Shown here: piece by piece, positions 1 to 64,000 of the stretch
How the letters are laid out: each line of letters opens with the position of its first letter
Numbering within the stretch: the stretch's first letter is position 1
Source: Eggerthella sp.
GTDB lineage: Bacteria; Actinomycetota; Coriobacteriia; Coriobacteriales; Eggerthellaceae
Direction of reading: 5' to 3'
Length of the DNA stretch: 64,000 bases
Assembly: GCA_030540085.1 (NCBI GenBank)
Contig: JAUNWY010000005.1
Coordinates: 1-64,000, forward strand
Made by a program: the position numbers and the translations under genes
The notes under the pieces: generated by a model
The model's input: the letters and a program-made list of their open reading frames with translations, nothing else
What the model was told of the DNA's origin: nothing
Database searches by the model: none

Positions 1-2
1 TT

Positions 3-22
3 CCCCGACAAATCGGGGTTTT
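3..22 (+). terminator. Intrinsic terminator of an upstream gene
   Basis: A perfect 6-bp stem (CCCCGA with TCGGGG) closes a 4-nt loop and is followed by TTTT. The gene it serves lies outside the window. Confidence 0.7.
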
Positions 23-30
23 GCGGTACA

Positions 31-245
31 GACCAACCGACGACGCAGCCGTCTTCCTCAAGCCGAACTCGGAGCGGCAATTGGCGGGTTGCCTGGAGCG
101 ATATGGCTTGGGCTCGGTGGGTTGTCAAGGAAGAGGCGGTCTGCACGCCCACTGTAGATATGATTCTTCAAAACAAAGGGCCAGCGTTCCGATTTACCGT
201 TTGCCGTGTTATACTGCCGAAGCCATCATCCCCATGTCGTGGCTA
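31..245 (+). other. Gene-free stretch, possible small structured RNA
   Basis: No convincing protein is seen here. The reading frames present lack ribosome binding sites. Several complementary segments could fold: 49-58 with 128-139 (one bulge), 59-64 with 105-110, and 34-40 with 114-124. A strong terminator follows at 247-284, so the stretch is probably transcribed. I looked for the conserved SRP RNA, tmRNA and RNase P motifs and did not find them. A 6S-like rod or simply the tail of an upstream transcript are both possible. Confidence 0.25.
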
Positions 246-246
246 T

Positions 247-284
247 AAAAGGGAGCCTGTAAAATGGCTCCCTTTTGTTTTTTT
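247..284 (+). terminator. Strong intrinsic terminator
   Basis: A perfect 11-bp stem (AAAAGGGAGCC with GGCTCCCTTTT), an 8-nt loop and a tail of eight bases that is nearly all T. It ends transcription coming from the left, before the small membrane-protein gene. Confidence 0.85.
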
Positions 285-410
285 GCGCTCGGTTTCAGCT
301 GTTCCGCGGAATACCCTGGGAACTATTTTGTACACCTGGAAATTGCGAATTCCGTATCGTTGTCGTTAATAAAACGAAGCATAAACGCACAACGGAAGGA
401 AACGATAGCC

Positions 411-629
411 ATGGTTACCATCATTATTCTTGCCCTGCTGATATACGGCATTTTCCAGTTCACGAAGTATTTGATGAGCTCCACGGTAAATCATGCCCAA
501 TCGCATATTGCGGGAAGCTGGGGGTGGCAAAACCCTAACCCCGAGCCGAACGACGACCTTATCACCTTCACCAAATCAGTTACGGCATTCGTGCTTGCTC
601 TGCTGCTATTTTCGATCTTCTTTTCGTAA
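411..629 (+). CDS. Small two-span membrane protein, unknown function
   Basis: This encodes 72 residues. The ATG at 411 is chosen because GGAAGGA stands at good distance upstream; a longer frame opening at 264 would start inside a terminator. One hydrophobic segment lies at about residues 2-20 and a second at the C-terminal end (ending LLLFSIFFS), joined by a polar linker with an NPNPEPNDD stretch. This fits a small inner-membrane hairpin protein. I recognise no family. It stands alone: a terminator precedes it and the next gene is convergent. The frame, start signal and hydrophobic pattern support a real gene, but no function can be given. Confidence 0.55.
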   Translation: MVTIIILALLIYGIFQFTKYLMSSTVNHAQSHIAGSWGWQNPNPEPNDDLITFTKSVTAFVLALLLFSIFFS

Positions 630-876
630 TCCCGTTATTCCCGTGCCGCTGTGTTCGGCCTCGAAAATCCCCGATCTTGGAATGTACCTCGGGAATAGCA
701 GCTTGGCAATTGCTGCAAGGTTGGGGCAACCACTGCGAGCAACACAGGCTCAAATGCGTCTTTGCTCGGGGAATCGACGATGCATTGGATTGTCCAGCGT
801 TGGTGCCTATTGTCTGAAATGGCCAGGCATCCTGGCTGCCCTCCGAGGCGCAGCGGAATAATCTAGCGATAAAACA
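630..876. other. Intergenic stretch without recognised features
   Basis: About 250 bases between convergent genes. I see no coding frame with a start signal and no clear RNA fold apart from the terminator that follows at 877. Confidence 0.5.
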
Positions 877-915
877 GCAATGCCGTAGCGAAATAGAAAA
901 CGCTACGGCATTGCT
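877..915 (-). terminator. Terminator of the VWA surface-protein gene (bidirectional)
   Basis: Perfect 15-bp inverted repeat (AGCAATGCCGTAGCG and its complement) around a 10-nt loop. Read on the minus strand it is followed by TGTTTTAT. It sits between convergent genes and may stop both. Confidence 0.8.
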
Positions 916-959
916 TGTGTTGGTTCCTGGCCTTAAGGGGCTGGAATTGCCCAGGCGCC

Positions 960-2660
960 TTAACGGCAGCGACGCTTTGCGGCTGCTGCAATCAAGCAGG
1001 CGCTTGCGCCGGCAATCGCAAGAGCGGCAACCCCAATCGCAAACGTGGAATCGCCTGTCTTGGCAGAAACGCTTGCCTGCTCAGGTTTATCTGCCTTTGC
1101 CTCATCGGTGGTGGCGGAAGGGTTCTCGTCGCTAGGTTCCGGAGTTGGCTCGGGGGCGTTAACGGTGTAGGTAACCTCAGGAACTGGGAAGCTGCTTGCT
1201 TCGCCCTTGGTGCCGTTGCCATCAACAGGGTACAGGGTTGCGCTTTCGTTGACCTTTAGGCTGTGGGTGCCAGCTTCGGTGGGTACATTAACTAAACGTT
1301 CGCTGTACTCGAACACAACGGGCTTGCTGGGCGTTGCTGCTTCGTTCAGCGTGAGGGTGAGCGTCTCGGATTCGGCATTTTTGTAGCTCAAAGTGAAGCG
1401 GTACGTTCCATCCGCTTTCTTGCCAAAGCCGTACGTGGTGTCGTCAATCTTTTCGGCAGCAAGCTTTTCGTCGTTGACGGTCAGGCTGATCTTGGCAGGG
1501 TCGTTAATGAAGTCAAAGTTGCTTCCAACGGTGTCCACAACGGTCGAGCCAGCAGCAACCTTGTCCACGAGCTTAGCCTTGAGTTTGTCGAAGTCCGTAT
1601 CGAGCTCGCCGCTATTCGTATTCCTGGCGAGATATTTCAGGAAGTTCGAGCCATCGAAGTCGGCCTCGTTCTTGAAGTAGACGTTCATGTCGTAGCCGGC
1701 GTTTGCCATTGCCTGGAAGGTACCGTCTGCGTTGATGTACGCGATATCGTTATTGCACGGCGCATTCACATCGAGGGGGATGGGGTTCGTGGTTCCATTA
1801 TTTGCGGCTTCGGTAGTGTACTCATAGTCGTACTGAGCCCAGTTTTTGTCAGAATTCTGGTACTGGTTCTTGTAGTAGGCAAGGTACTCAGCCAGCTTCT
1901 GAGGGCTGGTCATGGCCTGAGAGAAAATGAAGTTGGAGCCATCGGAGAATTTCTTCCAGGCGTTATCGGTGTGGTATTCGCGGGACTGCCACTCCCAAAC
2001 ACCGCCCAACATATCCCTGCCGCCATCTACTTTGCCAAATGACCTGGTGTACGGAGTGGTATAGTCGCCGTTCTTGCAGAAGAGGTAGGTTGCACCGTCG
2101 CTGATCAGGATTACGTGCTTGTTTTCAGCCTTAACGGCGGTATCCGCGTCGAGAATGCTCTTAGCGGCAAGAAGACCAGCATCCATGTTGGTGCCGGAGT
2201 GAACGCTGGAGTTCATTGCAGTAAGAATGTTGTCATAGCCTGTAACGACGTCGGTCAACGGCTGCTGCACGTTGCCCATCTTGTTGAAGAGGACCACGCC
2301 GACTTTGATATCCAGGCCATCGGCCTGGGCCTTCTGGCTAATTTGCCCCAAGAATTCTTTGGCCTGGTTGTAAATATCCATTTGCGCGGAAGCGCCCGAC
2401 TTATCAAGAACGAACACAACATCAGCCGGCTCCGCCTCGCGCTTGCCGGGGAACGAAAGGGTAACGTTCGTTTCGAGGTTTTCGTCAAGTTCTGTTGCGG
2501 TTTTGGTGTTTTGCTGCAGTGCGGATGCCTGGTCCGTTTCGGCGGTAGGTTCAGCTGCGAATGCGGTAGACGTAGGAAGGCATATGCCCAACGCCAACGC
2601 CGCGACGGCGCATAGCGCTACTGCGCGCGTGATGCTGCTCCTAAGTTTTTCTAGTGCCAT
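960..2660 (-). CDS. Secreted VWA-domain surface protein with C-terminal sorting-like signal
   Basis: This encodes 566 residues. A signal peptide is visible (charged start, hydrophobic core, cleavage expected near AFA-AEP, about residue 35). A von Willebrand factor A domain follows, with a MIDAS-like DKSGAS at residues 86-91. After a Pro/Glu-rich spacer (PEPTPEP) the C-terminus carries KTGD at 534-537, a hydrophobic segment and a basic tail ending KRRCR. That is the layout of sortase-anchored proteins, though the residues before KTGD are SA rather than LP, so anchoring is inferred. VWA domains usually mediate metal-dependent adhesion. The start is supported by a purine-rich AAGGAGG-type site just upstream on the minus strand. 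A class B sortase lies at 25972, but nothing links the two directly. It could be an adhesin or a pilus-tip-like protein. Confidence 0.8.
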   Translation of the reverse strand: MALEKLRSSITRAVALCAVAALALGICLPTSTAFAAEPTAETDQASALQQNTKTATELDENLETNVTLSFPGKREAEPADVVFVLDKSGASAQMDIYNQAKEFLGQISQKAQADGLDIKVGVVLFNKMGNVQQPLTDVVTGYDNILTAMNSSVHSGTNMDAGLLAAKSILDADTAVKAENKHVILISDGATYLFCKNGDYTTPYTRSFGKVDGGRDMLGGVWEWQSREYHTDNAWKKFSDGSNFIFSQAMTSPQKLAEYLAYYKNQYQNSDKNWAQYDYEYTTEAANNGTTNPIPLDVNAPCNNDIAYINADGTFQAMANAGYDMNVYFKNEADFDGSNFLKYLARNTNSGELDTDFDKLKAKLVDKVAAGSTVVDTVGSNFDFINDPAKISLTVNDEKLAAEKIDDTTYGFGKKADGTYRFTLSYKNAESETLTLTLNEAATPSKPVVFEYSERLVNVPTEAGTHSLKVNESATLYPVDGNGTKGEASSFPVPEVTYTVNAPEPTPEPSDENPSATTDEAKADKPEQASVSAKTGDSTFAIGVAALAIAGASACLIAAAAKRRCR

Positions 2661-2697
2661 GTTTCTTTTCCTCCTTTTTAAAGAACGGCGAGCCCGA

Positions 2698-2728
2698 GGT
2701 GCTCCAGTTTCCCCTTCTGGAGTTCACC
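2698..2728 (-). promoter_or_regulatory. Hairpin in the 5' leader of the VWA gene
   Basis: Two nested perfect helices (CTCCAG with CTGGAG inside GGTG with CACC) lie about 40 bases upstream of the ATG on the minus strand. There is no T-run, so it is not a terminator. It could stabilise the mRNA or bind a protein. The conserved core of the GEMM c-di-GMP riboswitch is absent. Confidence 0.35.
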
Positions 2729-2794
2729 GTATGTAGTGGTAACGATTTGATTCCTGGATATGTATGCGCTATGCGCTGATTACGGGCATTATGT

Positions 2795-2814
2795 ACCCTA
2801 TAAATATAAAGGGT
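2795..2814. promoter_or_regulatory. Palindrome between the VWA and mscL genes
   Basis: ACCCT and AGGGT flank an AT-only 10-bp centre (TATAAATATA). It lies in the divergent region between the VWA gene (minus) and mscL (plus), a typical place for an operator overlapping promoter elements. The remaining ~460 bases of this gap hold no recognised gene. Confidence 0.3.
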
Positions 2815-3124
2815 TTATCTCCTCATTAGTCCCTTTACCTTATTTTTTATTGGTGCGAAGCAGAACCGTCCGTGGGCGGAATGCTGCCTATCTGGGCGCA
2901 GAGCGGCGAGCGCCTTTGCCCTGTTTGTTGCAGGCGATTGAGTTTATCGCAGTCCGTTTTATTGGCAATGGCAATCAACCTGATAAAAGACCTTTCTATG
3001 CAATGTATCTTGGTGTTTAGTAAGATGAGCAAATTAAGCAAACGTCTTTCGTATGCCTTTCCTGTATATAGATGGCAGCTTCGGTTGCGCAGGTTTTATA
3101 GGTCCCATTGGAAAGGAAACCACC

Positions 3125-3562
3125 GTGGAGAAGTTCCTGAATGAATTCAAAGAGTTCATCAACCGCGGTAACGTTATGGATCTGGCTGTTGCCGTTATCA
3201 TTGGTGGCGCATTCACGTCTATTGTCACGGCGCTTACCACAAACATCATCAACCCACTCATTTCTGTTGTCGCAGGTGGCGGTGCAGATGCTGTTTCTGG
3301 CCTGGTTGTACCTGGTACCGAAATCGACTTCGGTGCATTTATCAGCGCCTGCATCAACTTCCTTATTGTTGCCTTCGTCGTATTCCTGCTCGTAAAAGCA
3401 GTGAACAAGGCGCAGGATCTTGGCGACAAGATTGCCAAGAAGGAAAAGGAAGAAGAAAAGCCTGCTCCTGCTTGCCCGTTTTGCTTGGAGGAAGTCAAGG
3501 AGGGTGCCACACGTTGCCCTCATTGCGCAGGCGCGTTCGGCAGTCCGGCAAAGCCCGAATAG
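3125..3562 (+). CDS. mscL: Large-conductance mechanosensitive channel MscL with C-terminal zinc ribbon
   Basis: This encodes 145 residues. The GTG at 3125 follows GGAAAGGAAACC and gives the usual MscL N-terminus (EKFLNEFKEFINRGNVMDLAV). TM1 spans about residues 18-46 and TM2 about 70-94, with the extracellular loop between, as in MscL emergency-release channels that open under membrane tension during osmotic downshock. The charged cytoplasmic helix (KKEKEEEK) is followed by an extra module with paired cysteines C117, C120, C131 and C134 (CPFC and CPHC), a zinc-ribbon pattern absent from the E. coli protein. The function of the ribbon is unknown; it may act as a cytoplasmic regulator or assembly element. 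A terminator follows directly. Confidence 0.93.
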   Translation: MEKFLNEFKEFINRGNVMDLAVAVIIGGAFTSIVTALTTNIINPLISVVAGGGADAVSGLVVPGTEIDFGAFISACINFLIVAFVVFLLVKAVNKAQDLGDKIAKKEKEEEKPAPACPFCLEEVKEGATRCPHCAGAFGSPAKPE

Positions 3563-3574
3563 CGGTTCAATCTA

Positions 3575-3602
3575 AGCAGCGGGTTTGGACCGCTGCTTTT
3601 TT
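3575..3602 (+). terminator. Terminator after mscL
   Basis: 8-bp stem (AGCAGCGG with CCGCTGCT), 7-nt loop and six T residues. Confidence 0.85.
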
Positions 3603-3616
3603 ATTAGGAGGAAACC

Positions 3617-4066
3617 ATGGCTCGCAGTCAAAGCGAATTGGCGCAGTCAATTGCGCTTGCGGCCCATAAAGGCCAGGTGGACAAAGCGGGAAAGCCCTAC
3701 ATAGAGCATCCTGCTCATGTTGCATCTGTCGTGCAAGGCGATGCCGCGAAAGCTGTAGCGTGGTTGCATGATGTGGTCGAAGACACCCCGCTTACGTTTG
3801 CCGATCTTCGGGGAAGGGGCGTAGCACCCGAAGTTGTCGAGGCACTGAAACTGCTTACCCACGATGAATCGGTGCCGTACCTCGAATATGTTCGCTCCCT
3901 TAAGCCGAATCCGCTTGCTCGTGCGGTGAAGCTTGCCGATTTGCGCCACAACAGCGACCTGTCCAGGCTTCCGCGCATTACCGAAAAAGACCAACGTCGC
4001 GCAGAGAAATACGCAAAGGCTATTGCCATCCTTGAAGGGGAGGGGCCAGAAGGCGGGGAACAATAG
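3617..4066 (+). CDS. Small HD-domain hydrolase, SpoT/MESH1-like
   Basis: This encodes 149 residues. The ATG at 3617 is preceded by AGGAGGAAACC. It is a single HD-type domain: H31 (EHPAHVA), H51-D52 (LHDVVEDTP) and a downstream KLADLRHNSD segment at about 105-114. This arrangement matches the hydrolase half of RelA/SpoT proteins (compare HPVEVA and HDTVEDT in the large enzyme at 10374) and stand-alone alarmone hydrolases. No synthetase domain is present. It may cleave (p)ppGpp or another nucleotide; the substrate cannot be read from sequence. It follows the mscL terminator closely and probably has its own promoter. Confidence 0.75.
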   Translation: MARSQSELAQSIALAAHKGQVDKAGKPYIEHPAHVASVVQGDAAKAVAWLHDVVEDTPLTFADLRGRGVAPEVVEALKLLTHDESVPYLEYVRSLKPNPLARAVKLADLRHNSDLSRLPRITEKDQRRAEKYAKAIAILEGEGPEGGEQ

Positions 4067-4154
4067 GCGGAAGGCGGCACACCGTGTTCCGTAACACCAT
4101 TTCAATGGGACAATTCCGCTGATTAGACCCCTCATTTTACAGGCTGGCTGGGCG

Positions 4155-4160
4155 TACAAT
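4155..4160 (+). promoter_or_regulatory. -10 element suggesting a leaderless transcript
   Basis: TACAAT lies 6 nt before the ATG at 4167, so transcription would begin at or within a base or two of the start codon. No ribosome binding site is visible. Leaderless genes with a TANNNT box at this spacing are common in actinobacteria. Confidence 0.45.
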
Positions 4161-4166
4161 TGCTAC

Positions 4167-5369
4167 ATGAAACTCCCGAGCGAACATATTGAAGATTTAG
4201 ACGTAAAGCATCACGGCATCCATCTTGAGGGCATGCGAGCGCGCTCGGCGGAACGCGCTGCGGAGCGGGCGCTTGCCCATAATCCTTTGCTGGTGGTTTC
4301 GGCGGTGGCGGCTCTGGTAACGATGTTCTTCGTTCCTCCCTCTATTGCGTATCTTGATTATTTCAACTGGCATACCCTGGCCTGCCTATTCAGCATTCTT
4401 GCAGTAATTGCCGCCATCGATTCTTCAGGGCTGCTTGAATTCGTTGCCCATTCCTTGGTGCAGCATGTAACCAGCACGCGAACCTTGGTAATTGCCTTGG
4501 TGCTGATTACGCTCGGCTGTTCGATGATTTTGTCTAACGACATGACACTGATTGCTGTCTTACCCCTTGCTTTGGTGCTTCTGAAATCGGTTAACCGCGA
4601 ATCGGAGATCCCGTTCGCTTTCATCGCCATCACCCTTACCGCCAATTTTGGCGGAATGCTGCTGCCATTCAGCAAGCCCCACAATTTGTATCTGTACACA
4701 GTGTTCGGGGTTAGCTTCGGTGATTTCGTTGCGGCTATGACTCCTCCGCTTGTTTTGTCAGTGGCGCTCATTCTTGTTTGTTGCTGCTTTGTGAAGAAGG
4801 CGGAGTTCCATTACCGAAAACCCGAAAGCATTCAGGTGTCTAAGCCGCGCGTTGCAATATACGTTGTTTTGTTTGCACTCTGCATAGCAATGACGGTTGG
4901 TGCGGCGCCGTTTTTGATGGGCATGACCGTTATCATCGTTGTTCTTGCCATTACCGACAGAAGGGTATTCGCAAAGACCGATTACGCCTTGGTGATGACA
5001 TTTGTCTGCTTCTTCATTTTTAGCGGGAACATTGCTCAGATCCCCGCCATTTCCGACTTCTTTAGCACCGTTTTGGATGCTTGTGGCGCATTCGCGACCT
5101 CGCTTGTCAGCAGCCAGATTATCAGCAATGTGCCCAGTGCAATTCTGATCAGCCATTTCTCGAACGACTGGGCGGGCATTGCCCTTGGCACCAACGTGGG
5201 CGCAGTAGGTACGCCCATTTCCTCCTTGGCAACGCTCATTACCCTTCGGCAGTATCAGAAGTCGGGGCTGGGTAGCAACGGCAAGTTTATCGCTCGCTTT
5301 GAGGCATATAACTTCGCCTTCCTGGTAGTTGTTTCCCTGTTCGAGCTTTTCGTTATGGGAATCCGTTAG
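4167..5369 (+). CDS. Ion-transporter superfamily permease (ArsB/CitM/SLC13-like)
   Basis: This encodes 400 residues. After a soluble N-terminal stretch of about 45 residues there are about ten hydrophobic segments. Two regions recall the inverted-repeat signatures of the ArsB/NhaD/SLC13 superfamily: a SNDMT segment near residue 127 and an SNVPSA segment near 318, each following a hydrophobic helix. Such permeases move oxyanions, dicarboxylates or citrate, usually with H+ or Na+. The substrate is not evident, and there are no ars genes nearby. The start lacks a Shine-Dalgarno site but has a -10 box 6 nt upstream. A later in-frame Met at residue 23 is less likely because it has no proper spacing either. 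Confidence 0.75.
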   Translation: MKLPSEHIEDLDVKHHGIHLEGMRARSAERAAERALAHNPLLVVSAVAALVTMFFVPPSIAYLDYFNWHTLACLFSILAVIAAIDSSGLLEFVAHSLVQHVTSTRTLVIALVLITLGCSMILSNDMTLIAVLPLALVLLKSVNRESEIPFAFIAITLTANFGGMLLPFSKPHNLYLYTVFGVSFGDFVAAMTPPLVLSVALILVCCCFVKKAEFHYRKPESIQVSKPRVAIYVVLFALCIAMTVGAAPFLMGMTVIIVVLAITDRRVFAKTDYALVMTFVCFFIFSGNIAQIPAISDFFSTVLDACGAFATSLVSSQIISNVPSAILISHFSNDWAGIALGTNVGAVGTPISSLATLITLRQYQKSGLGSNGKFIARFEAYNFAFLVVVSLFELFVMGIR

Positions 5370-5469
5370 CCTGCATGGCCTTTTGCCCCTTCGGAAGGTT
5401 GGCTGTTTTCCTTGTTCCCTTGTATGCGCCGCTAGCTTCCAAGGGTGCGCAAATCCTGGATAAGCTCCG

Positions 5470-5475
5470 TATAAT
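5470..5475 (+). promoter_or_regulatory. -10 box of the alcohol dehydrogenase gene
   Basis: A perfect TATAAT lies about 85 bases before the start codon, inside the short palindrome CGTATAATACG. No good -35 element is seen, so it may need an activator. Confidence 0.4.
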
Positions 5476-5560
5476 ACGGGCATAGAGGGCGGTTTCTTGC
5501 TGCCTTTCGCTCAGTTTTTGCTGATTAGACAGCCTTAAAGAAGCGACGAAAGGACGTTCC

Positions 5561-6766
5561 ATGAACGATTTCGAGTTTTACTCTCCAACCCGATTCGTGT
5601 TCGGGCGTGGTGTCACCGATGCGGTGGGGCAGCACGTTGCTGAGCTCGGTTACAAGCGTGCTCTGCTTGTGTATGGTGGCGGATCGGTGGTGCGCACGGG
5701 AACCTTGGCGCGCGTAAAGGAATCGCTTGCAAAGGCGGGCATCGAATTCGTTGAGCTTTCGGGTGTGCGTCCCAACCCCGAAGTGGCCTCTGTACGTGAG
5801 GGCATTGCTGTAGCTCGAGAAAATGATGTCGACCTGGTGCTTCCCGTTGGTGGTGGCAGCACGATCGACTGTGCGAAGGCTATTGCGTTCGGCGTGTTCC
5901 ATGATGGTGACGTGTGGGATTTCTTCGCCAAGAAGGCAGTCATCGAGCAGGCATTGCCGCTTATGTGCGTGCTTACCATTCCCGCTGCGGGTTCGGAGGG
6001 TTCCAGCTCGTGCGTTATTTCGAACGATAGCATCGACGCGAAATTCGGCGTGAATTCCGATCTTATCCGTCCTAAGGTTTCGTTCCTGGATCCCGAGCTT
6101 ACTTTTACCCTGCCCGCCTACCAGACGGCAGCGGGCGTAACCGACATGATTGCCCATATATGCGAGCGCTTCTTCAGCGGCACAGGGTCTTCCGAGGTTA
6201 CCGATAACATTGCTACGGGCATTATCCGTACGCTTATCAACCAGGCTCCGGTGGCAATTGCCGAACCCGAGAATTACGAGGCTCGTGCCAACATCATGTG
6301 GTCGGGTACGCTTGCTCACAACGATCTTGCGGGCTGCGGTCTTAACGCCGTGCCTACGAGCCGTGCCGGCGGGTGGGAAAGCCATGCCCTGGAGCATCAG
6401 CTGTCCGCATTCGACACCTCGATTACCCACGGTGCTGGTTTGGCTGTTATGATGCCGGCGTGGATGCGTTTCGTGTGGCGCGAAGACCCCAATCGTTTCC
6501 TCGCGTTTGCCGATTTGGTATTTGGCATTGAACCGGTAGACGAAACAGAAGAAGCTGTGGAAGATGCAGTCACGGCTGCCATCGATGAGCTGCAAGCGTT
6601 CTTTGCTGAATTGGGTATGCCTACCAAGCTGGGCGAATTCGGCTTGAAGCCTGAAAACATTGATTCGTTTTTGGCAACTTTGAAGGCAAACAAGGGCGAA
6701 GTGTTTGGCGGCTTTAAGAAGATCACCTTGGAAGACGCGCGCGTTATCTACGAGTCTGCATTCTAA
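5561..6766 (+). CDS. Iron-containing alcohol dehydrogenase (YqhD/BdhA-like)
   Basis: This encodes 401 residues, normal length for group III Fe-dependent alcohol dehydrogenases that interconvert aldehydes or ketones and alcohols with NAD(P)H. The N-terminal dinucleotide-binding half contains the GGGS motif at 97-100 (PVGGGSTIDCAKA). The C-terminal helical half contains the metal-ligand series: Asp and His in VTDMIAH, His in HALEHQ, and His in THGAGLAVMMP. The wording of these motifs resembles the butanol dehydrogenase/YqhD group, which often detoxifies reactive aldehydes or closes fermentation redox balance. The ATG at 5561 has GAAAGGA upstream. It is a single gene with its own -10 box. Confidence 0.9.
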   Translation: MNDFEFYSPTRFVFGRGVTDAVGQHVAELGYKRALLVYGGGSVVRTGTLARVKESLAKAGIEFVELSGVRPNPEVASVREGIAVARENDVDLVLPVGGGSTIDCAKAIAFGVFHDGDVWDFFAKKAVIEQALPLMCVLTIPAAGSEGSSSCVISNDSIDAKFGVNSDLIRPKVSFLDPELTFTLPAYQTAAGVTDMIAHICERFFSGTGSSEVTDNIATGIIRTLINQAPVAIAEPENYEARANIMWSGTLAHNDLAGCGLNAVPTSRAGGWESHALEHQLSAFDTSITHGAGLAVMMPAWMRFVWREDPNRFLAFADLVFGIEPVDETEEAVEDAVTAAIDELQAFFAELGMPTKLGEFGLKPENIDSFLATLKANKGEVFGGFKKITLEDARVIYESAF

Positions 6767-7041
6767 AGAGACGGCTGGCTTTCATTCTATCTAGCGCCAA
6801 CTTGTTCGGCCTGCTGTGCGCATATCGCAGCTATTCGCGAGCGTACGGTGTCGATGTAGCCGCTGGCGCAGTGACCCTTTCGGAGGCTGCGCATGAATTG
6901 AGCTCGTATTCGTTGGCGGGCTTGGCACATTGGGCTGCCCTTTCGTCAACGCCTTGGAACCATCGGCGCGTTACCTGTATGGGTAGCGCGCCTTTCTTAT
7001 ACAATGCCTTTTGAGAAAGAAAAAAGTTAGTAGGTATTGTT
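6767..7041 (+). other. Intergenic region upstream of the recJ-helicase operon
   Basis: No gene is recognised. A -10-like TATACA lies at about 6999-7004, some 40 bases before the recJ start, and is the only promoter-like element seen. Confidence 0.35.
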
Positions 7042-10000
7042 ATGAGTGCGCGCATCAATCTTGCTGCGGCCAATTTGGCTGTGGCGTCGCGCCTTGCAGC
7101 CGAATTGGATCTGCCGCAGTTTATTGCCGCTACGCTGGTGGCGCGTGGGTTCGACACGGTTGAAAAGGCTCAGGAGTTCTTGAATCCCTCGCTTGAAAGG
7201 GATTGGGCGAATCCTTATGAAATAGAAAACATGGAAGCTGCGGTGAATCGCATCGAGGCTGCCATTAAAAATGAAGAGCACATTTTGGTGTTCGGCGATT
7301 TCGACCTTGATGGTGTTTCGGCAACCACCATCATGACGCGTGGTCTGCGTGAATGCGGCGCGCGTGTTACCCCATTTATCCCGTTGCGTTTCGAAGAGGG
7401 CTACGGCCTCTCGAAAGCCGCCATCGACAGGGCGTCTGCCTGCAATCCGAACCTGGTGGTTACGGTAGACAATGGTATTGCCGCCAAGAATGAAGTGGAA
7501 ATCCTCAAAGAGCGTGGCATCGATGTGGTCATCACCGACCATCACGAGCCTGCCGATTTGGTTCCCGAAGGCGTGCCGGTGGTCGATCCTAAATGCGACG
7601 ACAATCCCAGCTCCATTCTTGCGGGCGCCGGTGTGGCGTTGAAAGTAGTGCAGGCAGTTGGTTCGCGCTTCGGCAAGCCCAACCTCTGGCGTGAGCTTAT
7701 CGACTTGGCAACGTTGGGCACCGTGGCCGACCTTATGCCCATGCGCAGTCAGAATCGCGCCATGGTGGGTGCTGGCGTGCGCATGATCAACGAAAACCCG
7801 CGTCCTTGCATTGCGGCGCTTTTGGGAGAATCAGGTTTCGCCGATAACCCCGTTTCTTCTTCGAGCTTGAGCTTTACCATCATTCCCCGCTTGAACGCGG
7901 CCGGACGCATGGGCAATGCCCAGTTGGCGCTCGACTTGCTGATGTGCGACGATTTCGCTGAAGCGTGCCACCTTTCCGCCGAATTGGAAAACGTGAACAC
8001 CCAGCGCCGCACTATCGAAGCGGAGCTTGCTGAAGTTGCTTCTGAACAGGCAGAACGCATCTTCAAAGGCCAGCGTGCCTTGGTGGTTGCTGGCGAGGGC
8101 TGGCATGAGGGCGTTAAGGGCATTGTGGCCTCGCGCCTCACCAACCGTTATGGCGTTCCTTCCATTTTGTTCACCATCGAAGGGGACGAAGCTCACGGTT
8201 CTGGCCGTAGCGTCGGTGACGTCAACCTGTTCGAAGCGGTTTCATCGTGCCAGGACATCCTTACGCGTTTCGGCGGACACCATGCTGCCGTGGGCGTTAC
8301 GCTGCCCGCTTCTAAGCTCCCCGAGTTTTCGGAGCGCTTATGTGCCTACATGGACAAGCTTCCTCCCGAAGAATTCATTCCTCGTATTGAAGTGGACGCC
8401 AGTTTGGATCTTTCCGAGCTTACGCTGGAAAACGTGGCAAAGCTCGATTTGCTCGCTCCGTTTGGGCAGGAAAACCCCAGCCCTCATTTTCTGGCGCATG
8501 GCGTGGTTATTTCCGGGGGCAGGGCAGTGGGTGCCGATAAAACGCACCTTTCCTGTACGCTCACCGACGGTGTGAACTCTCTTTCCAGCATCATGTTCCA
8601 TTGCCCGGATATCTCTGGGCTGCTGGGCTGCGGATGCGCGCTCGACGCGGTGTTCGAGCTGCAGATAGACAGCTGGCGTGGGCGCCGTTCGGTCAAGGCG
8701 GTTATCTCTTCGCTCAAGCCCCTTACGCCCTGCAGCGCGCTTGAAACGTGCTTGGGCGAAGACAAGGAATTCGTTTCAGGCTTGGTTGCCGCTGAAGAAG
8801 ACGAAGCCCAAGGCGAAGATGCAACCAGCCTTATCGCTCCAGAATCTGATCGCCATATGTGGCAGGAATACGCCAAGGCCGATCCTTCTGGTTTTCGTGC
8901 CGCATTGGTAGGTGCGTTTTTGGACGAAGCCCAGCTGCACGATTCGCAGCAGCGCACCTTGGATGTTCTCGATGCAGGCAATTCCGCCTTTGCCATCATG
9001 GGCACGGGGCGCGGCAAATCGCTCATTTTCCATATCCATGCCGTTGAGCAGGCCCTTGCTCGCGGTAAGGCAAGCTTGTTCGTGTACCCCTTGCGTGCTC
9101 TTGTTGCTGACCAGTCGTTCCATCTGGACAGAACGCTCGGTTCGTTTGGCATTCGGTCTGAAGTGCTTACGGGCGCTTCTACGCCGGAAGAGCGTGCGGC
9201 GGTTATGGCGGGTCTTGCCGCTCATGAAGTCGACATCGTGCTCACCACGCCCGAATACCTGGCCTTCCATGCGGCCGATTTTGCTGCTACCGGGTCTATT
9301 GGTTTTGCGGTAATCGACGAAGCCCATCACGTGGGAACCTCGAAGGCGGGCTTTCGTCCCTTCTACGCTCGATTGGGCGAATCCATTGCGGCATTGGGGT
9401 CGCCCCAGGTGCTTGCGGTAACCGCCACGGCAAACGGCGAAGTGGAACAGTGCATTCGCGAAGCATTCCGCATACCACCCGAATGCGTGGTGGTAGATGA
9501 GCACGAGCGCGCCAACCTTGCAGTGGTCGATCAGCGCAACATGAAGAAGCGTGAGCGCTATTTGGTTAACCTGGTAGCGCAGGGCGAAAAGACTCTGATC
9601 TACGTTAATTCACGCATGGAAACCATTGCGCTAACCCGAAGCCTTCGCAAGCAGGAACCCCATATTGCCTCGCTGATTGGCTTTTATAACGCTGGTCTTT
9701 CTCGCTCCGAGCGCGAACGTGTTGAATCGTTGTTCCGCGAAGGCGGCTTGCAGGTGCTGGTGGCAACTTCTGCCTTTGGTGAAGGGGTTGATATCCCAGG
9801 CGTTCGCCATGTGGTCCTGTACCACCTGCCTTTTAGCGAGGTTGAGTTCAACCAGATGGCGGGTCGTGCTGGTCGCGATGGCCAGCCAGCGCAGATCCAT
9901 TTGCTGTTCGGCAGGGGCGATGCGCAGCTCAACGCCGGCATCTTGGACGATGCTGCTCCTACCCATGATGGAATGGCGCAAATTTATCGAGGGCTCCGTA

Positions 10001-10371
10001 CCCTTCAGCGTCAGCACGGGCAAGGCTTCTTTTCCCTCGATGTGGAAGGTGCGGCGAAGAGCTCCTCCCGTTTGTTGGGTGCCGTTATCACCGCTTCGCA
10101 AGTGGAATGTGGCATTTCGGTGTTCGAGGAATTAGGGCTTATCAAAACTCAAGGTTGCGCAGGGGTTTCGGGTAAAGAACGAAGCATCAATGTCGTAGAC
10201 TATAAGGGTAAGGTCGAGCTGGACGATAGCGTGCGCTATCGCGAAGGCATGGACGAGCGCGAATCGTTCGCGACCTTCAAGGATTGGGTGCTTTCCAGCT
10301 CTGCGGAAGAACTGCAGAGCCGCATAAGGCGCCCTTTGCTTCCCACTACGAGTCCCCAGGAGGAACGATAG
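7042..10371 (+). CDS. recJ: RecJ exonuclease fused to a RecQ-like DEAH helicase
   Basis: This encodes 1109 residues, about twice a usual RecJ. The first ~575 residues are RecJ: DFDLDG at 86-91 (usually DYDVDG), TVDNG at 141-145, DHH at 166-168, then DHHA1 (GEGWHEGVKGIVASR, SGRSVGD, FGGHHAAVG) and an OB-like segment (FGQENPSPHFL). From about residue 640 a superfamily 2 helicase follows: Walker A GTGRGKS near 653-659, DEAH at about 759-762, TATA of motif III near 795, and motif VI QMAGRAGRDG near 937. The organisation suggests coupled unwinding and 5'-to-3' single-strand degradation in recombination repair. The frame is continuous, so the fusion is real in this sequence. A relA/spoT homologue starts 3 bases after the stop, indicating co-transcription. 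Confidence 0.92.
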   Translation: MSARINLAAANLAVASRLAAELDLPQFIAATLVARGFDTVEKAQEFLNPSLERDWANPYEIENMEAAVNRIEAAIKNEEHILVFGDFDLDGVSATTIMTRGLRECGARVTPFIPLRFEEGYGLSKAAIDRASACNPNLVVTVDNGIAAKNEVEILKERGIDVVITDHHEPADLVPEGVPVVDPKCDDNPSSILAGAGVALKVVQAVGSRFGKPNLWRELIDLATLGTVADLMPMRSQNRAMVGAGVRMINENPRPCIAALLGESGFADNPVSSSSLSFTIIPRLNAAGRMGNAQLALDLLMCDDFAEACHLSAELENVNTQRRTIEAELAEVASEQAERIFKGQRALVVAGEGWHEGVKGIVASRLTNRYGVPSILFTIEGDEAHGSGRSVGDVNLFEAVSSCQDILTRFGGHHAAVGVTLPASKLPEFSERLCAYMDKLPPEEFIPRIEVDASLDLSELTLENVAKLDLLAPFGQENPSPHFLAHGVVISGGRAVGADKTHLSCTLTDGVNSLSSIMFHCPDISGLLGCGCALDAVFELQIDSWRGRRSVKAVISSLKPLTPCSALETCLGEDKEFVSGLVAAEEDEAQGEDATSLIAPESDRHMWQEYAKADPSGFRAALVGAFLDEAQLHDSQQRTLDVLDAGNSAFAIMGTGRGKSLIFHIHAVEQALARGKASLFVYPLRALVADQSFHLDRTLGSFGIRSEVLTGASTPEERAAVMAGLAAHEVDIVLTTPEYLAFHAADFAATGSIGFAVIDEAHHVGTSKAGFRPFYARLGESIAALGSPQVLAVTATANGEVEQCIREAFRIPPECVVVDEHERANLAVVDQRNMKKRERYLVNLVAQGEKTLIYVNSRMETIALTRSLRKQEPHIASLIGFYNAGLSRSERERVESLFREGGLQVLVATSAFGEGVDIPGVRHVVLYHLPFSEVEFNQMAGRAGRDGQPAQIHLLFGRGDAQLNAGILDDAAPTHDGMAQIYRGLRTLQRQHGQGFFSLDVEGAAKSSSRLLGAVITASQVECGISVFEELGLIKTQGCAGVSGKERSINVVDYKGKVELDDSVRYREGMDERESFATFKDWVLSSSAEELQSRIRRPLLPTTSPQEER

Positions 10372-10373
10372 CC

Positions 10374-12710
10374 ATGTCAGATGCCAACGAACTTCATCCG
10401 GTTGGATTAGTGGCTTCGACTGTTGATCCAACCATCAAATCAGCCACTTCGGCGCCAGTTGGCTCCGACCCGAAGGAGCGCTTCAAGGCGCTTGAGGGCT
10501 TGGCTTCCACCTATTTGGACAAAGACGAATTGGCTTTGCTGGAAAAGGCCTTCCGCTTTGCCGAGGAAATGCATGCTGGCCAGAAACGTAAATCGGGCGA
10601 AGCATTCGTAATCCATCCCGTGGAGGTTGCCATTATCTTGGCCGACCTTCACATGGACGTGGAAACGCTTATTGCCGCCCTGCTGCACGACACGGTGGAG
10701 GATACGGTTGCCACCAAGCAGCAGGTGGCCGATATGTTCGGCGATTCGGTTGCCGAATTGGTTGACGGCGTAACCAAGATCACCAAAATCGAGGTGGAAA
10801 CGCTTTCCGACGAGCAGGCTGAAACGTTTCGCAAGATGCTTGTTGCCATGAGCAAGGACATCCGCGTCATCGTTATCAAGCTCGCCGACCGCTTGCATAA
10901 TATGCGCACGCTTTCGGCCCTTCGCGAAGATAGGCGTATTTTCAAGGCGCGCGAAACGTTGGAAATCTATGCCCCCATTGCACATCGCTTGGGCATCAGC
11001 TCCATCAAATGGGAATTGGAAGACTTGGCGTTCTTCTATTTGGAGCCCGCTAAGTTCAAGCAGGTGTCCCGCATGGTTGCCGAAACGCGCCGCGAACGCG
11101 AGGAGTATTTGGAAAAGGTTATTTCCATCCTTCACGGCGAAATGGACAAAATCGGCGTGGGATCTCAGATCATGGGACGCCCAAAGCACCTGTATTCCAT
11201 CTATCAAAAGATGTCGAAGAAGGGCAAAGGCTTTTCCGAGATCTACGACCTTATTGCCGTGCGCATCATCACCACTTCGGTGAAAGATTGCTATTCGGCG
11301 TTGGGCGCAGTTCACAGTTTGTGGCACCCGATGCCCGGGCGCTTCAAAGACTACATTGCCATGCCGAAGTTCAACATGTACCAGAGCTTGCACACTACGG
11401 TTATCGGTCCGGCTGGTAGGCCCCTTGAAGTGCAGATCCGCACCGAGGAAATGCACCGCATGAGCGAATACGGTGTTGCCGCGCACTGGCGTTACAAGGA
11501 AAAGGGCGGCAAGGGTGCCGAATCGGCTTTCGATAAGCAGATTGCCTGGCTGCGCGAAATGGTTGACTGGCAGGACGAAACCAAAGACTCGCGCGAATTC
11601 CTGAAATCGCTCAAGACTGACCTCGACCCGAAAGAGGTGTATGTCTTTACGCCTAAGGGCAAAGCCATGAGCTTGCGCTTTGGTTCAACTCCGGTCGATT
11701 TCGCTTTCGCCATTCATACGGAAGTGGGCTACCACTGCGTTGGCGCGAAGGTCAATGGCTCCATTGTGCCGCTTTCCTATAAGCTGCAGATGGGCGACCG
11801 TGTGGAAATCCTGACCCAGAAAAGCGCTACGCCTTCCCGCGACTGGCTGAACATCGTGAAGACGCCTTCGGCTCGTTCGAAAATCCGTTCTTTCTTTGCC
11901 AAGATCAGTCGCTCCGATGACTTGCAAGAAGGTCGCGACATCCTTATGCGTGAAATGCGCAAGCATGGCTTTGGCATTTCAAGCGCTCAGAGCATGCGTG
12001 CAATGCGCGAAGTTGCCGAAGCTATGGGCTACAAAGACGCCGACGATATGTTGGTGAACATCGGCACTGGTAAAGAAGCGCCGATGCATGTGGCCAACCG
12101 TATGCTGAAGCTGTTGGTAGACAACGGCACCGAAGACGCTTCGAAGCCCCTTATGGGAGCATCGGCTTCGTCTACGGGCAAGATGCCGCCTATGCTCACG
12201 AGCGTTAAGCGTCCGAAGAAGCACGAAACCCATTCCTCGAACGGTGTGGTGGTTCGTGGTATCGACGATGTTCTGGTACGTCTTTCCCGTTGCTGTAACC
12301 CCGTTCCCGGCGATAAGATCGTGGGCTTTGTTACCCGCGGCCGCGGCGTTTCGGTCCATCGCGACGATTGCCCCAATGCTGCTGCGCTCAAACAGCACCC
12401 CGAGCGCATCATCGAAGTGTTCTGGGAAGAAGATGGCCCCTCGGGCGACACTTCGTTCAATGTGCAGATTTTCGTTGAGGCACTTGATCGCTTGAATCTT
12501 CTCATGGACGTTGCCTCGGTGCTGTCCGAGCACGGTGCCAACGTTCTTTCCGTTAATACGAATACGCATCGCGACGGTATGGTTGAAATGCGTTTCTTGT
12601 TCCAGGTTTCCGATACGGCGGTTATCGAACGCATTCTTTCGAAGCTTCGTGCGGTGGATGGTGTGTTTGATGCCCATCGTATGATGCCTGGCACAGCATC
12701 TTCCAAGTAA
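10374..12710 (+). CDS. Bifunctional (p)ppGpp synthetase/hydrolase, RelA/SpoT family
   Basis: This encodes 778 residues. The ATG at 10374 has AGGAGGAACG upstream and lies 2 bases beyond the recJ stop. Domains in order: HD hydrolase with H81 and H105-D106 (LLHDTVEDT), synthetase at about 250-385 (GRPKHLYSIYQKM, FKDYIAMPKFNMYQSLHT), TGS at about 420-480 (EVYVFTPKGKAMSL), a cysteine-containing segment (RCCNPVPGD) and a C-terminal ACT domain (LDRLNLLMDVASVLSEHG). Intact HD and synthetase motifs argue for both making and degrading (p)ppGpp in response to amino-acid or other starvation. It is the main alarmone enzyme here; a small HD-only protein at 3617 could supplement hydrolysis. Confidence 0.95.
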   Translation: MSDANELHPVGLVASTVDPTIKSATSAPVGSDPKERFKALEGLASTYLDKDELALLEKAFRFAEEMHAGQKRKSGEAFVIHPVEVAIILADLHMDVETLIAALLHDTVEDTVATKQQVADMFGDSVAELVDGVTKITKIEVETLSDEQAETFRKMLVAMSKDIRVIVIKLADRLHNMRTLSALREDRRIFKARETLEIYAPIAHRLGISSIKWELEDLAFFYLEPAKFKQVSRMVAETRREREEYLEKVISILHGEMDKIGVGSQIMGRPKHLYSIYQKMSKKGKGFSEIYDLIAVRIITTSVKDCYSALGAVHSLWHPMPGRFKDYIAMPKFNMYQSLHTTVIGPAGRPLEVQIRTEEMHRMSEYGVAAHWRYKEKGGKGAESAFDKQIAWLREMVDWQDETKDSREFLKSLKTDLDPKEVYVFTPKGKAMSLRFGSTPVDFAFAIHTEVGYHCVGAKVNGSIVPLSYKLQMGDRVEILTQKSATPSRDWLNIVKTPSARSKIRSFFAKISRSDDLQEGRDILMREMRKHGFGISSAQSMRAMREVAEAMGYKDADDMLVNIGTGKEAPMHVANRMLKLLVDNGTEDASKPLMGASASSTGKMPPMLTSVKRPKKHETHSSNGVVVRGIDDVLVRLSRCCNPVPGDKIVGFVTRGRGVSVHRDDCPNAAALKQHPERIIEVFWEEDGPSGDTSFNVQIFVEALDRLNLLMDVASVLSEHGANVLSVNTNTHRDGMVEMRFLFQVSDTAVIERILSKLRAVDGVFDAHRMMPGTASSK

Positions 12711-12732
12711 CTGTTTTAGAAAGGTTTTGGCA

Positions 12733-13413
12733 ATGAAGCTTTCAGTAAAAAGAGACGGACGTACGTTCCGCGTAACGGGCGCTGCCGTTGATATCAAGTA
12801 TCTGGTGCTGGGCCCCATTGAAAACAACACTTTCATTATTTCCGACGACACAACCACCTTCGTGGTAGATCCGTCCGATAACGCTTCCGCCATCGTTGCG
12901 GCATTGGGCGGCAAAAAGCTCGACGCCATCGTGGTAACGCACCATCATGCCGACCATACCAGCGCCCTTGCTGATTTGAAGGCTATGACGAACGCTCCTG
13001 TGTATGCTTCGGCAATTGATGCTCCTGTTATCGAGAATCAGCCAGCAGGGGAGTTCCCTCCCACCAAGTCATGCAAGGTTGACCATCTTTTGAAGGATGG
13101 CGATAAGCTGCGTTTGGGCAACATGGTATGGCGTGTTATCGCCACGCCTGGCCATACGCCGGGCGGAATCTGCCTGTTCCTTGAATCAGATTCGGGCAAG
13201 TACCTTGATGGCGCTAATGTTCTTATTGCGGGAGACACGTTGTTCTGCGCCTCTATCGGTCGAACCGATTTCCCGGGCGGTAATGCTAAGCAGATGCGCG
13301 CATCGTTGCGCAAGCTTTCGCAGCTGCCTGATGAAACGCTGGTTCTGACGGGTCATAACTCTTTGACAACAATTGGCGATGAACAGAGGCGCGTGTTTGC
13401 CTACTACTGTTAA
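12733..13413 (+). CDS. Metallo-beta-lactamase-fold hydrolase (glyoxalase II-like)
   Basis: This encodes 226 residues from the ATG at 12733; AAAGG lies 8 bases upstream, better placed than for an in-frame TTG at 12727. The zinc-binding motif HHHADH at 70-75 gives the H-x-H-x-D-H pattern. PGHTPGG, AGDTLF and a final TGHNS supply the remaining ligands. This is the hydroxyacylglutathione-hydrolase-like branch, but the organism group lacks glutathione, so another thioester or ester is more likely. It is the third gene of the recJ-rsh operon, 22 bases after the rsh stop. Confidence 0.85.
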   Translation: MKLSVKRDGRTFRVTGAAVDIKYLVLGPIENNTFIISDDTTTFVVDPSDNASAIVAALGGKKLDAIVVTHHHADHTSALADLKAMTNAPVYASAIDAPVIENQPAGEFPPTKSCKVDHLLKDGDKLRLGNMVWRVIATPGHTPGGICLFLESDSGKYLDGANVLIAGDTLFCASIGRTDFPGGNAKQMRASLRKLSQLPDETLVLTGHNSLTTIGDEQRRVFAYYC

Positions 13414-13497
13414 ACTTGCGCTGCGCGCTTTTGGCGCATAAGCATACAGCGGATGGGACTGCTGCGGCTTTCCGCGGCATTGGACCTTGGAGGGGTC

Positions 13498-14148
13498 ATG
13501 GCCGGAATCGGTAAAAAAAGGAAAAAGAAGAAGTTCGATTATTACGATGCATTTGAGGCTCAGGCGGCTTTATGCGTTAAAGAAGCGAAGCTGCTAAAGG
13601 AAATCGTGCATGATTTCGAGTCGGCAGCAGAGCTTGAAAAGGAACTGCCTCGCGCTCATGCTATCGAACGCGAAGCCGACGGCGTGTGCCATAGCGTATT
13701 CGAAGCATTGCTTCCCGATTTCGTGACGCCGCTCGACCGTGAAGATATCATTGCCATGACGGAAAGCCTTGACGAGATCATCGATATGACTGAAGAGGTT
13801 ATCCAGAACTTCTATATGTTCGATGTTCACTTCATGCATGAAGATGCCAAGAAATTCTCTAAGCTCATCGTTCGTGCCTGTGAAGCGTTAAGCGAAGCTA
13901 TGGTCGACTTCCGCAACTGCAAGAAGGCATCTGAGAAGCTTAATTCCTTGCTGGTTCGCGTGAACGATATCGAAGACGAAGCCGATGCGCTGTTCCTGAG
14001 CATCATTCGCGAACTGTACGTCAAGGAACGCGACAATCCGTTGCGCGTTTCCGTATGGACACGCTTGTTCGAGGCAATGGAAGATTGCGTCGACCAGTGT
14101 GAAGCGGTTGCCAACAAGATGAGCATGATCATGGTGAAGTACGCCTAG
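13498..14148 (+). CDS. DUF47 / PhoU-like protein
   Basis: This encodes 216 residues from the ATG at 13498, preceded by TTGGAGGGG. It starts with a basic patch (KKRKKKKFD) and then long acidic helices with repeated E/D-x-x-AD patterns (IEREADGVCH, VNDIEDEADALF), the two-bundle layout of PhoU and DUF47 proteins, which bind metal clusters through such residues. Members usually sit beside a Pit-type phosphate transporter and regulate it. No transporter gene is adjacent here, so its partner is either elsewhere or missing. A terminator follows. Confidence 0.8.
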   Translation: MAGIGKKRKKKKFDYYDAFEAQAALCVKEAKLLKEIVHDFESAAELEKELPRAHAIEREADGVCHSVFEALLPDFVTPLDREDIIAMTESLDEIIDMTEEVIQNFYMFDVHFMHEDAKKFSKLIVRACEALSEAMVDFRNCKKASEKLNSLLVRVNDIEDEADALFLSIIRELYVKERDNPLRVSVWTRLFEAMEDCVDQCEAVANKMSMIMVKYA

Positions 14149-14178
14149 CGCTAACTCAAGGCTTATGAGCATTTAGGC

Positions 14179-14222
14179 AAAGCCCTTCGGTTCGTAGATG
14201 AATCGAAGGGCTTTGTTCATTT
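14179..14222 (+). terminator. Terminator after the DUF47 gene
   Basis: 11-bp perfect stem (AAAGCCCTTCG with CGAAGGGCTTT) and a T-rich tail. The remaining ~260 bases up to lysC show no lysine-riboswitch core and no other gene. Confidence 0.8.
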
Positions 14223-14484
14223 TGGGCGCGGCGTTTGTTTGGCTTGGGGCTTGGTCAATTGCTGAATCGTCCCGCCTCATTCTCCCGGATCGTAGTGGTG
14301 GTTCGGGGGTCTGCTTTCAATGTCTCGTTCGGAGCGAATTGAGTGCTTTAGCGGGTGCCGACCGCCGTTTCCCGAGCATGCGTGCCGTTTTGTTTCCTGT
14401 TTGCTTCTAATCTTTTGTGACAGGGTTTCCCGCTAGGTGCTTTTGGTAATATGTAAGAGTTATCCCATACGAGGAAAGAAGACG

Positions 14485-15762
14485 ATGGCACTTATAGTTT
14501 CAAAGTTTGGCGGCACTTCGGTTGCCTCCCCAGAACGAATCAAAAATGTGGCAAAGCGTCTTATTGCCATGAAGCAGGAAGGCAACGACGTTGTTGCCGT
14601 AGTTTCTGCAATGGGCAAAACCACCGATGAACTGGTGGGTCTTGCCGCTGCATTGAACGATCATCCTTCCAAACGCGAAATGGATATGTTGCTCTCCACG
14701 GGCGAGCAGGTAAGCATGTCGCTTTTGGCCATGGCTATTCAGGCACTGGGCTACAATTCAATCAGCTTCACCGGATGGCAGGCCGGCATTACTACTGACG
14801 ATGTTTTCTCAAGCGCGAAAATCGAAGACATCAATGCTGACCGAATTCGCGGTGCTCTTGATACGGGCGCAATTGTGGTTGTTGCCGGCTTCCAGGGCAT
14901 TTCAACCGAAGGCGATATCACTACGCTTGGCCGCGGCGGTTCTGACACCACGGCAGTTGCCCTTGCCTGTGGCATTGGTGCCGATGTGTGCGAGATTTAT
15001 TCCGATGTAGAAGGCATTTACACAGCCGATCCGCGCGTTTGCCCCCGCGCCAAGAAACTCAACCGTATTTCATACGACGATATGCTTGAGCTTTCCAGCG
15101 GCGGTGCTGGTGTTCTGCAGTCGCGCGCTGTGGAATTCGCTCGTAAATACCATGTTGTAATCCATTCCCGCTCTGCTTTCTCTGATGCAGAGGGAACGCT
15201 TATCGAGGAGGTTGTTCCTTCCATGGAACAGGCAGTAATTTCCGGCATTGCACACGATACGTCCGAAATGAAGATCACGCTGCGTGGCCTTCCCGATGAA
15301 GTTGGCATGGCAGCCCAGCTGTTCTCTATCCTTGCGGGCAACAATGTTTCGGTTGACATGATCATCCAGAACACCACAAGCGATGGTAAGGCGAACATTT
15401 CCTTCACCTTCCCTGGCTCTCAGAAAGAACAAGCTCTGGAAGCTGTTGATACCCTGGTTAAGAAGTTCGGCGCTACCGCTCTGATGGACGAAAACATCGC
15501 CAAGGTTTCCCTGGTGGGCACGGGTATGAAGTCTGCCCCCGGTGTTGCCGCTAAGGCGTTCGGCGCGTTGGCTGAAAATCACATCAACATCCTGATGATC
15601 TCCACCAGCCCCATCCGTATCTCCATCGTGGTTGAAGGCAGCCAGGTAGATGCAGCAGTGCGTTGCCTGCATACTGCATTTGGCTTGGACTCCGATACCA
15701 TCTTCGAGGAAACCCAGCTTTCCCCCGAGGAAATCGCCGCAAAGATGGCGAAGGGCCGATAG
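14485..15762 (+). CDS. lysC: Aspartokinase
   Basis: This encodes 425 residues. The ATG at 14485 has GAGGAAAG upstream and gives the canonical start ALIVSKFGGTSVASPERI. The N-terminal kinase domain (about 1-260) shows KFGGTS, the LSTGEQVS-type motif and GRGGSDTTAVALA. Two ACT domains follow (ITLRGLPDEVGMAAQLF and VSLVGTGMKSAPGVAAKAF), the regulatory layout of lysine/threonine-sensitive aspartokinases. It phosphorylates aspartate in the first step toward lysine, threonine, methionine and diaminopimelate. The next enzyme, asd, lies 1 kb downstream in a separate transcription unit. Confidence 0.95.
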   Translation: MALIVSKFGGTSVASPERIKNVAKRLIAMKQEGNDVVAVVSAMGKTTDELVGLAAALNDHPSKREMDMLLSTGEQVSMSLLAMAIQALGYNSISFTGWQAGITTDDVFSSAKIEDINADRIRGALDTGAIVVVAGFQGISTEGDITTLGRGGSDTTAVALACGIGADVCEIYSDVEGIYTADPRVCPRAKKLNRISYDDMLELSSGGAGVLQSRAVEFARKYHVVIHSRSAFSDAEGTLIEEVVPSMEQAVISGIAHDTSEMKITLRGLPDEVGMAAQLFSILAGNNVSVDMIIQNTTSDGKANISFTFPGSQKEQALEAVDTLVKKFGATALMDENIAKVSLVGTGMKSAPGVAAKAFGALAENHINILMISTSPIRISIVVEGSQVDAAVRCLHTAFGLDSDTIFEETQLSPEEIAAKMAKGR

Positions 15763-15769
15763 CCCGGTA

Positions 15770-15893
15770 GGGGCGGGTCCCGTTTTCCCACCTAGCTATA
15801 GGGCACAGAAGCATGGCCTCGCTTGCGCGTTTTGCTGCAAGCGAGGCCTTTTTTCTTAGGCGGGAAACCGGGACCTGTCCCTATATTCCCACT
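15770..15893. repeat. REP-like inverted pair flanking a terminator
   Basis: Two copies of the recurrent palindrome, at 15770-15792 (partial) and 15859-15893, in opposite orientation around the lysC terminator. Shared core GGGACAGGTCCC with TTCCCAC ends. The same element appears at 38580, 41965, 43577, 43676 and 50459. Confidence 0.7.
15815..15854 (+). terminator. lysC terminator
   Basis: 12-bp stem (GGCCTCGCTTGC with its complement), 10-nt loop and a run of six T residues. Confidence 0.85.
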
Positions 15894-15900
15894 AAAAGCA

Positions 15901-15930
15901 ACGAGCCCCATCCGTTTGGATGGGGCTCGT
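15901..15930 (-). terminator. Terminator of the zinc-ribbon protein gene
   Basis: 13-bp perfect stem (ACGAGCCCCATCC and its complement) with a 4-nt loop, just beyond the stop codon of the minus-strand gene at 15954. The tail on the minus strand is TGCTTTTAG. Confidence 0.75.
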
Positions 15931-15953
15931 TTAGTTTGCGGCTAAGTGTTTGT

Positions 15954-16433
15954 TTACTTGTCATCCTTGTTGGAGATAAGGAGCAGGATGCCGCCAATGA
16001 TGTTAACAAAGATCAGGGTGCATACACCAAAGGCAGTGGTGTTGGGCTTGGTGCCCTTGTAGATACCCCAGCTGTGCACAGTCATGGGGATTGTCCATGC
16101 CAGCGGAATAACCGCCCAGCAAATGGCGATACAGCTCAGGATGCACAAAATGAAGTTGATCAAACGGAGGGTTTCATCCTGCTTGGTCATAGGGTAGGTT
16201 GCTGCCTGAGCGGGAACAGGCTGAGGCTGAACAGGTACTGCAGGCTGCTGATATACAGGCTGCTGAGGCTGTTGGGGCTGCTGGCTAGGTGCGGGCGGCG
16301 GAACGGGAGCGCTTGCCGTTTGCTGCTGAGGCTGAGCGGCGGGGGCTGCGTCAGCCTGCTTTAGGGCATTGCCACACTGAACGCAGAACTGTGCTCCGTC
16401 AACATTTTCTTTACCGCATTGAGGGCAGAACAT
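15954..16433 (-). CDS. Zinc-ribbon membrane protein with Pro/Gln-rich linker
   Basis: This encodes 159 residues. The ATG at 16433 follows GAGAGGAT and opens with MFCPQCGKENVDGAQFCVQCG, a zinc ribbon with two CxxC knuckles. A linker of about 60 residues rich in Pro, Gln and Ala follows, then two hydrophobic segments (about 95-120 and 135-153), recalling CD225/interferon-induced transmembrane-like or DUF4190-like small membrane proteins. The ribbon would face the cytoplasm. Its role is unknown. A longer in-frame extension to 16646 lacks start signals and is not used. It is a single gene convergent with lysC. Confidence 0.7.
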   Translation of the reverse strand: MFCPQCGKENVDGAQFCVQCGNALKQADAAPAAQPQQQTASAPVPPPAPSQQPQQPQQPVYQQPAVPVQPQPVPAQAATYPMTKQDETLRLINFILCILSCIAICWAVIPLAWTIPMTVHSWGIYKGTKPNTTAFGVCTLIFVNIIGGILLLISNKDDK

Positions 16434-16721
16434 TATAGATCCTCTCGATTGGGGGTAACAGTTTTTGGACAAATACATTGTAATGTATAAATTCGCTATA
16501 AGCTTATCATCAGCGGTTTTTTTGCCGATAGGGAAGACGAAAGCCCCGTTTTGCGTGAGGCTCACGACTATTTTGATTACTAACCGTTCTTGAGCTGGAC
16601 CGCAATTCGCTCCCTGCAACCCGTTCAAGGCAACATTTTGCGCCAAATGTTAAGTTTATGCAGTGCAACTATAGGTGAGTAGTATCATGGTTCCCCAAGT
16701 ACACGATGCAAAGGAGCTTCA

Positions 16722-17762
16722 ATGACTTGGACGAAGGAAATCCCCGCAAATCCGGTTGTTGCTGTAGCGGGCGCCACGGGCGCTGTTGGCAACGAATTCC
16801 TCGAGGTTCTTCATGATCTCGATTTTCCCGCAAGTGAGATTCGTGCACTTGCCTCAAAGCGTTCTGCGGGTAAGAAGCTTCCTTTTAAGGGCTGCGGCCA
16901 GGTTCCTGCAGGTGAACTTACTGTTCAGGAAATGACCCCCGAATCTTTCCAGGGCGTTGACATCGCGCTATTCAGCGCAGGTGCAGGCGTTTCCAAGGAA
17001 ATGCGTCAGGCTGTCGTAGACGCTGGTGCTGTAATGATCGACAATTCCAGCGCTTTCCGCATGGACGAAGACGTGCCGTTGGTTGTTCCCGAGGTTAACC
17101 CCCAAGACGTTGCTTGGCATAACGGCGTTATCGCCAACCCCAACTGCTCCACCATTCAGATGGTTGCAGCCTTGAAGCCGCTCTATGATATTTCTCCCAT
17201 CAAGCGCGTGGTTGTTTCCACCTATCAGGCTGCATCGGGCGCAGGTGCTAAGGCAATGCAGGAGCTGTATGCGCAGACTCAGCAGTTCTTGAACGGCGAA
17301 GAGCTTACCGTCGATGCTTTTGCTCACCAGATCGCCTTCAACTGCATTCCCCATATCGACAAGTTCCTGGAAGATGATTCCACCAAGGAAGAGTGGAAGA
17401 TGGTCGTCGAAACCAAGAAAATCATGGGTGATGACGGTATCCAGGTTGCTGCAACTTGCGTTCGCGTCCCTGTTCTTCGTTGCCATGGCGAATCCATCAA
17501 CGTTGAGTTCGAGGGTCCGGTAACGGTGGAAGAGGCTCGTGCTGCACTCGAGGCTGCTCCGGGCATTACCGTAATGGACGATCCCGCTAACAGCGTATAT
17601 CCCATGCCTGGTCTTCTTGCTGGCACCAACGGTGCGTTCGTTGGCCGTTTGCGCAAGGATCCTTCCGTTGAAAACGGCTTGGCATTCTGGAACGTTGCCG
17701 ACCAGATTCGCAAGGGCGCGGCACTCAATGCCGTCCAGATTGCTCAGCTGCTGCTTCCGTAA
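16722..17762 (+). CDS. asd: Aspartate-semialdehyde dehydrogenase
   Basis: This encodes 346 residues from the ATG at 16722 with AAGGAG upstream. The Rossmann motif VAGATGAVGNEFLEVL is at 14-29, the catalytic cysteine is C142 (NPNCSTIQM), and the active-site segment QAASGAGAKAM follows. It reduces aspartyl phosphate to aspartate semialdehyde with NADPH, directly after aspartokinase and before the branch to lysine/diaminopimelate. Length and motifs are typical. It is monocistronic, with a strong terminator 26 bases downstream. Confidence 0.95.
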   Translation: MTWTKEIPANPVVAVAGATGAVGNEFLEVLHDLDFPASEIRALASKRSAGKKLPFKGCGQVPAGELTVQEMTPESFQGVDIALFSAGAGVSKEMRQAVVDAGAVMIDNSSAFRMDEDVPLVVPEVNPQDVAWHNGVIANPNCSTIQMVAALKPLYDISPIKRVVVSTYQAASGAGAKAMQELYAQTQQFLNGEELTVDAFAHQIAFNCIPHIDKFLEDDSTKEEWKMVVETKKIMGDDGIQVAATCVRVPVLRCHGESINVEFEGPVTVEEARAALEAAPGITVMDDPANSVYPMPGLLAGTNGAFVGRLRKDPSVENGLAFWNVADQIRKGAALNAVQIAQLLLP

Positions 17763-17787
17763 CGCTGATTATCTGCATATATGTGTA

Positions 17788-17826
17788 GACGGGCGGGAGA
17801 ATGAAAACTCCCGCCCGTCTTATTTT
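17788..17826 (+). terminator. asd terminator
   Basis: 12-bp GC-rich perfect stem (GACGGGCGGGAG and complement), 8-nt loop, TTATTTT tail. Confidence 0.88.
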
Positions 17827-17868
17827 GGGATCCATGCAACGTAGGGTATCCTTGAAAAGATTGTTGAG

Positions 17869-17892
17869 CCTCGCCCATGGCGGGGATTTTTT
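17869..17892 (+). terminator. Second terminator-like hairpin, upstream of the DEAD-box gene
   Basis: 7-bp stem (CCTCGCC with GGCGGGG, one G-T pair), 3-nt loop and ATTTTTT. It lies about 60 bases before the helicase ATG. It is either a backup terminator for asd or an attenuator in the helicase leader. A weak promoter-like TATCCT at 17847-17852 would place it inside that leader. Confidence 0.6.
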
Positions 17893-17950
17893 ATGTGTGG
17901 CGTCCGGTGCTTTTCTGCATATGCGGCGCTGAAGAATGGAAATGTGATTT

Positions 17951-19630
17951 ATGACTGCAAACGCAACGCAGGAAAAGCAAGATATGGCTCAAGAAGCTGA
18001 ATGCACGAGCTTTGATGCTCTTGGGCTTAACCAAGAGATTATGGGAGCGGTAGAAGAACTGGGCTACACGGCTCCAACGCCCGTTCAGGCGGGGGCAATT
18101 CCCCAAGTGCTTGAAGGCCGTGACGTGCTTGCTGCTGCACAAACGGGTACGGGCAAAACGGCAGCATTCCTTTTGCCAACTATGAACAATCTGGCCCATG
18201 GTGAAAAGCGCCGTGTCCGTGGCCGTAGCTTGGGGTGCGGTCCGTACCTTCTGGTGGTTACGCCCACCCGCGAGCTTGCGCAGCAGATCGAATCGGTCTG
18301 TCGTACCGTTGCCAAGCATACGGGTCATTCTTCGGTCACGGTTGTGGGTGGCTTGGGATATGGCCCTCAGCGCAACGCCCTGAAGCAAGGCTGCGATATC
18401 CTTATCGCCACTCCCGGCCGCTTGATCGACTTGATGGAGCAGGGTGCCTGTTCGCTTGACCAGGTTCAGGTTCTTGTTCTTGACGAAGCAGACCGCATGC
18501 TCGATATGGGCTTTTTGCCCGCCATTCGCACCATTGTGGCTGCAACTCCCGAACAGCGTCAGACGCTGTTGTTCTCTGCGACTCTCGACGAGAGCAAGGT
18601 TGGCTCCATCACCGATTTGGTGAAAACGCCCGCTCGTATCGAGGTTGCGCCGGTTACTTCTACGGCAGACACTGTAGAGCAGTACGCACTTCCTGTTTCC
18701 TTGGAGGCGAAGAATGCGCTATTGGCTCAAGTGCTGAAAAAGGCAGGATCCGAGCGCGTAATCGTTTTCACGCGCACCAAGCATCGCGCCGATGCTTGCC
18801 GTCGTCGTTTGGTAAAGGCGAACATCACCTGTGCGGTTATCCATGGTGACCGAACCCAGAACCAACGTGAGCGTGCTCTGCGTTCGTTCAGTGCCGGTGA
18901 AGTGGATGTTCTGGTTGCAACTGATGTGCTGGCTCGCGGAATCGACATCGCCGATGTTAACTACGTCGTCAACTTCGACGTGCCTGAAGATCCTGTCGAC
19001 TACATCCATCGTATTGGCCGTACGGGCCGCGGTGGCGATGTTGGCTGGTCGCTCACGTTTGTTACCGAACAAGACTTCGATGAGTTCAACGACATTGAGG
19101 CCTTGATGGGCAAAACGGTGGATCTCTACGACACTGAAGGCCTTGAACTGGGCGAAAACCCTGTATTCATTGATCCTGATCGAGTTCCCGCTTCGAAGGT
19201 GCCTGGCAAAAAGGCCAAGAAGAAGCGTCGCAAGGCTCGTGAGAAGAAGGCGGCATCGAGGCAGACGCAGGCAAGCAGCGAAGCAAGCCAGGATAGGTCC
19301 GGGGAAGTATCTGAGGGCAACGAAAAGTCTTCTCGCTCCTCTTCGGCTGGTCGCGGTCGTAACGGTAAGCGCAATCAGGGTGCTGGCCGTAGCCAGGACA
19401 AGAAGCAGCAGGCGAAGTCTTCGCGCAAGAATGCCATTCGCTCTTCCGACCGAAATCGTTCGAATGGCGGCAATGGCAAGCGACGCAATTCCGAGCGGAG
19501 CACCGAAGAAGTGCCAGCAGCGTTTAGGCCCGGCGTGCGTTCTTCTGGTGTTCGCCAAACGTCTAAGCCCGGAAAGCGTAAGCGTTCCCAGGGAGCGAAA
19601 AACCACCGCGGAAGGCGCAACAACCAATAA
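17951..19630 (+). CDS. DEAD-box RNA helicase with basic C-terminal tail
   Basis: This encodes 559 residues. The helicase core spans about residues 15-385: Q motif, AQTGTGKT (motif I), PTRELAQQ (Ia), TPGRLIDL (Ib), DEAD within VLDEADRMLDMGF (II), SAT (III), and HRIGRTGR (VI). From about 420 to the end the protein is low-complexity and rich in Lys, Arg and Ser (KKAKKKRRKAREKK, then serine and arginine clusters), typical of the RNA-binding tails of RhlE/CsdA-type helicases that unwind structured RNA in ribosome assembly or cold adaptation. The ATG has only a weak purine tract upstream. Possible leader attenuation is noted at 17869. Confidence 0.92.
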   Translation: MTANATQEKQDMAQEAECTSFDALGLNQEIMGAVEELGYTAPTPVQAGAIPQVLEGRDVLAAAQTGTGKTAAFLLPTMNNLAHGEKRRVRGRSLGCGPYLLVVTPTRELAQQIESVCRTVAKHTGHSSVTVVGGLGYGPQRNALKQGCDILIATPGRLIDLMEQGACSLDQVQVLVLDEADRMLDMGFLPAIRTIVAATPEQRQTLLFSATLDESKVGSITDLVKTPARIEVAPVTSTADTVEQYALPVSLEAKNALLAQVLKKAGSERVIVFTRTKHRADACRRRLVKANITCAVIHGDRTQNQRERALRSFSAGEVDVLVATDVLARGIDIADVNYVVNFDVPEDPVDYIHRIGRTGRGGDVGWSLTFVTEQDFDEFNDIEALMGKTVDLYDTEGLELGENPVFIDPDRVPASKVPGKKAKKKRRKAREKKAASRQTQASSEASQDRSGEVSEGNEKSSRSSSAGRGRNGKRNQGAGRSQDKKQQAKSSRKNAIRSSDRNRSNGGNGKRRNSERSTEEVPAAFRPGVRSSGVRQTSKPGKRKRSQGAKNHRGRRNNQ

Positions 19631-19746
19631 TGCCGCTTATCCCATTTCGGGAAGTGGGCATGGATGCGCATACGGGCGCGTGCCTTTCTCAGGCGATGCC
19701 GTTATGGCAGAAAAGCCATTGGGAGCAACTAGTATGTGCGAATAAC

Positions 19747-19781
19747 AAAGCCCTCTGATTCGTAATGAATCAGAGGGCTTT
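19747..19781. terminator. Bidirectional terminator between convergent genes
   Basis: Perfect 15-bp stem (AAAGCCCTCTGATTC and complement) with a 5-nt loop between the helicase gene (plus) and ppk1 (minus). A second perfect 12-bp hairpin lies at 19792-19820, closer to ppk1. Confidence 0.75.
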
Positions 19782-19841
19782 CGCGTTCTAGGAAGATGAA
19801 TCTAGAAGAGATTCATCTTCGCCTGTTCCCTGGCTTTGCTG

Positions 19842-22679
19842 CTAGTCAAGCTTACCCGTAAACAGGAATTTAATGCGCTGCCACAGACTGGGCTTCTTCG
19901 GCACCAGCTGGATAGCTGCCTTATCTGCTGCTTCTTCGACTTTCTTTTCCAGGGAAGGAGAAAGCTCGATGGGTGTGGCGTCGACCTTTTGGGCATTTAC
20001 CCTGGCGGCCTTGGTGGCGGGTCCTGCAACACCGGGCTCGATTTCCTCGAGGCCGCGAGGAATGTTGATTTCGGCTTGCTCTGCGGCCTTTTCGGCGGCC
20101 ACTCGCTGAGCCTCGGCTTCTTGCTGTGCTTTTTTCAGGGCAGCAAGTTCTGCTTCTGCCTCAGCTCTTGCCTTTGCCTCTGCCTCAGCCTTCGCTTTCA
20201 GTGCGGCTGCCTCGGCTTCTTCCTGGGCCTTCTTCAAGGCTGCAAGCTCAGCCTCTGCCTCAGCCTTCGCCTTTGCCTCTGCCTCGGCCTTCGCTTTCAG
20301 CTCCGCAGCTTCTGCTGCAGCTTTTCTGCATGCCTCCTCAGCGGCTTCCTTTGCTTCGGCTTCCTCGCGGGCTTTGCGTTCCTCTTCCTCGGCTGCCTTC
20401 ATGCGCTCGATTCGTGCGAGCTCGGCTTGGCGTGCCTCTTCTTCTTCGCGCAGTTCGCTGGCGCGGCGATAGTCATCGCGTGCCTTTTGGATAAGGTAAG
20501 CCTGAGAATCAAACGATTCGGTGCTGCCATCGGCGTTTTCGCTGCAGAAGAATTCGAGCGGGGTGTATTCCAGGTCGTTCTTCAGCATGCGCAGTTTGGC
20601 GGTGTCGGAAAGCGAGATATCCAGATACTCGTTAACGCGTTCCTTCAACTCGGGATCGTAGATGGGCCAAGCGATTTCTACACGCTTTTCCATGTTGCGC
20701 GTCATCAGGTCGGCGCTGGAAAGGTAGAGCTCGCGATTGTCGCGCGGACCGAATCCGTAGATGCGGCTATGCTCCAGCAGGCGACCGACTATGGAAACAA
20801 CCTCAACGTTTTCGGTGTAGCCCTCAACGCCGGGAACCAGACACGAAATGCCGCGTACGAACAGCGTGGTTTTAACGCCAGCCTGAGAAGCTTCGGCGAT
20901 CTTGTCGATGATGTCCTTGTCGGTGATGGAATTGGTTTTGAACGACAGGCCATTGGGCTTGCCGCTTTTAGCAAGCGCGATCTGCTCATCGATCTTATGA
21001 AGGATCATCGGCTTGATCTGCAGCGGAGCAACCGAAAGCTTCTGGTATCCGTCGGAAGCGTTTTCCAGGCTCATGTTGCGGAAGAACTCTGCGGCATCCT
21101 TGCCGATTCCTTCATCGGTGGTGATGAAACTGAAGTCGGTGTAGAGTCTCGAGGTTTTCTCGTTGTAGTTGCCCGTGCCCAGCTGGGTAATGTACTGGAT
21201 GCCGTTTTCGGTATGGCGTGCGATGGTGCAGATCTTCGAGTGAACCTTGAAGTCGTGGAAGCCGTAGATGACGTTGGCGCCAGCCTGCTCAAAGCGCTGC
21301 GACCATTCGATGTTATTGGACTCGTCGAAGCGGGCGCGCAGCTCGAACAGCGCGGTAACTTCCTTACCGTTTTCTGCTGCAGTTACCAAGGCTTCTGCCA
21401 GATGGGACTGGCTGGCAAGGCGGTACAGCGTGATCTTGATCGAGAACACCGAAGGGTCGTTTGCCGCTTCGCGGAGCAGGTTGATGAATGGATCCATGCT
21501 TTCATAGGGATACATAAGCAGAGCATCGCGCTCGGCTACCTGTTCCATGATGGGTCGCTTCTTGTCGAAGCATGCTGGCCATTGCGGCGTGAACGGTTCG
21601 TTGGTGATGTCGCGAGCAAGCTCGGAATCGATCATGCCGGAAAGACCCCAGGCGTAGCTCATGTCGAGTGGGACGCTGGTGACATAGCTCTGGCAGGGCT
21701 TCAGGTTCAGACGCTTCAGAAGGAACTTTTCCGTAGCGGAGGAAAGGGGCGTATCGGTTTCCAGGCGGACAGGAGCCAGACGTGCGCGCTTCTTCAGCAT
21801 GCGCTTCATGTGCTCACGATAGTCGTAATCCAAATCTTCTTCGGTGCCATCGTTCGGATCGATGTCGGCGTTGCGCGTTACGCAGATAACGCTTGCGCGC
21901 TTGGTGGTGTACATAGAGAACACTTCATCGACAATGGTTTTGATGGCGTTTTCCAGAAGGATGTACTGAGTGCCTTCGCCGGGCAGCTTAATTACGCGCT
22001 TTGCCTGATGGGGCAGCGGAATAAGGCCGAACGTAGCATCGTCGGCGCCAATGTTCTTGCCCTTTTTCTTGCCCTTGCTTTCAGCTGATTTGGACTTTTC
22101 GCCCGCTTCTTCGTCGCTTACCAGGCGCGCAAGAACGTACAGTGCGCCATTTTCCAGGTGAGGGAAGGGGTGACGTGAATTGATGATCTGCGGCGAAAGG
22201 TAGGGAACAACGCGCTCTTTCAGGTGTTTGCGAAGGTACTCCGCCTGTTCAGGCGAAAGGTCTTCGGGCTGAAGCTGGCGAATGCCGCATTCGGCCAATT
22301 GGCCCATGATCTTGTTGTAGATGCGTTCTTCTTCTGGGTACAGCTCGTGGCAGCGCTCATAGATTGCCTGGAGTTGTTCGTTGGGCGTCATCTGCGTTTT
22401 GTTGTCGCGCAGGTCTTTGTTTACCAAAGAAAGATCGGTAAGGCTGCCAACGCGCACCATGAAGAACTCCTGCAGGTTACTGCAGAAGATGGACACGAAG
22501 GTGAGGCGTTCGAGCAGGGGAACGTTGTGATCTTCGCCTTGATCGAGTACGCGCTTGTTGAATTCGAGCCAAGAAAGCTCGCGGTTTTGCATATAGGGCA
22601 GAACGTGATGGCTCTTATGCTTGGGATGTGTTTCCGTGGTAGCAGATACACCAACACTGGAATTCTGTTTTGCTTCCAT
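19842..22679 (-). CDS. ppk1: Polyphosphate kinase 1 with long coiled-coil tail
   Basis: This encodes 945 residues; typical PPK1 is about 690-740. The first ~720 residues are PPK1: N-terminal domain (NRELSWLEFNKRVL), head domain, and the two phospholipase-D-like catalytic domains with KVHSKICTI (HxK motif carrying the autophosphorylated His in this family), LGTGNYNEKTSRLYTD and RNMEKRVEIAWPI. It reversibly polymerises the gamma-phosphate of ATP into polyphosphate. The last ~220 residues are an Ala/Glu/Lys-rich coiled coil containing a tandem 33-residue repeat, ending in an aromatic-basic segment (LWQRIKFLFTGKLD). The extension could oligomerise the enzyme or tether it to the membrane or to granules. 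A ppx homologue lies just upstream on the same strand. Confidence 0.93.
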   Translation of the reverse strand: MEAKQNSSVGVSATTETHPKHKSHHVLPYMQNRELSWLEFNKRVLDQGEDHNVPLLERLTFVSIFCSNLQEFFMVRVGSLTDLSLVNKDLRDNKTQMTPNEQLQAIYERCHELYPEEERIYNKIMGQLAECGIRQLQPEDLSPEQAEYLRKHLKERVVPYLSPQIINSRHPFPHLENGALYVLARLVSDEEAGEKSKSAESKGKKKGKNIGADDATFGLIPLPHQAKRVIKLPGEGTQYILLENAIKTIVDEVFSMYTTKRASVICVTRNADIDPNDGTEEDLDYDYREHMKRMLKKRARLAPVRLETDTPLSSATEKFLLKRLNLKPCQSYVTSVPLDMSYAWGLSGMIDSELARDITNEPFTPQWPACFDKKRPIMEQVAERDALLMYPYESMDPFINLLREAANDPSVFSIKITLYRLASQSHLAEALVTAAENGKEVTALFELRARFDESNNIEWSQRFEQAGANVIYGFHDFKVHSKICTIARHTENGIQYITQLGTGNYNEKTSRLYTDFSFITTDEGIGKDAAEFFRNMSLENASDGYQKLSVAPLQIKPMILHKIDEQIALAKSGKPNGLSFKTNSITDKDIIDKIAEASQAGVKTTLFVRGISCLVPGVEGYTENVEVVSIVGRLLEHSRIYGFGPRDNRELYLSSADLMTRNMEKRVEIAWPIYDPELKERVNEYLDISLSDTAKLRMLKNDLEYTPLEFFCSENADGSTESFDSQAYLIQKARDDYRRASELREEEEARQAELARIERMKAAEEEERKAREEAEAKEAAEEACRKAAAEAAELKAKAEAEAKAKAEAEAELAALKKAQEEAEAAALKAKAEAEAKARAEAEAELAALKKAQQEAEAQRVAAEKAAEQAEINIPRGLEEIEPGVAGPATKAARVNAQKVDATPIELSPSLEKKVEEAADKAAIQLVPKKPSLWQRIKFLFTGKLD
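20110..20307 (-). repeat. Two tandem 99-bp repeats inside ppk1
   Basis: Units 20110-20208 and 20209-20307 are near-identical in frame and encode the 33-residue coiled-coil repeat (core AELAALKKAQ, then EAEA). The exact 99-bp period keeps heptad-like phasing and suggests recent duplication. Confidence 0.8.
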
Positions 22680-22838
22680 GATTTCCCCTCTATTCTTTTC
22701 CCCAGGTTAATGGCACATGCGCCAGTATTCTCTAGGGATTATTGTAATCGTTAATAGTGGTTTTTCGCAGGTAAGATGGCCTTTTATCGCGCAACGAATC
22801 GCAATATCTTGTGGTTTTCCTCCGCGATGATGGTGTTT

Positions 22839-23777
22839 TTAGGCGAAACTGACGGGTTTTACTAGAACACGTTCAGCCAAATAGCCCTCGCGCACGCCAT
22901 ACTTGCAGATGTCTAAACGCTCGCCACCGCACAGCTTGAAGGCTTCGCGGATGATGACGCAGCCGGGAATAAGCGTATGGATGCGGTCGGGAAGAGTGCG
23001 CAAAGCCTCATGGGCAAAGGCATTGGGGTCTTCTGCGTAGCGGTTCAGGATGGCATCGATGTGTTCGGGCAACAAGTAATTGAAGCGGTTGCCGTTGTTG
23101 CACAGATCGCCATAGAGCTTTGCGGCAGATCGGATGGAGCCGCCAATGCCGTAAAGCTGGGTGCAGTGGTATACGTCCGCCTCTTCCTTGTCTGCAAGTT
23201 CGCGGAATGCCTGCGTTATGGCATTGACTTCCTTCTGAGTGGGCATCAGCCCAGCAACGTAGTTCGCGAAGGACGAAAGCGAACCCTGTGGAATGCTGGT
23301 CTTTGCAAGATCGAAGCCACCTTTGATGCTGGTGAGCTCGGTGGAACCGCCGCCGATATCGACCATGGTGCCCGCTTCGAGGTCTTGGTCGAGCTTTGCA
23401 CCCAAATAGCCAAGATGTGCCTCTTCTTCGTTGGAGAGGATGCAGATGCGCTGCCCAATGCCTTCTTCGATTGCGGCCGTTGCCTTGTGCGAATTGGAGC
23501 AGTTTCGCAGTACGGCAGTCGCGAAAATGTCAATGCGGTCGCAATTGAAGTGCGAAGCGCGGCGCAGGTGCGTATTGATGGTTTTAATGGCGCGCTTTAT
23601 GCCTTCTTCGGTCATGGCGCCCTCTTCGACGTGTGAAGCGAGGCCTGCCATCACTTTGTAGTTCAGCAGGGTGTCGATATCCTTCTTCCGTAGGGGTTCA
23701 TGCGCGGCGCAACACACCTCGTAAATGCAGAGTCGGATGGTGTTAGAACCTAGATCGATAATGCCATAGCGGGACAT
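22839..23777 (-). CDS. ppx: Exopolyphosphatase / Ppx-GppA phosphatase
   Basis: This encodes 312 residues from the ATG at 23777 (AAGGAGC upstream on the minus strand; a longer frame to 23822 has no signal). The actin-like ATPase fold shows the phosphate-1 motif GIIDLGSNTIRLCIYEV at 5-21 and phosphate-2 DIGGGSTEL near 135. It is the short form of the Ppx/GppA family, without the extra C-terminal HD domain. Members release orthophosphate from polyphosphate ends or hydrolyse pppGpp; beside PPK1 the polyphosphate role is favoured. It is encoded upstream of ppk1 on the same strand with about 160 bases between them. Confidence 0.88.
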   Translation of the reverse strand: MSRYGIIDLGSNTIRLCIYEVCCAAHEPLRKKDIDTLLNYKVMAGLASHVEEGAMTEEGIKRAIKTINTHLRRASHFNCDRIDIFATAVLRNCSNSHKATAAIEEGIGQRICILSNEEEAHLGYLGAKLDQDLEAGTMVDIGGGSTELTSIKGGFDLAKTSIPQGSLSSFANYVAGLMPTQKEVNAITQAFRELADKEEADVYHCTQLYGIGGSIRSAAKLYGDLCNNGNRFNYLLPEHIDAILNRYAEDPNAFAHEALRTLPDRIHTLIPGCVIIREAFKLCGGERLDICKYGVREGYLAERVLVKPVSFA

Positions 23778-23980
23778 TTCATAGCTCCTTGTTGTTAAAT
23801 CTGGTGCTTTCGAACACATCATTTGATTTAACTATATTCGTGCATCGGGAAGTGGGGTAGCATCGCTTATAACGTGTTATTTAACATTTTTCTGTCATTT
23901 GCCAGGGGCGTTGCGTGCCGTGCAGGCAAGCAATGGCGCAGTGGGGGCTGGCGCGGCATGGAGTAGAGGGGAGTTATGCG

Positions 23981-25681
23981 ATGCTTGATACGGTTCGTTT
24001 GGGTTCTCAGAAGGTATCCAAAAAGGAATATAAAGTTCGCTTCAAAGAATTGATCAATAAGTTGGTTGTGCTTCAGCAGGAAGCGAAGCGCCAGGAACTT
24101 GGCGTGGTAGTGCTGTTCGAGGGATGGAAAGGTGCCGGGAAGGGCAGTCGAATCTCCGATTTGCTGTATCACCTGGATGCGCGTGACACTTCCGTGTACG
24201 TTACGGAAGATTTCGAAGGCGAAGAAGCCGAAAACGTATTGAACGAAGAGTTCGGCGCCACGGGCTATTTCCCTGTTATGCAGCAGTTTTGGAAGGCGCT
24301 CGGTCAGCGTGGAAGTATGACGTTCTACGACCGCGGTTGGTATTCAGTAGCGGCGCAGCATGTGATCAATATGCTCCCAAAGAAGGGAAAGCTTTCCAAG
24401 AAAGAACGCGCTGCGGTTGAGGCTCATACGGCGCGCATGCTTCCCTCAATCGAAGACTTCGAAACGCAGCTGCGCAACGATGGCTACCTGGTAATCAAAT
24501 TCTTCTTGCACATATCTGAGCAAACCCAGCGCGAGCGTTTGGTGGGCTTGTACAGCGATCCCGCCACCAAGTGGCGTGTGACGCAGAGTGACCTTGAACA
24601 GCTCGAGCACTATAGCCAGTCTTACCGTGTTTACGACGAGATGCTGAAGCGCTCCAACTTCAAGGCCGCTCCCTGGATCCTGCTTGATGCCTCCGATCAT
24701 CGCCGGGTAAACCTGAGCGTTGCCCAGACGTTGGTAACCGTCCTGGAACGGGAGCTCTCCAGGCCGAAGAACAGTGCTGCCCTGGAGGCGGAAGCAAAAG
24801 CGAAGGAGAACTCCGCTGCTGCTGTTGCTGGTTCGGTAGCGGGAGACGAACGCGAGCGCACCGATGAGGAGAATCAGCTTCTGCGCTTGCAGGCAGAGCA
24901 TGAGGCTGCGGCGATGAGCGCCCATGCGCCCACGATGACGCGCTTCATTCCCAGTGCGCATATACCTTCGCTCGACGAGGTGGATCATTCGCTTGCGCTT
25001 ACGCACGACGAATACAAACTTCAGTTGAAAGCCGAACAAGAGCGCCTACGTCGTATCGAGTTGGAAATGTACATTAGGCGCGTACCCATGATGATCATGT
25101 ATGAAGGCTGGGATGCAGCCGGAAAGGGTGGCAGCATCAAGCGTGTTGCGCAGGCACTGGATGCGCGTTCCTACACCATTTTCCCCAGTCCGGCACCTAC
25201 GAAGCCTGAACTGCTGCATCCTCATCTGTGGCGCTATTGGACGCGCTTGCCGAAGGCGGGCCACGTAGGTATTTACGACCGCAGTTGGTACGGACGTGTG
25301 TTGGTTGAGCGCGTGGAGGGTTTTGCCAGCACCGACCAGTGGAGCCGTGCATACGAGGAAATCAACGAGTTTGAGCGTGACATGGTCGACTGGGGTGCCA
25401 TCTTGCTCAAGTTCTGGGTGGACATTTCCCCCGAAACGCAGCTTCAGCGTTTTGAGGCGCGCGAAAACAATCCTGCGAAAAGCTGGAAGATCACCGCAGA
25501 GGATTGGCGCAACCGCGACAAGTATCCCCAGTATCGTGCAGCGGTAGACGACATGTTCCGCCTTACCTCCACGCACAACGCACCTTGGATTATCTTGGAA
25601 AGCGACGATAAGTATTACGCTCGCGTGAAGGCGTTGCGTATCATCAACGAGGCCATCGAAAAGCGCCTTGGGCTGTTTTAG
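23981..25681 (+). CDS. Two-domain PPK2-family polyphosphate phosphotransferase
   Basis: This encodes 566 residues from the ATG at 23981 with AGAGGGGAG upstream. It has two tandem PPK2 domains. Domain 1 has Walker A in FEGWKGAGKGS (about 47-56) and lid/Walker B DRGWYSVAAQ. Domain 2 has YEGWDAAGKGGSIKR (about 370-385) and DRSWYGRVLVERVEG. A charged Ala/Glu linker joins them. Two-domain members are typically polyphosphate:AMP phosphotransferases making ADP from AMP, with the C-terminal domain catalytic. It is divergent from ppx, so synthesis (PPK1), degradation (PPX) and use (PPK2) of polyphosphate are encoded side by side. Confidence 0.9.
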   Translation: MLDTVRLGSQKVSKKEYKVRFKELINKLVVLQQEAKRQELGVVVLFEGWKGAGKGSRISDLLYHLDARDTSVYVTEDFEGEEAENVLNEEFGATGYFPVMQQFWKALGQRGSMTFYDRGWYSVAAQHVINMLPKKGKLSKKERAAVEAHTARMLPSIEDFETQLRNDGYLVIKFFLHISEQTQRERLVGLYSDPATKWRVTQSDLEQLEHYSQSYRVYDEMLKRSNFKAAPWILLDASDHRRVNLSVAQTLVTVLERELSRPKNSAALEAEAKAKENSAAAVAGSVAGDERERTDEENQLLRLQAEHEAAAMSAHAPTMTRFIPSAHIPSLDEVDHSLALTHDEYKLQLKAEQERLRRIELEMYIRRVPMMIMYEGWDAAGKGGSIKRVAQALDARSYTIFPSPAPTKPELLHPHLWRYWTRLPKAGHVGIYDRSWYGRVLVERVEGFASTDQWSRAYEEINEFERDMVDWGAILLKFWVDISPETQLQRFEARENNPAKSWKITAEDWRNRDKYPQYRAAVDDMFRLTSTHNAPWIILESDDKYYARVKALRIINEAIEKRLGLF

Positions 25682-25850
25682 CTTCGCCTCGAGTCGCGCT
25701 TGCTGCCGCGATTCCGCTTTGGCATGGGGTCGGCTTCGGCATTGTGCGGCGTTTTGGCGAAGTGGATGAGCTTGGTATGTTGCGAGCTGCTTCTTCGGGT
25801 TGGTCTTAGGCCCGCTCACTTGCTTTTCTTCGCCTGTTGGCAGAACGTAT

Positions 25851-25891
25851 GAAATCCCTTCCTCAAATTTAGGTGGAGGGGATTTCTTTTT
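25851..25891 (+). terminator. Terminator between the PPK2 and sortase genes
   Basis: Stem GAAATCCCTTCC with GGAGGGGATTTC (one mismatch-tolerant pairing), 12-nt loop and five T residues. The remaining ~80 bases up to the sortase ATG must hold its promoter; none is clear. Confidence 0.75.
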
Positions 25892-25971
25892 GTTACTATG
25901 GATTAGTTGCATCGTTGCGTTACATGCTGCGATGGCAGTTCGTTTCAGAACCAAATGTGTGAAGGTGGTTC

Positions 25972-26991
25972 ATGCCAAAAGGCGCAAACAGACGCGGTCC
26001 ATCGCAGGGGTCCCATGCTGTCCCGCAACGCCCCCAGGGCACTCTGCCCGCCACGTATCGCTCCCAAGGGGCTACTGCCAACCAGGACATTTCCCAGTAC
26101 AGCCGTGATTCCTATGGTTCAGCTGCGCGTGCAGGCCAAAGCAAAAAGGGCGGCATATGGCGCGTGGTGTTCATCGTTTCCATTGTAGTGTTCGTGGGTG
26201 CTTTAGCAGCTTTGGGCGCTATCGGTTATCAGTATTGGGCGCAGCAAAATGCTTACAACGGTCTGGAAGAATATGCAGAGGTGGACGATAACGCCAACCT
26301 TGCCCTTTCCGACCTGAAGGTTGATTGGGATGGTTTGCGTGCTATCAACCCCGATATCGTAGCGTGGGTATACGTGCCTGGTACGCCTATCAATTATCCC
26401 GTGGTTCAGGGGTCCGATAATCAGGAGTACCTGCATAAGGCCTTTGACGGATCTACTGGGTGGCTTGCTTCGGCTGGCACCATTTTTCTGGATGCCTCCA
26501 ATGCCAGCGATTTGTCCGATCAGAACAATGCACTATACGGCCACCATATGAACGATGGTTCGATGTTTGCTTCTTTGGCCGATTTCGAAGATCAGGATAC
26601 GTTCGATTCGCATCGTGATATCTACGTGCTAACCCCACAGGGCAATTATCGTCTTAAAACGTTTGCTTTGGTAAAGACAACGGGCAGCGACGCTATCGTT
26701 CAGACGTCGTTTGCCAACGATGCAAGCTATCAGGCATACGTGCAGGACAAGCTTAACCGCAGCGTGGTAAGCCAGAAGGGGGACACGCTGACCGCTACCG
26801 ATATCAAGCAGTCAGTGCTGTTTTCTACCTGTGAATATTCGCAAAACGACGGCCGTGCGGTGCTGTTTGCCGCTGTAGTGGAAACCACGGCAGCAAACGA
26901 CCCTTACCTGAGCTCGAGCACCTCGGGAACAACCGGTCTTTCGTCAAGTCAGGACGCGGTCATGGATCGCAAATATGAGGAGGCTGCATAG
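25972..26991 (+). CDS. Class B sortase
   Basis: This encodes 339 residues. After a cytoplasmic, Gln/Ser-rich N-terminus of about 60 residues there is one transmembrane anchor (WRVVFIVSIVVFVG and on, about 63-88), then the extracellular sortase fold. Catalytic elements are visible: YGHHMNDGSMF with His191/192, LFSTCEYS with Cys at about 287, and the downstream Arg in NDGRAVLF. The spacing and wording fit class B transpeptidases that attach surface proteins or pilins to the wall. Its stop codon is immediately followed by the purF ATG, so the two are co-transcribed although unrelated in function. Candidate substrate in the window: the VWA protein at 960. Confidence 0.9.
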   Translation: MPKGANRRGPSQGSHAVPQRPQGTLPATYRSQGATANQDISQYSRDSYGSAARAGQSKKGGIWRVVFIVSIVVFVGALAALGAIGYQYWAQQNAYNGLEEYAEVDDNANLALSDLKVDWDGLRAINPDIVAWVYVPGTPINYPVVQGSDNQEYLHKAFDGSTGWLASAGTIFLDASNASDLSDQNNALYGHHMNDGSMFASLADFEDQDTFDSHRDIYVLTPQGNYRLKTFALVKTTGSDAIVQTSFANDASYQAYVQDKLNRSVVSQKGDTLTATDIKQSVLFSTCEYSQNDGRAVLFAAVVETTAANDPYLSSSTSGTTGLSSSQDAVMDRKYEEAA

Positions 26992-28449
26992 ATGAGCATG
27001 TCGGTGTTTCCCGGAGAGCGCCCCGACAGAATGGAAGAAGAGTGCGGTGTTTTCGGCATTTACGCACCTGGTGAAGATGTGGCGCGCATGACCTGCTTCG
27101 GTCTGCAGGCGCTGCAGCACCGTGGCCAGGAATCTGCTGGCATTGCCGTTGGCGATGGTGCCACCATTATGGCTTCCAAGGATTTGGGTTTGGTAACCCA
27201 GGCATTTACTGAAGGCGACCTTTCTGCGTTGAAGGGCGATTTGGCCATTGGCCATGTTCGTTACTCTACGAGTGGCGGTGTCGATTCATGGGAAGCGGCA
27301 CAGCCCCATATCTCGGCAATTGACGAAGTACTTATTGCGCTTGCTCACAACGGAACGCTGGTGAACACCAACTATCTGAAGGCGAAAATCATCGACTACG
27401 GTGTTCACCTGCGTGCAGGTACCGACTCGGAAGCGGCAGCGAAGATCATTGGCGAGGTAACCAAAACCACGAATTCCCTTCGTGCAGGCATTCGCATGGC
27501 CATGAAAATGATCAAGGGCGCTTACGCCATGTTGCTGGCAAGCCCCGACCATCTTTATGCCTTCCGTGACCCCAATGGCATTCGCCCCCTCGTTGTAGGC
27601 AAGTTGCCTAACAATCGTGGATGGGTTGTTTCCTCCGAAACCTGCGGTCTTGATATTGTGGGTGCGGAGCTTATGCGTGAAGTTGCCCCTGGTGAGATTA
27701 TCCGCTTCGGCAAAGATGGCATGATCTCCGAGATGGGTGTCGAGCCCAAGAAGCGCGCTAGCTGTATTTTCGAATACGTGTATTTCGCTCGTCCTGACTC
27801 CGTTATGGACGGCCAGAGCGTATACGTTGCCCGCCGCCAGATGGGTCGCATCCTTGCGCGCGAGGCTCCGATTGATGCCGACCTTGTTGTGGGCGTTCCC
27901 GATTCTGGTTTGCCTTCTGCTATGGGCTACGCTTTGGAGAGCGGTATCCCTTATTGCAACGGCATCGTTAAAAACCGCTATGTCGGTCGTACGTTCATTC
28001 AGCCTACCGACGAGATGCGCCAGCTCGGCATTCGCTTGAAGCTGAATCCGCTTCCGTCTGTGATTTCGGGTCAGCGCTTGGTGGTTATCGACGACTCTAT
28101 CGTTCGTGGCAACACCTCCAAGAAGCTGGTTGATATGCTGCGAAGCGCAGGTGCCAAGGAAGTCCATCTGCGTATTGTCTCGCCTGAAACCCGTTGGCCT
28201 TGCTTCTATGGTATTGATACCGACACTCAGGATCAGCTTATCGCTGCAAACATGACCAATCAGGAAATGTGTGATTTCATCGGCTGCGATTCGCTTGCGT
28301 TTATTTCGGTCGAGGGCCTCCACGAGGCAGTTCAATGCGAACATCCCGGTTTCTGCGACGCTTGCTTTACCGGCGAATACCCTGTGGATATTCCTGATAC
28401 CATGAAAGCCAAGAGCTTTCTTCCCGAGGGGAAGGCAGTGCTCGATTAG
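26992..28449 (+). CDS. purF: Amidophosphoribosyltransferase
   Basis: This encodes 485 residues starting at 26992, directly abutting the sortase stop. Mature catalysis needs the N-terminal cysteine, seen in EECGVFGIYAPG (about residue 18) after a short propeptide, as in clostridial/Bacillus-type PurF. The glutaminase domain is followed by the phosphoribosyltransferase with VVIDDSIVRGNTSKKLV. It makes phosphoribosylamine from PRPP and glutamine, the first committed purine step. Cys-rich segments near the C-terminus (FCDACF, earlier CGLD and CIF) are compatible with the Fe-S-bearing class. purM follows after 92 bases. Confidence 0.96.
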   Translation: MSMSVFPGERPDRMEEECGVFGIYAPGEDVARMTCFGLQALQHRGQESAGIAVGDGATIMASKDLGLVTQAFTEGDLSALKGDLAIGHVRYSTSGGVDSWEAAQPHISAIDEVLIALAHNGTLVNTNYLKAKIIDYGVHLRAGTDSEAAAKIIGEVTKTTNSLRAGIRMAMKMIKGAYAMLLASPDHLYAFRDPNGIRPLVVGKLPNNRGWVVSSETCGLDIVGAELMREVAPGEIIRFGKDGMISEMGVEPKKRASCIFEYVYFARPDSVMDGQSVYVARRQMGRILAREAPIDADLVVGVPDSGLPSAMGYALESGIPYCNGIVKNRYVGRTFIQPTDEMRQLGIRLKLNPLPSVISGQRLVVIDDSIVRGNTSKKLVDMLRSAGAKEVHLRIVSPETRWPCFYGIDTDTQDQLIAANMTNQEMCDFIGCDSLAFISVEGLHEAVQCEHPGFCDACFTGEYPVDIPDTMKAKSFLPEGKAVLD

Positions 28450-28541
28450 CGGCCAGCCCGAAGGCATGCCATAGTGCCTGAATTATGGCAATACGTTGTT
28501 TGTAAGCCCCCGAACAGGGGATTTGAGTTCCAGGAGATGCT

Positions 28542-29696
28542 ATGACTGATCGCATTAAGGTCAACGCGATGGATAACGATGAAACTAAGTGGCCCAGCTG
28601 GACGGCTCAGGGTGCTACCACCTATGCCGAAGCAGGAGTAGATACGGCGGAAGGCGCCCGTGCGGTAGACGCCATCAAGGATGCGGTTCATCGCACGTAC
28701 CGCGATGAGGTTCGCGGCGATATCGGCGGCTTCGGCGGCTTGTTCTCCATCAACGTGGCGAAGAACATGGCAGATCCGATTTTGGTTTCCGGTACCGACG
28801 GCGTTGGCACTAAGATCCAGCTGGCTAAGCTCGCTGGCAAGCATGACACCGTGGGTATCGACCTGGTTGCCATGTGCGTGAACGACATCCTCGCAACAGG
28901 CGCCGAACCCCTGTTCTTCCTTGACTACATCGCCATCGGAAAGCTTAAGAGCGAAGCAGTTGCCGAAATCGTTTCCGGCATTGCCGATGGTTGCCAGATG
29001 TCGGGCGCTGCCCTCATCGGTGGCGAAATGGCCGAGCACCCTGGTGTCATGGATCCCAATGAGTATGACCTTTCAGGTTTCTGCGTAGGCGTGGTAGATC
29101 GCCCCGAAATGCTCGATCCTGCCAAGGTTCAGGAAGGCGATGTGCTTATCGGCCTGGCTTCCTCCGGCATCCACTCTAACGGCTATTCTTTGGTTCGCAA
29201 GGTGGTTACCGACGGCAAGACACTCTATGAGCTGCGTATGCCTCAGGAGTCTTTGGGTGGTCAGAGTGTGCTTGACGCGCTGCTTGAGCCCACTCGCATC
29301 TACGTGAAGCCTGTTCGTTCCGTTCTGCGCCAGCTTCCTGGTGCCGTTCGCTCCCTGGCTCATATTACGGGTGGCGGCATTACCGAGAACCTGAATCGTG
29401 CGCTTCCCGAAAACATGGACGCAGAGCTCCATGTGGGAACTTGGAGCATGCCTCCGGTTATCCCGTTCGTGTGCCGTGCAGCTCATCTTGATGAGCACGA
29501 AGCTCTGAAGACCTTCAATATGGGCTTGGGTATGGTGCTCGTTGTAGATCCTTCCAAGGTTGACCAGGTTATGGATATCCTGGAAGCCGAGGGCGAAACG
29601 CCTACCGTTGTCGGTCGCATCATTCCTGGTTCGGGCGAGGTTGCCTATGTTGACCAGGAAAAGCTCTTTGCCGACAATCCGTCTGCTGAAGAGTAG
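28542..29696 (+). CDS. purM: Phosphoribosylformylglycinamidine cyclo-ligase
   Basis: This encodes 384 residues from the ATG at 28542 with CCAGGAG upstream. Motifs of the PurM/SelD ATP-binding fold: SGTDGVGTKIQLA, CVNDILATGAEPLFFLDY, IGGEMAEHPG, GLASSGIHSNGYSLVRK. It closes the imidazole ring to form AIR in purine synthesis. It has a short N-terminal extension compared with the E. coli enzyme, normal in actinobacteria. A terminator-like hairpin follows, so purN may be partly uncoupled. Confidence 0.96.
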   Translation: MTDRIKVNAMDNDETKWPSWTAQGATTYAEAGVDTAEGARAVDAIKDAVHRTYRDEVRGDIGGFGGLFSINVAKNMADPILVSGTDGVGTKIQLAKLAGKHDTVGIDLVAMCVNDILATGAEPLFFLDYIAIGKLKSEAVAEIVSGIADGCQMSGAALIGGEMAEHPGVMDPNEYDLSGFCVGVVDRPEMLDPAKVQEGDVLIGLASSGIHSNGYSLVRKVVTDGKTLYELRMPQESLGGQSVLDALLEPTRIYVKPVRSVLRQLPGAVRSLAHITGGGITENLNRALPENMDAELHVGTWSMPPVIPFVCRAAHLDEHEALKTFNMGLGMVLVVDPSKVDQVMDILEAEGETPTVVGRIIPGSGEVAYVDQEKLFADNPSAEE

Positions 29697-29707
29697 GTAA
29701 TTATCAT

Positions 29708-29739
29708 GCGCGATTGGTTCAAACGGCCAATCGCGCTTT
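29708..29739 (+). terminator. Terminator-like hairpin after purM
   Basis: 10-bp perfect stem (GCGCGATTGG and complement), 9-nt loop, TTTAT tail. Confidence 0.7.
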
Positions 29740-29867
29740 ATGTTGATGCTGGTCGATGTGCGTCGAAGGATACTCTTTCAACTTCGGGCATCGATTAGCT
29801 TGTTCATTGCGGCAGCGAGAGATAAAGGCGCCTTTTAGGCACCTTGCGTAGCAACGAAAGGAAGGGC

Positions 29868-30500
29868 ATGACTGCTCAAGTGCAAGAACCGTTGAACATC
29901 GGCGTTTTGATCAGCGGTAGTGGCTCTAACCTCCAATCGCTTATCGACCATATCGAAGAAGGCACGCTCAGTGCGAAAATCAGCTTGGTTGTTTCTTCTC
30001 GCCCTGATGCTTATGGCATCGAGCGTGCCAAAAAGGCAGGCATTCCCGTCTTGGTGATGAATCGCGAGGCATATGCCGACACTTCGGCGGCTAACCAGCG
30101 TATCGCTGACGCCCTGAAGGTGGCTGGTGCCGAATATGTGGTTATGGCCGGTTACATGCGTATGGTTACCGCGGAAATCCTCAACGCTTTTCCCGATAGG
30201 GTAGTAAACCTTCATCCTGCGCTCCTTCCTTCTTTCAAAGGTGCGCACGCCATTGAGGATGCATACAATTTCGGCGTGAAGGTAACCGGCGTTACGGTCC
30301 ATTTCGCTAATGCCGATTATGATAAGGGCCCCATTATCGCTCAGCAGCCTGTTGAGGTTCGTGAAGGTGAACCCATCGAGGCTCTTGAGGAGCGTATTCA
30401 TTCGGCTGAGCATGAGCTGTATCCTCATGTGATTCAGCTTCTTGCCGAAGGACGGGTAAGCGTTTGCCCCGAAACGCGTAAGGTACGTATTTCAAACTAA
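29868..30500 (+). CDS. purN: Phosphoribosylglycinamide formyltransferase
   Basis: This encodes 210 residues. The ATG at 29868 has GAAAGGAAG upstream, better than an in-frame TTG at 29844. It shows the formyl-transferase fold with GSGSNLQSLI near the start, AGYMRMV, the folate-site signature NLHPALLPSFKGAHAIEDAY and the catalytic Asp in ADYDKGPII. It formylates GAR using 10-formyl-tetrahydrofolate in purine synthesis. It is the third purine gene of the group and is followed by purH. Confidence 0.95.
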   Translation: MTAQVQEPLNIGVLISGSGSNLQSLIDHIEEGTLSAKISLVVSSRPDAYGIERAKKAGIPVLVMNREAYADTSAANQRIADALKVAGAEYVVMAGYMRMVTAEILNAFPDRVVNLHPALLPSFKGAHAIEDAYNFGVKVTGVTVHFANADYDKGPIIAQQPVEVREGEPIEALEERIHSAEHELYPHVIQLLAEGRVSVCPETRKVRISN

Positions 30501-30509
30501 CTAACAGCA

Positions 30510-30536
30510 CCGCCCGCTGGGCGGGCATTTTCACTT
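30510..30536 (+). terminator. Weak terminator after purN
   Basis: 6-bp stem (CCGCCC with GGGCGG), 3-nt loop, then GCATTTTCACTTT. The interrupted T-tract suggests partial read-through to purH. Confidence 0.55.
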
Positions 30537-30618
30537 TCGAAGGTTCGCGTTTGGCTGGCGCTGCTATGCTGAACGTAACGAATATCAATAGCCAGGCAAT
30601 TCGGAAAGGCGGTACCAG

Positions 30619-32205
30619 GTGGCAGATCCTAAGGTAAAGCGTGTTCTTATGTCGGTAACGGACAAGACGGGCGTGGTTGAATTCGCTCGTGCTCTGTCCG
30701 AAGAGTTCGGTGCGCAGATCATCTCTACGGGTGGCACGGCTCGCGTCATTGCGGAGGCGGGCATTCCCGTTACCCCCATCGATGAGGTAACCCAATTCCC
30801 GGAGATGATGGATGGTCGTGTGAAGACGCTTCACCCGGCAGTTCATGGTGGTCTTCTTGCTAAGCGCGATAACCCCGAGCATATGGCTCAGGCCGCTGAG
30901 CACGGCATCGAGATGATCGACATGGTGGTCGTGAACCTCTATGCATTCGAGAAAACGGTAGAGTCCGGAGCCGATTTCGGTACCTGCATTGAAAACATCG
31001 ACATCGGTGGCCCTTCTATGCTGCGTTCTGCTGCTAAGAATTTTGCAAGTGTTGCCGTTGTCACCGATCCTGCAAGCTACGGAAACATTCTTGCTGAAAT
31101 GCGCGCAAACGATGGCGCAACCACGCTTGCAACGCGTACCCAGCTTGCTCTTCGTGTGTTCCAGACCACCAATGCTTACGACGGCGCTATCGCTGCATGG
31201 CTTGGCAACCAGCTGGGTGAGGCAGACGAGCAGTTCCCCGAGGCGCTTTCTGTTGACCTTGTTAAGCAGCAGGGTCTTCGCTATGGCGAGAACCCGCACC
31301 AGAGCGCTGCGTTCTATCGCGTCCCCGAGTTTGCTACGCCGCATTCTTTGGTTAACGCCAAGCAGCTCAACGGCAAGGAGCTCTCTTACAACAACATCCT
31401 TGACACCGACGCATGCTGGACGCTCGCTCGCGAGTTTGACGAGCCCGCCGTTGTGATCTTGAAGCATCAGAATCCCTGCGGTTCTGCAGCCGCCGCTGAT
31501 GTTGCCACGGCTTACGACAAGGCATTTGCTTGCGACCCGAAGAGCGCTTTTGGCGGTATCATTGCCGTCAATGCAGAGGTTACCCTCGAATTGGTTGAGC
31601 ATATCAATGAGAACAAACAGTTTGTAGAGGTCCTCATCGCTCCTTCATATGAGCCAGCTGCTCTTGAGCTGCTTCAGCAGAAGAAGAACCTGCGCGTTCT
31701 GGAGACTGGCGGGGTAGATGCTCCTGCTGCAATTGAATTCCGTTCTGTAGATGGTGGTATGCTCGCTCAGCAGGTAGACCGCGTGGATGAGGATCCTGCG
31801 GAGTTCACGGTGCCTACCAAGAAGAAGCCTACCGAAGACGAATTGCATGAAATGCTCTTTGCTTGGAAGGTTTGCAAGGGCGTTAAGTCTAACGCGATTT
31901 TGGTCTCGAAGGATCATGCTGGTATTGGCATGGGCCCTGGTCAGCCTAACCGTGTTGACTCTGCAAAGCTCGCTTGCGAGCGTGCGCACGAGGCGTGCGA
32001 GCGCATGGGCGTTCCGGCAGAAGGCCTGGTATGCGCATCTGACGCATTCTTCCCGTTCCGCGATAACGTTGATACGTTGGCGGGCTATGGCGTTAAGGCT
32101 ATTATCCAGCCTGGCGGTTCCATCCGCGACGAAGAGGTTATCGAGGCTTGCGATGAGCACGGCATTGCCATGGTGTTCACCGGTCATCGTCACTTCCGTC
32201 ACTAA
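30619..32205 (+). CDS. purH: Bifunctional AICAR transformylase / IMP cyclohydrolase
   Basis: This encodes 528 residues starting with the GTG at 30619 (GGAAAGG upstream). The N-terminal IMP cyclohydrolase has [24 protein letters not shown] and NLYAFEKTV. The C-terminal AICAR transformylase has [24 protein letters not shown] and the [17 protein letters not shown] segment. It carries out the last two steps to IMP. Length is typical. The strongly folded region described next begins only 5 bases after its stop codon. Confidence 0.96.
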
Positions 32206-32210
32206 CTAGG

Positions 32211-32533
32211 TTGTGCCGTTCTGCCGAACGGCACAAGACGCACGAAACGCGATGACGCTGCGCGAGCCCCTGACGGCACAGCTGTCGGTCCAAGAGGGCT
32301 GGACGTGCGAAGCACGCCTGGCAATCCTGCTCAGCAAAGCTGCGCAGGATGCACCTGCTCGGGTGCATAGTTTGGAACCGAACATGCCACTGGCATGTTC
32401 GCCCCGCCATCTGCACTCGTCAGGGGCTCGCTCGCTGTTTCGTCCGAGAATGAGAGCTTTGATATTTTCGCTCGTTGACTCATTGCGTCAACGAGCGAAT
32501 CTCTAAACGCCCTTCGGGGCGTTTCTTTTGTTT
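32211..32533 (+). ncRNA. Candidate structured RNA, no known family recognised
   Basis: There is no plausible gene in this stretch, yet nearly every segment pairs. Perfect helices: 32211-32220 with 32227-32236 (10 bp); 32242-32248 with 32437-32443 (7 bp); 32262-32275 with 32418-32431 (14 bp, 142 bases enclosed). Inside that closing helix are 32304-32308/32312-32316, 32324-32330/32344-32350 with an inner 4-bp stem, 32351-32355/32362-32366, and 32379-32388/32392-32401 (10 bp). After it comes 32467-32479/32487-32499 (13 bp), then the terminator at 32505. This looks like a multi-branched RNA transcribed after purH or from its own start. tmRNA, RNase P and SRP signatures are absent. Confidence 0.5.
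32505..32533 (+). terminator. Terminator closing the folded region
   Basis: 8-bp stem AAACGCCC with GGGCGTTT, stable TTCG tetraloop, CTTTTGTTT tail. Confidence 0.85.
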
Positions 32534-32600
32534 ACGGCAAGAGCATTTGAGCTGCCTTGCCCGTTCGTTTTATGACGGTTAGGGCATCGGGTTTGGTGTC

Positions 32601-32609
32601 TGATATACT
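32601..32609 (+). promoter_or_regulatory. Extended -10 promoter of the YbhN-like gene
   Basis: TGATATACT combines a TGn extension with a -10 hexamer TATACT, about 48 bases before the GTG start. No good -35 is needed for this type. Confidence 0.4.
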
Positions 32610-32656
32610 CAAAAACTATCTTCCTACTGATACATAGAAAAAAGGTCCTCCCAGCA

Positions 32657-33865
32657 GTGAAGTTCAATATTCGAAATCTTATGGGCGGCTTGGTCATCAT
32701 CGTCGTGCTAGCCTTCGTCTTCCTCCGTGGCGATCAGATCAATGAACTGGCAGCCACTATGGCGCAGGGTGCTATGATCCCCCTGGTCATTGCTATTCTT
32801 ACGCAGCTTTGCAAGTACATTTCTCAGAGCTTTGCGTACAGTTTTTCTTTCCAAGCCGTGAACGAAACCATGCATCCAAAGCATACGTTGCCTCTGGTAT
32901 TTGGCACGTTCTTCCTTAACACGGTGGTTCCTTCGCTGAACCTTGCTGGTACTACCTTGGTGGTCGATGATGCTCGAAGGCGTGGCATCGAACCAGGCAA
33001 GGCAACTTCTGCAGCATTGCTTATGCAGATTACGGTAGATTCCGCTTTTGCCACCATTATGATTATCGGGTTTTCCATCCTTGCGCTAACCGTAGGGCTA
33101 TCTCCTATCTGGTTGCTGTTCGGTTTGGTGGTGATCGTTTTGGTGGGAGCCATGATCTCCGTCATGGTTTTGGGTCATAAGAATCCCGATTTGGTTGTTC
33201 GGATTCTTATTCCCATTGCTCGTTTCATCAACAAGGTCTTGGTTCGTTTCCACAAAGAACCAATGGCTCCTTGGGTGGAAAAAACGGTGAAGTCGTTTTC
33301 CAGTGCGGCGAAGCTCATCGTGCAGAATCCTAAAACCACATTGAAGGCGTGGGGTTGCTCTCTTATTGCAAGCTGTTGCGAGCTTTCTGCGTTTTGCTTG
33401 GTTGGCTATGCGTTTGGTGTTGCCGTTCCCGAGTCGTTGGTGTGCGGCTATGTGGTTGCAACCTTGTTTGCCATGGTTTCGTTTACGCCGCAGGGTGTTG
33501 GTGTTGTTGAGGCGGCGGTCACTGTTGCCTTTACTGCTTTCGGTGCTTCGGCAACCGCCGGCATGGCAATTGGTTTGGTCTATCGCGGCATCGTGTTCTG
33601 GATGCCCTTCCTTATTGGTGCAATTCTTATCCAGACCACGAAAACCTTCCGGCCTAAAAAGGAAAAGAAGGAAAAGCTTCCCGATAACAACTTCAACCGT
33701 CAGCGCGTTCGTGCGGAGTTGGGGCGTGAAGCCGCCGAGCACAAGGCCCAACGTGATGCGCTTCGCCCCAGCGCCGTAAGGGAAAGCAACGGCAAAGAAG
33801 ATTTGCAGTCGGGCAAGGGGGAGCATGCTTCTTCGCCCGATGAGCCTGAACTTGAAGAAGCGTAA
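32657..33865 (+). CDS. YbhN/UPF0104-type membrane protein (LPG synthase transmembrane-like)
   Basis: This encodes 402 residues from the GTG at 32657 (AAAAGG upstream). About eight transmembrane segments fill residues 8-325, including a conserved-looking NTVVPSLNLAGTT segment and SFTPQGVGVVEAAVT, typical of the lysylphosphatidylglycerol-synthase transmembrane (flippase) domain family. The soluble lysyl-transfer domain is absent, so it is a flippase-like or lipid-handling protein rather than MprF. The last ~75 residues are charged and cytoplasmic. The nitroreductase gene begins 34 bases downstream. Confidence 0.82.
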   Translation: MKFNIRNLMGGLVIIVVLAFVFLRGDQINELAATMAQGAMIPLVIAILTQLCKYISQSFAYSFSFQAVNETMHPKHTLPLVFGTFFLNTVVPSLNLAGTTLVVDDARRRGIEPGKATSAALLMQITVDSAFATIMIIGFSILALTVGLSPIWLLFGLVVIVLVGAMISVMVLGHKNPDLVVRILIPIARFINKVLVRFHKEPMAPWVEKTVKSFSSAAKLIVQNPKTTLKAWGCSLIASCCELSAFCLVGYAFGVAVPESLVCGYVVATLFAMVSFTPQGVGVVEAAVTVAFTAFGASATAGMAIGLVYRGIVFWMPFLIGAILIQTTKTFRPKKEKKEKLPDNNFNRQRVRAELGREAAEHKAQRDALRPSAVRESNGKEDLQSGKGEHASSPDEPELEEA

Positions 33866-33899
33866 TGTAAGCTGTCATCTATGAATTGAGAGGAAATCC

Positions 33900-34478
33900 A
33901 TGCCCAGCTTTATCGAGCATCTTTCGCATACTACCCGTAGCTACCGTAGGTTCCGCAGCATTTACCGTGTGCCCGAAGGTCACATGAAGAAGTGGATCGA
34001 CAACACACGCTACACCGCCAGTGCCAAGAACTTGCAGCCTTTGCGCTATCGCATTGTTTCTGATCGGGAAATGTGCGCGAAGGTGTACGACACGCTTGCA
34101 TGGGCTGGCTACCTTACCGACTGGGAGGGTCCTGAAGAAAAGGAGCGCCCAACTGGCTACATTGTAATGGCAGTCGACACCAAGGTCTCTTCGGTTCAGG
34201 CCTCCCAAATTGACATGGGCATCTGCGCGCAAACCATCATGCTTGGTTCTACAGAAGAAGGTTTTGGCGGTTGCATGATTATGTCCTTCAAGAAGCAAGA
34301 ACTCAAAGAAATCCTGGAGATGCCTGAAAACCTTGAACCGGTGCTGGTGCTTGCTTTGGGTAAGCCGTGCGAAGAAGTACGCATCGTTGATATGGAAAAT
34401 GACGATGTGAAGTACTACCGTGATGAAGACCAGGTGCACTATGTACCTAAGCGTTCGCTCGATAGCATCATGTTCTAG
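33900..34478 (+). CDS. Nitroreductase-family flavoprotein
   Basis: This encodes 192 residues from the ATG at 33900 (GAGAGGAAA upstream). It shows the nitroreductase/FMN pattern: an N-terminal SYRRF (usually RRSxRxF), NTRYTASAKNLQPLRYRIV with the Ala-x-N-x-Q-P FMN contact, DMGICAQTIML and EGFGGCMIMSF, then EPVLVLALGKP. Members reduce nitro compounds, quinones or other electron acceptors with NAD(P)H. It is shorter than the 210-220-residue average. The next gene begins 3 bases after its stop, suggesting translational coupling. Confidence 0.85.
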   Translation: MPSFIEHLSHTTRSYRRFRSIYRVPEGHMKKWIDNTRYTASAKNLQPLRYRIVSDREMCAKVYDTLAWAGYLTDWEGPEEKERPTGYIVMAVDTKVSSVQASQIDMGICAQTIMLGSTEEGFGGCMIMSFKKQELKEILEMPENLEPVLVLALGKPCEEVRIVDMENDDVKYYRDEDQVHYVPKRSLDSIMF

Positions 34479-34480
34479 CC

Positions 34481-35416
34481 ATGAAGAAATCAGAGGCACT
34501 TAATACCCTTGGTCTTACGCAGGGCGCATCGGAAGAAGATATCAAGAAAGCGTATCGAAAGCTGATCATTGAGAACCATCCCGACAAGTTTGGGCAGGAT
34601 GAGCAGGCGCGAGCTAAGGCTGAAGAAAAAACGAAACTCATCAACGAGGCGCGCGATGTGCTTCTGAACCATTCATGGGATCCTGAGTACAGCACCTCGG
34701 GAACTCCTTATGGGGCGCCGTTTTCCTATAACCCCTCTACGGGTCGTCCTCAGAATGGCCAAGGCAACCCATTTGAGGGCTGGCCGTTTGCGGAAACGTT
34801 TGTATGGACCACTTGGGATGAAAACGGAAACAAAACCACGTACACCAGCACAGGGGGCAATCCCTTTCAAGGGAATCCGTTCGACGCGAACCCGTTTTCG
34901 TGGGCCGATCCATTCGACATGGGTGGTGTGCATGCGGGCAATTCTGGTTCCAACGGGGCAGGGGGACGTTCCTACCAAGACAGCCAGCGGGGTGGCAACC
35001 CGTTTGCTGGTTCGTCGAATCCTTTTAAGGGAACAGTGTTCGATTTCAGTTCGTTCTTTTCGAATGCCCCTACGACAGAGGAGCTGCTCCAAGAGGCAAA
35101 AGCCGATTTGCGGCTGGATATTGAGCTTATTGCCGCGAAACTTGTTATTTTGGCGCTGTCATTTTTGCTGAGCGCTCCAGCAACAGGCTTGTATCTGTAC
35201 ACCATCATCTCCATTGGCCAGGGCATTTGGAAGCGTCTGAATTTCCTTTCCCTTGTCCTACTCGTGCCTTTCGTTATGTTGGCTCTGGTATTCACGCCAG
35301 GGGGAGACGCAACCATCGGGATAATTGCTCTGATTCTGTTCGCTTGTGCGGTGGGCTTCGATATATCGAATGTGTATCGTCATGTGAAAACGATCCATAC
35401 CCTAAAGAGGAGTTAG
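34481..35416 (+). CDS. J-domain membrane protein with NPF repeats
   Basis: This encodes 311 residues. The N-terminal J domain (about 1-65) has the HPD motif (IIENHPDKFGQ), which stimulates DnaK ATPase. The middle region (about 90-190) is Gly/Asn/Phe-rich and contains six NPF tripeptides (NPFEG, NPFQG, NPFDA, NPFSW, NPFAG, NPFKG), like the G/F region of DnaJ but with a strict repeat. The C-terminal third has three hydrophobic segments (about 220-295) and no zinc-finger or client-binding domain of DnaJ. It is probably a membrane-tethered co-chaperone. It is translationally close to the nitroreductase (2 intervening bases). Confidence 0.8.
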   Translation: MKKSEALNTLGLTQGASEEDIKKAYRKLIIENHPDKFGQDEQARAKAEEKTKLINEARDVLLNHSWDPEYSTSGTPYGAPFSYNPSTGRPQNGQGNPFEGWPFAETFVWTTWDENGNKTTYTSTGGNPFQGNPFDANPFSWADPFDMGGVHAGNSGSNGAGGRSYQDSQRGGNPFAGSSNPFKGTVFDFSSFFSNAPTTEELLQEAKADLRLDIELIAAKLVILALSFLLSAPATGLYLYTIISIGQGIWKRLNFLSLVLLVPFVMLALVFTPGGDATIGIIALILFACAVGFDISNVYRHVKTIHTLKRS

Positions 35417-35445
35417 GGTCAAGTTAAAGGTTGGTTAAGATCACG

Positions 35446-35474
35446 CGAGGCTCGCTTTGGCGGGCCTCGTTCTG
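35446..35474 (+). terminator. Probable terminator after the J-domain gene
   Basis: Nested stems CGAGGC/GCCTCG and CGC/GCG with a TTTG loop, followed only by TTCTG. The weak tail lowers confidence. Confidence 0.5.
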
Positions 35475-35485
35475 TAAATAGGGGT

Positions 35486-35493
35486 GCTATAAT
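35486..35493 (+). promoter_or_regulatory. Extended -10 promoter of the leuCD unit
   Basis: TGCTATAAT: a consensus -10 with TG extension, about 39 bases before the leuC ATG. I saw no T-box or leucine-rich leader peptide between it and leuC. Confidence 0.6.
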
Positions 35494-35531
35494 CTGAAAA
35501 CTTAGCAGTAGGTATTGATGAAGGAGAGCGT

Positions 35532-36800
35532 ATGCCACGTCCTATGACCATGGCAGAGAAGATCCTTGCAGCCCATGCAGGGCTCGAGGAAGTGGTTCCC
35601 GGCCAATTGATCGAGTGCAACCTTGACCTCGTTCTTTCCAACGACGTTACCGCACCCATCGCCATTAAGGAATTCAAGAAGATCGGTGTAGAAAAGGTTT
35701 TCGATCCTACCAAGATCGCTTTGGTTCCCGACCACTATGTACCCAACAAGGACATTAAGAGCGCCGAACAAGCCAAGATGACGCGCGATTTTGCCCGTGA
35801 GCAGGGTATTACCCATTACTACGAAGTGGGTTGCATGGGTGTAGAGCACGCACTCCTACCCGAGCAGGGTGTTGTAGGCGCTGGCGATCTTATCATTGGT
35901 GCCGATAGCCATACCTGCACCTATGGTGCGTTGGGCGCATTTTCCACTGGCGTTGGTTCTACCGATGCTGCTGTGGGCTACGCTACCGGCAAGGCATGGT
36001 TCAAGGTTCCCGAAAGCTTGCTGTTCAACGTTGAAGGCGAGCTTCGCCCCGGTGTTACCGGCAAGGACATCATCCTTCATATTATTGGCATGATCGGCGT
36101 AGATGGCGCGCTGTACCAGGCAATGGAATTCCGTGGAAGTGCTATTGAGGGCCTTACCATGGACGAGCGCCTTTCCATTTCTAACATGGCAATCGAGGCA
36201 GGCGGCAAAGCTGGCCTTATCCCTGTTGACGATGTTACCCGCGAGTACATGGATGGCCGCACCGAGCGCCCTTATACCGAGTACCACTCTGACCCCGATG
36301 CGGTATACGCAAAGGTGTACAACATCGACGCGCAGGATATCGTTCCCACGGTTGCTTTCCCGCACCTGCCCTCTAACACGCGTCCCGCGTCTGAGGCTCG
36401 CGATATCGTTATCCAGCAGTCCGTTATCGGCTCTTGCACTAACGGTCGCATCGAAGATATGCGTCAGGCTGCCGCTGTGCTCAAGGGTCATAAAGTTCAT
36501 CGTGATGTTCGTTGCATCATCATTCCCGCAACGCAGCAGGTGTACCGTCAGTGCATCAAGGAAGGCCTGATGGATATCTTCCTGGATGCCAACTGCGCAG
36601 TTTCTACCCCCACATGCGGTCCTTGCCTGGGTGGCTACATGGGTATTCTTGCCGCTGGCGAGCGTTCTATCGCGACCACCAACCGCAACTTCGTAGGCCG
36701 CATGGGCGATCCTACCAGCGAGGTGTACCTCTCTTCGCCGGCAGTTGCTGCTGCCAGCGCCGTGTTGGGTCATATCGGTCTTCCTGAAGATCTTGATTAA
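35532..36800 (+). CDS. leuC: 3-isopropylmalate dehydratase large subunit
   Basis: This encodes 422 residues from the ATG at 35532 (AAGGAGAGCG upstream). It is the short archaeal/clostridial-type LeuC. [4Fe-4S] ligands are visible as Cys in GADSHTC-type, IGSCTNGR and [11 protein letters not shown] segments. It isomerises 2- to 3-isopropylmalate together with LeuD, whose gene begins 15 bases downstream. leuB follows, so the isomerase and dehydrogenase steps of leucine synthesis are together, but no leuA is in the window. Confidence 0.95.
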
Positions 36801-36814
36801 TTAGGAGAAGCGCA

Positions 36815-37312
36815 ATGCAATTCAAGGGAACAGTTCATCGCTACGGTCGCGATATTGATACCGACGTTATCATCCCGGCTCGCTACCTCACTACTTCTGA
36901 GCCTTCCGAACTTGCCAAGCACTGCTTGGAGGATTTGGATGTCGAGTTCGTCAACAACGTAAAGCCCGGTGACATCATTGTTGCCGAAGAAAACTTCGGT
37001 TGCGGCTCTTCGCGCGAGCATGCGCCCATCGCCATCAAGGCTGCGGGTGTGGATGCTGTTATTGCCAAGAGCTTTGCTCGCATCTTCTATCGCAACTCTA
37101 TCAACACGGGGCTTGCTATTCTTGAATGCCCCGAAGCGGTAGATGCCATTAAGAATGGTGATGTGGTGAGCGTTGATACCGAAACCGGCACCATCACCGA
37201 CGAAACCACGGGTGAAAGCTTTACGGCTCAGCCTTTCCCGCCTTTCATTGCTGACATTATCGAGCAAGGCGGCTTGCTGAACCGCACGCGCCATGTGCTG
37301 GGGCTTGCCTAA
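36815..37312 (+). CDS. leuD: 3-isopropylmalate dehydratase small subunit
   Basis: This encodes 165 residues from the ATG at 36815 (TTAGGAGAAGC upstream). It shows the swivelling-domain signature [17 protein letters not shown] and the substrate loop [20 protein letters not shown]. It is the short LeuD matching the short LeuC. The two form the dehydratase of leucine synthesis. A terminator follows before leuB, so leuB may have an additional promoter. Confidence 0.95.
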
Positions 37313-37337
37313 GCGTTCGTTTCGAACGTATTTTCTT

Positions 37338-37366
37338 GAAACGCCTTTCGGGGCGTTTCTTTCTTT
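37338..37366 (+). terminator. Terminator between leuD and leuB
   Basis: 8-bp stem GAAACGCC with GGCGTTTC, small loop and a TTTCTTT tail. It leaves leuB less than 60 bases of own leader. Confidence 0.75.
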
Positions 37367-37414
37367 GCGGTAATATCATTTGCGAACTGTTTTTCGCTGA
37401 AAGAGGATTTCACT

Positions 37415-38524
37415 ATGACCAAGACGTACAAGATCTGCACGTTGCCCGGCGACGGCATCGGCCCCGAGATCATGGCCGAAGGCGTTAAAGTGCTGAAGGC
37501 ATTGGGCGAAAAGTATGACGTCGATTTCGCTTGCGAAGATGCATTGATCGGCGGTTGCGCTATTGATGCTACGGGCGAAGCGCTTCCTCAGGCAACGCTT
37601 GATGCTGCCAATGCATCGGATGCGGTGCTGCTCGCTGCAGTAGGCGGTCCGAAGTGGGACACCACCGATCCTTCGAAGCCTCGTCCTGAGCAGGGTTTGC
37701 TCGGCATTCGTAAGGCGCTGGGTCTGTACACCAATCTGCGCCCCGTTCAGATTTTCAACGCATTGGCCGAGGCCTCTACGCTGAAGCCTGAGGTTATCGA
37801 TGGCGTAGATATGATGATTGTTCGTGAGCTTACTGGTGGCCTGTATTTTGGCAAGCGCGAGCGTTTCTATGATGAAGAAGGTGCTGGCACCGACGGCAAG
37901 CCCGGTCAGCGCGCATACGATACGCTTGAGTATCGCGAATATGAAATTGAGCGTATTGCCCGTCAGGCATTTGAAGCTGCCCGTAAGCGTGGTAAGAAAG
38001 TTACCAGCGTCGACAAGGCAAACGTTTTGGAGACCAGCCGTATGTGGCGCGAAATCGTTCATCGTATTGGTGCGGAAGAGTATCCCGATGTTCGGCTCGA
38101 AGATTTGCTGGTGGACAACACGGCAATGCAACTTATCAGCCGTCCTGCTGATTTCGATGTAGTGGTTACCGAAAACATGTTTGGTGATATTTTGTCCGAC
38201 GAGGCTGCTCAGATCACTGGCTCGCTGGGCATGCTTGCAAGCGCTTCTTTGGGCGATGGCGTTGCTCTGTATGAGCCGAGCCATGGCAGTGCGCCCGATA
38301 TCGCGGGCCAGGGCATCGCGAATCCCTTGGCTCAGATCATGTCGGTTGGCATGATGCTGCGTTACAGCTTTGATATGGGTCAAGCAGCAGATGACATCCA
38401 GCGCGCTATCACCGAAGTGCTTGACGAGGGTTGGCGCACGGGCGACCTGAAGGACGCCTCCACTCCCGCCGATAAGGTTGTTGGCACCGTTGCTATGGGC
38501 GATCTGATCGTTCAGCACCTTTAA
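37415..38524 (+). CDS. leuB: 3-isopropylmalate dehydrogenase
   Basis: This encodes 369 residues from the ATG at 37415 (AAAGAGGA upstream). Beta-decarboxylating dehydrogenase motifs: [45 protein letters not shown], and the metal/NAD segment [17 protein letters not shown] with [12 protein letters not shown]. It oxidises 3-isopropylmalate with NAD+ in leucine synthesis. Length and motifs are standard. A strong terminator and a REP-like pair separate it from hisS. Confidence 0.95.
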
Positions 38525-38541
38525 GCCTAGAAGTGTTTTTG

Positions 38542-38575
38542 CGGCCTCTGTCTTTCATGGCAGAGGCCGTTTTTT
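38542..38575 (+). terminator. leuB terminator
   Basis: 9-bp stem CGGCCTCTG with CAGAGGCCG, 10-nt loop and six T residues. Confidence 0.88.
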
Positions 38576-38579
38576 GTCT

Positions 38580-38648
38580 GTGGGAAATGGGGCAGGTTCC
38601 AGATTCCCGCTTTTCGTGGGAATCTGGTTCTCGTCCCCATTTTCCCAC
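38580..38648. repeat. REPIN-like inverted pair of the palindromic repeat
   Basis: Copies at 38580-38610 and 38616-38648 face each other across a 5-bp spacer, so the whole 69 bp can fold into one long hairpin. Each copy starts GTGGGAA and ends TTCCC(A/G)C. Confidence 0.75.
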
Positions 38649-38680
38649 CTGTGTTCCTTTTTTGTGTGCTAAAGCAGCGC

Positions 38681-38686
38681 TATAAT
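38681..38686 (+). promoter_or_regulatory. -10 box of the hisS-aspS unit
   Basis: A perfect TATAAT, about 60 bases before the hisS ATG. The upstream region is T-rich (38654-38663) with no clear -35. Confidence 0.5.
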
Positions 38687-38747
38687 AGTGCGGTTACAGG
38701 CACAGGAGTGCCTAAGTTGAGTTTTGAAAGAGAGCAGCACAGAGCAT

Positions 38748-40049
38748 ATGGCAGTGAAAGCACCTGAGGGAACCTTCGATCTTCTTCCTGATGATGTGCG
38801 GTTTTGGGATCATTTTCGCCAAACCGCATTCGAGATTTTCGGTCGTTGCGGCTATCAGCCCATTGAAACCCCGCTGTTTGAGCAGACGGATCTGTTCGTG
38901 CGCGGTATTGGTCAGTCCACCGATGTTGTTTCTAAAGAAATGTTCACGGTTGTTTCTGGTGGCAACATGGAAAAGCTTCTTGCTGGCGAATCGCTGAAGG
39001 CAAAAAGCCGCCTTTCCCTTCGCCCAGAGGGAACGGCGGGTACCGTTCGTGCCGTGGTACAGCATGACATGGTTCCGCAGGGCGGTGCTCCCGCAAAGCT
39101 CATGTATGCTGGGCCGATGTTCCGTGCCGAGCGCCCTCAGAAGGGCCGCTTGCGTCAGTTCCGCCAGGTGGGCGTTGAGTGCCTGGGTGCCGATGAGCCA
39201 ACGGTGGATGCCGAAGCAATCATCATGTTGATGCGTTTCTACGAAGCCATCGGCATTCCCGCTTCGGAAACTCGCCTGCTCTTGAACTCTATGGGCTGCG
39301 AGAAGTGCCGTCCGGCTTACCGTGAAATGGTACGCGAGCACATCCACCAGCATTCGGAAGAGCTGTGCGAAGAGTGCAACCATCGTGCCGATCTGAACCC
39401 ACTTCGTGCATTCGATTGCAAAAACGAGCATTGCCATGAGGTGATGGAGGGCGCTCCCAAGATCACCGATCACCTGTGTGACGATTGCCGTGCCCATTAC
39501 GAGGCAGTAAAGGGCTATTTGGATGCTGCGGGTATTGCGTATGTCGAGGATTCCCGTCTGGTTCGTGGCTTGGACTATTACACGCGTACGGTGTTTGAGA
39601 TCCAGGTTGATACGGGCATGGGCAGCCAGAACGCCATCGGTGGCGGTGGTCGCTACGACAAGCTCGCTAAAGAGGTCGGCGGCCGCGATACTCCGGGCTT
39701 GGGCTTTGCGCTGGGCTATGAGCGTTGCGTGTTGGCGTTGGAGGCACTCGGTGCCAAAGCATCGAGCGAAGTTGCGCCTGCTGCATTTATCGCTTGTGTC
39801 GATGATTCTACCCGTGCAACCGCTTTCAACTTGGCGCAGGAGCTTCGTGCCCAGGGGCTTTATATCGAAGTGGACCACCAGAAGCGCAGCCTGAAGAGCC
39901 AGTTCAAATTGGCCGACAAGCTTTCCGCTCGTAAGGTTATCGTGCTCGGTCCCGATGAGGTTGCCGAAGGCGTTGCCAAGATTCGCGATATGGAAACCCA
40001 CGAAGAGCAGGCAGTAAAGCTCGATGCCGTTGCAGAGGCCTTGGCGTAG
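38748..40049 (+). CDS. hisS: Histidyl-tRNA synthetase
   Basis: This encodes 433 residues; the ATG at 38748 is preferred over an in-frame TTG at 38724 because it gives the typical start AVKAPEGTFDLLPDD. Class II motifs: PLFEQTDLFVR, SLRPEGTAGTVRAVVQH, MFRAERPQKGRLRQFRQVGVE (motif 2), LVRGLDYYTRTVFEI (HisA box), and GFALGYERCVLAL (motif 3). A C-terminal anticodon-binding domain follows. aspS lies 136 bases downstream, the usual hisS-aspS pairing. Confidence 0.96.
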   Translation: MAVKAPEGTFDLLPDDVRFWDHFRQTAFEIFGRCGYQPIETPLFEQTDLFVRGIGQSTDVVSKEMFTVVSGGNMEKLLAGESLKAKSRLSLRPEGTAGTVRAVVQHDMVPQGGAPAKLMYAGPMFRAERPQKGRLRQFRQVGVECLGADEPTVDAEAIIMLMRFYEAIGIPASETRLLLNSMGCEKCRPAYREMVREHIHQHSEELCEECNHRADLNPLRAFDCKNEHCHEVMEGAPKITDHLCDDCRAHYEAVKGYLDAAGIAYVEDSRLVRGLDYYTRTVFEIQVDTGMGSQNAIGGGGRYDKLAKEVGGRDTPGLGFALGYERCVLALEALGAKASSEVAPAAFIACVDDSTRATAFNLAQELRAQGLYIEVDHQKRSLKSQFKLADKLSARKVIVLGPDEVAEGVAKIRDMETHEEQAVKLDAVAEALA

Positions 40050-40185
40050 GGAATAGACATTTCGCCTGAATTTGATTACCGCACCGAGTTGCGCATGTGC
40101 GCTTCCCTGGTGAAGAGATACGTAGTAAACAGTAGCTGCTTTGCAAAGCAGCTGGTAGCGATAGGAAAGAGGAGCAAGCACTACC

Positions 40186-41964
40186 ATGACCGATTATCTG
40201 AACGAATACTGCATGCACTCCCACACGTGTGGGCAGCTGCGCCGCAGCGACGTTGACGCAGAGGTTACCCTGACCGGTTGGGTATGGCACAACCGCGACC
40301 ATGGCGGTCTTATCTTCGTTGACCTGCGCGATCGCGAGGGTTACACCCAGGTTGTCGTTGACCCTGATTGCGTAAGCGAAGAGGACTTCCACGTAGCTGA
40401 GCATCTGGGCCGCGAATATGCCCTGGAAGTTACCGGTAAGGTACGCGCCCGTTTGGACGAGGCTGTCAACCCGAATATGGCAACTGGCGAAATCGAGGTT
40501 CTGGCAAGCTCCGTCAAAGTGCTGAACACCTCCGTTACTCCTCCGTTCTCTATTGAAGACGGCATCGAAACTGACGAAACCACCCGTATGAAGTGGCGCT
40601 ATCTCGACCTCCGTCGTCCCGAGATGTATGCAAACCTGAAACTTCGTCATGTTGTTGCTCAGGCGATGCGCTCGGCTCTTAACAAGCGTGGCTTCCTTGA
40701 GGTTGAGACCCCTATCTTGGCAAACTCCACCCCCGAAGGCGCACGTGACTACATCGTTCCTTCCCGTCCCAACCCTGGCAAGTTCTATGCATTGCCCCAG
40801 AGCCCTCAGCAGTTCAAGCAGATGCTGATGGTAGGCGGCATTGAGCGCTATTACCAGATTGCACGTTGCTTCCGCGATGAGGACCTTCGCGCTGATCGTC
40901 AGCCTGAGTTCACCCAGGTCGATATCGAGATGTCTTTCGTTAAGGAAAACGACGTAATCGACATGATGGAAGGCGTTTTCCAAGAAGTTCTGGAAGCAGC
41001 TGGCGTAGAGCATGAGTTCCCGCTGCAGCGCATGCCCTGGAAAGAGGCAATGGATCGTTTCGGTTGCGACCGTCCCGACATTCGCTTCGGCATGGAGCTC
41101 GTTGAGCTTACCGATATCGTTCGCGGTTGCGGTTTTGGCGTATTCTCCAAGGCGGTAGAAGCCGGCAACATCGTTAAGGCTATCAACTGCAAGGGCGCTG
41201 GCGACTGGAGCCGTGGCGAGATCGAGAAGCTGGGCAACATCGCTTCCGAAAACGGCGCTAAGGGTATGGCTTGGATTGCTTACACCACCGACGGCAAGGA
41301 AAAGAGCCCTATCATCAAGTTCTTGGGTGATGAAGTTCATGCCAAGATTAAGGAAGCTATGAACGTAGAAGCGGGCGACCTGGTTCTATTTGCTGCGGAT
41401 ACCTTCGATATCGCAAACGCTGTTCTTTCTGCTCTGCGTTTGCACATGGCTGATGCGTTGGACATCCCTCGTCCCGGTCATAAGCTGCTTTGGGTTGTTG
41501 ACTTCCCGATGTTCAAGTTCGATGAGGAAACCAACAAGTATGCAGCAGAGCATCATCCCTTCACGATGATTCCCGAGGCTGACTGGGATAAGATCGAAAC
41601 CGATCCTCTGGCTTGCGGCAGCTACAGCTACGATATCGTTATGGACGGTTTCGAAGCTGGCGGCGGCTCCATCCGTATTCACAACGCCGAGCTGCAGAAG
41701 CGCGTTCTTGCTCGTTGCGGCGTAGATGAAGAGGATATGGAAGTGAAGTTCGGCCATCTTATCCATGCTCTTGAGCTTGGTGCGCCCCCTCATGGCGGCA
41801 TTGCTATCGGCCTTGATCGTCTGGTTATGCTCTTGGCTGGCAAGCAGTCCATTCGCGACGTCATTGCCTTCCCGAAGACGAGCTCTGCTTCCGACCCCAT
41901 GACGGGTGCTCCGAATGCGGTTACCACAAAGCAGCTGAAGGAAGTAGCCCTCAGGACGCTTTAA
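40186..41964 (+). CDS. aspS: Aspartyl-tRNA synthetase
   Basis: This encodes 592 residues from the ATG at 40186 (GGAAAGAGGAGC upstream). It has the N-terminal OB anticodon-binding domain ([23 protein letters not shown]), the class II catalytic domain with [27 protein letters not shown] (motif 2), a bacterial GAD insertion, and [15 protein letters not shown] (motif 3). The bacterial-type length suggests a full-size enzyme; whether it is non-discriminating (also charging tRNA-Asn) cannot be judged here. A REP-like copy directly overlaps the region after the stop. Confidence 0.96.
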
Positions 41965-41997
41965 GTGGGAACAGAGGGACAGGTACCGTTTTCCCGC
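41965..41997. repeat. REP-like palindrome after aspS
   Basis: A single copy (GTGGGAA ... TTCCCGC with central GGGACAGGTACC) begins at the base after the aspS stop codon. A perfect 7-bp hairpin (GTCAAAG/CTTTGAC) at 42017-42035 follows. Confidence 0.65.
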
Positions 41998-42080
41998 TTT
42001 GTCCCAATCGTGGGATGTCAAAGATTTCCTTTGACGTAGAGCGGGCATGTTCCTTTCTCGCTTTAGCAAGTACAGCTATA

Positions 42081-42120
42081 TGCCCGTTGGTTCCTTGGCG
42101 AACCAACGGGCATTTTATTG
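42081..42120 (+). terminator. aspS terminator
   Basis: 13-bp perfect stem (TGCCCGTTGGTTC and complement), 6-nt loop, TTTTATTG tail. Confidence 0.88.
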
Positions 42121-42208
42121 TTGGCGTATTCCTAAAAATGGTCTGTCGCTATTTGTTCGTGTGGGGTAGGATTGCCCTTGGTTCTTTGTTCGGTGGAAAG
42201 GAATTGCG

Positions 42209-42994
42209 ATGGGGAGCAGGAAGTATTTCTTCTTTGATTACGATGGCACGCTGGCAGTGCCGCGCACCCGTTCAATTCCTCAAAGCGCCCTCGAAGCTCT
42301 TGACGAATTGCGAGCGCAGGGGCATTTCATCGCTTTGGCCACTGGGCGATTGCAGGTAAATGCGGTCGATTACATCGATTCAGCTGGTATTACCAACATT
42401 GTTGCCGATGGAGGTTATTCGGTTACATTGAATGGCGAGCTGAAGTGGATGGAGGGACTTCCGCTTGCTCCAGTGAAGAAATGCCTGCATATCCTAGAGG
42501 ATCAGGGCATCCCTTGGGCTGTTAGCACTACCAATGAGTTGGTTCGCTATTCTCCACGGGAAGACTTTGCCGAGATAGCAGGGGATTACTATGTTCCCAC
42601 CGAGTACGACCCCAATCTGCGCATCGATGATTTGAACTGCATCTATAAAGCCTATATACCTTGTTCGATCAAGGACGAGGATATGGTGTTTGCCACGGGA
42701 GCTCTCGACGAGGTTCCCCATGTGCGCTATGACTCCGACACCATCTTTATTGAGCCGATGGATAAACAACGGGGCATTAAGCGAATGATGAATTTGCTCA
42801 ATGCGCCTTACGAAGATGTCGTGGTGTTCGGTGACGGCTTCAACGACGTTTCCATGTTTATTCCCGAGTGGACCTCGATTGCCATGGGAAACGCTCGGCA
42901 GGTTTTGAAAGAGCGAGCAAATTTCGTTACTACGAACTGCGATGATGATGGAATCATGAATGCTTGCAAGCACTATGGATGGATTCGAGGTTAG
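42209..42994 (+). CDS. Cof-type HAD hydrolase
   Basis: This encodes 261 residues from the ATG at 42209 (GGAAAGGAA upstream). HAD motif I is FFDYDGTLA (residues 7-15), motif II LATGRL near 44-49, a conserved Lys in DKQRGIKRMM, and motif IV VVVFGDGFNDVSMF near 205-218. The C2 cap insertion between motifs II and III places it in the Cof/YbiV group of sugar-phosphate or cofactor phosphatases. The exact substrate is unknown. A DUF5662 gene starts 2 bases after its stop codon. Confidence 0.9.
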   Translation: MGSRKYFFFDYDGTLAVPRTRSIPQSALEALDELRAQGHFIALATGRLQVNAVDYIDSAGITNIVADGGYSVTLNGELKWMEGLPLAPVKKCLHILEDQGIPWAVSTTNELVRYSPREDFAEIAGDYYVPTEYDPNLRIDDLNCIYKAYIPCSIKDEDMVFATGALDEVPHVRYDSDTIFIEPMDKQRGIKRMMNLLNAPYEDVVVFGDGFNDVSMFIPEWTSIAMGNARQVLKERANFVTTNCDDDGIMNACKHYGWIRG

Positions 42995-42995
42995 C

Positions 42996-43577
42996 ATGGG
43001 GCGTTTTAAAAATGCATGGCAGCATTTCTGCACCATCTCACATCATAAGGTTTTGGTTTGCCAGCATTGCTTCAAGGTCGGTTTGTATCGCCAGGGCATC
43101 ATGCATGATTTGTCTAAGTACTCTCTGACGGAGTTCAGGGTAGGCGTTAATTACTATCAGGGCGATAGGAGTCCTAATACGGCTGAGCGTTCTGATTTGG
43201 GCTACTCCACGGCTTGGCTACACCATAAGGGCCGCAACCGTCATCATTACGAGTATTGGATCGATATGAAGGGCAATCGCGACGCAACGCTTGAAGGCAA
43301 ACCCATGCCTACGCGCTATGTGGTGGAGATGTTCTGCGACCGTATGGCAGCTAGCAAGGTGTACCAAGGCAGTGCCTATACCGATGCAAGCTCATTGGAA
43401 TACTTGAGGCTTGAGCAGAGCGCCAAGGGCGAGCTGCTGATGCATCCCGACACAAAGGCGCTTCTAGAGCGCATGCTTACTTGGCTTGCGGAAGATGGCG
43501 AGGAGATTGCCCTTCGTCGTGTTCGTAATGAGATAGTGAAGCCGCGTCATCGCGAGCCAAATACCCCAAAGTTTTAG
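42996..43577 (+). CDS. DUF5662 family protein
   Basis: This encodes 193 residues from the ATG at 42996, which sits right after the HAD stop (TTAGCATG) with GAGG in the HAD coding end. The start is inferred from that coupling; a longer frame from 42960 overlaps the HAD gene. Features: His/Cys-rich first third (FCTISHHKVLVCQHCFKVGLYRQGIMHDLSKYS) and TAWLHHKGRNRHHYEYW. The repeated His and the HDLSKYS segment resemble a metal-dependent HD-like fold seen in DUF5662 proteins. No biochemical function is known to me. Confidence 0.75.
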   Translation: MGRFKNAWQHFCTISHHKVLVCQHCFKVGLYRQGIMHDLSKYSLTEFRVGVNYYQGDRSPNTAERSDLGYSTAWLHHKGRNRHHYEYWIDMKGNRDATLEGKPMPTRYVVEMFCDRMAASKVYQGSAYTDASSLEYLRLEQSAKGELLMHPDTKALLERMLTWLAEDGEEIALRRVRNEIVKPRHREPNTPKF

Positions 43578-43707
43578 CGGGAATAAGGGCAGGTCCCACA
43601 TTCCCGCCCCACGAGAAGAGCCTCGCTTGCGACATATCGCGCAAGCGAGGCTCTTCCTTTGTGTGCCATATCTAAGTGGAAAATGGGACTTGCCCCTACA
43701 TTCCCGC
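43577..43707. repeat. Inverted REP-like pair flanking a convergent terminator
   Basis: Copies at 43577-43607 and 43676-43707 lie on the two sides of the terminator at 43617-43660 and touch the stop codons of both convergent genes. The arrangement repeats that at 15770-15893. Confidence 0.75.
43617..43660. terminator. Bidirectional terminator between DUF5662 and cysE genes
   Basis: Long near-perfect stem (GAGCCTCGCTTGCG with CGCAAGCGAGGCTC) and short AT-rich loop, followed by TTCCTTTG on the plus strand and preceded by A-poor sequence on the other. Confidence 0.75.
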
Positions 43708-44618
43708 TATTCGGTTTCTTCGGGCTTTTTCTTGGGTTGGCGGACATTTACCTTCAGACTTGCCAGGCTTACGCGCGAATGTGCCGGAATGGACTCGGTA
43801 ACAAAAGCGCCGCCTGCGATGACCGTGTCTTCGCCGACGATGGTCTCTCCGCCCAGGACACTAGCATTTGAGTAAATAGTCACATTGTCTTCGATGGTGG
43901 GGTGGCGCTTCACGCCGGCAAGCTTTTGCCCCGCGCGAGTGGAAAGAGCGCCAAGCGTTACGCCTTGGTAGATCTTCACATGGTTGCCGATAACGGTGGT
44001 TTCGCCGATAACGACACCCGTTGCATGGTCGATAAAGAAGTATTCGCCGATGGTTGCGCCTGCATTGATGTCAACACCAGTGCCGCTATGAGCGTATTCG
44101 GTCATGATGCGGGGGATAAGCGGCACATTCTGCGTGTACAGTTCGTGGGCGATGCGGTATACGAAGATGGCAAAGAAGCCCGGATAGGAAAAAATAATCT
44201 CTTCCTTGCTTTGCGCGGCTGGGTCGCCATCGAAGGCGGCCTGAACATCGGTAAGCAGCACGCGCTGGATTTCGGGCAGCTTCTCGAAGAAATTCTTGCA
44301 GATCTCGTTTACACGTGCTTCAACTTCCTCTTCGCTGATGTCTTCGGCTCCCTTGAACAGCAGCGCTTCTTTGAGCTGACGGCGCAGGGAATCTTCAATA
44401 CGGATCAGCGTTTCGCCGATGAAATATTCGGGGTTGGTGCCGGTGGGGGTTTCATCGCCGAAATAGCGAGGGAACATCACGCGGCGCAGATCCTTGATGA
44501 TGTTGATGATGGCTCTCTTGTTGGGAAAGTGCTTGTCGGGGTCGGTGAAGAAGATCTCGGTGGCGCTGTAGTTTTTTGCGATACCGGCAACGATTGAGTC
44601 GAGGTTTTCGTTGAACAT
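43707..44618 (-). CDS. cysE: Serine O-acetyltransferase
   Basis: This encodes 303 residues with ATG at 44618 (AAAGAGGACC upstream on the minus strand). An N-terminal helical region of about 170 residues is followed by the left-handed beta-helix: [33 protein letters not shown], then [12 protein letters not shown]. The active-site His pair (YAHSGTG and IDHATG) is present. It makes O-acetylserine, the acceptor for cysteine synthase. It is longer than the ~190-residue EpsC type and nearer the long form with an extended helical domain. No cysK is adjacent. Confidence 0.92.
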
Positions 44619-45133
44619 GCGGTCCTCTTTCGGTTGATGATGCGCTTTAGGTTGATGAGCGCGTTTTTGTTTTTCCTATCGTAGCGTGAAGCGATGCGTA
44701 CTCCAATACACGAACCGTTAATTCCGACCATTTTTGTAGGTTTTTGGCAGGGAAGCGTTGACCGGGTATGATTGCTAGCTTGCTGTATCTGTGCAGCCAG
44801 GGAAGTTGGTGGAAGGGGTTGGGGGCGGGAATTGCCCGCAAGGCTGCATCTGCATAACTAGGGAAGATGGGGTGTTTCGGGTATTGGTAGAGCGGGCGTC
44901 CGCCAGATCGAGGGTCCAAGGCGAGAGCCAAATGCTGAGGCGAGCAGCTATTGGATAAAAGATATGTGGGGAAATAGTTAGATAAACTAAGTAATTTACA
45001 AAGTGCGCTACAGTTACTTCTTGCAGTTATTGGACAAAACATGCATTTATGAAGAGAACTTAGCGCACTGCATACAACAGCAGTGGTGCGCATAGAGCCG
45101 CGCGGGGTTTCTCGTGGCATTGAGGAGATCGAA
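44619..45133. other. Divergent intergenic region with inverted and direct repeats
   Basis: About 515 bases between cysE (minus) and degV (plus). A perfect 9-bp inverted repeat (AGTGCGCTA 45002-45010, TAGCGCACT 45061-45069) encloses 50 AT-rich bases, upstream of degV. A direct repeat of the form GCAG-TATTGGA-AAAA occurs at about 44944 and 45023. A tRNA-like scrap (GGTAGAGC at 44886-44893 and a T-arm-like GAGGGTCCAA) is seen but no full tRNA. No gene is recognised. Confidence 0.4.
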
Positions 45134-45973
45134 TTGATTCGCATCATCGTTGACTCGGGATCTGACCTGTTACCGGAGGTCGCCCGTGAGCACAACATTC
45201 AGGTTTTGCCGCTTCTCGCCAATGTGGATGGGGTCGAGTATCGCGATGGGATCGATTTGAAGCGCGATGATTTTTATACGTTGCTCGAAGAAACGGGCGC
45301 GTTTCCTAAGACCTCCCAAGTGTCACCCCATGTGTTTGCCGAGGCATTCAGAGAAGCGCACGATTCAGGTGATCAGGTTATCGCTATTACCCTTTCTTCC
45401 GCGTTGAGCGGTACGTATCAAAGCGCCAAACTTGCGCAGGCCATGGTGGGGGAAGAGGGCGTTTATGTCGTTGACTCCCTGTCTGCATCGTATGCCATCG
45501 CCATGATTGCGGAATATGCCTGTGCGCTGCGCGACGAAGGCTTGTCGGCAAAGCAGATTGTTGCTGAAATCGAACGATTCAAAGGCCGAGTGAAGCTGGT
45601 TGCCGTGCTTGACACGCTGGAGTACCTGCAGCGCGGCGGGCGCTTGCCCAAAGCTGCCGCCCGCTTGGGTGAGGCTGCGAAGCTGAAGCCCGTTGTGGTG
45701 ATTAGCGAAGAGGGCGAAGTGGGTCTTAGCACGGCTGTGCTTGGACGAAAACGAGCCCTTGATACGCTATTAAAGAAAGTTGCTAAATATTCGGTCGATG
45801 CTTCTTTCCCTGCTATTCCGATTTACTCCTTTGGCACAAAAACATGCGCAAAGATGGAGGACGAGATGGCAGGCGCTGGTATGAATTTGTCTGACAGACA
45901 TCAAATCGGGTTCGTGATCGGCTCCCATATTGGTCCAGGTGCTTACGGTGTTGTCTTCGTAGAGCAGGAGTAG
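45134..45973 (+). CDS. DegV family fatty-acid-binding protein
   Basis: This encodes 279 residues. The TTG at 45134 with TGAGGAGATC upstream is taken as start, giving the typical opening IRIIVDSGSDLLPEV; an in-frame upstream start at 45083 has no signal. Family segments: TSQVSPHVFAEAF, TLSSALSGTYQSAKLA, LDTLEYLQRGGRLPKAAA and the C-terminal IGFVIGSHIGPGAYGV. DegV/FakB proteins bind a fatty acid between two domains and present it to FakA kinase; no fakA is adjacent. The Ser/Thr lipid-contact motifs are intact. Confidence 0.9.
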   Translation: MIRIIVDSGSDLLPEVAREHNIQVLPLLANVDGVEYRDGIDLKRDDFYTLLEETGAFPKTSQVSPHVFAEAFREAHDSGDQVIAITLSSALSGTYQSAKLAQAMVGEEGVYVVDSLSASYAIAMIAEYACALRDEGLSAKQIVAEIERFKGRVKLVAVLDTLEYLQRGGRLPKAAARLGEAAKLKPVVVISEEGEVGLSTAVLGRKRALDTLLKKVAKYSVDASFPAIPIYSFGTKTCAKMEDEMAGAGMNLSDRHQIGFVIGSHIGPGAYGVVFVEQE

Positions 45974-46120
45974 CTGCACCGAAGCCCCCGTCTGTCCGTT
46001 GAAAGTTTACTATGGCTAATTCCTGACGATATTCTTTATGCTTGCGGGTATCATGGACATCGATAAAGAATGCCCTTTGCGCAATGCAAAAGGGTCGTAT
46101 TGCAAGAATCGAGGGTCCAT

Positions 46121-47038
46121 ATGCGTTTTCTCGGCGAGGATATTACGGTATTGGCAGGGCACGGCTTTGATGAAAAGGGGCCGTATCTTCTCATCAACGA
46201 TATAAGCAAAGCGGCGCAGTATTGTTTTAGCGTGAGAGGCAGGGCGTTTACTTTGAAGCGACTGCCCGAACGGTATTGTGTTGGCAGGTTTGATTTGCTT
46301 ACGCACCAGAAGAGCGTGTGTCCTTTGCAAGTGAAACTGTTGCCTTCGGAGCAGGACAACATGTGTCCTGCCTGTAGGGAAGCAACGGGATTCAACCCAT
46401 CTTTTTATTACGCTGAAACAATATCGCCGCAGCAGCGCGCCTACAATGAAACGCCCCATTACGTTTACCTGGCCTATTTCTCTAAACAGCATATTAAAGC
46501 GGGTATCTCATCGGAAACGCGAGGCATAGAACGCTTGCTGGAGCAAGGAGCCCGTGCCGCCTGCGTTGTTGGGCGCTTCCCTGATGCGTATGAAGCTCGC
46601 ATTTTGGAGGCTGCATTGTGTGCTCAGCCTCAGATATTGGAAACTATGCGTGCATCGGTAAAAGCGCGGTTGCTTGCGGAAGAGCCCTATAAAGCCGTGG
46701 AGGCTTGCGAGGCGCTCGAGGCTAGGGCGAGCGCCTTGGCGCAGATCGATGAAGTGGCCCGCGCGGGGTTTTCGTTGAGGGAAGGCGCCCAGGATCTTTC
46801 GCAATATTATTTTGGCGGACCTTCACCTGATGTCAGTGAGTTGCAGTTGCCGAATGGCCATGAAACCGAATGCGCGGGAGAATGCCTCGGGATGGTCGGG
46901 GATAAGCTGGTTATGAGACAGGGTAGTTTTGGGTATGTGGTTTCCCTCAAAGAATGGGTTGCTCATGCGATCGATCTTTTTGAGGGAGAGGTTCACTTCG
47001 AATACGAGTCGGCACCGCAGCAGATCTCTTTGTTCTAG
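46121..47038 (+). CDS. DUF2797 protein
   Basis: This encodes 305 residues. The ATG at 46121 follows GAGGGTCC; an in-frame start at 46070 has no site. A Cys cluster at about 67-90 (SVCPLQVKLLP, MCPACREATGFNP) suggests metal binding and is followed by HYVYLAYFSKQHIKAGISSETRGIERLLEQGA, the segment that defines DUF2797 proteins and resembles a GIY-YIG-like nuclease core. The C-terminal part is unassigned. It stands alone between degV and a convergent TetR gene. Function is unknown. Confidence 0.75.
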   Translation: MRFLGEDITVLAGHGFDEKGPYLLINDISKAAQYCFSVRGRAFTLKRLPERYCVGRFDLLTHQKSVCPLQVKLLPSEQDNMCPACREATGFNPSFYYAETISPQQRAYNETPHYVYLAYFSKQHIKAGISSETRGIERLLEQGARAACVVGRFPDAYEARILEAALCAQPQILETMRASVKARLLAEEPYKAVEACEALEARASALAQIDEVARAGFSLREGAQDLSQYYFGGPSPDVSELQLPNGHETECAGECLGMVGDKLVMRQGSFGYVVSLKEWVAHAIDLFEGEVHFEYESAPQQISLF

Positions 47039-47104
47039 CTCCGAGTGCCTTGGGCTTTCCAAAGGCTTTGCTGTAAGCGCCGTTCCGGTTCCGGGCGGCG
47101 TTTT

Positions 47105-47674
47105 CTATTTTCGTAGGGACGCTTCTCCAGAAACGAGGCTTTTGGATAGTTCGGCTAAACGCTTTGCCGAAAGATGCTTTCCTTCCTTAACCCACTGTCG
47201 ATAGAGAGTTAGTGCTGTATTGCAGCTAAACATAAGAACAAGGGAGATTTCAGCAGCGGAAAGGCGCCCAAACTTTCGAGTGTTGATGCGCTGAAGCTCG
47301 GTTAGTCGGGCGATGAGCGTACTGCTGATGCTTTCTGAGCTGGTACCGCAAACCAAGCATTCGTAAACGGGATTCTGGTTTCCTTCATCGCAGAGATGGA
47401 GGATCAATTCAGCGACGAATTGCTCGTTGTTTTCAGGCAGATTCAGACCTTCGGTTTTGTCGAGAAACGACCCCAGGAAAACATCGAGGTATTCCTGGGC
47501 AAGGTTTTCAAGTGCGGGGTAGTGACGGTAGAACGTCTTTTTGCCGATGCGCGCTTGGCGACATAGTTCAGCAACGGTAATGGATTCGAGTGCTTGTTTG
47601 CTGGCAAGCTCTTCAAAGGATCCGTGGATGGCCTCAAGGGTCTTTACGATGCGAAGATCGGTGGTGCTGGCCAT
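47105..47674 (-). CDS. TetR-family transcriptional regulator
   Basis: This encodes 189 residues from the ATG at 47674 (AAGGAGAAAC upstream on the minus strand; the frame continues to 47737 without signal). The N-terminal helix-turn-helix is ITVAELCRQARIGKKTFYRHYPALENLAQEYL (about 32-63). The C-terminal ligand domain has three or more helices and several cysteines (YECLVCGTSS). Target genes are unknown. The flavoprotein gene at 47926 lies upstream on the same strand, about 250 bases away, and is a reasonable candidate for regulation together with the regulator itself. Confidence 0.85.
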   Translation of the reverse strand: MASTTDLRIVKTLEAIHGSFEELASKQALESITVAELCRQARIGKKTFYRHYPALENLAQEYLDVFLGSFLDKTEGLNLPENNEQFVAELILHLCDEGNQNPVYECLVCGTSSESISSTLIARLTELQRINTRKFGRLSAAEISLVLMFSCNTALTLYRQWVKEGKHLSAKRLAELSKSLVSGEASLRK

Positions 47675-47925
47675 TCGTTTCTCCTTGTTGCTATTTGGTG
47701 TTTGTCTGCCTGTTTGACTCATAGTACCCAATAACACTGCAGGATTGGATCATTGTGACGAATAACACATGGGTATATTAAGCTATATAAGTAGCATAAC
47801 TATGCATAATCCCAGGTAAAAATGATGATACTAGAGTGTTATCGGTGTAGGTTTTGGCATAAAAAAGGGCAGCTGTTTTGCTGCCCTCGATTCAATAATG
47901 GGTTAACCCGAAACGTTTACGTGGT
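47675..47925. other. Intergenic region upstream of the TetR gene
   Basis: AT-rich and without a recognised gene. It must contain the TetR promoter; half-similar AATAACAC motifs at 47729-47736 and 47762-47769 could be operator parts. Confidence 0.3.
47866..47887 (-). terminator. Terminator of the flavoprotein gene
   Basis: Read on the minus strand: 8-bp stem AGGGCAGC with GCTGCCCT, 6-nt loop and a run of six T residues. Confidence 0.8.
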
Positions 47926-48501
47926 TTATTTTCCGGAAGCTTTTTCCAGGGCTTCAGACAAAAGCGCTTCAACCTCTGCCCCGATTACGTCTAAGCCTGC
48001 TGCGCTTACGCATTCGCATTTGCCGATGCCGTATGCTCGGGCGAGCATTGCGATGTTTTGGTAGCCGCAATCGGCCTCGTCGGGGAGCATGCCGCCGCGG
48101 GTGGTTACGTATACCAGCTTGTCGGCGTTGCAGAGCCCAACGGGGCCGCGCTCGCCGTAGCGATACAGGATGCCCACCACATCGATGTCCTCGATGTACG
48201 CCTTAAGCGAAGCGGGGTAGCTCGAAGCCCAGAACGGTGCAGCGATAACAATGCGGTCGGCATCGCGGAACTGACGAGCGCGGGCGAATGCTGCATCATC
48301 GAGTCCGCCTTCTTCTGCCAGCTTCTGGCGGGCATTCAACGTTTCTGAGGTAAGGGGCGCAATCTTTTCCTCCTCAAGCACCACTTCGTTTACCTCGAAG
48401 GGCTCTTCAGCCTGCATTGCCTCGATAACTCCCCGGGCGAGCTTCAAAGAACGGGAGGTTTCGCGGTTCACACATGCGTTTACGAACAGTAGTTTCTTCA
48501 T
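47926..48501 (-). CDS. NAD(P)H-dependent flavodoxin-fold oxidoreductase (azoreductase-like)
   Basis: This encodes 191 residues from the ATG at 48501 (AAAGGAAACG upstream on the minus strand). It opens with KKLLFVNACVNRETSRSLKLARG, the flavodoxin-like FMN-phosphate loop of the AzoR/NQO group, and contains ADRIVIAAPFWASSYPASLKAYIEDI and VYVTTRGG, typical of FMN-dependent NADH-azoreductases. Likely two-electron reduction of quinones, azo dyes or nitro compounds; the physiological acceptor is unknown. It is upstream of the TetR gene on the same strand. Confidence 0.82.
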   Translation of the reverse strand: MKKLLFVNACVNRETSRSLKLARGVIEAMQAEEPFEVNEVVLEEEKIAPLTSETLNARQKLAEEGGLDDAAFARARQFRDADRIVIAAPFWASSYPASLKAYIEDIDVVGILYRYGERGPVGLCNADKLVYVTTRGGMLPDEADCGYQNIAMLARAYGIGKCECVSAAGLDVIGAEVEALLSEALEKASGK

Positions 48502-48604
48502 GGGTTCGTTTCCTTTCGAGCTTGCGCTTTTGGTCGGTGCACGGGAGGGGGCTTGCTCTGCAACATTTGCTACCATTTCCCAGAAGCTCCGTAAGCGATA
48601 AATG

Positions 48605-48637
48605 AAAGCCCCTTTAGCGTAACGCTAAAGGGGCTTT
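48605..48637 (-). terminator. Terminator of the XRE-aminotransferase gene
   Basis: 15-bp perfect stem (AAAGCCCCTTTAGCG and complement), 3-nt loop. The minus-strand tail TTTCATTTATC is only moderately T-rich. Confidence 0.7.
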
Positions 48638-48682
48638 CATGATTTGATTTATTGCGTTTAGGATCGGGTGATCATTCGACAG

Positions 48683-50245
48683 TTATGCCTGTCGATAGTG
48701 GCGCAGGAAGTCGTCCAGGTTGGTCATGCATTCACTGAGCACTTCGATGCGCGGCAGATATACCACGCGGAAATGGTCGGGCTGTTGCCAGTTGAAGCCT
48801 TTGCCTGGTACCAGCAGGATCTTCTTTTCATGCAGCAAATCGAGAGCGAATTGCTCATCATTGGTGATATTGAATTTCTTCGCGTCAATTTTTGGGAAGA
48901 TGTAGAAGCCGCCCTTGGGTTTTACCGCAGTAATGCCGTCAATGCTGTTGAGGGCGTTGTACACGTATTCGCGCTGTTCGTATACGCGTCCTCCGGGAAC
49001 CACATAGCTTTCTACGCTTTGGTGTCCCCAGAGCGCTGTTTGAACGATGCTTTGCGCGGGAACGTTGGAGCACAGGCGCATGTTTGAGAGCATATCGATT
49101 CCCAGGATGAAGTCACGAGCGCAGTCGCGATTGCCGGAAAGCACCATCCAGCCAATGCGATAGCCGGCAATCATGTGACTCTTCGAGAGGCCGCTGAAGG
49201 TGACGCAGAACAGGTCGGGAGCCATGCTGGCGATAGACACATGCTCTTCACCGTCGAACACCAGACGGTCATAAATCTCATCGGAGAAGATCATGAGCTG
49301 GTGCTTGCGGGCCACATCGACTATCTCCTGCAGCACTTCGCGCGGGTACAGTGCGCCCGTGGGATTGTTGGGGTTGATGATAACGATGGCCTTGGTGCGC
49401 GGTGTGATTTTGCTTTCGATGTCCTGAATGTCGGGGTACCACTCTGCCTGCTCGTCGCAAATGTAGTGAACGGGATTGCCTCCGGCAAGAGTTGCGCAAG
49501 CCGTCCAAAGCGGGTAGTCGGGGCTCGGGATAAGGATCTCGTCGCCGTTATCGAGAAGAGCTTGCATGCACAGATTGATAAGCTCGCTCACGCCGTTACC
49601 GGTGTAAATGCTGTCCATGTCCACGTTGGGCAGGCCTTTGATCTGAGAGTATTGCATGATGGCCTTGCGAGCGCTGAAGAGCCCCTTCGAGTCGCTGTAG
49701 CCTTCGCAGTCGGGCAGCTGGTGACGCATGTCCTGCACAACTTCATCTGGAGTGCGAAAACCGAAGGGGGCGGGGTTGCCGATGTTGAGCTTCAGAATGC
49801 GCATGCCTTGGCGTTCCATGCGTGCCGCTTCGTCTACAACCGGGCCTCGAACGTCATACAGGACGTTGTCGAGCTTGGAGGATTTCTTGAACTGACGCAT
49901 GGGCGCACTTCCTTCTGTGATGGTTGCAGCGGTACCGCTTGCTTGTTCGCTGCTGGCTCCTGTGGTGTTGCTTTTGGCGGTTGCAGTGGTTGCCGAGGTG
50001 GTTTGGGCGGGTTTGCTCTCGTGGGTTTCGCCTTCGGCGAGCCACGATGTAGGAACGTTTAGTGTTTGGGCTAGCACCGCCATGACGTCGGGGCGCGGAA
50101 TTGTTTTTCCGCTTGCATATTGGCTTACCTGGCTTTTGCCTAGCTTGAATCCAAGGGCTTCAGCGGCATGGATGAGGTCGGTTTGCTTCATGTTCGCGCT
50201 GCACATGGCAGCTTTAAGCCGATCGGAAAACGATTGCTGCGCCAC
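48683..50245 (-). CDS. XRE DNA-binding domain fused to class I aminotransferase
   Basis: This encodes 520 residues from the GTG at 50245 (AAGGAGAC upstream on the minus strand). Residues about 5-72 form an XRE/Cro-type helix-turn-helix (MKQTDLIHAAEALGFKLGKSQVSQYASGK, then IPRPDVMAVLAQTLNV). A Ser/Thr/Ala linker (about 73-112) leads to a full fold-type I aminotransferase of the AlaA/AspC group: LNIGNPAPFGF, GYSDSKGLFSARKAI, NPNNPTGALYP, IFSDEIYDRLVF, and the PLP lysine in TFSGLSKSHMIAGYRIGW. It probably makes alanine from pyruvate and glutamate or a related conversion. The fused DNA-binding domain suggests an enzyme-regulator, and repeats in its promoter support autoregulation. Confidence 0.88.
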   Translation of the reverse strand: MAQQSFSDRLKAAMCSANMKQTDLIHAAEALGFKLGKSQVSQYASGKTIPRPDVMAVLAQTLNVPTSWLAEGETHESKPAQTTSATTATAKSNTTGASSEQASGTAATITEGSAPMRQFKKSSKLDNVLYDVRGPVVDEAARMERQGMRILKLNIGNPAPFGFRTPDEVVQDMRHQLPDCEGYSDSKGLFSARKAIMQYSQIKGLPNVDMDSIYTGNGVSELINLCMQALLDNGDEILIPSPDYPLWTACATLAGGNPVHYICDEQAEWYPDIQDIESKITPRTKAIVIINPNNPTGALYPREVLQEIVDVARKHQLMIFSDEIYDRLVFDGEEHVSIASMAPDLFCVTFSGLSKSHMIAGYRIGWMVLSGNRDCARDFILGIDMLSNMRLCSNVPAQSIVQTALWGHQSVESYVVPGGRVYEQREYVYNALNSIDGITAVKPKGGFYIFPKIDAKKFNITNDEQFALDLLHEKKILLVPGKGFNWQQPDHFRVVYLPRIEVLSECMTNLDDFLRHYRQA

Positions 50246-50257
50246 GTTGTCTCCTTA

Positions 50258-50370
50258 AGTTCAAACTAATTTTGAACTTTTCTTGGCACTGAAGTGAAAA
50301 GTTCAATTTATATGAGGATAGCATGTCATTAAATTGAACTAAAGAGAATATCGGTAAAGTAAATTGAACT
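50258..50370 (-). promoter_or_regulatory. Operator array upstream of the XRE-aminotransferase gene
   Basis: Five GTTCAA-type half-sites: a perfect palindrome AGTTCAA-N7-TTGAACT at 50258-50278; AGTTCAATTTA at 50300-50310 and its exact inverse TAAATTGAACT at 50330-50340; and AAATTGAACT at 50361-50370. On the minus strand TTTAGT and TATCCT at 17-bp spacing lie inside the array, so binding would overlap the promoter. The fused XRE domain is the obvious candidate binder. Confidence 0.6.
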
Positions 50371-50383
50371 ATTGCTACAAAAA

Positions 50384-50410
50384 AAGCGAACGGCAACGTG
50401 CCGTTCGCTT
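50384..50410 (-). terminator. Terminator downstream of acpP
   Basis: Minus strand: 12-bp stem (AAGCGAACGGCA and complement), 3-nt loop and seven T residues. It also insulates the aminotransferase promoter from acpP transcription. Confidence 0.85.
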
Positions 50411-50458
50411 GAAAGAGCTAGGGGTTGCTCCCCGCTCGCATTGTGCTAAGTGCAAATA

Positions 50459-50491
50459 GTGGGAAAATGGGACCTGTCCCTATATTCCCAC
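50459..50491. repeat. REP-like palindrome after acpP
   Basis: One near-perfect copy: GTGGGAAAATGGGACCTGTC followed by CCTATATTCCCAC. It touches the acpP stop codon, as the copies at 41965 and 43577 touch theirs. Confidence 0.7.
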
Positions 50492-50715
50492 TATTCCTGC
50501 AGGCCCTCGATGTAGTTGATCAGGTCGCCTACGGTTTCCAGGTCTTCGGGCTCGCCGAACTCGATGCCGCATTCGTCTTCCAGATCGCAGATGAGTTCAA
50601 CCATGTCAAGGGAATCGATACCCAGAGAATCGAAGGTGGAGTCTTCGGTGACCTGCTCGGGCTCGATGTCGAGATTGTTGTTGAGAAGGGTGGTAATGGT
50701 GTTCATGATATCCAT
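50491..50715 (-). CDS. acpP: Acyl carrier protein
   Basis: This encodes 74 residues from the ATG at 50715 (AAAGGAC upstream on the minus strand). It is small, acidic and helical, with the phosphopantetheine serine at S35 in SLGIDSLDMVELICDLED. It carries acyl chains in fatty-acid synthesis. No other fatty-acid synthesis gene is adjacent; the neighbour upstream on the same strand is tRNA-Sec. It could alternatively serve a dedicated biosynthetic system, but the sequence looks like a housekeeping ACP. Confidence 0.93.
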   Translation of the reverse strand: MDIMNTITTLLNNNLDIEPEQVTEDSTFDSLGIDSLDMVELICDLEDECGIEFGEPEDLETVGDLINYIEGLQE

Positions 50716-50835
50716 GATGAAAGTCCTTTCGTTGTGCGATAAAACGCGAGGACATTGTACCCGATTACGCCGCATCGACCAGCGAAAGCGCGAGATCCTA
50801 ACGAATTAGCACCGAGAGAAATTGCAAAGTGGAAA

Positions 50836-50932
50836 TGGCGGAGACGTGTGCGAATCGAACACACCTGAGACGTTCTGCGCGCCTCTCAGCGGCTTTGAAG
50901 GCCGTGGGGCCCACCAGGACCCATCCGTCTCC
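50836..50932 (-). tRNA. selC: tRNA-Sec (anticodon UCA)
   Basis: 97 bases including an encoded CCA. The acceptor GGAGACGG pairs with the 3' strand, the D stem has six pairs (GGGTCC/GGGCCC) around TGGT, the anticodon arm CGGC-CTTCAAA-GCCG carries TCA (template 50896-50898), the long variable arm is CTGAGA/TCTCAG, and the T arm contains TTCGATT. The extended acceptor-T stack, 6-bp D stem and long variable arm are the identity features of bacterial tRNA-Sec, which inserts selenocysteine at UGA with SelB. Confidence 0.93.
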
Positions 50933-50949
50933 CTAAAGAAACCGTGCTC

Positions 50950-50955
50950 ATATTA
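50950..50955 (-). promoter_or_regulatory. -10 box for tRNA-Sec
   Basis: TAATAT on the minus strand, placing the start of transcription about ten bases before the tRNA 5' end. Together with the terminator at 51018 it suggests selC can be transcribed separately from selAB. Confidence 0.4.
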
Positions 50956-51017
50956 CCTTTTCAGACGCGAAAAACCAGACTTTTCCCGCTTAATTCGGCG
51001 ATCGGCAAAAAGCTGGA

Positions 51018-51058
51018 CAGGCGGCCCTTTATCTGTTTAGCGGATAGAGGGCCGCCTG
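51018..51058 (-). terminator. Hairpin after selB
   Basis: 11-bp perfect stem (CAGGCGGCCCT and complement) extended by ATC/GAT pairs, located 5 bases after the selB stop. The minus-strand tail contains CTTTTTG after a short spacer, so termination may be incomplete. Confidence 0.65.
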
Positions 51059-51063
51059 CATAT

Positions 51064-53004
51064 TTACGCTAAGCTTCTTTCGTCTCCCGATCGTTTCGTG
51101 ATGCGCTTTTCGTCAAAGTATTCAAGAAGGGGAATGGCGTACTTGCGGCTTGTGCCCATCGCATCTTTGAGCTCGGTTGCCGTGGCGCTTCCTTTTTCCT
51201 GGAGACATGCAACAGTTGCCTCCCGCAGTTGCTGCAGTGACTCTGCGGTAAAGCAGTAGGTTTTGTTCACACGCAATGCCCGCCCTTGTTTCTCAAGTGC
51301 TAAGAGCGCTTTTCGGCCTTGCGCTGCATCAAGCCCTGCTTCCTCAAAGACATCATCAACAGGAGGTGGGGTAGTGCCATGTGAATGAAGCGCGGCGTAG
51401 AGGGAATCGGCTGCCTGTTTTTCCAAATTGCGGGCTCCGGCTCCTGCCTTTGGATGGCTAATCTCGTTTTTCTCAAGGACAAGCTTTCCTGTTGCTATGG
51501 CTTCTTCCAGCAATGCCTTGAAGCATTCGTCTGGCAGATGGCGTGGGTAGCGCTGCTTAAGGGCGTTGATTGCCATGCCAGTAGCAGCTGGCTCGTTTGC
51601 ATGGAAAGCCACCAGGATATTCTCCATGGCCATGATGTGTCGTTGAACCGTGGTGCGCTTGGCCCAGAGCCCATGGTTTGCGCCCAATGAAGTGTATTCA
51701 GGTCGTTTGGCGTTTTTGGCTTCTGACCCTAGCAATTTGGCAATGCGTTCCACGGGGAGGTTGGCAATACGGGAAATCTCCTTTATCGAAATGGGGATAT
51801 CGCATGAATCGATAATCGCATGGCAGATGGCAAGATCGTCGCTTTCCATCAAAGCGGCTAGAAGCGAGCGGTCCGTATCCTTCAAGTTTGTTCGGTGGTG
51901 CGGGGTGCTGTTAAGAACGGTGCCGCCGCCAATGACGCGAACTGGCGAAAACGATCGAACGATAAAGCGGTCACTGCGTGAAATGGGCAAGGGCACGTCG
52001 AGGCGTATTTGCGCGAAGGCGGTTTGCCCTGGGGCAAGTTCGTTGAGACCATCCATCAAAAGAAGGCGCCCCGTTACTTCTCGGGTGCCATGGGCAATGT
52101 GTACGGTTGATCCGCTTTCAAGCGGCTTTGCTTGCGCGTTGGTTGCAGGCAGGTAGGTAAACTGGGCATCGAAGCGGTTGCTTGCCTCCAAGGTGCCTGG
52201 CGTTATCAGGAAATCACCAGGATCGAGGTCTTCTTTTTTAACGCCCACCAAATTCAGTGCGGTTCGGTTGCCGGCAAGGCTTTCTTGAACCTCGGATCCA
52301 TGAACCTGCACTGACCTTACACGCGTGAGGATGCCCGAAGGAACCACCTCAAGCTCCATGTCGGGCACGACAGACCCTTGCCATAGGGTTCCCGTTACAA
52401 CCGTGCCTGCGCCCTTGATGGTGAAAACGCGATCGATGGGAAGGCGGACGGGGCCTTCCTTGGAGGTGCTTCTTAGTTTCTGGGCCTGATCTGCAAGAAC
52501 ACTCTTTAGCTCATCGAGCTCCTGTCCTGTTCGTGCGGAAACGGGAACAAGCGGAGCATCTGCAAAGGGTGTTCCTTCTAAGCCTGCCCGCACTTCCTCG
52601 CTGACCAGCTCAATCCATTCTTCATCTACAAGATCGCATTTGGTGAGGGCGATAACACAGTTGGTGATGCCGAGCAGCTGAAGGACTGCGGTGTGCTCGC
52701 GTGTTTGGGGCATGATCCCGTCATCTGCCGCTATGCACAAAAGGGCAAGGTCAATGCCGGAAGCGCCGGCGATCATTTGCCGGACAAAGCGCTCGTGGCC
52801 CGGCACGTCCACCACACCAAGAGACGTTCCGTCGGGAAGGGGGAGGCGGGCGAATCCCAGTTCAATGGTGATTCCTCTGCGCTTTTCTTCGGCAAGGCGG
52901 TCTGGGTCGGTGCCGGTAAGCGCTTCGATCAGCGTTGATTTGCCGTGATCGATATGGCCGGCAGTGCCGACGATAAGAGGGCTTTCGCTTTTATGGTGTG
53001 CCAT
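51064..53004 (-). CDS. selB: Selenocysteine-specific elongation factor
   Basis: This encodes 646 residues from the ATG at 53004 (GGAG upstream on the minus strand). GTPase motifs: [12 protein letters not shown] (G1), DVPGHERFV (G3), TKCD (G4) and VSARTG (G5). EF-Tu-like beta-barrel domains follow, then a C-terminal series of winged helices (about 370-646) that bind the SECIS hairpin of selenoprotein mRNAs. It delivers Sec-tRNA to in-frame UGA. The start is 13 bases after the selA stop, so selA-selB is one operon. Length is normal. Confidence 0.95.
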
Positions 53005-53017
53005 GGGGAACTCCAAA

Positions 53018-54460
53018 CTAATGAGAGCGAGCAAGGAAGCTTGCGAGTGCTGCGGCGATTTCTTCGACCTCTTCGTCGCTCATGAGGGTTCGTGCGTCGA
53101 AGAGCAGTTTCTCTCGGTTGATACGGGCGATGATGGGGGTGCGACGGTTTTGGGCAAGGTAGGCGGCGCACTCTTGCGCGTTCCAGCCCAAGGGCTCGAT
53201 TTCAACCGTATAGGAGGGGACGTCATACATGGGAAGAGAGCCGCCTCCTGCACGCGCGATGCTCGTCACAACGGAGACCACGCACGATCCTTCGGGGACC
53301 GAAGCAGAAACTGCTTTGCGTAGCGATTCTGCCTGCGCTTCCACTGTTTCGGCTGGTGCGGTGAGCATGTGCAAGGTGGGTATGCTCTCGTGTGCCTTTT
53401 CGGGGTCGAGGTACAGGCGAAGGGTGGCTTCGAGTGCGGCGATGGTCATTTTGTCGAGGCGCAAAGCACGTGCTAACGGATTCTTCTTCAGGCGATCTAT
53501 CAGGCATTTGTTGCCGACAATGATGCCTGCTTGTGGGCCGCCGAGCAGTTTGTCTCCAGAGAAGGAAACCAGATCGCAGCCTTCAAGCGCTTCAGTTACC
53601 GTGGGTTCTCCGTAGCCTTCGAGGCCTCGCAGTGGAAGGAGCATGCCGGAGCCAAGATCCTCATATACCAGAAGGCTATCTTCGCCGGTGCCGCTTCTGC
53701 GCTCGTTTTCACGAGCGGCAATCGCCTTCAATTCTTTTGCCTCTACCGATTCAGTAAAACCGATAAGGCGATAGTTGGAGGTATGAACCTTCAGCAGCAT
53801 GGCGGTATCGGGTGTGATAGCGCGCTCGTAATCGGAGGGGTGGGTTTTGTTGGTTGTTCCCACTTCAATCATGTGCGCATTGGAGAAGTCCATGATATCG
53901 GGGATGCGGAACGAGCCGCCTATTTCGATGAGTTCGCCACGGGAGATGACCGCTTGACGGTTGCGGGCGAATTCGTTGAGTACCATCATCACTGCAGCGG
54001 CATTGTTGTTGACCGCAATTGCTGCTTCTGCTCCAGTCAGGGTACAGATCAGCTCTTCGCAGTGGGAATGCCTGCTGCCGCGCTGCATGGTGGCGAGGTC
54101 GTATTCCAGCGTGGAGTAGCCCTTTGCGGCGTTTTTGACTGCCGTTACCGCTTGCGGTGCGAGGGCGCTTCGTCCCAGATTTGTATGGAGTATCACGCCT
54201 GTGGCGTTGATTACCTGCTTGAGTGAGGGCTCGGCTTGTGCCTGCAGGCGACGGAGCGTTCCGTTTGCTATCTCTTCTTCCGTGGGCGCCGAACTACCTT
54301 CAAGGATCATAGTGCGGGCTGCTTCAACTTCCTTGCGAATGCAATCGACTACCAGTTCGTGGGGAAAGGCTTCCATTGAAATAGACCGAGAAAGCGTGGT
54401 GAGCACTTCGTCTACGGCGGGAAGGGCTCGCAGGGCTTTGAGCTGGAGTTCTGTTGGCAT
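53018..54460 (-). CDS. selA: L-seryl-tRNA(Sec) selenium transferase
   Basis: This encodes 480 residues from the ATG at 54460 (AGAGGTT upstream on the minus strand; a TTG three codons earlier overlaps that site). It is a fold-type I PLP enzyme: NATGVILHTNLGRSALA, AVNNNAAAVMMVLNEFA, SRGELIEIGGSFRIPDIM, VGTTNKTHPSDYERAI, and the PLP lysine in FSGDKLLGGPQAGIIVG. It converts Ser-tRNA(Sec) to Sec-tRNA(Sec) with selenophosphate. It is first of the selA-selB operon and divergent from yedE. Confidence 0.96.
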   Translation of the reverse strand: MPTELQLKALRALPAVDEVLTTLSRSISMEAFPHELVVDCIRKEVEAARTMILEGSSAPTEEEIANGTLRRLQAQAEPSLKQVINATGVILHTNLGRSALAPQAVTAVKNAAKGYSTLEYDLATMQRGSRHSHCEELICTLTGAEAAIAVNNNAAAVMMVLNEFARNRQAVISRGELIEIGGSFRIPDIMDFSNAHMIEVGTTNKTHPSDYERAITPDTAMLLKVHTSNYRLIGFTESVEAKELKAIAARENERRSGTGEDSLLVYEDLGSGMLLPLRGLEGYGEPTVTEALEGCDLVSFSGDKLLGGPQAGIIVGNKCLIDRLKKNPLARALRLDKMTIAALEATLRLYLDPEKAHESIPTLHMLTAPAETVEAQAESLRKAVSASVPEGSCVVSVVTSIARAGGGSLPMYDVPSYTVEIEPLGWNAQECAAYLAQNRRTPIIARINREKLLFDARTLMSDEEVEEIAAALASFLARSH

Positions 54461-54525
54461 AGTTTGCAACCTCTTCTGTGTCTGATCGGTTCAAACCCAA
54501 GTGTCGGGAGTGTATTCAAGCGCAC

Positions 54526-54531
54526 ATTATA
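54526..54531 (-). promoter_or_regulatory. -10 box of selA-selB
   Basis: TATAAT on the minus strand, about 65 bases before the selA ATG. The matching -35 is weak. Confidence 0.5.
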
Positions 54532-54602
54532 AGAAGCTCCGTAATTGACGGGCTTGTTTTTCCCATTAGTGGGCAATTTGAGGCACCGAAGTGAAAAGTT
54601 AG

Positions 54603-54631
54603 TGTGACAATCGCACGTCAATGGGTATAAT
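54603..54631 (+). promoter_or_regulatory. Promoter of yedE
   Basis: TGTGAC, 17-bp spacer, perfect TATAAT. The best promoter in the selenium region. Transcription would start near 54638, leaving a leader of about 220 bases before yedE. Confidence 0.65.
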
Positions 54632-54637
54632 CAGCGC

Positions 54638-54861
54638 GGCAAAAGCATGATGTTCAGCTGTTTTCTGCCTATGAGCTGGCCACGATGTGTTTGCCGTCGT
54701 TGCCCGATCGGGCCTTTGCTGCGCTTGATTCTGCCCCAAGCGCCATCTTTTCTGCATCCCCGCCCGTGTGGTGGGTTTCCTGTTGTGTCGGGCAAACTGC
54801 GCCATCCCCCCAGTGCGGCATTAGCAGCTTTGCCCCTTCCCCCTCAATGAAGGAGACTTGC
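54638..54861 (+). promoter_or_regulatory. Long, possibly structured yedE leader
   Basis: Complementary segments inside the leader include GTTTGCC (about 54690) with GGCAAAC (about 54793), GCCC-GATC-GGGC near 54706, and GCGCTT with AAGCGC enclosing 11 bases near 54722-54744. It ends in AAGGAG before the GTG. No known riboswitch family was recognised. An open frame runs through it without a start signal and is judged non-coding. Confidence 0.35.
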
Positions 54862-55923
54862 GTGAATTCTGAGACTAAAGAACGAGTGATTCTCGTTGCA
54901 TGCGGCGTTGTTGCTGCTGCCGTTGCTATCATGCTCGCATCGAACGGCAATCCGGGCAACATGGCAATTTGCATCGCCTGTTTTGTTCGTGATACCGCTG
55001 GCGCCATGAAGCTGCAGACCAACGAAACGGTGCAGTACCTGCGCCCCGAAATCATTGGCATCATTGTTGGCGCTTGCGTTATGGCATTTGCGAACAAGGA
55101 ATTCAAGGCAACAGCTGGTTCTTCCCCCTTTACCCGCTTTGTCCTTGGCTTTGTAATGATGATTGGCTGCCTGATCTTCCTGGGTTGCCCGCTGCGTATG
55201 GTATTGCGTATGGCGGGTGGCGATCTTAACGCCTGGGTTGCCCTTATTGGTTTTGCTGCCGGTATCGGTGTTGGCGTCCTGTTCTTGAAAAAGGGCTTTT
55301 CGCTGGGTCGTGCTGAAGCGGTAAAGAAAGCAGAAGGCCTTATTCTTCCTATTATTGTTGTTGCCGTGTTCATCCTGAGCATTACCACCACTGTGTTTGC
55401 CGTTTCCCAGTCGGGTCCTGGCAGCATGCATGCCCCAGTTGTTCTTTCCATCATCGGCGGTATTGCTTTTGGCGTTATCGCTCAGCGCACGCGTCTTTGC
55501 TTCGCCGGCGGCCTGCGTGACACCTTCCTGGTACGTGATGGTTGGGGTTTGGTTGTAATCGGTATCCTGTTTGCCGGCGTGCTCATTTACAACCTTGCTT
55601 CTGGGCATTTCAACCTTAGCTTCGCCGATCAGCCCATCGCTCATACCGATGCCCTTTGGAACATTTTGGGTATGTTTGTTGTGGGTTTCAGCGCTACGCT
55701 TTTGGGCGGCTGTCCTCTGCGTCAGATGGTATTGGCTGGCTCTGGTTCCGGCGATTCCGCTGTAACGTTTATCGGACTTCTGGTTGGAGCAGCATTTGCT
55801 CACAATTTCGGCATTGCCTCAAGCCCCAAGGGCGTAACCGAGGCTGGTCAGATTGCCACCGTAGTTTGCATCGTCGTATTGTTCGTCATTGCCGCTGTTA
55901 ACCTTAAGCGTGCACGTTCATAA
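54862..55923 (+). CDS. yedE: YedE-type membrane transporter linked to selenium use
   Basis: This encodes 353 residues; the GTG at 54862 has AAGGAG 5 bases upstream, while the frame upstream contains that site within it. About nine to ten transmembrane helices form two related halves, each with a Cys motif (LGCPLRMVLRMAGG and LGGCPLRQMVLAGSG), plus AICIACFVRDT and RTRLCFAGGLRD. This is the YeeE/YedE family, whose YedE branch occurs with selenium genes and is thought to import a selenium or sulfur species. A TusA-like gene follows after 11 bases, a common pairing in which the carrier accepts the imported chalcogen. Confidence 0.9.
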   Translation: MNSETKERVILVACGVVAAAVAIMLASNGNPGNMAICIACFVRDTAGAMKLQTNETVQYLRPEIIGIIVGACVMAFANKEFKATAGSSPFTRFVLGFVMMIGCLIFLGCPLRMVLRMAGGDLNAWVALIGFAAGIGVGVLFLKKGFSLGRAEAVKKAEGLILPIIVVAVFILSITTTVFAVSQSGPGSMHAPVVLSIIGGIAFGVIAQRTRLCFAGGLRDTFLVRDGWGLVVIGILFAGVLIYNLASGHFNLSFADQPIAHTDALWNILGMFVVGFSATLLGGCPLRQMVLAGSGSGDSAVTFIGLLVGAAFAHNFGIASSPKGVTEAGQIATVVCIVVLFVIAAVNLKRARS

Positions 55924-55934
55924 AGGAGCTCAAT

Positions 55935-56141
55935 ATGGTTACCGTAGACGCAAAGGGTTTGTTTTGCCCCGAACCATTAATGATGACCCAGGATGCCCTT
56001 AAAAAGAATCCTGGCGAACAGGTGGTTGTAGAGGTTGATAGCGCATCTCCGCGCGATAATATCCTGCGCCTTGCCCGTCGCAAGAAGCTGAATGCCACTG
56101 TTGATGAAAAAGATGGTGTGTTCACCATTACTATCGGCTAA
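55935..56141 (+). CDS. TusA/SirA-like sulfur or selenium carrier
   Basis: This encodes 68 residues from the ATG at 55935 (AAAGGAGC upstream). It is a single TusA domain with the diagnostic FCPEP: Cys11 is expected to carry a persulfide or perselenide. VTVDAKGLFCPEPLMMTQDAL is followed by the VEVDSASPRDNILRLARR helix region typical of YeeD-like partners of YedE. It forms a two-gene unit with yedE and is followed by a strong terminator. Confidence 0.9.
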   Translation: MVTVDAKGLFCPEPLMMTQDALKKNPGEQVVVEVDSASPRDNILRLARRKKLNATVDEKDGVFTITIG

Positions 56142-56159
56142 CGTTTCGTAGCTTTGTTT

Positions 56160-56208
56160 GCCCCGATCAGCACCTTGTTTCCAAGGAGAGTCTGGTCGGG
56201 GCTTTTTT
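56160..56208 (+). terminator. Terminator after the yedE-tusA unit
   Basis: Outer stem GCCCCGATCAG with CTGGTCGGGGC, an inner CCTTG/CAAGG stem and six T residues. Confidence 0.88.
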
Positions 56209-56611
56209 ATGCAAATGAAAACGGATTTAGGCCAAGCGTATTGCAGCGCGTTTGTCGTTTTGGGCGTACCGTAGGCTGTTTTTGCCCAGGGGAAATCGGC
56301 CTATTGAGCTATAGTTTCAGACATCGAGGGCAACCGATTGTCTGTGGCCGATTCTGCGCTTTGCCATCCTAACCGTTCCGATTGCCCGTTTATTTCACCC
56401 TATGCTAAACAAAGGGTGGCGTTCGCGTGTCTGCGACGCGTTCGCGCTTCTGCACCATTGAGTGGCGGTCGCAATGTGTGCCCATGTTCAGCTTTGCCCG
56501 AAGCCATGCTCGCATGTTCGCTGCTCACGTTCACACCGAAAGAAAGAGCGAGGAAGCCGACAGCCCGAAAGAGATCTGGCGGTATTTTCCCTCGCGCGAA
56601 GGGAGAAACTG
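56209..56611 (+). other. Upstream region of the dehydratase-like operon
   Basis: About 400 bases without a recognised gene; a reading frame entering from 56462 has no start signal. TATAGT at 56310-56315 is the only -10-like box seen and would leave a leader of nearly 300 bases. A CGCGT/ACGCG hairpin lies near 56427-56443. Confidence 0.35.
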
Positions 56612-57886
56612 ATGGCAGATAATCATGAAATGTGGAAGAACCTGGGTATGGATCTCGAAACACACGATCAGCTCTGTGCTGTTCTTCCCACCGCATTTGG
56701 CGATGTGTATTTGAGCCAGGAAAATCGTCCGGAGGGAATGGCATTTTACGATTTCGTCGTTTCCGACATTCACGGTATTCGACCTGCAGAGCTTATAGAG
56801 CTTCAAAAGGCGGGTGGCAAGGTGTTCGGCACCTTTTGCGTGTATGTCCCCGATGAGGTGGTAATTGCATGCGGCGGCGCTGTCACTGGTTTGTGCGGTG
56901 GCTCGCAGTTCTGGGTTCCCGAGGGTGAAAAGGTGTTGCCTGCTGATACCTGCCCGCTGGTCAAGGCTTCATTGGGTGCACATTTTGGCAAGACCTGCCC
57001 CTATTTCAGCGTTGCCGATATGTATGTGGGTGAAACCACCTGTGATGCTAAGAAGAAGGCGTATGAAATCCTAGGCGCCGACAAGCAGACTTACGTTATG
57101 GACATGCCCCAGATGAAGCGCGCCAAGGACATTGAGAAATGGACGGGTGAAATTGCTGAGTTTGCTCGTGAGGTTGAACGCGTGACCGGCAATGAGCTTA
57201 CCGCTGAAAAACTTGCCGAGGCCATCAAGGTTATCAACGCCAAGCGTCGTGCTCTGGCGCGTGTTTTTGCGGCTACCAAGAACAAGGACTGCATTCCTAT
57301 TTCCGGTAAGGACCGCCTGCTCATGACCCAGATCGCGTTCTTCGACGATCCGGAGCGCTGTGCTCAGAAGGCAAACGAGCTTGCCGACGAGCTCGAGCAG
57401 CGCATTGCCGATGGGGTAAGCGTATTCCCCGAGGGTACCAAGCGCATTCTGATCACCGGCACGCCCATGGCTATTCCCAATTGGAAGCTCCATCATGTTA
57501 TTGAGACCAGCGGTGCAGCTGTGGTTTGCGAGGAAATGTGTACGGGAACGCGCTACTTCGAGCATTTGGTCGACGAAACCCAAACCACTATCGAGGGTCA
57601 GTTCCAGGCTATTTCTGAGCGCTATATGAAGAACAACTGCGCCTGCTTCACGCCCAATACCGGTCGAATCGACGACATTATCCGCCTGGCGCGTGAGTAC
57701 CAGGTTGATGGTGTTATCGATGCCAACCTGAAGTTCTGCACCACCTACAATGTGGAGAAGTCCTCGGTCGCTGCTGCTCTCGAGGCAGAAGGCATTCCTT
57801 GCCTTGATTTGGAAACCGACTATACCGATAACGATGCTGAACAGCTGCGTACGCGCATCCAAGCATTTGTCGAGATGCTTGGCTAG
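56612..57886 (+). CDS. 2-hydroxyacyl-CoA dehydratase D-like / double-cubane-cluster reductase (YjiM-like)
   Basis: This encodes 424 residues from the ATG at 56612 (AAGGGAGAAACTG upstream). Single-chain homologue of the Fe-S component of 2-hydroxyacyl-CoA dehydratases. Conserved-looking cysteines occur in CGGAVTGLCGGSQFW, DTCPLVKAS, GKTCPYFS, ETTCDAKKK, VCEEMCTGTRYF, NNCACFTPNTGR and LKFCTTYN. Stand-alone forms with a matching activator are ATP-dependent low-potential reductases with a double-cubane cluster. No CoA-pathway genes are nearby; the activator, DUF3343 and YedF genes are. This favours reduction of a small sulfur or selenium compound, which is inference. Confidence 0.85.
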   Translation: MADNHEMWKNLGMDLETHDQLCAVLPTAFGDVYLSQENRPEGMAFYDFVVSDIHGIRPAELIELQKAGGKVFGTFCVYVPDEVVIACGGAVTGLCGGSQFWVPEGEKVLPADTCPLVKASLGAHFGKTCPYFSVADMYVGETTCDAKKKAYEILGADKQTYVMDMPQMKRAKDIEKWTGEIAEFAREVERVTGNELTAEKLAEAIKVINAKRRALARVFAATKNKDCIPISGKDRLLMTQIAFFDDPERCAQKANELADELEQRIADGVSVFPEGTKRILITGTPMAIPNWKLHHVIETSGAAVVCEEMCTGTRYFEHLVDETQTTIEGQFQAISERYMKNNCACFTPNTGRIDDIIRLAREYQVDGVIDANLKFCTTYNVEKSSVAAALEAEGIPCLDLETDYTDNDAEQLRTRIQAFVEMLG

Positions 57887-57896
57887 TTAAGTCCTT

Positions 57897-57931
57897 GCCG
57901 GGTGGGGTCTCGTGCCCACCCGGCTTTTATT
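57897..57931 (+). terminator. Terminator between reductase and activator genes
   Basis: 10-bp perfect stem GCCGGGTGGG with CCCACCCGGC, 8-nt loop and TTTTATTT. Since the two products should work together, read-through or a stoichiometric drop is likely. Confidence 0.8.
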
Positions 57932-57949
57932 TGAGCAGAAAGGGAGATC

Positions 57950-58708
57950 ATGCTGGGGATTGGAATCGACATCGGCTCAACGGCAACGAAGGTTGCCGCC
58001 GTAGACGAGCGGGGTGCCGTTGTCGACTCGTGGATGAACCCGACTGGTTTCAGCAGTGTTGAGGCAGCCAATGCCGCTAGGGCGCACCTCGAAGAAGCGG
58101 GCTTGCTTGCCCAAGATCATTCCGTGGTTGCCACAGGGTACGGCCGTAACGCTGTTTCTTATGCCGACAAGGTGGTAACTGAAATCACGTGCCACGGAAA
58201 AGGTGCTGCGTGTCTGTTCGGTCCCGATGGAGCGGTGATAGACGTTGGCGGCCAAGACACAAAGGTTATTTGGCTATCCGATGGCGTGGTGAAGAAGTTC
58301 CTGATGAATGATAAATGCGCTGCGGGGACGGGCCGTTTCTTGGAGATCATGGCCGATAGGCTTGCGGTAAGTCAGCTTGAATTGGCCGATTTGGCACGTT
58401 TCGGCAAGCCCACTACGATTTCAAGCATGTGCACGGTGTTCGCTGAGAGCGAAGTTATTTCCCTTGTTGGAAGGGGGGAGCCCCGCGAGAACATTGCTCG
58501 TGGAGTAATCGATTCCGTTGTTGGCCGTGTTGCCGCTATGGCATCGGGCACGAAAGGGATGCCCGTTTACCTTACCGGCGGTCTTTGTGCTAATGAGTTT
58601 ATTATCGAGTGCCTCTCTTCTGCCCTCGACACCACGGTGAAAACCTGCCCCGAAGCGCGCTATGCCGGTGCTATTGGGGCTGCTCGTATTGCGGCTGGTG
58701 TTGCGTAA
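57950..58708 (+). CDS. BadF/HgdC-type activase ATPase (YjiL-like)
   Basis: This encodes 252 residues from the ATG at 57950 (AAAGGGAG upstream). ASKHA ATPase fold: GIDIGSTATKVAAVD (phosphate 1), AVIDVGGQDTKVI (phosphate 2) and PVYLTGGLCAN (adenosine). C123 (NDKCAAGTGRFLE) and C161 (SSMCTVFAESEVISL) are the two cysteines per subunit that hold the [4Fe-4S] cluster bridging the dimer. It would drive ATP-dependent electron injection into the preceding reductase. Its stop overlaps the ATG of the first DUF3343 gene by one base. Confidence 0.92.
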   Translation: MLGIGIDIGSTATKVAAVDERGAVVDSWMNPTGFSSVEAANAARAHLEEAGLLAQDHSVVATGYGRNAVSYADKVVTEITCHGKGAACLFGPDGAVIDVGGQDTKVIWLSDGVVKKFLMNDKCAAGTGRFLEIMADRLAVSQLELADLARFGKPTTISSMCTVFAESEVISLVGRGEPRENIARGVIDSVVGRVAAMASGTKGMPVYLTGGLCANEFIIECLSSALDTTVKTCPEARYAGAIGAARIAAGVA

Positions 58709-58971
58709 TGCCAGCGAAGGATGCGTGTTACGTGCTTGTGCGCACGAGTACCGAGGCTTTTGATCTATACGAACGCATAAGGGATGCAGGCGTGCCTGCG
58801 CGGGTGGCCCCTGCCCCTCATGGTATGCAGGCATGCTGCGGAACTTCCGTGATGCTTGAGCCTGCCGATGTGGATCGTGCACGTGCCGTTATTGATGAGG
58901 CACCGTATCCCATTGAACGTATTGTTCGTGTTGCGGGTGCGGTCGACCCCTCACGTGACAAGTTCTGTTAA
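58708..58971 (+). CDS. DUF3343 protein, first copy
   Basis: This encodes 87 residues; the ATG at 58708 overlaps the activase stop (TAATG), so translation is coupled. DUF3343 is a short domain that co-occurs with selenium genes across anaerobes; a carrier role has been proposed. Here ACYVLVRTSTEAFDLYERIRDAG is followed by APAPHGMQACCGTSVMLE with C43-C44-G45, and the chain ends DKFC with a terminal Cys. It has two more Cys than the other copies and is the one most suited to holding a chalcogen. Confidence 0.85.
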   Translation: MPAKDACYVLVRTSTEAFDLYERIRDAGVPARVAPAPHGMQACCGTSVMLEPADVDRARAVIDEAPYPIERIVRVAGAVDPSRDKFC

Positions 58972-59070
58972 GGGGTGCCTATCGATGCCGCTGATGTTCT
59001 CACCGTTTCCTGGGCGGAACTTACCGCTTTGAACGGTTAGGGTGATGTCTTGTGGGGTAGGGTTGTTTTC

Positions 59071-59283
59071 ATGATTATTGTTGCTTTCCATACCACGGCT
59101 GACGCATTCGGGTTTGAAGAAATAGCCAAGCGCTACGGCCTTGAAGGTCGTTTGGGCACTATCCCGCGGAGCATTTCGGCTGGTTGCGGTTTTGCCTGGC
59201 TTGTCGAACAGGGCTCTAGGGAAATTCTTCAGCGATTCATCATCCAGCAGGGACTTGAGTGCGAAGGGATATACGAACAATGA
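59071..59283 (+). CDS. DUF3343 protein, second copy
   Basis: This encodes 70 residues from the ATG at 59071 (GGGGTAGGG upstream, spacing slightly long). It has the shortened domain: MIIVAFHTTADAFGFEEIA then IPRSISAGCGFAWLVEQG with the single C39 in the CG motif. Its stop codon lies inside the start of the glycosyltransferase gene (ATGA overlap), so the two are translationally coupled, the strongest sign that the glycosyltransferase belongs to the selenium group. Confidence 0.82.
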   Translation: MIIVAFHTTADAFGFEEIAKRYGLEGRLGTIPRSISAGCGFAWLVEQGSREILQRFIIQQGLECEGIYEQ

Positions 59284-60488
59284 GGATTCTGAATATTACC
59301 GCCCAAAAGCCCGATAGTACGGGCAGCGGTGTGTACCTGGCTGAAATGGTGCGTTGCGAGGTTGCCGCCGGTCATAGTGCCGCGGTTATTTGCGGAATCG
59401 CCCCCGATGATCCGCTGCCGTTTCCTTCTTGCGTAAGCGCGTACCCGGTTCACTTCGAAACGGATGAGGTGCCGTTTCCCGTATGCGGTATGTCGGACGA
59501 AATGCCCTACCGGGCAACTCGGTATCGCGACATGGACAATAAGATGGTTTCTTGTTTTCGCGCTGCTTTCGCGAAGAGAATTGAGCGGGCGGTAGAGGAA
59601 TTTTGCCCCGATGTAGTGATATGCCATCACTTGTACCTGCTTACCGCTTTGGTGCGAAGCATGGTTTCCGACATCCCAGTGTTTGCCATTTGCCATTCCA
59701 CCGATCTTCGCCAAATGCGTACGCACAGCCTTGAGCGCGATACCATTATTGAAGGCGTCCGTACTCTGACGGGCATTTTTGCCCTCCATGGTGAGCAACG
59801 CGGCGAGATCATCGATCTGTACGGATGCGAGTCCTATAGCGTTCAGGTACTGGGTACTGGGTACAACTCCTCAGTGTTTAAGGCTTCATCCCCGCAGTCG
59901 CAGGAGGAAAGTGAGCTTTCGCTTCTGTACGTTGGCAAGATTTGGGAAAAGAAGGGCGTTGGGTGCTTGCTTGATGCCGTTGACCAGGTTCGGGTCCCTG
60001 GGAAACAGCTGAATCTTTGCCTGGTAGGTGGGCACAACGACGCTGCCGAATATCAGCGCTTTACCCAGCAGGCGGCTGCATGCAGCGCTGCTGTTGAGTT
60101 TGCGGGCCGCCTTGAAACGCATGAACTGGTGCGCGCCTATCAGAATGCCGACATTTTCGTACTCCCGTCCTTTTTTGAGGGGTTGCCCCTGGTTGTTGTC
60201 GAGGCGCTTGCCTGTGGTTGTCGTGTTGTGGTGAGCGATTTGCCTGGTATTCGCCCATGGCTCGAGGGGCACGTCCCTGATGCGCCTGTGGTGTTTGTGC
60301 GCCCGCCTCGTATGCGTACGGCAAACGACCCTTATCCCGAAGAGCTGGGTCCTTTCTCCGAGCGTATTGCTTGCGCTATTGGTGAAGCGGCGCATTTGGC
60401 TCCATTTGAGGGCGATATGCATTCGCTTACGTGGGAAGGTCTTACGGCTCGTTTTGTTTCTTTCGTTCGCCCATTCTGTAAGGGGTGA
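59280..60488 (+). CDS. GT4-family glycosyltransferase in the selenium operon
   Basis: This encodes 402 residues; the ATG at 59280 overlaps the DUF3343 stop. GT-B fold: N-terminal acceptor half (MRILNITAQKPDSTGSGVYL, CHHLYLLTALV, CHSTDLRQM) and C-terminal nucleotide-sugar half (LLYVGKIWEKKGVGCLLDAV, AGRLETHELVRAYQNADIFV) with the E-x7-E motif in EGLPLVVVEALACG near 298-307. GT4 enzymes transfer sugars from NDP-sugars; relatives act in BshA-type thiol and SenB-type selenosugar synthesis. Embedded between DUF3343 and desulfurase genes, it may glycosylate a selenium or sulfur acceptor. The family call is firm; the substrate is inferred only from context. Confidence 0.85.
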   Translation: MRILNITAQKPDSTGSGVYLAEMVRCEVAAGHSAAVICGIAPDDPLPFPSCVSAYPVHFETDEVPFPVCGMSDEMPYRATRYRDMDNKMVSCFRAAFAKRIERAVEEFCPDVVICHHLYLLTALVRSMVSDIPVFAICHSTDLRQMRTHSLERDTIIEGVRTLTGIFALHGEQRGEIIDLYGCESYSVQVLGTGYNSSVFKASSPQSQEESELSLLYVGKIWEKKGVGCLLDAVDQVRVPGKQLNLCLVGGHNDAAEYQRFTQQAAACSAAVEFAGRLETHELVRAYQNADIFVLPSFFEGLPLVVVEALACGCRVVVSDLPGIRPWLEGHVPDAPVVFVRPPRMRTANDPYPEELGPFSERIACAIGEAAHLAPFEGDMHSLTWEGLTARFVSFVRPFCKG

Positions 60489-60493
60489 TCTTC

Positions 60494-61642
60494 TTGATCT
60501 ATTTCGATAACGCCGCTACTACGCTTATGAAGCCGTCTGGGGTTGCCGCTGCTGTAGTGCGCGGTATCTCGTCTTTCGGCGGCGTGGGGCGCGGGGTACA
60601 TCCAGCATCCCTTGAAGCGGGCAGGGCCGTGTTTGAGACTCGTCGCAGTGTGGCGCGTTTGCTTGGTGCGCCATCGCCCTCATGCGTCTCGTTTGCTCTC
60701 AATGCCACTATGGCATTGAACATTGCCCTTCAGGGCATGGCGGTTCCTGGCTGCACGATCGTTACCACAGCGGCTTCGCACAATTCCGTGCTGCGCCCCT
60801 TGAACCGTCTTCGCGATGAATCGGGGTGTACGGTAAAAGTTGCCTCGATTAAGCCCGATGGTAGCCTTGATTTCGACGAATACGAGCGCCTGCTTTCGGA
60901 AGGTGACGTTCGCTATGTTGCTGCAACCCATGCATCGAACCTTACGGGCGATGTGTATAACGTTGCTCGTATGGCTCAGATTGCCCATAAGTATGGTGCC
61001 CTGTTCATTCTTGATGCCGCTCAAACCGCCGGTGCTCTTCCTTTGTCCCAAGAAGAACTCGGCGCCGATGTGGTGTGCTTTACGGGGCACAAGAGCTTGT
61101 TTGGCCCGCAGGGCACGGGAGGCCTTTGCGTTATGCCCGACCTCGACATAGCCCCTCTGGTGGAAGGCGGGTCGGGGACCCATACGTTCGATGAGCGTCA
61201 TCCGCGGTTCATGCCGGAAGCGCTTGAAGCGGGTACGGTAAATGCCCATGGATTGGCTGGCTTGGCAGCTGGCGTGCGTTATATTGAAGAAATGGGTGTC
61301 GACGCAATCCATGAGAAGGTATCTCGTCTAACGTCCCAGTTCGAGGAGGGCGTTTGTGGTATCGCGGGCGTTTCCGTCTTGGGCGGTCATGGGGGCATTG
61401 ATCGAAGCGGGGTTGTTGCCATCGATGTCGAGGGTGTCGACTCTTCGCTGCTGGGAGATGCTCTAGCGCGTGATTGGGGCATTTGTACCCGTGCTGGTGC
61501 TCACTGTGCGCCTTTGATGCACAGGGCGCTGGGTACCGAACAGCGCGGGGCGGTGCGATTCAGTTTCTCTTGCTTCAATACCGAAGAAGAGATAGCCAAG
61601 GGCATCGAAGCGCTCAAAGAAAGCGTGAACGCACTCAGGTAA
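60494..61642 (+). CDS. Class V cysteine desulfurase-like enzyme (selenium-linked)
   Basis: This encodes 382 residues; the TTG at 60494 has AAGGGG 7 bases upstream, better than a GTG at 60485 that overlaps the site. It opens IYFDNAATTLMKPSGV. The PLP lysine is K200 (FTGHKSLFGPQGTGG) and the catalytic cysteine C338 (RAGAHCAPLMHRALG), the wording of the SufS-like family often found beside selD and yedF. It would release sulfur or selenium from cysteine or selenocysteine as a persulfide/perselenide for carriers. The close spacing to the glycosyltransferase shows one operon; yedF follows. Confidence 0.9.
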   Translation: MIYFDNAATTLMKPSGVAAAVVRGISSFGGVGRGVHPASLEAGRAVFETRRSVARLLGAPSPSCVSFALNATMALNIALQGMAVPGCTIVTTAASHNSVLRPLNRLRDESGCTVKVASIKPDGSLDFDEYERLLSEGDVRYVAATHASNLTGDVYNVARMAQIAHKYGALFILDAAQTAGALPLSQEELGADVVCFTGHKSLFGPQGTGGLCVMPDLDIAPLVEGGSGTHTFDERHPRFMPEALEAGTVNAHGLAGLAAGVRYIEEMGVDAIHEKVSRLTSQFEEGVCGIAGVSVLGGHGGIDRSGVVAIDVEGVDSSLLGDALARDWGICTRAGAHCAPLMHRALGTEQRGAVRFSFSCFNTEEEIAKGIEALKESVNALR

Positions 61643-61687
61643 TCAATGGTGCTGCGTCTGTGGCGCCTTGCAGGAAAGGAAACGTAT

Positions 61688-62284
61688 ATGAAGGAAATCG
61701 ACGCACGCGGGCTGCAGTGCCCCAAGCCTCTGATGATGGCGAAGAAGGAACTTGATGGTGGCTGTGATTCGTTGTTGGTGAAGGTTAGCAACGAAGCTGC
61801 TGTCTCGAATCTTCAGCATTTGGCGGCTCGTATGGCACGTCCGGTTTCGGTTGAGCAGGAAGATGATTTCTGGAATGTTCGGATTGGCGGTATTGACGGG
61901 GGAGAGGCTGACACTCAAGTCGCTTCTTGCGAATGCGCTGAGTTGGAGCCCTATGCCGTATTTGTCGGTAAGGATTTTGTGGGTGATGGCGACGAAACAT
62001 TGGGTAAGAGCTTGATGAAAATGGCGCTGTACACCCTTTCGGAATCGGGCAATCCTCCCGCGCATTTGCTGTTCATGAACAGCGGCGTAAAGTTGGTTGC
62101 CGGCGGTGAGCAGGCAGTTGTCGACAGTGTTAGTTCTCTCATTGCTCAAGGCACAGAAGTCCTGGTATGCGGAACCTGTCTCGATTTCTACGGGCTGAAA
62201 GAGCAGCTTGCTGTAGGTGAGGTTTCCAACATGTATGACATTTTGGGACGCATGCAGGAAGCTTCAAAAACCATCACCTTGTAA
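61688..62284 (+). CDS. yedF: Selenium metabolism protein YedF
   Basis: This encodes 198 residues from the ATG at 61688 (AGGAAAGGAAACG upstream). The N-terminal TusA-like domain has C11 in LQCPKPLMMAKKEL. A short linker leads to a C-terminal DsrE-like domain (YAVFVGKDFVGDGDETLGKSLMKMALYTL) with EVLVCGTCLDFYGL. This fusion is the YedF family, a recognised marker of selenium-using genomes and thought to carry selenium to SelD. The third DUF3343 gene begins 2 bases after its stop. Confidence 0.92.
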   Translation: MKEIDARGLQCPKPLMMAKKELDGGCDSLLVKVSNEAAVSNLQHLAARMARPVSVEQEDDFWNVRIGGIDGGEADTQVASCECAELEPYAVFVGKDFVGDGDETLGKSLMKMALYTLSESGNPPAHLLFMNSGVKLVAGGEQAVVDSVSSLIAQGTEVLVCGTCLDFYGLKEQLAVGEVSNMYDILGRMQEASKTITL

Positions 62285-62286
62285 TC

Positions 62287-62562
62287 ATGGCGGAATATCT
62301 GGTCGCCTTTGGTTCGACCCACGCGGCACTCTCGTTCGAGGCCGCGTTTGGGCCTGAAGGCTCATTGGTCCCTGTGCCGCCCAAGGTGCGTGCAGGCTGC
62401 GGAATGGGACTCTTGTTTCGCTGCCCCGATGACGGCAAGGCGGTAAAGCGGGCGCGCAACGTAGCTTGTGAGCTGGGTGTTGAAGATCAGATCGATGGCT
62501 TGTTCGCGAAGGAGTCGGGATCCTATCGTTCCGTTCCTTTGGTAGAAGAAGGGCCTTGTTGA
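62287..62562 (+). CDS. DUF3343 protein, third copy
   Basis: This encodes 91 residues; the ATG at 62287 follows the yedF stop by two bases. It shows MAEYLVAFGSTHAALSFEAAF then VPPKVRAGCGMGLLFRC with C38 in the CG motif, and the chain ends EEGPC directly before UGA. Reading on would add only ten residues after that UGA. A strong terminator at 62680 ends the operon, making this the last gene of the plus-strand selenium cluster. Confidence 0.85.
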   Translation: MAEYLVAFGSTHAALSFEAAFGPEGSLVPVPPKVRAGCGMGLLFRCPDDGKAVKRARNVACELGVEDQIDGLFAKESGSYRSVPLVEEGPC

Positions 62563-62679
62563 TGGGTCGAGCCTCGATTGCCTAATGGGCGGTAGGACTT
62601 CTGTATGGGTTGATCCAAAGCAACCGATCTATATCGTGGTTCTTGATCCACATTTCGTATTTTGCATCCGTATAGTAGG

Positions 62680-62716
62680 GCAGGCCGGAAGAGTGCTCTT
62701 CCGGCCTGCCTTTTTA
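62680..62716 (+). terminator. Terminator of the plus-strand selenium operon
   Basis: 15-bp perfect stem (GGCAGGCCGGAAGAG and complement), 2-nt loop (effective loop larger) and five T residues. Confidence 0.88.
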
Positions 62717-62753
62717 CTGTTCCCGCAACGCCATTCGTTCGTTGGCCTTTTTG

Positions 62754-62912
62754 TCAACTTCGGTTCCGTGGGGAATAGCTTTGTAACACGAGCGGTAGTG
62801 GCATGGGCTTCGTTAGTGGTTGCGATGTCTTGCTGCGGCGGCGCTCTGTTCCGTTGGAAGGCGAGCAGTTGCGCTCGCGCTGGGTTTGCTGCGCAACGTG
62901 TTTCCTATTCAT
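62754..62912 (-). CDS. Doubtful small basic ORF
   Basis: 52 codons from an ATG at 62912 that has AAGGAG at ideal spacing on the minus strand. The product is basic and low in hydrophobic residues (KHVAQQTQRERN, RRRSKTS), with no family recognised. The start signal is the only argument for it; composition looks random. It lies downstream of selD on the same strand. Confidence 0.2.
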   Translation of the reverse strand: MNRKHVAQQTQRERNCSPSNGTERRRSKTSQPLTKPMPLPLVLQSYSPRNRS

Positions 62913-63115
62913 AGGGGACTCCTTGGTCGTAGGTGGTATTAATGCAACCACCGTGCACTTGATTGACCAACCTGCCAAGGTGCGTACATGTGCATCCCTC
63001 TTATGAACTGCGGTTCTGTGCCTTAATGGCATTGTTTGTCTGTTGGCAGCAAAGATCAAAGGTGGGAACAATTCGCATGTTGTCGTGCGATCAAAAGGGT
63101 CCTGAATATAGAATG

Positions 63116-63141
63116 ACCTGGAACGATTTTCCATTCCAGGT
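63116..63141 (-). terminator. Possible selD terminator
   Basis: 8-bp perfect stem ACCTGGAA with TTCCAGGT and a 10-nt loop, about 70 bases after the selD stop. The minus-strand tail CATTCTATATTC is a poor T-tract. Confidence 0.4.
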
Positions 63142-63207
63142 CCAAAATGAGGTTTGCTATTCGTCGAAGTTCGCTCCCTTGTAAGGGGCTAACAAGCGTG
63201 GGCGGTA

Positions 63208-64000
63208 TCAGCTGTCGATGAAAGTAAGATGGCCCGTGTTTCCTTCTGTTATGTATCCGATTCGTGCAGGCTTGCGACCGGAAAGCTCTTCGAACGTTTG
63301 CTCGAAGAGTGCTGAATTCTCAGCAGGGATGGCTGCCAGCATACCGCCTGAAGTTTGTGGGTCGCAGATGACCCCTAGGCGATTATCGAATTCTTCTTCC
63401 TCAATATTCCCTTGGTCGATGTAGCCCTCAAGATCATCCATGATGGAGAAGGTGCGGCCGGGACGGCAGTAATCGCAGGAAAGCTGCCAAACTTGTTCGA
63501 ATAGGGGGAGCGACGCGAAATCGATAACGGCGCTGCAATTGCTCGATTCGAGCATTTCATGCAAGTGGCCGGCCAATCCGAAGCCCGTTACATCGGTGGC
63601 GGCATGTACGCCTGCGGCTCGCATGGCCGCACCGCCTGCCGCATTCAATTCCATCATCGAATCGATTACGGGCCTCATTTCCGCTTCGGTGATCTGGTCG
63701 ATCTTTACCGCAGCGCTCATAATGCCGGTGCCCAAGGGCTTGGTGAGATACAGTACGTCACCAGGGCATGCGCCTTCGTTACGCACGATAGCATCGGGGG
63801 TAACCGTTCCGAACACCGAGAGACCATACTTTGGTTCCGTGTCGTCGATGGTGTGACCGCCGGAAACGAAGGCTCCTGCTTCAGCTACAGCATCCGCTCC
63901 GCCTTGGAGGATAGCCGCTGCGACATCGGTCCCGAGTGAGCAATCGAGCGCCAGTAAGTTCAGCGCAACATGAGGTTGAGCGCCCATGGCGAATACATCC
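63208..64000 (-). CDS. selD: Selenophosphate synthetase, C-terminal part (cut by window end)
   Basis: The frame is open to the window edge; about 264 residues are present and the N-terminus is missing, including the glycine-rich loop with the catalytic Cys or Sec. Visible family segments: DVFAMGAQPHVALNLLAL, SGGHTIDDTEPKYGLSVFG, DVLYLTKPLGTGIMSAA, TDVTGFGLAGHLHEML and the late CDPQTSGGMLAAIP. It makes selenophosphate from selenide and ATP, feeding SelA. It is convergent to the plus-strand selenium operon. Whether the catalytic residue is Sec cannot be seen here. Confidence 0.95.
   Translation of the reverse strand, partial: DVFAMGAQPHVALNLLALDCSLGTDVAAAILQGGADAVAEAGAFVSGGHTIDDTEPKYGLSVFGTVTPDAIVRNEGACPGDVLYLTKPLGTGIMSAAVKIDQITEAEMRPVIDSMMELNAAGGAAMRAAGVHAATDVTGFGLAGHLHEMLESSNCSAVIDFASLPLFEQVWQLSCDYCRPGRTFSIMDDLEGYIDQGNIEEEEFDNRLGVICDPQTSGGMLAAIPAENSALFEQTFEELSGRKPARIGYITEGNTGHLTFIDS

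Follow-up and report, generated by a model that had tools for sequence, protein, structure and literature searches.

The gene-free, highly folded region behind purH in Eggerthella sp. is probably one copy of a non-autonomous palindromic DNA element, mobile or turning over fast and private to the Coriobacteriia. From its many copies and their polymorphism between relatives we classify the family as a new Coriobacteriia-specific REP/MITE-like mobile element, and the element behaves more like mobile DNA than like a lone RNA gene.

The folded region behind purH

The region spans positions 32211-32533 of the window, by which we mean the whole 64,000-nucleotide stretch analysed here; the source genome measures 1.56 Mb and is 80% complete. 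An earlier note on this DNA had listed six or more helices in this interval, and every one of them is present with sound coordinates. The complementarity also exceeds chance, as that note had proposed. The forward strand folds with a minimum free energy of -166 kcal/mol versus a mean of -116 for shuffled sequences (z = -9.0), with none of 100 shuffles folding as well, and folding of the reverse strand is at least as strong (z = -10.0). For the core, the antisense strand gives the more stable fold when treated as DNA too. Between the purH stop codon (32203-32205) and the YbhN-like gene (from 32657) no convincing gene was found, which agrees with the earlier description of a gene-free region. 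The parts of the region are as follows.

32211-32236, + strand: hairpin 1, the left part of the element, a perfect 11-bp helix (arms 32211-32221 and 32226-32236, TTGTGCCGTTC-TGCC-GAACGGCACAA) 5 nt 3' of the purH stop codon
32237-32253, + strand: linker from hairpin 1 to the core, 17 nt, longer in this genus than the 5-8 nt found elsewhere
32254-32262, + strand: 5' conserved box GACGCTGCG, near-invariant across the family
32262-32275, + strand: 5' arm of the 14-bp closing stem, variable in primary sequence and conserved in pairing
32276-32281, + strand: 5' side of the conserved internal loop, GCACAG, class A
32323-32402, + strand: three-hairpin interior module (hairpins 32324-32350, 32350-32367 and 32379-32401; helix arms 32324-32335/32339-32350 and 32379-32389/32391-32401)
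32411-32417, + strand: 3' side of the conserved internal loop, CTGCACT
32418-32431, + strand: 3' arm of the closing stem, pairing perfectly with 32262-32275 and enclosing 142 bases
32432-32439, + strand: 3' conserved box TCGCTGTT (family consensus TCGCTGAC), where the core ends
32440-32462, + strand: tail region (family consensus NTTACGAACGACCTGNGA), diverged in the purH copy
32467-32499, + strand: accessory 13-bp hairpin, whose arms (32467-32479 and 32487-32499) bear a degenerate version of the 3' box, CTCGTTGAC
32505-32529, + strand: intrinsic terminator AAACGCCC-TTCG-GGGCGTTT-CTTTT, with its hairpin at 32505-32524 and a short T run

The repeat proper consists of the hairpin at 32211-32236, the core at 32254-32439 and a short tail; it does not include the accessory hairpin and terminator at 32467-32529. 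Terminators also stand 3' of the element at several other copies in the same genome. The three-hairpin interior module occurs in a minority of copies only and is missing from the best-matching copy in the same genome.

A dispersed family in the Coriobacteriia

BLAST of positions 32205-32540 against the source genome returned incomplete copies at several sites, of which one lacks the interior 80 bases, and matches in relatives hit other parts of the region, notably the interior module. The family plan was read from 16 copies aligned by eye and with MAFFT. In gene sense, it runs from a stop codon through a perfect hairpin of 11-13 bp, the GACGCTGCG box, a 14-bp copy-specific stem, a conserved internal loop, a second stem, a variable interior and the mirrored stem to the CTCGCTGAC box and a tail. 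The whole unit of hairpin 1, long-stem core and tail measures about 170-240 bp, with a core of 102-188 nt, and a hairpin of the hairpin 1 type was detected in 86 of 97 copies. The sequence of the long stem is different in almost every copy and its pairing is nevertheless kept. In an alignment made from sequence only, 19 of 22 stem pairs vary on both sides, with a covariation score of 0.62 versus at most 0.17 for slid partners, and the covariation of the outer stem was repeated in a 71-copy alignment.

Hairpin 1 was also considered as an independent resident target, which the data do not support: across 400 kb sampled from a relative, every GTTCCG-type hairpin precedes an intact or degenerate GACGCTGC box. 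At one locus (L019 in G009, upstream of 1536 on the reverse strand) a copy has shrunk to the hairpin, GACGCTGC, eight bases and TCGCTGAC, its core deleted between the two boxes, both of which contain CGCTG. Downstream of the core at four other loci (L110, L087, L080 and L093), the 3' box and tail (CTCGCTGAC ... ACCTG) are repeated in tandem with a spacing of about 30-40 nt, resembling a binding-site array.

Using a covariance model built from the element, we counted 17 copies in the source genome, 41 and 42 in two complete genomes from its own family, and 18 in a third complete genome belonging to a different one. The same model, with few candidates scored per genome, found the element in at least 104 of 296 Coriobacteriia genomes sampled. 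Across a phylum sample of 198 genomes, seven matched, all from two families of the same order, and none of the approximately 180 other actinobacterial genomes sampled carried the element. A search with a 24-nt tail pattern among 84,980 species gave 32 loci, all Eggerthellaceae or Coriobacteriia by title, including Adlercreutzia, Gordonibacter and Paraeggerthella, and cores stand before these tails. Viral contigs, phages and plasmids gave no match in a sequence search, which is weak for an element with diverging stems.

Membership of an Rfam family (raiA, GOLLD, ROOL, HEARO, 6S and others) had been put forward as a check, and no family explains the region: nothing matched at gathering thresholds, and relaxed thresholds gave chance-level matches only. 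Elsewhere in the window, Rfam identifies a selenocysteine tRNA gene at 50840-50932 on the reverse strand (RF01852, 68.6 bits). A literature search returned no description of the element in Coriobacteriia. A survey of structured RNAs in the human microbiome names one Collinsella motif (PMC8040213), which at 51 bp and upstream of L7/L12 differs from the present element. As far as the databases and literature searched show, the family is previously unlisted, Coriobacteriia-specific and unnamed.

Placement behind stop codons, gain and loss

The neighbouring genes of 97 copies were called by simple codon-usage scoring; longest-ORF calls are confused by antisense ORFs in this GC-rich DNA. The upstream gene runs in the same direction as the copy in 88 of the 92 decided cases. 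Where an upstream stop codon was called and the hairpin resolved, at most 6 nt separate the two in 54 of 65 copies, including a few whose hairpin overlaps the stop. Of the downstream genes, 68 are in sense and about 20 antisense, indicating that placement follows the upstream gene. L035 (G000:C7:39221-39334), one of the few copies that are antisense to their neighbours, lies upstream of a panC-like gene. Copies also run with the replication fork, whose direction was taken from the GC-skew flip for the first complete genome and from strand blocks for the second: 41 of 42 and 39 of 41 are co-directional (80 of 83 together), whereas among genes sampled over 400 kb of the first genome only 75% are (p = 1e-4). 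As the upstream genes are mostly core genes, which are prone to lie on the leading strand, this bias does not yet prove replication-linked insertion.

Many of these upstream genes are common to different genera. From their C-terminal sequences we take them to be DAHP synthase, groEL, purH, pheS, aspS, greA, branched-chain aminotransferase, aspartokinase, prs, tsf, frr, gap, rplX and others. The same upstream gene recurs across genera far more often than random placement predicts. Element types group by genome and not by locus, a pattern suggesting that favoured genes have gained the element, or had its core converted, more than once. The proposal that the region is a 3' regulatory element of the purine operon specifically is not supported, since copies trail dozens of unrelated genes and other purH genes are without the element. 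It is present behind purH in genomes G000 and G023 and absent in G009 and G020, where a gap of 22-37 nt leads to ybhN and hairpin 1 is missing too; purH of G003, from the same genus, also has no element.

Gain and loss were followed at two loci, A and B, across close species of the g49 genus, which is probably Collinsella, with upstream genes mostly 93-98% identical. Locus B holds an ABC permease gene followed by that of its ATPase, and in nearly all close species the two overlap (ATGA) as CATGATTAATTCGGTAATG. In G184 and G271, hairpin, core and tail sit between the permease stop codon and the ATPase, the ATPase start is now a GTG behind GGAGG, and the downstream protein continues identically. 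In G259 only the two ends of the element are left, as a deletion scar. The insert spans GTTCCG to CGGAAC, a terminal inversion of 6 bp only, and the junctions show neither a recognisable target-site duplication nor long terminal inverted repeats. The insertion at locus B is plain; its alleles may have moved by recombination between species, which may account for part of the presence/absence pattern. At locus A the element is present in about half of the close species and one has a scar, and behind an OTC-like gene its presence also varies between species.

Copies within a genome also bear signs of exchange. In the source genome, two unrelated genes, groEL and an ilvC-like gene, are trailed by copies with 94% identity across 286 bp, beginning just behind the stop codons. 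Two copies in G184 have cores that are 98% identical and different hairpin 1 sequences, so cores and hairpins can be swapped independently. Most copies per genome are diverged (mean of about 60% identity in one genome), unlike a recent burst. Exact multi-copy occurrence as an inserted repeat had been named in advance as grounds against a structured RNA; the multiple copies are largely as described there, and the exactness is not, as the copies have diverged.

Other repeats occupy the same positions. Behind the OTC-like gene, a second long-stem repeat type of the g49 genus (L216 and L237), with conserved CTGCAAGGTTG ... TTTGCCTCCCTCT ... GGGTTTGCTCCTTT ... CGATCTTGCAG within a variable outer stem, lies in the same place as the studied element in other species. 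Further palindromes stand behind the same stop codons at locus B in G093 (L303) and at locus A (L251 and L262), for example a nearly perfect inverted repeat some 100 bp long (GTCTGTCCTCATCGGGGACGGGG... with its complement) and the sequence GTGACAAAGGGACAGTCCCTTTGTCAC. The 3' ends at loci A and B seem to be hot spots for palindromic inserts.

DNA or RNA: helix constraint, known systems and mode of movement

Selection on an RNA helix tolerates G-U pairs and purges A-C, whereas without such selection both arise equally. Over ten variable pairs of the outer stem in 94 copies we counted 853 Watson-Crick pairs, 22 G-U, 22 A-C and 43 other mispairs, and in hairpin 1 the counts were 997, 10, 16 and 10. 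Together the two helices hold 32 G-U against 38 A-C and are strand-symmetric, whereas intrinsic terminators at the same loci, detected in the same symmetric way, hold 48 G-U against 15 A-C (Fisher p = 4e-4), a difference to be read with the small number of mispairs in mind and with the caveat that a requirement for perfect-duplex RNA could lower G-U but would not raise A-C. Set against the terminators, the helices look constrained as DNA rather than as RNA. In one class of internal loop both sides read GGCACC, which gives C-A mismatches on the gene strand and would give tandem G-T on the other. Judged from these patterns, the helices behave as DNA features, either through recognition of DNA hairpins or through a register kept by template switching. 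Template switching may be the only source of covariation in the stems, but it would not account for the conserved mismatched internal loops, which argue that it is not the whole story. Compensatory changes in the closing helix, which the earlier note had expected to support an RNA, do exist; given the mispair symmetry, taken alone they are no evidence of RNA function.

These counts bear on both RNA readings. A discrete new structured ncRNA gene behind purH would agree with the strong folding and covariation, but it is highly improbable in view of the dispersed copies behind many genes, the lack of an Rfam match, the mispair symmetry and the purH genes without the element in close species. The large stand-alone ncRNA of the earlier note is likewise not supported, given the absence of an Rfam match, the approximately 17 dispersed copies in the same genome and helices without G-U excess. 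A cis-acting 3' UTR RNA of housekeeping mRNAs deserves more weight, although we regard it as unlikely. The post-stop hairpin would slow ribosomes or exonucleases, the core would stabilise, process or terminate the transcript, and selection would keep the copies. Sense orientation, the tight distance to the stop codon and strong covariation agree with this, as do the functions of the upstream genes (translation, chaperones, tRNA synthetases, purine and amino acid metabolism), which often recur from genus to genus, and the terminators that trail copies in the source genome. E. coli REPs at most 15 nt from a stop codon have also been reported to stall ribosomes and reduce translation (PMC12306157). 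Against it, the helices have no excess of G-U over A-C although terminators at the same loci do, the antisense strand folds better, and the same gene occurs with or without the element between close species. An RNA role at mRNA 3' ends is possible.

The mobile-DNA reading was compared with known repeats. REPs of the GTAG and CGTC superfamilies, 20-40 bp long and named for these tags, are likewise dispersed extragenic palindromes, mostly by gene 3' ends, with variable stems and likely transcription, and CGTC REPs also have no known dedicated transposase (PMC3733652). REPs are single hairpins, often paired in alternating orientation, whereas the present element joins a post-stop hairpin to a long-stem core with conserved internal loops in a single orientation, and its own genome has no REP-type Y1 transposase. 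Movement of a classical REP/REPIN by a RAYT (Y1 HUH) transposase is very unlikely. It would suit extragenic palindromes just 3' of stop codons, and the near-invariant GACG of the 5' box, mostly 5-8 nt from hairpin 1, is CGTC when read on the opposite strand, and CGTC tags one of the REP superfamilies (PMC3733652). However, the unit far exceeds 20-40 bp, hairpin 1 has 11-13 bp rather than 8-9, CGTC stands at least 5 nt off, and orientations do not alternate. Y1 transposases (PF01797) are absent from the copy-rich genomes G000, G010, G023, G024, G025, G030 and G034 and do not track copy number. With the source genome among those lacking them, RAYT/Y1 is not supported as the present driver. Y1 was the class tested, and no transposase or recombinase was identified for the element.

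BOX elements are modular. The present element resembles them, MITEs and ERIC (RU-1) in being a non-autonomous, intergenic, imperfect palindrome of the 100-250 bp kind with a modular interior and polymorphism between relatives, and like a MITE it is multi-copy, non-coding and variable in presence. It differs in having no clear terminal inverted repeat or target-site duplication, in a far stricter position and orientation relative to stop codons, and in stems that covary. Rfam structured RNAs (raiA, HEARO, GOLLD, ROOL and 6S) share long covarying helices and conserved loops, but none matches at its gathering threshold and the element's helices are strand-symmetric. Integron attC sites, too, lie behind stop codons in a single orientation; their ends are RYYYAAC and GTTRRRY, whereas the conserved ends here are GACGCTGCG and CTCGCTGAC, and the copies sit behind native housekeeping genes rather than cassettes. 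The earlier suggestion of a palindromic mobile remnant fared best of its three proposals: the mobile palindrome stands, and the remnant gives way to a living multi-copy family with gain and loss.

From the position and orientation of the copies, the locus B insertion and scar, and the strand-symmetric pairing, we infer how the element might move. New copies would arise immediately 3' of stop codons, oriented like the gene and the replication fork; they would persist, spread or undergo conversion within the genome, and be lost through internal deletion across the hairpin. An enzyme would recognise or copy the hairpins in the form of single-stranded DNA, probably on the lagging-strand template. 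Once transcribed, the post-stop hairpin would also act on the mRNA end. Such a host effect is plausible given the ribosome stalling by E. coli REPs near stop codons (PMC12306157), and it may explain persistence behind certain genes; the above-chance orthology of upstream genes between genera also fits an old host function. More tentatively, and with some doubt, a composite hairpin element might insert as folded single-stranded DNA, oriented with the fork and set a fixed distance from the stop codon that ends an active gene, by means of an enzyme outside HUH/Y1 and with core exchange that conserves the shape of the stem and not its sequence. If true, such insertion would be a new mechanism of mobility.

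Compensatory stem changes can mimic selection on RNA while mispairs stay strand-symmetric, and the count of G-U against A-C offers RNA discovery pipelines a simple check. How such repeats spread, placed so strictly by stop codon and fork and with no transposase known, is a question that can be tested, and across a major class of gut bacteria many housekeeping genes have their 3' ends reshaped by this family.

Follow-up and report, generated by a model that had tools for sequence, protein, structure and literature searches.

The window analyzed here comprised 64,000 nucleotides of contig JAUNWY010000005.1 from Eggerthella sp. (GCA_030540085.1; the source genome is a 1.56 Mb assembly, 80% complete). 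A gene series on the forward strand starts with the putative selenium transporter YedE (54847..55923), followed by a TusA-like carrier (55935..56141), a double-cubane-cluster reductase (56609..57886), an acyl-CoA dehydratase-type activase (57950..58708), two DUF3343 proteins resembling Se/S carriers (58708..58971 and 59071..59283), a GT4 glycosyltransferase of 402 amino acids (59280..60488; hereafter GT), a cysteine desulfurase or selenocysteine-lyase-like protein (60494..61642), YedF with its TusA and DsrE domains (61688..62284), and a third copy of the DUF3343 gene (62287..62562). On the reverse strand, the series is flanked on one side (51064-54469) by the genes for the elongation factor SelB (51064..53034) and the selenocysteine synthase SelA (53018..54469) and on the other by selD (63208..64000). 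The latter encodes a Sec-type SelD and runs past the window, with one in-frame TGA located beyond the window end.

The gene order from the activase to the third DUF3343 gene had been proposed in the preliminary description, and both the coordinates and the protein families agreed with it. The proposed overlap of the GT start with the preceding stop was also recovered: the ATG codon of the GT gene shares four bases (ATGA) with the TGA codon of the second DUF3343 gene. The 5-base distance from the GT stop to the desulfurase start holds for a TTG codon preceded by AAGGGG; a GTG at position 60485, which overlaps the GT stop, is an alternative start. In addition, one base is common to the activase stop and the start of the first DUF3343 gene (TAATG). 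Pfam gathering scores were passed by the three DUF3343 proteins (PF11823), the GT (PF13692/PF00534), the desulfurase (PF00266), and YedF (PF01206 and PF02635). Among the NCBIfam profiles, YedE (TIGR04112, 462.7 bits), YedF (TIGR03527, 177.2 bits), and the reductase (NF040772) scored above the cut-offs, SelD matched TIGR00476 (357.5 bits), and the activase was assigned to TIGR00241; the desulfurase is of the TIGR01977 type, with a score of 368.7 bits that is slightly below the cut-off of 377.

YedE, YedF, and DUF3343 have been described as selenium genes (Lin et al., 2015; PMC5322559), and the components of that set are the same as those of the operon studied here. YedE, YedF, DUF3343 (three times), and SelD all occur together at the GT locus, and the GT gene is an operon member in a selenium-handling gene set. 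Table 1 of the same paper contains, without discussion, the glycosyltransferase Shel_25140 of Slackia heliotrinireducens as the rank 6 STRING partner of YedE. Lin et al. (2015) was the only work on a selenium-linked glycosyltransferase in anaerobes that we found, and such an enzyme is not mentioned in a review of 2022 or in one of 2026.

Judging by its sequence, the GT of the window is an intact and complete GT4 enzyme. It matched GT4 domains of Pfam above the gathering score (PF13692, 85.3 bits; PF00534, 82.2 bits; PF13439, 36.1 bits), the predicted fold is GT-B (AlphaFold model, mean pLDDT 91.8), and the EX7E motif is present at residues 300-308 (E300/E308). The other motifs are TGSG at 14-17, GMSDxMPY at 70-77, and H139/R144/Q145. 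Comparison of 97 members from two phyla revealed that T14, G15, S16, G70, M71, S72, M75, P76, Y77, H117, L118, H139, K220, and K225 were invariant. None of the NCBIfam equivalogs matched the GT at its cut-off. When the GT profile was run within the order to which the window belongs, orthologues scored at least about 198 bits and the next glycosyltransferase about 70 bits; this gap clearly bounds the group. The profile and motif comparisons place the GT in a distinct, unnamed subfamily of Coriobacteriia and Clostridia with invariant TGSG and GMSDxMPY motifs. Among the relatives from named genomes, the GT of the window groups with Eggerthellaceae-like Coriobacteriia. Long open frames in loci L125 (over masked bases) and L159 were considered as possible GT fusion genes; they were not demonstrated as fusions.

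The preliminary description had likened the GT to SenB, described in 2024 as the sole Se-glycosyltransferase identified so far (PMC10891094), and had proposed a profile comparison with SenB and BshA. The SenB-like identity was not upheld, and neither curated cut-off was reached. Against the SenB profile TIGR04348, the GT scored 36.8 bits with a cut-off of 300, and the match covered only residues 201-324, in the nucleotide-binding half. The donor motif EGGAHV of SenB (PMC10891094) is replaced by EGLPLV at residues 300-305, with similar residues across the GT subfamily. A sequence search of the PDB with an E limit of 1e-6 did not recover SenB, and it was absent from the 50 structural matches listed, which leaves room for a structural match beyond that list. 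The catalytic residue of SenB is K158, and the GT subfamily has two invariant lysines, K220 and K225; a lysine at this type of position is general in GT4 enzymes. Like the GT, SenB is a GT-B glycosyltransferase clustered with selenophosphate synthetase. However, it has a partner, SenA, of which no counterpart was noticed near the GT locus, and the GT hosts, unlike those of the SenB system, are strict anaerobes. SenB is therefore, on the profile and motif evidence, a different family.

The glycosyltransferases of low-molecular-weight thiol synthesis were also rejected as an identity: the GT scored 34.4 bits against BshA (TIGR03999, cut-off 273.7) and 60.0 bits against MshA (TIGR03449, cut-off 462.5), and the GMSDxMPY motif is the subfamily's own. 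Both nevertheless combine a GT4 fold with a small acceptor and lie at a Z score of about 31 from the GT. The best structural matches listed for the model were GlgM (Z 33.8), a sucrose-phosphate synthase-like protein (31.9), BshA (31.8), and MshA (30.8), where matches within one Z unit of each other count as tied; the same group was also at the top of the sequence profile search. The nearest enzymes in structure and sequence, GlgM (alpha-maltose-1-phosphate synthase) and sucrose-phosphate synthase, use sugar phosphates as substrates; however, they share only about 14-20% identity with the GT, which has no glycogen or sucrose context. The acceptors of all four enzymes are small and mostly phosphorylated, with a phosphate or carboxylate group.

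A scan of GTDB genomes detected at least 569 relatives of the GT, of which 80 named loci were kept and, together with the window, gave 81 loci. In 28 of them, selA, selB, selD, yedF, or yedE was located within 7 kb of the GT gene, in several rearranged orders. The GT gene is divergent from selA at a distance of 56-252 bp, follows selB after 61 bp and yedF after 52-61 bp, and either precedes selD by 52 bp or follows it after 31 bp, the two arrangements being found in different genomes. Over all genomes, the gap to yedF is 52-100 bp. The desulfurase gene adjoins the GT gene with a gap of 1-67 bp across genomes (54-67 bp in the order desulfurase-GT), the activase-GT gap is 12-14 bp, and the DUF3343-GT gap is -4 bp. 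Since the GT family adjoins selenium genes in many other genomes, the arrangement of the studied locus is far beyond chance. The recurrence of the same partners in repeated rearrangements is the strongest evidence for a common role of the GT. Several antisense open reading frames near GT loci (clusters C90, M425, and P228) look like shadows of selA or selD; M425 and P228, which were scanned, had no Pfam match, and neither had C90.

These data bear on the question of whether the GT is an ordinary glycosyltransferase of anaerobes with no selenium role, its repeated placement near selenium genes and its host range being due to common ancestry. Most GT copies in Bacillota have no adjacent selenium genes, and many of them lie beside thyA-folA, a PHP phosphoesterase gene, or an importer, as would be expected for such an enzyme. 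However, selenium contexts occur in Coriobacteriia and in separate places in Lachnospiraceae and Oscillospiraceae, and on the GT tree at least 10 changes of selenium context are required across the two phyla, six of them forced by well supported branches, so that several of these contexts are independent. The preliminary description had named homologues lying mainly in cell-wall or capsule clusters as the contrary outcome; no cell-wall, capsule, or cell-envelope context was present among the 81 loci. We consider the explanation by ancestry improbable, and the GT very probably has a role in selenium use.

The distribution of the GT across genomes, a survey of which had been suggested along with adjacency (28/81 loci), pointed in the same direction. 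In the named set, 46 of 50 carriers possessed selD, whatever the local context, and in 42 of these 46 the gene was of the Sec type, containing an in-frame TGA. Because the genomes are not independent samples, all Fisher p values given here are upper-end estimates of strength and overstate the association, a point in favor of common ancestry: in the order of the window, selD above the cut-off was detected in 15/16 carriers vs 19/43 non-carriers (p = 4e-4); among 150 Lachnospiraceae-type genomes, selA was found in 13/14 carriers vs 9/136 non-carriers (p = 4e-12); and among 398 genomes of the wider phylum, the corresponding values were 17/17 and 240/381 (p = 5e-4). The Lachnospiraceae-type set contained 52 selD-positive genomes and 22 selA-positive ones, all of the latter with selD, and none of the 30 selD-positive, selA-negative genomes had the GT. 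This absence within one family also argues against the GT having no selenium role. The preference for selA was observed within the yedF-positive genomes of the set as well. Thus, selD as the main correlate had to be replaced by selA in Lachnospiraceae, although in three Atopobiaceae-type carriers selD was present and selA was not found.

The possibility that homologues occur in genomes lacking selD, likewise raised as a contrary outcome, was not borne out: with few exceptions, a carrier possesses at least one of selD and selA. No selD match was obtained in Adlercreutzia faecimuris and Enterorhabdus sp. P55, yet both have selA and selB. Neither selA nor selD was found in two metagenome-assembled carriers and in G212, a genome with a 3.8 Mb contig. 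The GT can thus occur without selenium genes, and this argues against selenium being the only acceptor that it could use.

In one large family, then, the GT tracks selA, that is, the users of selenocysteine, and not selD or yedF alone, and it adjoins selA and selB in many genomes. Such a pattern would be consistent with modification of a macromolecule of the selenium system, namely a selenoprotein, a carrier protein (YedF or DUF3343), or RNA. We give this explanation little probability, since the closest relatives of the GT are small-acceptor enzymes and not protein or RNA glycosyltransferases, and selA is missing from the three selD-positive carriers of Atopobiaceae type.

Other genes also recur beside the GT. 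An importer with a binding protein adjoins it in about 14 loci, which represent both phyla and either gene order; two of them, L092 and L117, are selenium clusters. The nearest structures to the binding protein were 4r72-4r75, with the database title of Fe3+ transport, which we take to be the hexose-phosphate binder AfuA, and the pyridoxal-phosphate-binding 6wce. The order thyA-folA-GT is kept in 18 Lachnospiraceae-type loci. A PHP phosphoesterase gene follows or faces the GT gene in many Bacillota; as an obligate second enzyme it was rejected for Coriobacteriia, being missing from the GT-bearing members of that class except for one weak match.

The importer and the phosphoesterase, together with the phosphate- or carboxylate-bearing acceptors of the nearest relatives and the few carriers without selenium genes, favor the main rival explanation, in which the GT would glycosylate a phosphorylated, selenium-free small molecule, giving a glycoside that aids selenium chemistry or selenoprotein-dependent metabolism indirectly, perhaps as a redox buffer, a carrier, or the precursor of a low-molecular-weight thiol. 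This remains rather doubtful: the PHP gene is missing from Coriobacteriia as described above, no BshB/BshC- or MshB/MshC-like partner was found among the recurrent neighbor clusters scanned, and the tight tracking of selA is left unexplained.

The likeliest single mechanism, which we put forward tentatively, is that the GT belongs to the genes of selenium use as a dedicated component and makes a seleno-glycoside. By analogy with SenB, a selenosugar or seleno-glycoside is a possible product. The enzyme, probably cytosolic, would use a nucleotide sugar as donor and glycosylate an acceptor that is presumably small. The likeliest acceptor would be a form of selenium that the neighboring proteins produce or carry, namely selenophosphate from SelD or, alternatively, hydroselenide or perselenide that the desulfurase, YedF, and DUF3343 pass on. 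The resulting small seleno-glycoside, in which the presence of selenium is conjectural, may buffer or store selenium for selenocysteine synthesis, a role that is conjectural as well. The chemistry would be SenB-like, arrived at by a different subfamily.

Production of a seleno-glycoside explains the adjacency of the GT to selD, the desulfurase, YedF, and DUF3343, but leaves the selA preference and the selenium-free carriers unexplained. The carriers in which both selA and selD are missing weaken it, as does the phospho-metabolite flavor of the other partners. Also to be counted against it are the absence of the GT from the selD-positive, selA-negative Lachnospiraceae, although selenophosphate is expected there, the failure to reach the SenB family cut-off, and the many Bacillota copies located beside non-selenium genes.

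Few biological selenium routes are known, and none with a glycosyltransferase has been described in anaerobes. A further step, which we regard as unlikely on present evidence, would be a third selenium small-molecule pathway, independent of oxygen, in gut anaerobes beside those of selenoneine and ovoselenol, in which an unrelated GT4 subfamily would make a seleno-glycoside to serve the cell as selenium store or carrier for selenocysteine synthesis. In general, the presence of an unstudied glycosyltransferase next to selenium genes in many gut anaerobes suggests a sugar-linked step in selenium handling, and its conservation and tracking of selenium users in two phyla of gut bacteria would make this a missing step in that process.

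Analysis of the neighborhoods of the GT4 glycosyltransferase gene and of its relatives in other genomes (loci denoted by L-numbers) showed that the cysteine desulfurase, YedF, and DUF3343 genes were accompanied by a double-cubane reductase and its activase in L053, L055, L062, L103, and L118, as well as in the window (56609-58708, forward strand). The recurrence of this pair with these genes in selenium clusters, which spans two phyla (those of the Coriobacteriia and the Clostridia carriers), suggested that the reductase and activase function in the reduction of a selenium compound. The genome of L051 encodes a second double-cubane-like protein (G000:C1, 5081-6205, minus strand) and an adjacent activase (3851-5008, minus strand), the C-terminus of which is a DUF3343 domain, with PF01869 and PF11823 located within one protein. 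This protein is a natural fusion that ties DUF3343 to the activase/double-cubane system.

No selD gene above the cut-off was detected in the whole genomes of Adlercreutzia faecimuris (L171) and Enterorhabdus sp. P55 (L172); both possess selA and selB. These are selenocysteine users, in which selenophosphate synthetase is missing, divergent, or unassembled.

Other neighbors of the glycosyltransferase gene also recurred. An ABC importer resembling hexose-phosphate or PLP binders adjoined it in L065, L081, L092, L094, L104, L111, L113, L116, L117, L131, and L168; the two phyla are both represented among these loci, as is either gene order, and some of the loci are selenium clusters. A PHP phosphoesterase of conserved sequence occupied this position in many Bacillota (L150, L153, L155, L169, and Lachnospiraceae loci) and did not do so in Coriobacteriia. 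In Lachnospiraceae, the order thyA-folA-GT-ilvB-ilvN was conserved (L060, L067, L088, L090, L120, and others) and was frequently preceded by genes for DUF3793 and DUF2325. Two distant glycosyltransferase members (L157 and L160) adjoined apparent molybdate transporter genes, which possibly reflects a link with molybdenum-selenium enzymes.
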